Shown piece after piece: positions 1-20,798 of a DNA stretch of 20,798 bases; the stretch's first letter is position 1, and each line of letters opens with the position of its first letter. The notes beneath the pieces are model-generated. The model was given only the letters and a program-made list of their open reading frames with translations. It did not search any database and was not told where the DNA came from. The stretch covers positions 1 to 20,798 of the forward strand of contig NZ_JOIX01000127.1 of NCBI RefSeq assembly GCF_000720175.1, in the 5' to 3' direction. The position numbers were made by a program, and so were the translations under genes. Origin of the DNA: Streptomyces sp. NRRL S-337 (GTDB taxonomy: Bacteria; Actinomycetota; Actinomycetes; Streptomycetales; Streptomycetaceae).

Positions 1-51
1 ATACGAGATAGGAGTCCGTCTCGTGGGCTCGGAGATGTGTATAAGAGACAG
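1..51 (+). other. Illumina Nextera i7 adapter (contamination)
   Basis: Bases 1-9 are the end of the P7 flow-cell oligo, 10-17 (AGGAGTCC) match Nextera index N705 as written in the adapter, 18-32 are the i7 read primer site, and 33-51 are the Tn5 mosaic end AGATGTGTATAAGAGACAG. Genomic sequence begins at 52. Any protein read from here starts with the well-known artefact peptides MCIRDS or MYKRQ. Matched from memory of the published adapter sequences. Confidence 0.98.
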
Positions 52-73
52 CCCCCTCCAAGGAGTCGATGTC

Positions 74-1639
74 ATGTCCTCCGTACTGCCACAGGAACCC
101 GAGAACCGCGTGGGCATGCGCCGCGCGCTGGGGGTGAAGGACGGGGTGGCGATCGCCGCGTCCAGTACCGCGGCCACCACCAGCATCGGTATCGGGATGG
201 GCTCGTTGGCCGCGTACGCGGGGCGGCAGACGCCCGCGCTGTTGCTGCTGGCGTGTCTGCCCATCCTCGGCATCGCGCTCTCGTACGCCCGGCTCAACCG
301 CACCGAGCCGAACTGCGGCAGCGGCTACACCTGGGTCGGCCGGACGATCGGCCCCTGGCCCGGGTTCCTCACCGGGTGGGTGGTGCTGGTCGGCAATGTG
401 GTCTTCATGGCGTACACGGGCGCGGTGACCGGGTCCGTGGTGCTGCAGTTCCTCAACAAGGCGGGCCTGCACAGCGTGTGGGGACTGCGGCTGGATCCGG
501 GCTCGACCGGCATCAGTACCGCCGTGGGACTCGTCGCGCTGGTCGCCGTCACCATGACCGCCATCACGGGCGTACGTGCCGCGACCCGGCTGCAGTGGTG
601 GCTGCTGGTCTTCGAGTACGCGGTGCTGCTGGTCTTCTGCGGCTATGCCCTGGTCGTCGGGGACCAGCCGTTCTCGCTGTCCTGGCTGAACCCGTTCGAC
701 ATCGGCTCACCCCAGGCGCTGGCGCAGGGGATGGTGCTCGCGGTGTTCATCTACTGGGGCTGGGACGCGGCGTTCAGCGTCAATGAGGAGACCCGCAGCG
801 CCTCGGACGCGGCCCGTGGCGGGCTGATCGCCCTGGTGGTGATGGCGGGCCTGTTCCTCATTGGCGCAGTCGCCTTCCAACGGGTGATGAGCACCGGCGA
901 ACTCGTCCGCAACGGGCCGCAGGCGCTCACCTTCCTCGGCGCCAAACTGGCCCCGGAGCCCTGGGCCTCGCTGCCGTTGGCGGCGCTGATGTGTTCCGCC
1001 TTCGCCTCCCTGCAGTCGAGCGTCATCCCCACCGCCCGCGGTGCGCTGGCGATGGCGCGCGACCGGACGCTCGGCCCGGTGTGGCAGCGGGTGCACCCCC
1101 GCTACGGCTCGCCCGCCGTCGGCACGCTCCTCGTCATGGCGATCGCCGCGCTGATCGCCGTCCTCGCCGTCGGCATCCCCCAGCTCAACGACATGATCCT
1201 CACCGCCGTGAACTCGATCGGTCTCACGGTGGCCCTCTACTACGGGCTCACCGCCCTCGCCTGCGCGGTGCGCTTCCGCGACAGCCTGCGCCAGGGTGTG
1301 GTCCGCGCGCTGCGGGACGTGGTCGTGCCCGCGGCGAGCGCGCTGGTGCTGTTCGGGCTCGGCGGCTACCTCGTCTGGGACTACGCGACGATGAGCGACC
1401 ACTTCGCGATGAGCCCGGACAACGGCTGGTTCATGCTGACCCTGCCGGCCCTCTTCATCCTGCTGGGACTGGCGGCCGCGGCCTGGGCCAAGTGGGTACG
1501 GCACGCACCGTACTTCCGTACCGGGCGGGGGACGGACGCGGATGCGCTCACGTTGCCGATGGACGGGGACGGAGGCGGGGCCATCGCCCTGGCCTCGTCG
1601 CCTTCCTCCTTGCCCTCACCCTCACCTTCGGACGGCTGA
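74..1639 (+). CDS. APC-family amino acid permease
   Basis: 521-residue, strongly hydrophobic membrane protein with about twelve membrane segments. The N-terminus carries the glycine-rich first helix typical of the amino acid/polyamine/organocation superfamily (region GIGMGSLAAYAGRQTP), followed by a Gly-Ser-Gly-Tyr-Thr-Trp motif near residue 80 as in amino acid permeases. It probably imports an amino acid or amine with a proton; the substrate cannot be read from sequence. The ATG at 74 is chosen because AAGGAG lies at 60-65 with 8 nt spacing. The open frame continues upstream only through the adapter, so the longer version is false. The C-terminus ends in a Ser/Pro-rich tail. An amidohydrolase follows on the same strand after 160 bp, suggesting the pair imports and hydrolyses an amide or N-acyl amino acid (inference). 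Confidence 0.9.
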   Translation: MSSVLPQEPENRVGMRRALGVKDGVAIAASSTAATTSIGIGMGSLAAYAGRQTPALLLLACLPILGIALSYARLNRTEPNCGSGYTWVGRTIGPWPGFLTGWVVLVGNVVFMAYTGAVTGSVVLQFLNKAGLHSVWGLRLDPGSTGISTAVGLVALVAVTMTAITGVRAATRLQWWLLVFEYAVLLVFCGYALVVGDQPFSLSWLNPFDIGSPQALAQGMVLAVFIYWGWDAAFSVNEETRSASDAARGGLIALVVMAGLFLIGAVAFQRVMSTGELVRNGPQALTFLGAKLAPEPWASLPLAALMCSAFASLQSSVIPTARGALAMARDRTLGPVWQRVHPRYGSPAVGTLLVMAIAALIAVLAVGIPQLNDMILTAVNSIGLTVALYYGLTALACAVRFRDSLRQGVVRALRDVVVPAASALVLFGLGGYLVWDYATMSDHFAMSPDNGWFMLTLPALFILLGLAAAAWAKWVRHAPYFRTGRGTDADALTLPMDGDGGGAIALASSPSSLPSPSPSDG

Positions 1640-1799
1640 CGACCGAGGCGACAACAATGATCAGCAACCCACCACCAGAAGCCGGCAAGCGTAGGCCATA
1701 AGCCGTAAGCCGCCACCAGCAACCAGCACCGCCAACACCGCCAACACCAAAGCCACAACCCACACCCACCCACACCAACACCCCTGGAGCACCCGCAAG
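1640..1799 (+). repeat. G-poor low-complexity spacer
   Basis: From about 1700 the plus strand is almost free of G, built from CCA/ACC steps. It includes two 9-nt repeats CACCGCCAA at 1727-1744 and a third partial copy. The minus strand is correspondingly G/T-rich with several GGG runs. TGGAG at 1785-1789 is the probable ribosome site for the next gene. No gene or terminator is evident. Confidence 0.6.
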
Positions 1800-3533
1800 A
1801 TGGCTGCGCGCACCCCTGCCCCCAACCCCGCCACCACCACCGCTCCCACCTCCACCACCGCTCCCACCTCTACTTCCCCCTCCCCCTCCCCCGCCGACCT
1901 CGTCTTCCTCTCCGGTCCCGTGCACACCGTTGACGCCGCGCGCAGCCGGGCCGGGGCGGTGGCCGTGCGCGGGGAGCGGATCGTCGCCGTCGGGCACGAC
2001 GCGGACGTACGGGAGTTGATCGGGCCGGGAACGGAGGTCGTCGACCTCCACGGCAAGCTGCTGATCCCCGGCTTCCAGGACGCGCACGTGCATCCGGTGG
2101 GCGGCGGCATGGAGTTGGCGCAGTGCGATCTGAGCGCTGCGGAGACCGCGGACGCGTACCGGGAGCTGATCGGCTCGTACGCGGCCGCGCACCCTCAGGC
2201 GCCGTGGATCACCGGTGGTGGCTGGTCCCTGGAGGCCTTTCCCGGCGGGATGCCCACCCGCCAGTTCCTGGACGCCCTCGTACCGGACCGGCCGGTGTTC
2301 CTCGTCAACCGCGATCACCACGGTGGCTGGGCCAACTCCCGTGCCCTGGAACGCGCCGGGGTCACCGCCGGTACGCCGGATCCGTCCGACGGGCGGATCG
2401 AGCGGGAGGCCGACGGCCAGCCGTCCGGCATGCTGCAGGAGGGGGCGATGCGGCTGGTGGCGGACCTGATCCCGGAGCCGACGGTCGCCGAGCGGACCGC
2501 CGGACTGCTGAGGGCGCAGCGTCTGCTGCACAGTTACGGCGTGACCGCCTGGCAGGACGCGATGCTGGGCCGCGCTCCGGGCATCGCCGACGCCGTCCCC
2601 GCGTATGTGGCCGCCCAGAGCGAGGGCCGGCTGACCGCGCGGGTGACCGGGGCGCTGTGGTGGGACCGGGCTCGGGGCGCGGAGCAGATTCCCGAACTCA
2701 TCGCCCAGCGCGAGGAGTTGACGGGCGGCCGGTTGCGGACGACGAGCGTGAAGATCATGCAGGACGGGATCGCGGAGAACCACACGGCGGCCATGCTCGG
2801 CCCCTACCTCACCGCGTGCGGCTGTGCCTCCGACAACAGCGGGATCTCGTTCATCGACCCGGAGGAGCTGCGGACGTACGTCACGCTGCTGGACGCGGAA
2901 GGGTTCCAGGTGCACTTCCATGCCCTGGGCGACCGGGCCGTGCGGGAGGCGCTCGATGCGGTCGAGGCGGCCCGGCAGACGAACGGGTGGCGCGACACCC
3001 GGCCGCATCTCGCGCATCTCCAGGTCGTCCACCCCGATGACGTGCCGCGTTTCCGCCGGCTCGGGGCGACGGCGAACATCCAGGCGCTGTGGGCGGCGCA
3101 CGAGCCGCAGATGGACGAGCTGACGATTCCGTTCCTGGGGGCACAACGGGCGTCCTGGCAGTACCCGTTCGGTGATCTGCTGCGGTCAGGGGCCACGCTC
3201 GCGGCGGGCAGCGACTGGCCGGTCAGCTCGCCCGATCCGCTCGCCGCGCTGCACGTCGCGGTCAACCGCCGCATCCCGGAGGCGTCGCCCTCGGTGCCGG
3301 TCTTCCTGCCCGAGCAGCGGCTCGACCTGGGGTCGGCGCTGGCCGCCTACACGGCCGGCAGTGCCTACGCCAACCACCTCGACGAGACCGGCAGCATCCA
3401 GCCGGGCAAGCTGGCCGACCTGGTCGTCCTGGACCGGGACCCGTTCGACGGACCGCCGGAGGAGATCGCCGCGACCCGGGTTCTGCAGACGTTCGTCGGG
3501 GGGCAGCGGGTGTACGCGGCGGCTGACGCCTGA
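1800..3533 (+). CDS. YtcJ-like metal-dependent amidohydrolase
   Basis: 577-residue member of the amidohydrolase superfamily (Amidohydro_3/YtcJ group), which hydrolyses C-N bonds of amides, imides or N-acyl compounds in a metal-dependent TIM barrel. Seen: the first metal motif DAHVHP (H96, H98), HFHALGD (H372, H374), HLAHLQ (H403, H406), a GSDWP motif with the catalytic Asp at about 472, and the closing GKLADLVVLDRDPF that returns to the beta-sandwich. No signal peptide, so cytoplasmic. The ATG at 1800 follows GGAG by 10 nt; no later start precedes the conserved ADLVFLSG segment at about residue 32. The first 31 residues are a Thr/Pro/Ser-rich low-complexity tract with a TTAPTS hexapeptide repeat, unlike the rest of the protein. 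The neighbouring permease suggests linked uptake and hydrolysis. Exact substrate unknown. Confidence 0.9.
   Translation: MAARTPAPNPATTTAPTSTTAPTSTSPSPSPADLVFLSGPVHTVDAARSRAGAVAVRGERIVAVGHDADVRELIGPGTEVVDLHGKLLIPGFQDAHVHPVGGGMELAQCDLSAAETADAYRELIGSYAAAHPQAPWITGGGWSLEAFPGGMPTRQFLDALVPDRPVFLVNRDHHGGWANSRALERAGVTAGTPDPSDGRIEREADGQPSGMLQEGAMRLVADLIPEPTVAERTAGLLRAQRLLHSYGVTAWQDAMLGRAPGIADAVPAYVAAQSEGRLTARVTGALWWDRARGAEQIPELIAQREELTGGRLRTTSVKIMQDGIAENHTAAMLGPYLTACGCASDNSGISFIDPEELRTYVTLLDAEGFQVHFHALGDRAVREALDAVEAARQTNGWRDTRPHLAHLQVVHPDDVPRFRRLGATANIQALWAAHEPQMDELTIPFLGAQRASWQYPFGDLLRSGATLAAGSDWPVSSPDPLAALHVAVNRRIPEASPSVPVFLPEQRLDLGSALAAYTAGSAYANHLDETGSIQPGKLADLVVLDRDPFDGPPEEIAATRVLQTFVGGQRVYAAADA
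1834..1892 (+). repeat. 18-nt tandem repeat and C-tract at the amidohydrolase 5' end
   Basis: An 18-nt period (CCACCACCGCTCCCACCT) occurs twice at 1834-1870 and encodes TTAPTS twice. It is followed at 1876-1892 by three runs of five C separated by single T. The minus (template) strand therefore has three G5 runs with one-base loops, and further GGG runs nearby, a pattern able to form a G-quadruplex just inside the coding region. Confidence 0.7.
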
Positions 3534-3684
3534 GGCCACGGGGGTCTTCTCTCCTCCCCCGCCTCCCCGTTGGGCGTTCCTCCACACCCGCGCCGCTTTC
3601 CCGGGCGTGGTTTCGGAGGACGTGCGGATAGTTCCGGATGGTCGGCCTCCGGTCTACTGAGGGAGGTCTGCGGACGGGGGAGAG

Positions 3685-3741
3685 ATGGGCAGGGGTGCGG
3701 GGCCGGCAGGGTCGGACGTGGCGCGGGCGGGGACGGCGTGA
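3685..3741 (+). CDS. possible 18-residue upstream ORF coupled to the MFS gene
   Basis: ATG at 3685 lies close behind a GGGGGAGAG purine run and reads MGRGAGPAGSDVARAGTA before TGA at 3739-3741. That stop overlaps the GTG start of the MFS gene at 3738 (GTGA). The peptide is low-complexity Gly/Ala/Arg and matches nothing I recognise. The ribosome site sits rather close to the ATG, and in such GC-rich DNA a short open frame is common, so this may be chance. If translated, it would act by coupling ribosomes into the MFS start. Confidence 0.3.
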   Translation: MGRGAGPAGSDVARAGTA

Positions 3742-5171
3742 AGGCGACGCGCTCCCGGTCGGCGTGGGCCGGGGTGCGGGCGGTGGTGGGGATCGCCGGG
3801 GTGGGCTTGCCGGTGCTCTCGTTCCTGGCGCGGCTGCCTGCCGCGCTGTGTCCGATCGGCACGCTGTTGCTGCTCACCGAGGTGGACGGGATCGGCCGGG
3901 CCGGCGTCGTGGCGGGGATGCTGTGGCTCGGGCAGGCGGTGGGCGGGGCGCCGGTCGGGCGGCTGGCCGACCGGCGGGGGCACCGGCCGGTGATCCTGGT
4001 GGCCTCGCTCGTCAACGCGGGCGTGATCGTGGCGCTGGTGGGGGCCGTGCTCGCCGGTCTGCCGGCGGCGGTGCAGGCCGTGCTGGCGGGACTGACCGGG
4101 GCGACGATGCCGCAGGTGGGGCCGCTGTCCCGGACGCGGTGGAGCGTGCTGACCGCGTCCCGTGCGGAGGGTCCCGGGCGGCGGGAGCCCGCCTCGGCCC
4201 CCAAGGAGCTCGCCGCGGCCCCGGCGGAAGGCCCCGACGGCCGGGAGCTCGCCTCGGCCCCTGCGGAGGGCCTTGAGGGACAGGACGTCGCCGCGGCCCG
4301 TCCGGCAGGCCCCGACGGGAAGGAGTTGACCGGGCGTGCGCTGTCCCTGGATACGACGATCGACGAGATCAGCTTCATGGTGGGGCCGGCGCTGGCGGCC
4401 ACCGTCGTGGTCCTGTTCCACCCCGCGGCCGGCCTCCTGCTGGCAGCCGTGCTCGATGCCGTGTGCGGGGTGCTGTTCGCGGTGCATCCGACGGCTCCGG
4501 GACCGGTGCGGACCGGACGGGTGGCGGCCGCCGGGGTGCCGCTGGTGTCGTCCGGGCTGATCGTGTTGTGGGTGATGGCGCTGGGGCAGGGGGTGATCTG
4601 GGGCGGCGCGAACGCCGGTGTCAGCGCGCTGAGCAAGGAGCTGGGCGAGGCGGGCACGGCCGGGTTCGTGTGGGGCGGGATGGCGGTGACCAGCGCGCTG
4701 GCCGGGCTGGTGACGACGGCGTTGCCGGTGAAGCGGGATCTGACGGTACGGCTGCGGTGGGCGATCGTGGCGCAGACGCTGCTGGTGTTGCCGCTGCTGG
4801 CGGTGGACGGGTTCGTGGGGGCGTCGCTGGTGATCGCGGGGATCGGGGTGGCGGTGGCGCCGCATCTGATCGCGGTGTTCGGGCTCGGGGAGCGCATCGC
4901 GCCGGCCGCGCGGATGGGCGAGGCCATGGCCCTGCTGGGGTCCGGGCTGATCATCGGGCAGTGCGTGGCGGCGGTGATGGCCGGTCCGCTGGCCGGGGCG
5001 TACGGGTACCGGGCCGCGTTCTGGCTGAGCTGCGGGGCGGGGCCGGTGGCGTGTGCGGTGGCCCTGCTGTTCGTACGGGGACGGCGGTTCGGTCCGTTGC
5101 CCGGCGGGGCCGTGGGCGTTCCGCCGGCTCCGGTGGAGGCGGCGTGGGAGCCCACCGGCCGGTCCTCGTAG
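3738..5171 (+). CDS. MFS transporter with a repeat-containing cytoplasmic loop
   Basis: 477-residue major facilitator protein, probably a proton-driven exporter in the inner membrane. The loop 2-3 signature is present as GRLADRRGHRP (residues 74-84), and there are hydrophobic segments on both sides of a central break. The GTG at 3738 is chosen because the first membrane helix follows directly and the reading frame upstream has no other convincing start. A moderate GGGGA precedes it. Between helix 4 (ending PQVGPLSRTRW) and helix 5 (starting near SLDTTIDEISF) there is a 57-residue insert of imperfect 13-residue repeats, in the loop that is normally short and cytoplasmic. The amidohydrolase ends 204 bp upstream on the same strand; co-transcription is possible but not shown. 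Substrate unknown. Confidence 0.85.
   Translation: MKATRSRSAWAGVRAVVGIAGVGLPVLSFLARLPAALCPIGTLLLLTEVDGIGRAGVVAGMLWLGQAVGGAPVGRLADRRGHRPVILVASLVNAGVIVALVGAVLAGLPAAVQAVLAGLTGATMPQVGPLSRTRWSVLTASRAEGPGRREPASAPKELAAAPAEGPDGRELASAPAEGLEGQDVAAARPAGPDGKELTGRALSLDTTIDEISFMVGPALAATVVVLFHPAAGLLLAAVLDAVCGVLFAVHPTAPGPVRTGRVAAAGVPLVSSGLIVLWVMALGQGVIWGGANAGVSALSKELGEAGTAGFVWGGMAVTSALAGLVTTALPVKRDLTVRLRWAIVAQTLLVLPLLAVDGFVGASLVIAGIGVAVAPHLIAVFGLGERIAPAARMGEAMALLGSGLIIGQCVAAVMAGPLAGAYGYRAAFWLSCGAGPVACAVALLFVRGRRFGPLPGGAVGVPPAPVEAAWEPTGRSS
4164..4334 (+). repeat. 39-nt (13-residue) tandem repeat inside the MFS gene
   Basis: Units start at 4164 (AEGPGRREPASAP), 4203 (a 7-residue partial, KELAAAP), 4224 (AEGPDGRELASAP), 4263 (AEGLEGQDVAAAR) and 4302 (PAGPDGKELTG). 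All stay in frame. The repeats are clear at the DNA level too, showing duplication by slippage or unequal exchange. Residues 143-199 of the protein. Confidence 0.85.
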
Positions 5172-5278
5172 TGCCTGCCGCGCGGCGCCCGCCCTCAACT
5201 CGCCCCCGGCGACAGCACATTGGCGGCGGCCCGCCCATCCTCCCCCGTCGTGTGCTCCCTTGACGCCTCCGCCTCTCA

Positions 5279-5335
5279 GGCTTTAACTCACACCGGAAGT
5301 TAAGCCTTGAGGCCGTTCAGTAACTGAACATGGCC
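5279..5335 (+). promoter_or_regulatory. palindromes upstream of the sugar operon (candidate operator)
   Basis: Two inverted repeats lie in the 199-bp gap before the binding-protein gene. GGCTTTAACT (5279-5288) pairs, with a bulged T, with AGTTAAGCC (5298-5306). GTTCAG and CTGAAC (5315-5320 and 5324-5329) flank a TAA centre, with GGCC on each side. Such operons are normally under a LacI-family repressor. The sequence does not resemble the CebR operator core (GAGCGCTC) as I know it. A role is inferred from position only. Confidence 0.45.
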
Positions 5336-5370
5336 GGCCCTCGGCCTCCTCAGAGAGAGGCGTATCCGTC

Positions 5371-6687
5371 ATGCGCATACTCCGAGCCGCGACCGTCTCC
5401 GCCCTCGTCACCGCGCTCGCCGCGGCGGCCTCGGGCTGCGGTGGCGGGACGAGCCCAGGGCGCGGGGGCAGTAACGATTCCCCGACGACGTTGACGTATT
5501 GGGCGTCCAATCAGGGGCCGAACGTCGAGGCGGACAAGAAGATCCTGGGCCCTGAGATGAAGAAGTTCGAGCGGCAGACGGGGATCAAGGTGAAGCTGGA
5601 GGTCATTCCCTGGCCCGATCTGCTGAACCGGATCCTGGCGGCCACCACGTCGGGTCAGGGCCCGGACGTGCTCAACATCGGCAACACCTGGTCGGCGTCG
5701 TTGCAGGCCACCGGCGCGCTGCTGCCGTGGGACAAGGAGAACTTCGCGGCGATCGGCGGGCGGGACCGGTTCGCGGCGCCGGCGCTGGCCGCGACGGGGG
5801 CGGCGGGCAAGGACCCGGCCGCGGTGCCGCTGTATTCGCTGACGTACGCGCTCTACTACAACAAGCGGATGTTCAAGGATGCCGGGATCGGCAAACCCCC
5901 GGCGACCTGGGGCGAGTTGGTCGCGGCGGGCAAGAAGGTGTCGAAGGACGGCAGGTGGGGGCTGGGGGCCGAGGGCGGGCAGCTGGCCAACAACGTCCAC
6001 CAGGCGTTCGTGCTCGGCAAGCAGCGCGGTGCGGACTTCTTCGACGCGGCCGGCAAGCCGGCGTTCACCTCGGACGGTGCGGTCGCGGCGGTCGAGCAGT
6101 ACGTCGATTTCATGGCCAAGGACAAGATCATCGCGCCGGGGAACGCCGAGTACGGCCAGAACCAGTCGTTGCGGGACTTCGCGACCGGCCGGACCGCGAT
6201 GGTGCTGTGGCAGGCCGCGGCGACGACGTTCGCGGCGGACGGGATGAAGCGGTCGGACTGGGGCGTCGTACCGGTGCCGGTGCCGTCCGGCCGCCCGGGA
6301 GCCGGCCGGCGGACTAACTCGATGCTCGCCGGCATCAACGTCGCGGTCTTCAAGAACACCGACAACCTCGACGGCGCCCGGAAGTTCGTGAAGTTCCTGA
6401 CGGGCGACGCCGAGCAGCGGCTGCTGAACAAGGCGTACGGTTCGATACCGCCGGTCAAGGCCGCCCAGCGGGACCCGGCGTTCGACCGGCAGGACACCAG
6501 GGTGCTGCGGGAGACGCTCACCAGGAGCGCCGCGCCGCTGCCGCAGATCCCCGATGAGGCGCAGTTCGAGACGTCGGTGGGCACTGCGATCAAGGACCTG
6601 TTCGCCGATGCGGCGGCCGGGCATCCGGTGACCACGGCGTCGGTGCGGGCCCGGCTGGCCGAGGCCGAGCAGCAGATGGCGAAGTGA
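5371..6687 (+). CDS. ABC sugar-binding lipoprotein (SBP_bac_1 type)
   Basis: 438-residue extracellular solute-binding protein of a CUT1 carbohydrate importer. The N-terminus has a basic start, a hydrophobic stretch and the lipobox AASGC, so Cys23 should be lipidated after signal peptidase II cleavage, anchoring it outside the membrane. The mature part starts with a Gly/Ser linker and the family fold: TLTYWAS strand, a helix with FERQTGIKV, a GPDVLNIGNTW motif and a central YALYYNKRMFKDAGI hinge. GAGAGG at 5355-5360 precedes the ATG by 10 nt. It is the first gene of a four-gene overlapping operon whose order (binding protein, two permeases, GH1) matches cebE-cebF-cebG-bglC. The ligand is therefore probably cellobiose or another beta-linked oligosaccharide (inference). 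Confidence 0.92.
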   Translation: MRILRAATVSALVTALAAAASGCGGGTSPGRGGSNDSPTTLTYWASNQGPNVEADKKILGPEMKKFERQTGIKVKLEVIPWPDLLNRILAATTSGQGPDVLNIGNTWSASLQATGALLPWDKENFAAIGGRDRFAAPALAATGAAGKDPAAVPLYSLTYALYYNKRMFKDAGIGKPPATWGELVAAGKKVSKDGRWGLGAEGGQLANNVHQAFVLGKQRGADFFDAAGKPAFTSDGAVAAVEQYVDFMAKDKIIAPGNAEYGQNQSLRDFATGRTAMVLWQAAATTFAADGMKRSDWGVVPVPVPSGRPGAGRRTNSMLAGINVAVFKNTDNLDGARKFVKFLTGDAEQRLLNKAYGSIPPVKAAQRDPAFDRQDTRVLRETLTRSAAPLPQIPDEAQFETSVGTAIKDLFADAAAGHPVTTASVRARLAEAEQQMAK

Positions 6688-7622
6688 GCGGGTCCGCTGT
6701 GGTGCGTTTCGCCCGGCTGCGCCGGGCCGGCCTGCCGTATGTGCTGTTGCTGCCCGCGCTGGTCGTGGAGGTGCTGGTCCATCTCGTGCCGATGGCGATC
6801 GGCGTCGTGATGAGTTTCCGGGAGCTGACCCAGTTCTTCCTCGGCAACTGGGGTGCGGCGCCCTGGAAGGGGCTGGGCAACTACCGGGTGGTCGTGGACG
6901 TGGACGCTCCGGTGGGTGCCGCGTTGCTGCACTCGTTCTGGGTGACCTGTGTGTTCAGTGTTGTGGCGGTCGGGCTGTGCTGGCTGCTCGGTACCGCGGC
7001 GGCGGTCTTCCTGCAGGAGGGTTTCCGCGGCCGGGGTCTGCTGCGGGCGGTGTTCCTCGTCCCGTACGCGCTGCCGGTCTACGCCGCGGTGATCACCTGG
7101 GCGTTCATGTTCCAGCGGGACGGCGGGCTGGTCAATCATGTGCTGCACGACCAGTTGCACCTCACCGGCGGCCGGCCGTTCTGGCTGCTGGGCGACAACA
7201 GCTTCGTGGCGCTGCTGGTGGTGGCCGTGTGGAAGACCTGGCCGTTCGCGTTCCTGGTGGTGATGGCCGCGTTGCAGGGCATTCCGAAGGAGCTGTACGA
7301 GGCGGCGGCGCTGGACGGGGCGGGGATGCTGCGGCAGCTGTGGCGGATCACGCTGCCGTCGCTGCGGCCGGTCAACCAGGTGCTGGTGCTGGTGCTGTTC
7401 CTGTGGACGTTCAACGACTTCAACACGCCGTACGTGCTGTTCGGGAAGGCCGCGCCGGAGTCCGCCGATCTGCTGTCGGTCCACATCTACCAGTCGTCGT
7501 TCGCCACCTGGAACTTCGGCACCGGTTCGGCGATGTCGGTGCTGTTGCTGCTGTTCCTGCTGGTGGTGACGGCCGGCTACCTGCTGGTGACGTCCCGCGG
7601 AAGGAAGCACGCCGATGGCTGA
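6684..7622 (+). CDS. sugar ABC transporter permease 1 (CUT1, MalF/CebF-like)
   Basis: 312-residue inner-membrane permease with about six membrane helices. The cytoplasmic EAA loop, which docks the ATPase, is at residues 206-225 (EAAALDGAGM...ITLP). The GTG at 6684 overlaps the stop of the binding-protein gene (GTGA), indicating translational coupling. Alternative GTG codons at 6699 and 6702 exist but would lose the overlap. It forms a heterodimeric channel with the next permease. No ATPase gene is present in the window, as expected if the shared ATPase MsiK energises the system (established for Streptomyces CUT1 transporters). Confidence 0.92.
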   Translation: MSGSAVVRFARLRRAGLPYVLLLPALVVEVLVHLVPMAIGVVMSFRELTQFFLGNWGAAPWKGLGNYRVVVDVDAPVGAALLHSFWVTCVFSVVAVGLCWLLGTAAAVFLQEGFRGRGLLRAVFLVPYALPVYAAVITWAFMFQRDGGLVNHVLHDQLHLTGGRPFWLLGDNSFVALLVVAVWKTWPFAFLVVMAALQGIPKELYEAAALDGAGMLRQLWRITLPSLRPVNQVLVLVLFLWTFNDFNTPYVLFGKAAPESADLLSVHIYQSSFATWNFGTGSAMSVLLLLFLLVVTAGYLLVTSRGRKHADG

Positions 7623-8546
7623 CACCGCTGCCCGCGCGCCCCGCCCGGCCGTCCGTGCGCCGCGCCCGCCGGAACGCGGACGCCCCCGGGCCCGGCGCGG
7701 GGCCTCGCCCACCGCGCCGCCCCGGTCGTTCCGCTGGGCGCGCCGGATCTTCCTGACCGCGCTGACCGGCTTCGTGCTGCTGCCGGTGTACGTCATGCTG
7801 AGCAGTTCGCTGAAGCCGCTGCGGGACGTCTCGGGCGGGTTCCGGTGGCTGCCGAGCGGGCTGACCGTCCGGCCGTACCTCGACATCTGGCGGACCGTGC
7901 CGCTGGCGCACTACTTCGTCAATTCGCTGATCGTGGCGGGGTCGGCGACGGCCTGTTCGGTGGTGATCGCGGTGTTCGCGGCGTACGCGGTCAGCCGGTA
8001 CCGGTTCCGCGGCCGGCGGGTGTTCACGGTGACGGTGCTGTCCACGCAGATGTTTCCGGGCATCCTCTTCCTGCTGCCGTTGTTCCTGCTCTACGTCAAC
8101 CTCGGGAACGCCACCGGTGTGGCGCTCTACGGTTCCCGGGGCGGTCTGGTCCTGACGTATCTGACGTTCTCGCTGCCGTTCTCGATCTGGATGCTGGCCG
8201 GGTACTTCGCGTCGGTGCCGCGGGAGCTGGACGAGGCGGCGTACGTGGACGGCTGCGGGGCGCTGGGGGCGCTGCTGCGGGTGGTGGTGCCGGCCGCGCT
8301 GCCGGGGATCGTGGCGGTCGCGGTGTACGCGTTCATGACGGCGTGGGGCGAGGTGCTGTTCGCCTCGGTGATGACGAATGACACCACCCGCACGCTGTCG
8401 GTCGGGCTGCAGGGTTACGCCACGCAGAACGACGTGTACTGGAACCAGGTCATGGCCGCGTCGCTGGTGGTCAGCGTGCCGGTGGTGGCCGGGTTCCTGC
8501 TGTTGCAGCGCTTTCTGGTCGCCGGGCTGACCGCCGGGGCCGTCAA

Positions 8547-8550
<4 letters not shown>
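7615..8550 (+). CDS. sugar ABC transporter permease 2 (CUT1, MalG/CebG-like)
   Basis: 311-residue partner permease. The EAA motif begins at residue 207 ([20 protein letters not shown]). The ATG at 7615 overlaps the end of permease 1 by 8 nt. The first 45 residues are a Pro/Arg/Ala-rich cytoplasmic extension before the first helix, longer than usual for this family but in frame and with no better start. The gene ends in an ATGA overlap with the beta-glucosidase gene. Confidence 0.92.
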
Positions 8551-9927
<1,377 letters not shown>

Positions 9928-9938
<11 letters not shown>

Positions 9939-10338
9939 CCAGCTCGACCGGGATGTTGCCGCGGGTGGCCTTGGAGTAGGGGCAGAACTCGTGGGTGGCC
10001 TCGACCAGCCGGCGTCCGGTCTCGCCCGCCAGGGTGTCCGGCAGCTCCACCCGCATGACGACGCCGAGGCCGAAGCCCTCGCCGTCCTTGCCGAGGGAGA
10101 CCTCGGCGGTGACCGACACGTCCTTGGTGTCGAGCTTCATGCGGCGGGCGACGTTGCTCATCGCGCTGGCGAAGCAGGCCGCGTAGCCGGCCGCGAAGAG
10201 CTGCTCCGGGTTGGTGCCGGCGCCGTTGCCGCCGAGCTCGGGCGGCAGGGCCAGGGCGAGGTCGATCGTGCCGTCGGAGCTGACGGCCCGGCCCTCGCGG
10301 CCGTTGGCGGTGGCGGCGGCGGTGTACAGCGCGTCCAT
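9928..10338 (-). CDS. ohr: organic hydroperoxide resistance protein Ohr (OsmC family)
   Basis: 136-residue thiol peroxidase that reduces organic hydroperoxides using two cysteines. C55 (YAACFASAM) and C119 (EFCPYSKA) are both present and 64 residues apart, the spacing of known Ohr proteins. The start [11 protein letters not shown] is the usual Ohr N-terminus. The ATG at 10338 sits 7 nt after GAAGGG; an adjacent ATG at 10341 is also possible, and a GTG at 10353 is less likely. Divergent to ohrR across a 127-bp region that contains a strong inverted repeat. It converges on, and overlaps, the end of the beta-glucosidase gene. Confidence 0.95.
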
Positions 10339-10410
10339 CATGTGTCCCTTCACCTGCGGGGCGGCCGCTTCCCGGCCGTCCGACGGGTCCCACTGTCGCA
10401 GAGTTTTGCA

Positions 10411-10435
10411 TTGTCCGCAACTAGATTGCGCACAA
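10411..10435. promoter_or_regulatory. probable OhrR operator
   Basis: Arms TTGTCCGCAA (10411-10420) and TTGCGCACAA (10426-10435) are inverted repeats matching at 9 of 10 positions around a CTAGA centre. The site lies in the ohr-ohrR intergenic region. OhrR proteins bind such inverted repeats and release them when the sensing cysteine is oxidised (established for the family). Position would let it control both divergent promoters. Confidence 0.8.
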
Positions 10436-10453
10436 CTTAAACGCCTGCCCGGC

Positions 10454-10466
10454 TAACCTGGACCCA
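10454..10466 (+). promoter_or_regulatory. -10 box suggesting leaderless ohrR mRNA
   Basis: TAACCT at 10454-10459 is followed 6 nt later by the ohrR ATG at 10466, the spacing expected when transcription starts on the A of ATG. No Shine-Dalgarno sequence is visible before this ATG. Leaderless messages are common in actinomycetes. The -35 box is not convincing. Confidence 0.5.
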
Positions 10467-10915
10467 TGACCACGCTTCCGCCGGACGCCGAACTGCTCCG
10501 CCTCGACCACCAGGTCTGCTTCTCCCTGCACGCCGCTTCCCGGGCATTCGGCGGCGTCTACCGCGACGCCCTGAAGGACCTGGGCCTCACCTACCCCCAG
10601 TACCTCGTCATGCTGGTCCTGTGGGAGCACGGCGCACAGCCGGTCAAGGCCATCGGCGAGCGGCTCCGGCTCGACTCCGGCACCCTCTCCCCGCTGCTCA
10701 AGCGACTGGAGGCGGCCGGCCTGGTGCGCCGCGAGCGCAGCACCGAGGACGAGCGGTCGGTCACCGTCCACCTGACCCCGGCGGGCGACGAGCTGCGCGC
10801 GGCGGCCCTGCCGGTCCCCCGCCGGATACTGGCCGCCACCGGCCTGACCCTTGAGGAACTGCGCACGCTGCGGGGCCTGTTGGGGCGGGTGACCGGCGCA
10901 CTCGACGCGTCCTGA
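10466..10915 (+). CDS. ohrR: MarR-family organic peroxide sensor OhrR
   Basis: 149-residue winged-helix repressor. The conserved N-terminal sensing cysteine is C18 in DHQVCFSLHAASRA, the hallmark that separates OhrR from other MarR proteins. The winged helix follows, with recognition helix region LDSGTLSPLLKRLEAAGLV and the wing RRERSTEDERSVTVHLT. Oxidation of C18 by organic hydroperoxide should release repression of ohr. No second redox cysteine is seen elsewhere in the protein, so it belongs to the one-Cys type. Divergent to ohr. Confidence 0.93.
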   Translation: MTTLPPDAELLRLDHQVCFSLHAASRAFGGVYRDALKDLGLTYPQYLVMLVLWEHGAQPVKAIGERLRLDSGTLSPLLKRLEAAGLVRRERSTEDERSVTVHLTPAGDELRAAALPVPRRILAATGLTLEELRTLRGLLGRVTGALDAS

Positions 10916-10920
10916 GGCCC

Positions 10921-10952
10921 CGGGCGCCGCGGCCGGCCGGCCGGCGTGCCCG
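10921..10952 (+). terminator. possible terminator after ohrR
   Basis: CGGGCGCCG (10921-10929) can pair with CGGCGTGCCCG (10942-10952), with GGCC repeats between them. There is no T-run. Position just after the stop is suggestive, nothing more. Confidence 0.35.
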
Positions 10953-10992
10953 GCCCTGCCGACGCCCCCATCACCCCATTGAGTTACCACGG

Positions 10993-11023
10993 TTGGGGGC
11001 TCAACAGGACGAAGGCGTATAAA
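10993..11023 (+). promoter_or_regulatory. candidate promoter for the ketosynthase unit
   Basis: TTGGGG (10993-10998) and TATAAA (11018-11023) form a vegetative-type promoter with a rather long 19-nt spacer. TATAAA stands out against the GC-rich surroundings. It lies about 80 nt before the mini-ORF start at 11104. Confidence 0.45.
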
Positions 11024-11103
11024 GAGTGGCCAAACCGCCGGGCCACCGGCGAGACCCGTCCATGACGCGGTGGGCGGCACGCCAACAAGCGGAGGAACGC
11101 CAC

Positions 11104-11178
11104 GTGAATGCGGCAGAAGTTGTCCACGCCCGGCCGGTCCGGGGATGCCCCGTCCAGCGATTTCCGGTCACGGCGTGA
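11104..11178 (+). CDS. 24-residue leader ORF coupled to the ketosynthase
   Basis: GGAGGA at 11091-11096 is the best ribosome site in this region. It sits 7 nt before GTG 11104, which opens a 24-codon frame starting MNAAEVVHARPVRG and ending TGA at 11176-11178. That stop overlaps the ketosynthase GTG at 11175 (GTGA), and the ketosynthase start has no ribosome site of its own. The simplest reading is a small coupled ORF that delivers ribosomes to the ketosynthase. It could instead be the true N-terminus of the ketosynthase displaced by a sequencing frameshift. The peptide has one Cys and two His; no family recognised. Confidence 0.55.
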   Translation: MNAAEVVHARPVRGCPVQRFPVTA

Positions 11179-12410
11179 CGGCCCGCCGGCAGCCGTTCTC
11201 CGCGGCGGTGACGGGACTGGGCATGGTGACCGCGGCGGGCGCCACCGCCAAGGCCACCTGGCACTCGGTCACCCAGGACACCCGGCCCGGCGGGGTGCAT
11301 CCGCACCCCGAACTCGCCGATCTGCCCTGTGACTTCATGTACACCTCCGACCTGGACACCACCGAGCAGCTCGGCGTGGCGGCCCAGCGGCTGATGGACC
11401 GCTTCTCGCAGCTCGCGGTGATCGCGGCCCGCGAGGCGATCGCGGACGCCCGCCTGGACCCGGAGACCTGGGACGGCTCCCGGGTCGCGGTGGTCATCGG
11501 CTCCGCACACGGCGGCCTGCCCTTCTACGACCAGCAGAGCGCGGCGATGGCCGAACGCGGCGCCCGCCGGGTCTCCCCCAAGCTCGCCCCGCTGACCGTC
11601 GTCAACGGCGCCGCCAGCAGCGTCTGCATGGACCTCGGGGTGCGCGGCCCCAGCCTGGGCGTGGCGACCGCCTGCTCCTCCGGGACCGTCGCCCTCGGCA
11701 CCGCCCACCAGCTCCTGCGCACCGGGGCCTGCGACATCGCCATCGCCGGCGGTGCCGAGTCGCCGATCTCCCGGCTGCTGATCGCCAGCGCCTGCCGGAT
11801 GAAGGCGGTCTCCACCCGGCGGGAGGACCCGGCCGCGGCCTGCCGGCCGTTCGACGCGGACCGGGACGGTTTCGTGGTCGGCGAGGGCGCCGGTCTGCTC
11901 GTACTGGAGCGGCCCGAGCACGCGGCGGCCCGCCGGGCGCCGGTCCGGGCGCACGTCAGCGGTTACGGGGCGTCCAGCGACGCCTATGCCGCGGTCGCCC
12001 CGGATCCCGACGGCAACGGCATCGAGCAGGCGCTGCGCACCGCGATGGCCGACGCGGGGGTGCGGCCCGGCGACGTCGGACACGTCAATGCGCACGGCAC
12101 GTCGACGGTGGTCAACGACCTGATCGAGGCCACCATGCTGCGGCGGGTGATCGGCGAGCACCCGCTGGTCACGTCCACGAAGGCGATGACCGGCCACACG
12201 CTGGGCGCGGCCGGCGGCATCGAGACCGCGCTCACCGTGCTGGCACTGGAGGAGCAGCTGGTGCCGCCGACCGCGAACCTCGACGTGCCCGATCCGCAGT
12301 TGCCGCTGGAGATCGTGCGGCAGCAGCCGCGGCGGGCGTCCTTCGACTGTGCGGTCAAGACGTCGCTCGGCTTCGGCGGGCACAACGCGGCCCTCGTACT
12401 GACGCGCTAG
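11175..12410 (+). CDS. beta-ketoacyl-ACP synthase (FabF/KAS II type)
   Basis: 411-residue thiolase-fold condensing enzyme that joins an acyl group on its cysteine with a malonyl-ACP. The full catalytic set is present with FabB/FabF spacing: C167 in TACSSG, H307 in NAHGTS, K336 and H341 in TKAMTGHTLGAAGG, and the C-terminal GFGGHN loop. It should therefore be active, unlike chain-length-factor relatives. GTG 11175 is chosen because the conserved VTGLGMVTAAG strand begins 13 residues later and the upstream mini-ORF overlaps it. No ACP, ketoreductase or acyltransferase gene is nearby, so it is an isolated ketosynthase, possibly a remnant of a lipid or secondary-metabolite unit together with the broken hydrolase downstream (inference). 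Confidence 0.9.
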   Translation: MTARRQPFSAAVTGLGMVTAAGATAKATWHSVTQDTRPGGVHPHPELADLPCDFMYTSDLDTTEQLGVAAQRLMDRFSQLAVIAAREAIADARLDPETWDGSRVAVVIGSAHGGLPFYDQQSAAMAERGARRVSPKLAPLTVVNGAASSVCMDLGVRGPSLGVATACSSGTVALGTAHQLLRTGACDIAIAGGAESPISRLLIASACRMKAVSTRREDPAAACRPFDADRDGFVVGEGAGLLVLERPEHAAARRAPVRAHVSGYGASSDAYAAVAPDPDGNGIEQALRTAMADAGVRPGDVGHVNAHGTSTVVNDLIEATMLRRVIGEHPLVTSTKAMTGHTLGAAGGIETALTVLALEEQLVPPTANLDVPDPQLPLEIVRQQPRRASFDCAVKTSLGFGGHNAALVLTR

Positions 12411-12905
12411 GCGGCGGCGACGCAGGACGAGACGGTCCGGTCACTGTCGGTGCACGAAGTGGGCTTCGCCTACCGGCGGCTGCGTGCCGCGGCACCGGTC
12501 ACCGAGCCGGTCGTGGTGCTGGGCGGGGCGCTGCAGGGGATGTTCGGCCGGCCGCAGAGGGAGGAGCGGCTGGGCCCGGTGGCGGACGTGGTGACCGCCG
12601 ATCCGCCCGGGATGGGAACCGCCGATCCGCTGCCGCCGGGCCCGGCCCACGGTCTGCTGTGCGCCGCCCTGGAGCGGATCATCGACGACCTGGACGTGCC
12701 GGCCGGGGTGCGTGGCACGCTGGTCTTCGGCGGTGAGCACGACACGGTGACGTCCGCGGACCGGCAGCGGGCCTTCGCCGCGCGGATTCCCGGCAGCCGT
12801 TTCCTGACCGTCCCGACACCGATCACTGGGTGGTGCTCGAACGGGCCGAGGACGTCGCGGAGTTGGCGGCCCGGTTCTTCACCGACGGACCGCTGGAGTG
12901 CGCCC
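12411..12905 (+). pseudogene. decayed alpha/beta hydrolase
   Basis: The frame just after the ketosynthase stop encodes the start of an alpha/beta hydrolase: HEVGFAYRRL, a VVVLGGALQGMFG oxyanion-hole strand, and a DPPGMGTADPLPPG loop. After ERIIDDLDVP (about 12700) the serine nucleophile elbow and cap are missing, and the sequence jumps to the acid strand GTLVFGGEHDTV. Near 12812-12820 one base is lacking: restoring a C to the CCC run would give VPDTDHWVVLERAEDVAELAARFF, carrying the catalytic His, now in another frame (from about 12820). There is no clear start codon apart from GTG 12450. Two lesions make this a pseudogene; the frameshift alone could be a sequencing error, the missing core could not. 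Confidence 0.75.
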
Positions 12906-13045
12906 CCGCGCTCGCCCCGGTGCCCCGCCCGGCGCCGCCACCGGTCCGTTGCCCCGCCTCCCCGGAGCTCCTTTCCGTTGCGGTGGGACAGCCCCGGGTG
13001 ACCGAGGCCCGAGATGCACCCCGGGTTTGTCCCCGGCGATAGGGG

Positions 13046-13086
13046 AAAGCGCCCCCTGCGGACTTCGCAGGGGGCGCTTTTTCGTT
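13046..13086 (+). terminator. intrinsic terminator
   Basis: A perfect 15-bp stem, AAAGCGCCCCCTGCG (13046-13060) with CGCAGGGGGCGCTTT (13066-13080), a GACTT loop and a following T-rich TTCGTTTT. It closes the ketosynthase/hydrolase unit. Confidence 0.9.
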
Positions 13087-13172
13087 TTCGCGGGGGTCTG
13101 CGGGCCGGGCCGCGGGGTGTGAGCCGGGTAACTCCGGCGGGGGTCCCGAGCGGGGCGCGGGGGCGGTTCCGG

Positions 13173-13186
13173 GTGATGCCGGGCAC
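13173..13186 (+). promoter_or_regulatory. Crp-type site upstream of SLT gene 1
   Basis: GTGATGCCGGGCAC fits the Streptomyces Crp consensus GTG-N6-G-N-CAC exactly. It lies about 300 nt before the SLT gene, at the same place as an equivalent site in front of the second SLT gene (14669). Crp is known to control the wall-hydrolase gene rpfA in Streptomyces, which makes this assignment plausible. Confidence 0.5.
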
Positions 13187-13476
13187 GCGACGTACGTCAC
13201 GTACGGCCATTCCTAGTCGAGTGCCGCAGGGAAGTGACGCCTGCAATTCGGGGGGAATCGGGAATTTATATCGGACATCTCTCCTCAAGTCACGAAGAGA
13301 GGTAGTACAACACCTCTTTGCCACCCTCCAGGGCGGGCGCTAACCATGTTCCGGGTAGCACCGAGAACGTCTGCGAACTCCGCCGGAGCGGCGAGCGCGG
13401 CAACGACCCTCGGTCCTCACGCGCCAACCGAAGGCCGCCTCCCCCGCCACCAAGCTCTGGAAGAGGTCACATCCGC
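13187..13476 (+). promoter_or_regulatory. conserved leader of SLT gene 1
   Basis: This non-coding stretch is related throughout to 14683-14969. Shared blocks in order: GTACGTCAC next to the Crp-type site, CTAGTCGA (13213-13220), GGGAATCG, TCACGAAGA then an 8-bp hairpin (13296-13303 with 13312-13319) with AGTACA in its loop, CGCTAACCATG (13338-13348), and the ribosome site GGAAGAGG 10 nt before the ATG. Conservation far upstream of the start suggests a structured 5' UTR. Streptomyces wall-hydrolase genes often carry a c-di-AMP (ydaO) riboswitch, but I do not see its usual GGGGTGAATC and AGCTAACCTCG signatures cleanly here. Confidence 0.55.
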
Positions 13477-14076
13477 ATGTCCCGCTTCGCCCTGCCCCGC
13501 GCCGCCCGCAACGTCCGCATCACCCGCGCCCACAAGGCTTCCGCGGCGCTGGTGGCCACCGCGAGCTGCGCCGCCGCGCTGGCGTTCACCGCCGCGCCGA
13601 GCGATGCCGCGACCCCGTCCGCGCACGCACCGGCCGCGGTCAAGCCGGTCAGCGCCGACGGCATGCCGCTGACCGCCAAGGACCGTGCCGACGACGGCAA
13701 GAAGGACCGGGTCGTGGCGTCGTCCGTCGCCGACGGCCTGAAGGTCACCGCCGTCGAGAAGCAGGGGCGCACGGCCAAGAACGCCGCCAGCCGATCCGTC
13801 GAGCGCAAGACGATGGCCCAGGCGCCGAAGGCCACCCCCAAGGCCAAGCCGAAGGCCGCCCCCAAGCGCTACGCGAACAACCTCGACGGCTGGATCCGCC
13901 AGTCCCTCGACATCATGCACGCCAAGGGCATACCGGGCTCCTACGAGGGCCTGCACCGCAACATCATGCGCGAGTCCAGCGGCAACCCCAACGCCGTCAA
14001 CGACTGGGACATCAACGCCATCAACGGCATCGTGGGGCCACTGCCGTTTCCCGGCCTCGGGGCCGGCCGTCAGTAG
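13477..14076 (+). CDS. SLT-domain wall hydrolase, copy 1, C-terminus lost
   Basis: 199 residues as it stands. The N-terminus is a Sec or Tat-like signal peptide (basic start, hydrophobic core, cleavage near SDA-ATPS), so the protein is secreted. A Lys/Ala/Pro-rich linker (residues 100-128) leads into a soluble lytic transglycosylase domain that would cleave peptidoglycan. The catalytic Glu is E166 in MRESSGNPNA. The domain stops abruptly after NAINGI: the GLMQ-type motif and the last half of the fold, about 70 residues, are absent, replaced by 11 unrelated residues. Start ATG 13477 has GGAAGAGG 10 nt upstream. Paralog of the gene at 14970, which breaks at the same codon. Either misassembled or truly broken; as written it should be inactive. 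Confidence 0.8.
   Translation: MSRFALPRAARNVRITRAHKASAALVATASCAAALAFTAAPSDAATPSAHAPAAVKPVSADGMPLTAKDRADDGKKDRVVASSVADGLKVTAVEKQGRTAKNAASRSVERKTMAQAPKATPKAKPKAAPKRYANNLDGWIRQSLDIMHAKGIPGSYEGLHRNIMRESSGNPNAVNDWDINAINGIVGPLPFPGLGAGRQ
13933..14032 (+). repeat. 100-nt exact repeat, copy 1
   Basis: Identical base for base to 15366-15465. It covers the SLT catalytic region from PGSYEG to NGI. After its last base both genes diverge completely into unrelated sequence. Confidence 0.95.
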
Positions 14077-14261
14077 CGGCCGTGCCGGGCCGGGCCACCG
14101 CCGAAGAGCACGTCGAGCACGTCGCCGGCGAAGCGAAGTCCCGCCTCTTCCCTGGGAGAGAGGTGGTGGTGGTCGTCGACGGGCGCCGCGGCCGCGGACC
14201 CCGCGGCGAGGGCGCCGGTCACGAGAAGACCGGTGACAACAACGGCGATACGACGGAACAT
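14070..14261 (-). CDS. 63-residue secreted peptide of unknown function
   Basis: Starts with MFRRIAVVVTG and a clear signal peptide ending in SAAAA, leaving a mature part of about 37 residues with DDHHH near its N-terminus, an amphipathic stretch RFAGDVLDVLF and a GGGPARHGRY tail. No Cys, no chaplin repeat. The ATG at 14261 is preceded by GGAAG with 5 nt spacing. It converges on SLT copy 1, with which its stop overlaps by 7 nt, but that overlap depends on the doubtful junction at 14032. Function not recognised; a small exported peptide or envelope protein. Confidence 0.65.
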   Translation of the reverse strand: MFRRIAVVVTGLLVTGALAAGSAAAAPVDDHHHLSPREEAGLRFAGDVLDVLFGGGPARHGRY

Positions 14262-14668
14262 GAGCACTTCCCTACGGTGAGTGACGACTGCGTGGGTGTC
14301 ACTGTCAGGGAGCCGGGGCCGCGCCGTCATGCGACAGTCCGGGGCGCTGCTGCGAACGGACCAGCAGCACCGCCGTATTGCCGTAGCGGGGGCGTCCCCA
14401 ACGGCCGAGCCGGTACCGTGCCGCGGGGCGCACCGGCCGGAAATGCCCAGCGGTCTGCCGCACGTGAATTGGCGCACAAATGCCGCTCTTTTGGGCTCAG
14501 CAACAGTGCCCCGCACCACATTTATCGAATCCCGCTGGCCCACAACGGGCAGCCGGGCGGATGAATCGGCCGCGGCCGGTGCATGAAACGGCGTGGCCTG
14601 GCGGTAATTGCGGTGTGAGCCAGGCAACTTAAGCACCTCTATAACGCGGGCTTTCCGGCCGCTTCCAG
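14262..14668. other. intergenic region, nothing recognised
   Basis: Sequence between the divergently read secreted-peptide gene and the second SLT leader. I see no supported gene. It must contain the promoter of the minus-strand peptide gene. From about 14610 (GTGTGAGCCAGGCAACTT) it begins to resemble the region upstream of SLT copy 1 (GTGTGAGCCGGGTAACTC at 13118), so the duplication starts before the Crp-type site. Confidence 0.5.
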
Positions 14669-14682
14669 GTGACCCGCGGCAC
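14669..14682 (+). promoter_or_regulatory. Crp-type site upstream of SLT gene 2
   Basis: GTGACCCGCGGCAC fits GTG-N6-G-N-CAC. The central bases differ from the copy at 13173 while the conserved outer bases are kept, which is what selection on a binding site would give. Confidence 0.5.
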
Positions 14683-14969
14683 GCGATGTACGTCACTTAC
14701 GACCACGCCTAGTCGATGGAAGCCGCCGCTTTTCCAGGTCAACGCGGTGGGAATCGCTCATTACTTCAGAGAGCCGGGTTTCTCACGAAGATGGGTAGTA
14801 CAGAGCACCATTGCCTCGATTCCGGACCGTCGCTAAACATGGATTCCGACGCGCCGAGAGCGAGTCGCGGTGAACGCCCCAACGGCGAACGCGGCAAAGA
14901 CCTCCGGTACGCAACGCGCCGCCAAACAAGGCCGCTCCCCGATCCCGCACCTGGAAGAGGTCACTCTGC
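14683..14969 (+). promoter_or_regulatory. conserved leader of SLT gene 2
   Basis: Homologous to 13187-13476 in the same order and nearly the same length: GTACGTCAC, CTAGTCGA, GGGAATCG, TCACGAAGA, hairpin at about 14790-14812 with the AGTACA loop, CGCTAAACATG, GGAAGAGG at 14952-14959. The hairpin stem differs in sequence from the first copy (ATGG pairing with CCAT, against GAGG with CCTC) yet still pairs, which supports an RNA structure. Confidence 0.55.
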
Positions 14970-15611
14970 ATGCCCAGCTTCACCCTGCCCCGCGCTGTCC
15001 GTATGACCCGCATCACCCGCACCCACAAGGTCGCCGTGGCCGTTCTGGCCGCCGCGGGTGCCACCTCGGGTCTGGCGCTCACCTCCGCCCCGGACACCGC
15101 ACAGGCTGCGTCTGAGCACGCTCCGGCCGCGGTCAAGCCCGTCAGCGCCAACGGCCTGCCGGCCAAGAAGGCAGACGACGCCAAGACCGGCCGCCCGGTG
15201 ACCGCCTCGGTCGCCGACCACATCAAGGTGACCGCGGTCGCCAAGCAGCACACCGCCCAGCAGGCCGCCAACCGCTCCGCCGGGCGCAAGGCCGTGAAGA
15301 GCTACCCGAACAACCTCGACGGCTGGATCCGCCAGGCGCTCGACATCATGCACGCCAAGGGCATCCCGGGCTCCTACGAGGGCCTGCACCGCAACATCAT
15401 GCGCGAGTCCAGCGGCAACCCCAACGCCGTCAACGACTGGGACATCAACGCCATCAACGGCATCGCCATGAGGAGCAGCTTGCGAAGCGGCGGAATGGCG
15501 CGTTCGCCGCTGCGCGCGGAGCGGGCCCCGGCACAGCCGGGGCCCGCTCTGTTCCGTCCGGGGGCCGGCCCGGACGGCCCGGGTGACCGTCCCTGCCCGC
15601 CGGACGGGTGA
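14970..15611 (+). CDS. SLT-domain wall hydrolase, copy 2, C-terminus lost
   Basis: Only residues 1-165 look like real protein: a signal peptide (MPSFTLPRAVRM... to about AQAAS), a charged linker, and the first half of an SLT transglycosylase domain with catalytic E146 in MRESSGNPNA. Homologous to copy 1 along the whole length, with the linker shorter. After NAINGI at 15465 the frame runs into Arg/Pro-rich residues with no resemblance to SLT, straight through a terminator hairpin at 15519-15549, and stops only at 15611. The true stop codon and about 70 residues are therefore missing. Start ATG 14970 with GGAAGAGG 10 nt upstream. Confidence 0.75.
   Translation: MPSFTLPRAVRMTRITRTHKVAVAVLAAAGATSGLALTSAPDTAQAASEHAPAAVKPVSANGLPAKKADDAKTGRPVTASVADHIKVTAVAKQHTAQQAANRSAGRKAVKSYPNNLDGWIRQALDIMHAKGIPGSYEGLHRNIMRESSGNPNAVNDWDINAINGIAMRSSLRSGGMARSPLRAERAPAQPGPALFRPGAGPDGPGDRPCPPDG
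15366..15465 (+). repeat. 100-nt exact repeat, copy 2
   Basis: Identical to 13933-14032; ends at the same codon of the SLT domain. Confidence 0.95.
15519..15549 (+). terminator. terminator of the SLT gene 2 unit
   Basis: A 14-bp perfect stem, GAGCGGGCCCCGGC (15519-15532) with GCCGGGGCCCGCTC (15536-15549), and an ACA loop. No long T-run, as is common in Streptomyces. It lies inside the apparent reading frame of SLT copy 2, showing that the frame beyond 15465 is not genuine. Confidence 0.8.
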
Positions 15612-15660
15612 GATGCGGGGCCGGTCGGCGGACTGACGGCCTGTTGGGCCATAGAGTCAG

Positions 15661-15699
15661 GCAGCTCTGCGTATAAGTCTCTTATCGGCAGAATTCTGC
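15661..15699 (+). promoter_or_regulatory. cluster of three palindromes upstream of the muramidase gene
   Basis: GCAGCTCTGC (15661-15670), ATAAG-TCT-CTTAT (15673-15685) and GCAGAATTCTGC (15688-15699) follow each other. The outer pieces also pair across the centre (CTGC..ATAAG with CTTAT..GCAG), giving an imperfect 25-nt inverted repeat at 15667-15691. TATAAG at 15672-15677 could be a -10 box, so the palindrome may be an operator over a promoter. Wider arms GTCAGG (15656-15661) and CCTGAC (15715-15720) bracket the region. Confidence 0.5.
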
Positions 15700-15746
15700 T
15701 CAAATCCTGCCGTACCTGACTCAACCGAAGGCCTCGGAGGCATGCG

Positions 15747-16619
15747 ATGCCCTTGCGCAGATCCGGTCCGGCCCGCCGTAAAGTCGCCACGGCCGGAACG
15801 CTCGTTTCTCTCCTCTCCGTGCTCGCTCTGCCCCTCGCACTGCCCGGTTCGGCCACGGCGACCGATGCCGCGAAGAGACCCGCCCACCCCGACGCGGACT
15901 GGATGGGCTCCACCATCGCGCTCCACGAGGGCGTCGACCGGGCCGGCGGCATCGAGCCGCGGGCGTCGTACGGCAGGAGGGGGGTGGCCGGGGTCGACGT
16001 CTCCAGCCACAACCACAAGGTCGGCTGGTGGTCACTGCGCAGGTCGGGGGTGCGCTTCGCGTACGTCAAGGCCACCGAGGGGACCAACTACACCAACCCG
16101 TACTTCACCCAGCAGTACCGGGGCTCGTACAACTCCGGAATGATCCACGGCGCCTACCACTTCGCGCTGCCCGACCACTCCAGCGGTGCCACCCAGGCGC
16201 GCTTCTTCGCCAACCACGGCGGCGACTGGTCCCGGGACGGCAGGACACTGCCCGGCGCGCTCGACATGGAGTACAACCCCTACGGCGCGACCTGCTACGG
16301 CAAGAGCCACAAGGGGATGATCAACTGGATCCACGACTTCGTGCGCACCTACCGGGAGGAGGCCGGGCGCGACCCGGTCATCTACACGTCCACGAACTGG
16401 TGGAAGCGGTGCACCGGCAACTCCGGGAAGTTCGGCCGGAGCAATCCGCTGTGGATCCCGCGCTACGGCTCGTCCGTCGGCGCGCTGCCGGGCGGCTGGC
16501 GGTACCACAGCATCTGGCAGCACACCTCCTCCGGCCACCCGGTCGGCGACCGCAACCGCTTCAACGGCAGCTACAGCCGGCTGAAGGTCCTCGCGTACGG
16601 CGAGGACGACGACGACTGA
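15747..16619 (+). CDS. secreted GH25 muramidase (Chalaropsis-type lysozyme)
   Basis: 290-residue N-acetylmuramidase that cuts the MurNAc-GlcNAc bond of peptidoglycan. A signal peptide ends near SATAT-DAA (about residue 39). The GH25 barrel follows, with GVDVSSH (D84), VKATEGTNY (E111) and the catalytic pair D173 and E175 in ALDMEYN. It closely resembles the Streptomyces enzyme cellosyl, including the KFNGS/RFNGS-type C-terminal end, and lacks a separate wall-binding domain. GGAGG at 15736-15740 is 6 nt before ATG 15747; an ATG at 15742 is out of frame. The protein ends in an acidic DDDD tail. Likely role is wall turnover or competition. Confidence 0.95.
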   Translation: MPLRRSGPARRKVATAGTLVSLLSVLALPLALPGSATATDAAKRPAHPDADWMGSTIALHEGVDRAGGIEPRASYGRRGVAGVDVSSHNHKVGWWSLRRSGVRFAYVKATEGTNYTNPYFTQQYRGSYNSGMIHGAYHFALPDHSSGATQARFFANHGGDWSRDGRTLPGALDMEYNPYGATCYGKSHKGMINWIHDFVRTYREEAGRDPVIYTSTNWWKRCTGNSGKFGRSNPLWIPRYGSSVGALPGGWRYHSIWQHTSSGHPVGDRNRFNGSYSRLKVLAYGEDDDD

Positions 16620-16647
16620 CCGGCGACCCCTCCACCGCTCTGCTTCC

Positions 16648-16690
16648 GGCCGGTCCCCGGCGCCCCGTGATCGGGCGCCGGGGACCGGCC
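16648..16690 (+). terminator. terminator after the muramidase gene
   Basis: Perfect 18-bp GC stem (16648-16665 with 16673-16690) and a 7-nt loop. No T-run follows. It lies 28 bp after the muramidase stop. Confidence 0.8.
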
Positions 16691-16874
16691 GCTCGCCGTC
16701 CGGCGCCCCACCGGGCGTGCACCAGCACACCGCCGCACCGGCACCCGGCACCCGGTATCGACCACTCGATTCGAACAACGGGCAATTCCCGCGGCGCTAC
16801 AACCTTTCCGTACCGATCCGGGTCCAACACTGCGAAATGACCACGCGACGCACCCATCCAACGGGGGTATTCCC

Positions 16875-17324
16875 ATGAAGCGTTCACGTGCCATCGCAGG
16901 ATCCGCCGTACTCGCCGTGGCAGGACTCGCCACGATGGCCACGGCGACCACCGCAACCGCCGCACCGACCGCCGCCGCGTACAACGGGGCCTGTGGCAGC
17001 GGCTACCGTGTGGTGAATTCCGTACCGGTCACCGGAAAGGGGACCGTGTACCTGACGTACAGCGCGAAGACCGGAAAGAACTGTGTCGTGACCGTGCGGA
17101 ACAAGCCCGGAAAGCCGGTGTACGTCTACACGTATCTCACGGCCACCGACGGCAGTTCCGAGTGGGTTTACGACAGCGGGCAGTACACCTCCTACGCCGG
17201 TCCGGTGTATCTCCCGGCAAAGGGCCGGTGCGTGGACTGGGGTGGCGCGATCGAAACGGTGAGCGTCAGCGTTTCGGGCTCCAACTGCGGCCGGATGGCG
17301 CGCGGCGTGGTCACCCACCGCTGA
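16875..17324 (+). CDS. secreted SapA-like (spore-associated protein A family) protein
   Basis: 149 residues. Signal peptide with cleavage near ATAA-PTAAA, then a compact mature domain starting YNGACGSGY and containing NCVVTVRNKPGKP, a SYAGPVYLPAKGRCVDWGG motif and a final SNCG. Its four cysteines (ACG, NCV, RCV, NCG) suggest two disulfides. The arrangement matches the spore-associated protein A family of Streptomyces as I know it; function is not established, but members are found on spores. GGGGG about 8 nt upstream supports ATG 16875. Transcribed separately from the muramidase gene, as a terminator lies between. Confidence 0.8.
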   Translation: MKRSRAIAGSAVLAVAGLATMATATTATAAPTAAAYNGACGSGYRVVNSVPVTGKGTVYLTYSAKTGKNCVVTVRNKPGKPVYVYTYLTATDGSSEWVYDSGQYTSYAGPVYLPAKGRCVDWGGAIETVSVSVSGSNCGRMARGVVTHR

Positions 17325-17337
17325 CCGCGCGGCGGCC

Positions 17338-17374
17338 GACGGCGGTCCCCGGCAGCCCGCCGGGGTCCGCCGTC
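17338..17374. terminator. bidirectional terminator between convergent genes
   Basis: Stem GACGGCGGTCCCCGGC (17338-17353) with GCCGGGGTCCGCCGTC (17359-17374), one mismatch in 16, loop AGCCC. It lies between the SapA-like gene and the convergent oxidoreductase gene, whose stop codon overlaps its right arm. Confidence 0.8.
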
Positions 17375-18815
17375 AGCGCATGCCCAGCGCCCGCAGTGCC
17401 GAGCGCGCCGCGTTGTGACCGCACATCCCGTGGGCACCGGCGCCCGGCGGGGTCGCCGCCGAGCAGAGGTACACGCCGGGCACACCCGTCGCGTACGGGT
17501 CGAGCGCGATCCGCGGACGCATCGTCAGGTTCAGCGGGGTGTTGGCGCCGCCGATGATGTCGCCGCCCACGAAGTTGGCGTTGCCTCGCTCCAGGTCGGC
17601 GGTCGAGGTGGCGGTGAGACCGACGATCCGCTCGCGGGTGCCGGGGGCGAACCGCTCGAACTGCGCCAGCATCGCGGCCGTGGCGTCACCCCGGTAGCCG
17701 TGCGGCACATGGGCATACGCGGAGACCGGGTGGACGTCGCCGGCGGAACGGCCGGGGTCGGCGAGGTACTGCTGGGAGACCAGGAGGAACGGGCGCTCGG
17801 GCATCCGCCCGCGGTGGATCTGCCGTTCGGCGTCCGCGATCTGCGCGAAGCTGCCGCCGAGGTGGACGGTGCCGGCCCGCCGGCAGGCGTCGGCGCGCCA
17901 GGGCACCCCGCCCTCGACCGCCAGGTCGAGCTTGAAGGCGCCGGGGCCGTGCCGGTAGCGGGTGTAGGCGCGGCGTACCCGGGGCGGCAGCCGGTCGCCG
18001 ACCACGGAGGCCGCGGCGGCCGGTGCCAGATCGAGCAACACCGTTGCGGCGGGCGGAAGTTGATCGAGGGAGCGAATGCTCACGCCGGTCTCGATCCGGC
18101 CACCGGCGGCGGTGAGGAGTCCGGCCAGTGCGCGGGCGATGGCGGCGGAGCCGCCCTTCGCGACCGGCCAGCCGAACCGGTGGCCGGCCGCGATGATCAT
18201 GAGTCCGACGGATGCGGCGGCGGGCCCGTTCAGCGGTCCGAAGAGATGCGCCGCCACCCCGCCGTAGAGGCCGCGCGCCTCCTCCGTACGGAAGCGGCCG
18301 GCGAGCGCGGTGGCGGGCTGCAGGGCCCGCAGCCCGAAGCGGGCGAGCCGGACCGGATGCCGGGGCACCCGCAGGAGGGGCTTCATGACGGCGTCGGTGA
18401 GCACCTCGGCGTCGGCGGCCGGCGGACCGAACAGCCGCCGCCACACCGGACCGTCGGCGCCGAGCCCGTCCGCGGTCCGCGCCAGGGACCGGTACAGCGC
18501 CCCCGCGCCGCCGGAGTCGACCGGATGGGCGAGGTCGATCTCCGGCCAGCACCACTCCAGCCCGTGCGCCGCGACGTCCAGCGTGCGCAGGTAAGGCGAG
18601 CCGGCGCCCATCACATGCGTCGAGGAGCAGTGGTCGAACAGCAGGCCGGGGGCGAACAGCTCACCGCTGCGAACACCGCCGCCGATCTCGTCGGCAGCCT
18701 CGAAGAGCGTCACCTTCAGGCCGGCCTGTGCCAGCGTGACCGCCGCGGCCAGCCCGTTCGGTCCGGCGCCCACCACGACCGCCGCGTCACGTTCCCGTCC
18801 CACCCGTTTCGTCAT
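17373..18815 (-). CDS. phytoene-desaturase-like FAD-dependent oxidoreductase
   Basis: 480-residue flavoprotein. The N-terminal dinucleotide fold VVVGAGPNGLAAAVTLAQAG (GxGxxG at 16-21) is followed by a FEAADEIGGGVRSGE motif, the family pattern of phytoene desaturase and PYROXD2-like proteins. The C-terminal FAD-closing motif GVYLCSAATPPGAGAHGMCGHNAA is intact. Substrate unknown; carotenoid desaturation is not implied, since many relatives act elsewhere. ATG 18815 is preceded by only a weak ribosome site. It lies 51 bp after the SDR-DUF2867 gene on the same strand and is probably co-transcribed with it. Confidence 0.88.
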   Translation of the reverse strand: MTKRVGRERDAAVVVGAGPNGLAAAVTLAQAGLKVTLFEAADEIGGGVRSGELFAPGLLFDHCSSTHVMGAGSPYLRTLDVAAHGLEWCWPEIDLAHPVDSGGAGALYRSLARTADGLGADGPVWRRLFGPPAADAEVLTDAVMKPLLRVPRHPVRLARFGLRALQPATALAGRFRTEEARGLYGGVAAHLFGPLNGPAAASVGLMIIAAGHRFGWPVAKGGSAAIARALAGLLTAAGGRIETGVSIRSLDQLPPAATVLLDLAPAAAASVVGDRLPPRVRRAYTRYRHGPGAFKLDLAVEGGVPWRADACRRAGTVHLGGSFAQIADAERQIHRGRMPERPFLLVSQQYLADPGRSAGDVHPVSAYAHVPHGYRGDATAAMLAQFERFAPGTRERIVGLTATSTADLERGNANFVGGDIIGGANTPLNLTMRPRIALDPYATGVPGVYLCSAATPPGAGAHGMCGHNAARSALRALGMR

Positions 18816-18866
18816 GCCGTCAGCATGCCAAGGCGTACCCGGAACCGCCGTGCGGGGGTACGGAGT

Positions 18867-20360
18867 TCACGCCGGACGGGTGCCGGCCGCGGCCTCGGCG
18901 GCGGCCGCGATGTTGCGGGCCATGCCGCCGAACACCACGGCGTGGAAGGGCGTGACGCACCACCAGTACGCATGGCCGGTCAGGCCGTGCGGATGGAACA
19001 GCGCCCGCTGGGCGTAACGCGTGCGGCCCTCGGCGTCGCGGCCGACCGTCATCTCCAGCCAGGCCAGGCCGGGCAGCCGCATCTCGGCGCGCAGTCGCAG
19101 CAGCCGCCCGGGCTCGGCCGCCTCGACGCGCCAGAAGTCGAGCGAGTCGCCGACCCGGAGGCGGCGGGCGTCCCGTCTGCCGCGGCGCAGTCCCACCCCG
19201 CCGGCCAGCCGGTCCAGCCAGCCGCGCACCGCCCAGGCGAGCGGGGAGGAGTACCAGCCGTGTTCCCCGCCGATGCCCTCCACGACCTGCCAGAGCGTCT
19301 CCGGCGGGGCGTTGACGGTGACCTCCCGCCGGTCGGTGTAGAGGCTGCCGCCGGCCCAGTCGGGGTCGGTGGGCAGCGGGTCGCTGGGCGCGCCCGGTAC
19401 GGCGGCGCCGGACCAGCGGGTGGCGACCTGGGCGTCCCGCACCCGGCGCAGTGCCAGGTCCAACGCGTCGTCGAAGGGCAGCGGGTGGCCCGGCGGGTCC
19501 GGGTCGGGAACGTAGCGGGCGATGTCGTGTTCGTGACAGACGACCTCGTGGCGCAGCGACTCGGCCAGCGGCCGGGCGATGCCCGGCGGGACGGGGGTGA
19601 CCAGGCCGATCCAGAGGCTCGACAGGCCGGGGGTGAGCACCGGAACGGGCAGGATGAGCCGTTCCGGCAGTCCGGCGGCCCGCGCGTAACGCTGCATCAT
19701 GTCGCGGTAGGTGAGGACGTCCGGCCCGCCGATGTCGAAGGTCCGGCTGACGTCGGCGGGGAGCCGGGCACACCCGACCAGATACCTCAGCACGTCACGG
19801 ACGGCGATGGGCTGGATGCGGGTACGCACCCAGCTCGGCGTGATCATGAGCGGCAGCCGTTCGGTGAGGTAGCGCAGCATCTCGAAGGAGGCGGAACCGG
19901 AGCCGATGATGACGGCGGCGCGCAGCACGGCGGTGGGCACGCCGGAGGCCAGCAGGATGTCGGCGACCTCGGCCCGGGAGCGCAGGTGGGGCGAGAGGTC
20001 CCGCTCGGGGATGCCGCGCGGGGTGAGTCCGCCGAGGTAGACGATGCGGCCCACGCCGGCGGCGCGGGCCTCCTCGGCGAAGATCCGGGCGGCTCGCCGA
20101 TCGGTCTCCTCGAACCGCCGGCCGGTGCCGAGGGCATGCACGAGGTAGTACGCGACGTCGACGCCGGCCAGCGCACGGCGCATCGAGGCGGCGTCGGTGA
20201 CGTCGCCGCGGACGATCTCCACCTCGCCGGCCCAAGGGTGGTCGCGCAGCTTCTCGGGTGTCCTGGCCAGCGCCCGGACGGCGTATCCGGCGGCGAGCAG
20301 CTCGGGCACCAGGCGGCCGCCGAGATAGCCGGTGGCGCCGGTGACCAGGGCGTCGCCCAT
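18867..20360 (-). CDS. SDR/NmrA-like NAD(P)-binding protein fused to DUF2867
   Basis: 497 residues in two parts. Residues 1 to about 300 form an atypical short-chain dehydrogenase: LVTGATGYLGG (GxxGxxG at 8-14), VRGDVTD, and a YYLVHALGTG region. From about residue 335 to 490 there is a DUF2867 domain of the SRPBCC-like kind (VNAPPETLWQVVEGIGGEHGWY, and the closing HGLTGHAYWW). This fusion is a known architecture in bacteria without an assigned reaction. ATG 20360 is 6 nt after GGGGAGG (20367-20373 on the plus strand, read in reverse); the open frame continues upstream through repeats but that part is not real protein. First gene of a two-gene minus-strand unit with the flavoprotein. Confidence 0.9.
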   Translation of the reverse strand: MGDALVTGATGYLGGRLVPELLAAGYAVRALARTPEKLRDHPWAGEVEIVRGDVTDAASMRRALAGVDVAYYLVHALGTGRRFEETDRRAARIFAEEARAAGVGRIVYLGGLTPRGIPERDLSPHLRSRAEVADILLASGVPTAVLRAAVIIGSGSASFEMLRYLTERLPLMITPSWVRTRIQPIAVRDVLRYLVGCARLPADVSRTFDIGGPDVLTYRDMMQRYARAAGLPERLILPVPVLTPGLSSLWIGLVTPVPPGIARPLAESLRHEVVCHEHDIARYVPDPDPPGHPLPFDDALDLALRRVRDAQVATRWSGAAVPGAPSDPLPTDPDWAGGSLYTDRREVTVNAPPETLWQVVEGIGGEHGWYSSPLAWAVRGWLDRLAGGVGLRRGRRDARRLRVGDSLDFWRVEAAEPGRLLRLRAEMRLPGLAWLEMTVGRDAEGRTRYAQRALFHPHGLTGHAYWWCVTPFHAVVFGGMARNIAAAAEAAAGTRPA

Positions 20361-20368
20361 GGCTGGCC

Positions 20369-20720
20369 TCCCCACGTACTCGGCTGTCCCGCCGTGGTGG
20401 TTTCTCGGCGTTGCGCGCTTTGCGGCGCCCCGTACGTACCTGTCTTTCCCGCCGCGGGGCTTGCTCGCGGTTGTGCTTTGCGGCGCCCCCGCACGTACCA
20501 GTCTGTCCCACCACGGGGCATCCCGCCGTTTCGCGCTTTGCGGCGCCTCCGTACGTAGCTGTCTGCGGCGCCGCGGGGCTCGCTCGCCGTTGCGCTTTGC
20601 GGCGCCTCCCACGTACCTGTCTTTCCCGCCGCGGGGCTTGATCGCCGTTGCGCTTTGCGGCGCCTCCCACGTACCTGTCTTTCCCGTCGCGGGGCTTGTT
20701 CGCCGTTGCGCCTGCGGCGG
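20369..20720. repeat. tandem array of six degenerate ~58-bp repeats
   Basis: Units run 20369-20429, 20430-20487, 20488-20547, 20548-20606, 20607-20664 and 20665-20720 (61, 58, 60, 59, 58 and about 56 nt). Each has ACGTAC near its start, CTGTCTTTCCC, a GCGGGGCTTG block, CGCCGTTGCG and CTTTGCGGCGCC at its end. The two units farthest from the SDR gene are almost identical; those nearest it are the most worn. No unique spacers between units, so it is not CRISPR. The first unit contains the SDR ribosome-binding site. Confidence 0.85.
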
Positions 20721-20758
20721 GCTGGGTTGTTGTGGGTGCGGTGACGGGCCTGCGGGGC

Positions 20759-20798
20759 CGGTGTTTGGGACTGCTGTCGCTTTACGTCCCAAACACCG
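20759..20798. repeat. perfect inverted repeat at the contig end
   Basis: CGGTGTTTGGGAC (20759-20771) and GTCCCAAACACCG (20786-20798) are exact reverse complements around a 14-nt loop. The window ends on the last base of the right arm. Confidence 0.85.

Follow-up and report, generated by a model that had tools for sequence, protein, structure and literature searches.

The window analysed here is the whole of contig C127 (20,798 nt), which belongs to a 9.06 Mb draft of 227 contigs from Streptomyces sp. NRRL S-337. It carries two similar genes with the beginning of an SLT-type domain, followed by a GH25 lysozyme-like gene that serves as an anchor of synteny (Table 1). In the ORF translations both twins keep to RNIMRESSGNPNAVNDWDINAINGI and diverge right after it, so that the frame of the domain is lost after NAINGI in each, as the preliminary description had reported. 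Past this point the frame of copy 1 continues into a chance tail of 14 residues, VGPLPFPGLGAGRQ, and that of copy 2 into one of 48 residues which crosses a hairpin. Both N-termini resemble signal peptides by eye, and the start regions are 75% alike over 13472-13668, in agreement with the earlier remark that the twins differ clearly upstream of the block that they share.

Table 1. Features of the window (positions in nt; strand in the third column)
Feature	Position	Strand	Remarks
Untrimmed Nextera adapter with index, contig start	1..51	+	C15, C20, C23 and C150 start with the same index
SLT gene copy 1, without 3' half	13477..14076	+	199 aa as written; intact counterpart in L066/L067
Tract common to the twins, first 99 nt, copy 1	13933..14031	+	14032 is a chance match
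Junction 1, read as false	14031..14032		~210 nt of L066 missing in the window
SLT gene copy 2, without 3' half	14970..15611	+	213 aa as written; intact counterpart in L066/L067
Tract common to the twins, first 99 nt, copy 2	15366..15464	+	15465 is a chance match
Junction 2, read as false	15464..15465		~259 nt of L066 missing in the window
Hairpin 3' of copy 2, inside the broken frame	15519..15549 (about)	+	By eye; present in L066/L067
GH25 lysozyme-like neighbour gene, synteny anchor	15747..16619	+	Pfam PF01183, E 1.3e-52
Last 99 nt of the contig	20700..20798	+	C143 ends with the same 99 nt; taken as the assembler overlap limit

At E 0.01 no Pfam family was matched by either broken product, PF01464 (SLT) staying short of the cut-off, and the same family was matched by the intact relatives P0001 and P0065 and by the strain's own paralog on C7. 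The twins may be called lytic-transglycosylase-like by name only. Copy 2 had been described as reading through a terminator; a strong hairpin is indeed read through, but it lacks a T run and is not counted by the terminator scan. No Rfam RNA was found across the window, nor in 13200-15000 at a laxer threshold. Elsewhere in the window, a hydrolase-like frame at 12450-13042 seems by eye to switch frame near 12820-12830, which may reflect a frameshift or a sequencing error; beyond the gene, this region gave only a 42-nt match to the compared stretch of L066 and L067.

The maximal exact match between the copies is 100 nt long (13933-14032 and 15366-15465), as had been noted before. Its last base, however, is a G in the window, and the closest relatives, L066 and L067, have a C here in both copies; base 14032/15465 therefore lies outside the shared tract, its identity is due to chance, and the true prefix is 99 nt long. 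A simple collapse at k = 101 in which the repeat alone was lost was rejected, since base 14032 matches by chance and unique spacer is gone as well.

L066 (S. nigrescens HEK616) and L067 (S. endophytica HNM0140) are complete genomes in which both SLT genes are whole; from NLDGW on, each reads 104 residues until its stop. BLAST matched the window pieces 13100-14031, 14032-15467 and 15458-16639 to them in order, with identities of 95.7, 95.6 and 92.8% for L066 and 96.3, 95.7 and 89.5% for L067. HEK616 and HNM0140 have a tandem PF01464 pair upstream of a GH25 gene, with the gene order of the window and with 5' halves and flanks that resemble its own, whereas the assembled sequence of the window has the pair without its 3' halves. 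The lengths missing at the two junctions come from arithmetic on the BLAST ends against L066; by this genome, the lost part consists of the remainder of the gene (166 nt, up to where the shared tract ends) plus ~44 nt (copy 1) or ~93 nt (copy 2) of spacer, and these spacer stretches differ between the copies. The right flank of each window copy is its own and syntenic, and the loss is confined between block and flank. The proposal that the wrong flanks had been joined is therefore incorrect, because each copy keeps its proper right flank and nothing foreign follows. In the readable sequence of the same assembly (19 of 20 sampled small contigs were all N), a search for the missing half returned only the C7 paralog, at 82%, the remaining hits being the flanks in the window itself and short random matches.

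We compared 57 readable ends of 54 contigs: the beginnings of C1-C40, of C150 and of the window, and ends found through a repeat-family search. It is a small sample in which a single repeat family supplied 17 of the 57 ends (C28 and C40 have their starts in both sets); a further 31 ends of 19 small contigs were all N and were left out. Three pairs of ends have exactly 99 nt in common and then diverge: the ends of C127 (the window) and C143, the end of C24 and the start of C40, and the starts of C8 and C38. Two of them fall among the repeat-family ends and the C8/C38 pair does not. Within the last 350 nt of the 17 repeat-family ends no exact match exceeds 99 nt, the next longest being 95 and 91 nt, and the sole other terminal match of at least 30 nt in the same direction measures 65 nt and joins two adapter-bearing starts. 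Entries of 200-300 nt between contig ends in the match table were discarded as meaningless, as they compare N with N.

Other peculiarities were seen at these ends. Nine other contig ends overlap end to end with the start of C39, by 35-69 nt and not by 99. Nextera adapter sequence is present at 7 of the 57 ends (the window start and six other contig starts), and in the window it is translated within the first open frames. Near the other end of the window, 20355-20725 holds an array of 58-60 nt repeats, and the last 499 nt gave at least 63 matches within the strain's own assembly, many of them at contig ends (40 of 252 first-look candidates were scored).

We looked for exact blocks of at least 40 nt between the copies in a survey set of 22 loci (L066-L087). 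Exact 99-nt blocks occur in three NRRL drafts of other species. Both copies of S. celluloflavus NRRL B-2493 (L085) are broken at the same codon, after TAAAN; in Streptomyces sp. NRRL F-4489 (L075) the frame shifts in both copies where the block stops; and S. chattanoogensis NRRL ISP-5002 (L080) is a mirror image, in which the last 99 nt are present and the preceding part is lost. This mirror form suggests that one contig end was kept whole, and the other cut, at each join. The record of S. lydicus NRRL ISP-5461 (L068) starts exactly 99 nt before the end of the tract at TGAGCCG, which is also the end of a 329-nt block in the single-contig relative G161 (L242), and its copy 2 is broken, 322 nt short of that same relative (L039). 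A fifth record with the naming style 'strain, contigN.1' (L086) starts within the tract and reads to the stop, and an NRRL record of another naming style (L077) is intact. L079 (S. inhibens) also starts within the tract, 83 nt rather than 99 before the TGAGCCG end by a hand count, and L084 has one full copy. Blocks of 99 or 100 nt were found in none of 22 loci in which both copies are intact (15 from L066-L087 and seven from a further search), where the blocks of at least 40 nt span 40-344 nt.

Among proteins, PF01464 is present in 113 of the 120 top-listed homologs, out of 5116 in all. The seven exceptions are window copy 1 itself (P0079), five entries all named partial (P0002, P0026, P0054, P0056 and P0112) and P0086 from strain NRRL S-1448. 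Four of the partial entries stop near the break point, at INA (P0002), NIM (P0026 and P0054) and VPS (P0112), and P0056 stops later, at TDP. P0086 breaks at NGIPSK, three codons later than the window, and from its sequence it then appears to run into the copy 1 spacer; to us this is probably the same error, another base being the last that tells the copies apart, though a second real deletion would be an alternative reading.

Taken together, these data make it very nearly certain to us that the break is a short-read assembly error within a tract common to both genes, and not a biological event. An error of the assembler had been proposed for both breaks before, and this is now strongly supported because the break sits at the 99-nt limit shown by other contig ends of the same assembly, the block being equal to the overlap read from the three end pairs. 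Of what an artefact would lead one to expect, intact sequence between the same flanks is found in the finished relatives (L066 and L067), and the block before the break has the overlap length, 99 nt, in both copies. The adapter sequence left at contig ends points the same way, as do the 99-nt blocks of the broken NRRL drafts, a length that none of the 22 intact loci shows. On the other hand, the C39 overlaps differ from 99 nt, the break in NRRL S-1448 is placed elsewhere, and the loss is not limited to the repeat, with ~44 and ~93 nt of unique spacer gone.

That last point is what two real deletions would account for, starting at the same codon and each ending in its own spacer, for instance through recombination at short homologies. 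Their right ends would lie within copy-specific spacers and not at the end of the repeat, the copy 1 spacer of L066 and L067 shares the short motif GCATC with the block end, and P0086 is broken in the same gene. We nevertheless consider this highly improbable: two independent events at one codon would have to coincide with the 99-nt limit of the assembly, the same limit marks breaks in drafts of other species, and all seven complete or single-contig loci examined have both copies intact (L066, L067, L073, L242, L243, L244 and L247). The intact loci and the 99-nt signature in the other drafts likewise speak against the earlier suggestion that recombination at the identical block had deleted both ends. 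Were the tract instead a true deletion hot spot, the window twins and copy 1 of NRRL S-1448 would have lost their halves independently and the agreement at 99 nt would be a coincidence, which we hold to be very doubtful. One could argue from the open frames, which extend 14 and 48 residues beyond the break, that the genes are naturally truncated or fused and have acquired new tails at the C-terminus, but the homologs with PF01464 and the nature of the few exceptions run counter to this, and neither tail occurs in that frame in the 12 homolog sequences inspected of the best 120, the window's own excepted; such forms are scarcely credible.

We explain the sequence by such an error as follows. 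The genome very probably carries two intact tandem SLT-domain genes with an identical or nearly identical tract over the halves that encode the catalytic domain. An assembler that stops at overlaps of 99 nt (which would mean k = 100) would be unable to choose the copy with which to continue, and both left-hand contigs would end after the first 99 nt of the tract. Each left contig would later have been joined to its own right flank without a gap mark, with loss of the middle ~210 or ~259 nt, and the truncated frames and their tails would be products of these joins. As unique spacer was lost beyond the repeat, which repeat collapse alone does not predict, a trimming step is needed, and we infer one here. 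The joiner may have been a scaffolder of the IDBA type, which would cut bases upon an estimated negative gap.

IDBA-UD allows even k and is intended for reads of up to 100 bp, according to the excerpt of PMC5242441 that was available. These traits fit k = 100 without being proof of it, and IDBA-UD is a candidate only; our literature search found nothing tying these NRRL records to it. The available part of PMC4239341 describes the use of GS FLX and gsAssembler for other strains, and that of PMC6795807 contains nothing on assembler defaults. Work on gene fragmentation in bacterial draft genomes (PMC3322347, in the portion available) likewise describes ORFs broken where reads fail to bridge a repeat. 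Unlike in those cases, the pieces of the window are rejoined without a gap mark, and the break mimics a mutation inside a contig.

The shared tract itself is real. In 13 of the 22 loci of the survey set (those with exactly two full copies by pattern), mean identity of the domain DNA is 0.949 between the copies within a genome, versus 0.901 and 0.908 when each copy is compared with its counterpart in other genomes. The upstream DNA shows the reverse, with 0.739 within genomes against 0.775 and 0.807 between them. In trees, the upstream halves group by copy, L087 excepted. In L074, L081, L083 and L087 the two domain halves of a genome fall together, and in L071/L072 and for copy 1 of L077/L078 they group by copy; this tree is mostly weak, with good support for 3 of 21 inner branches. 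We also observed that the domain halves of L066, L067, L081, L083, L087, L242 and L247 are nearly or fully identical within each genome, with blocks of up to 344 nt, and that the upstream halves are 74-79% alike in the five of these compared (L066, L067, L081, L083 and L087). The pattern fits gene conversion that is confined to the catalytic half and has acted in some lineages but not in all. A literature search for misassembly together with gene conversion yielded no specific paper, and among the papers searched none combines 'transglycosylase SLT', Streptomyces and gene conversion.

These observations carry a warning, in that contigs of certain Streptomyces drafts have been joined silently, with no gap, at shared 99-nt blocks, and such joins yield false pseudogenes and false C-terminal tails. 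The SLT genes of L085, L075, L080 and L068 should be treated as artefacts. The real feature behind the error is that the domain halves of these twin genes look homogenised in several genomes, while their upstream halves stay copy-specific.
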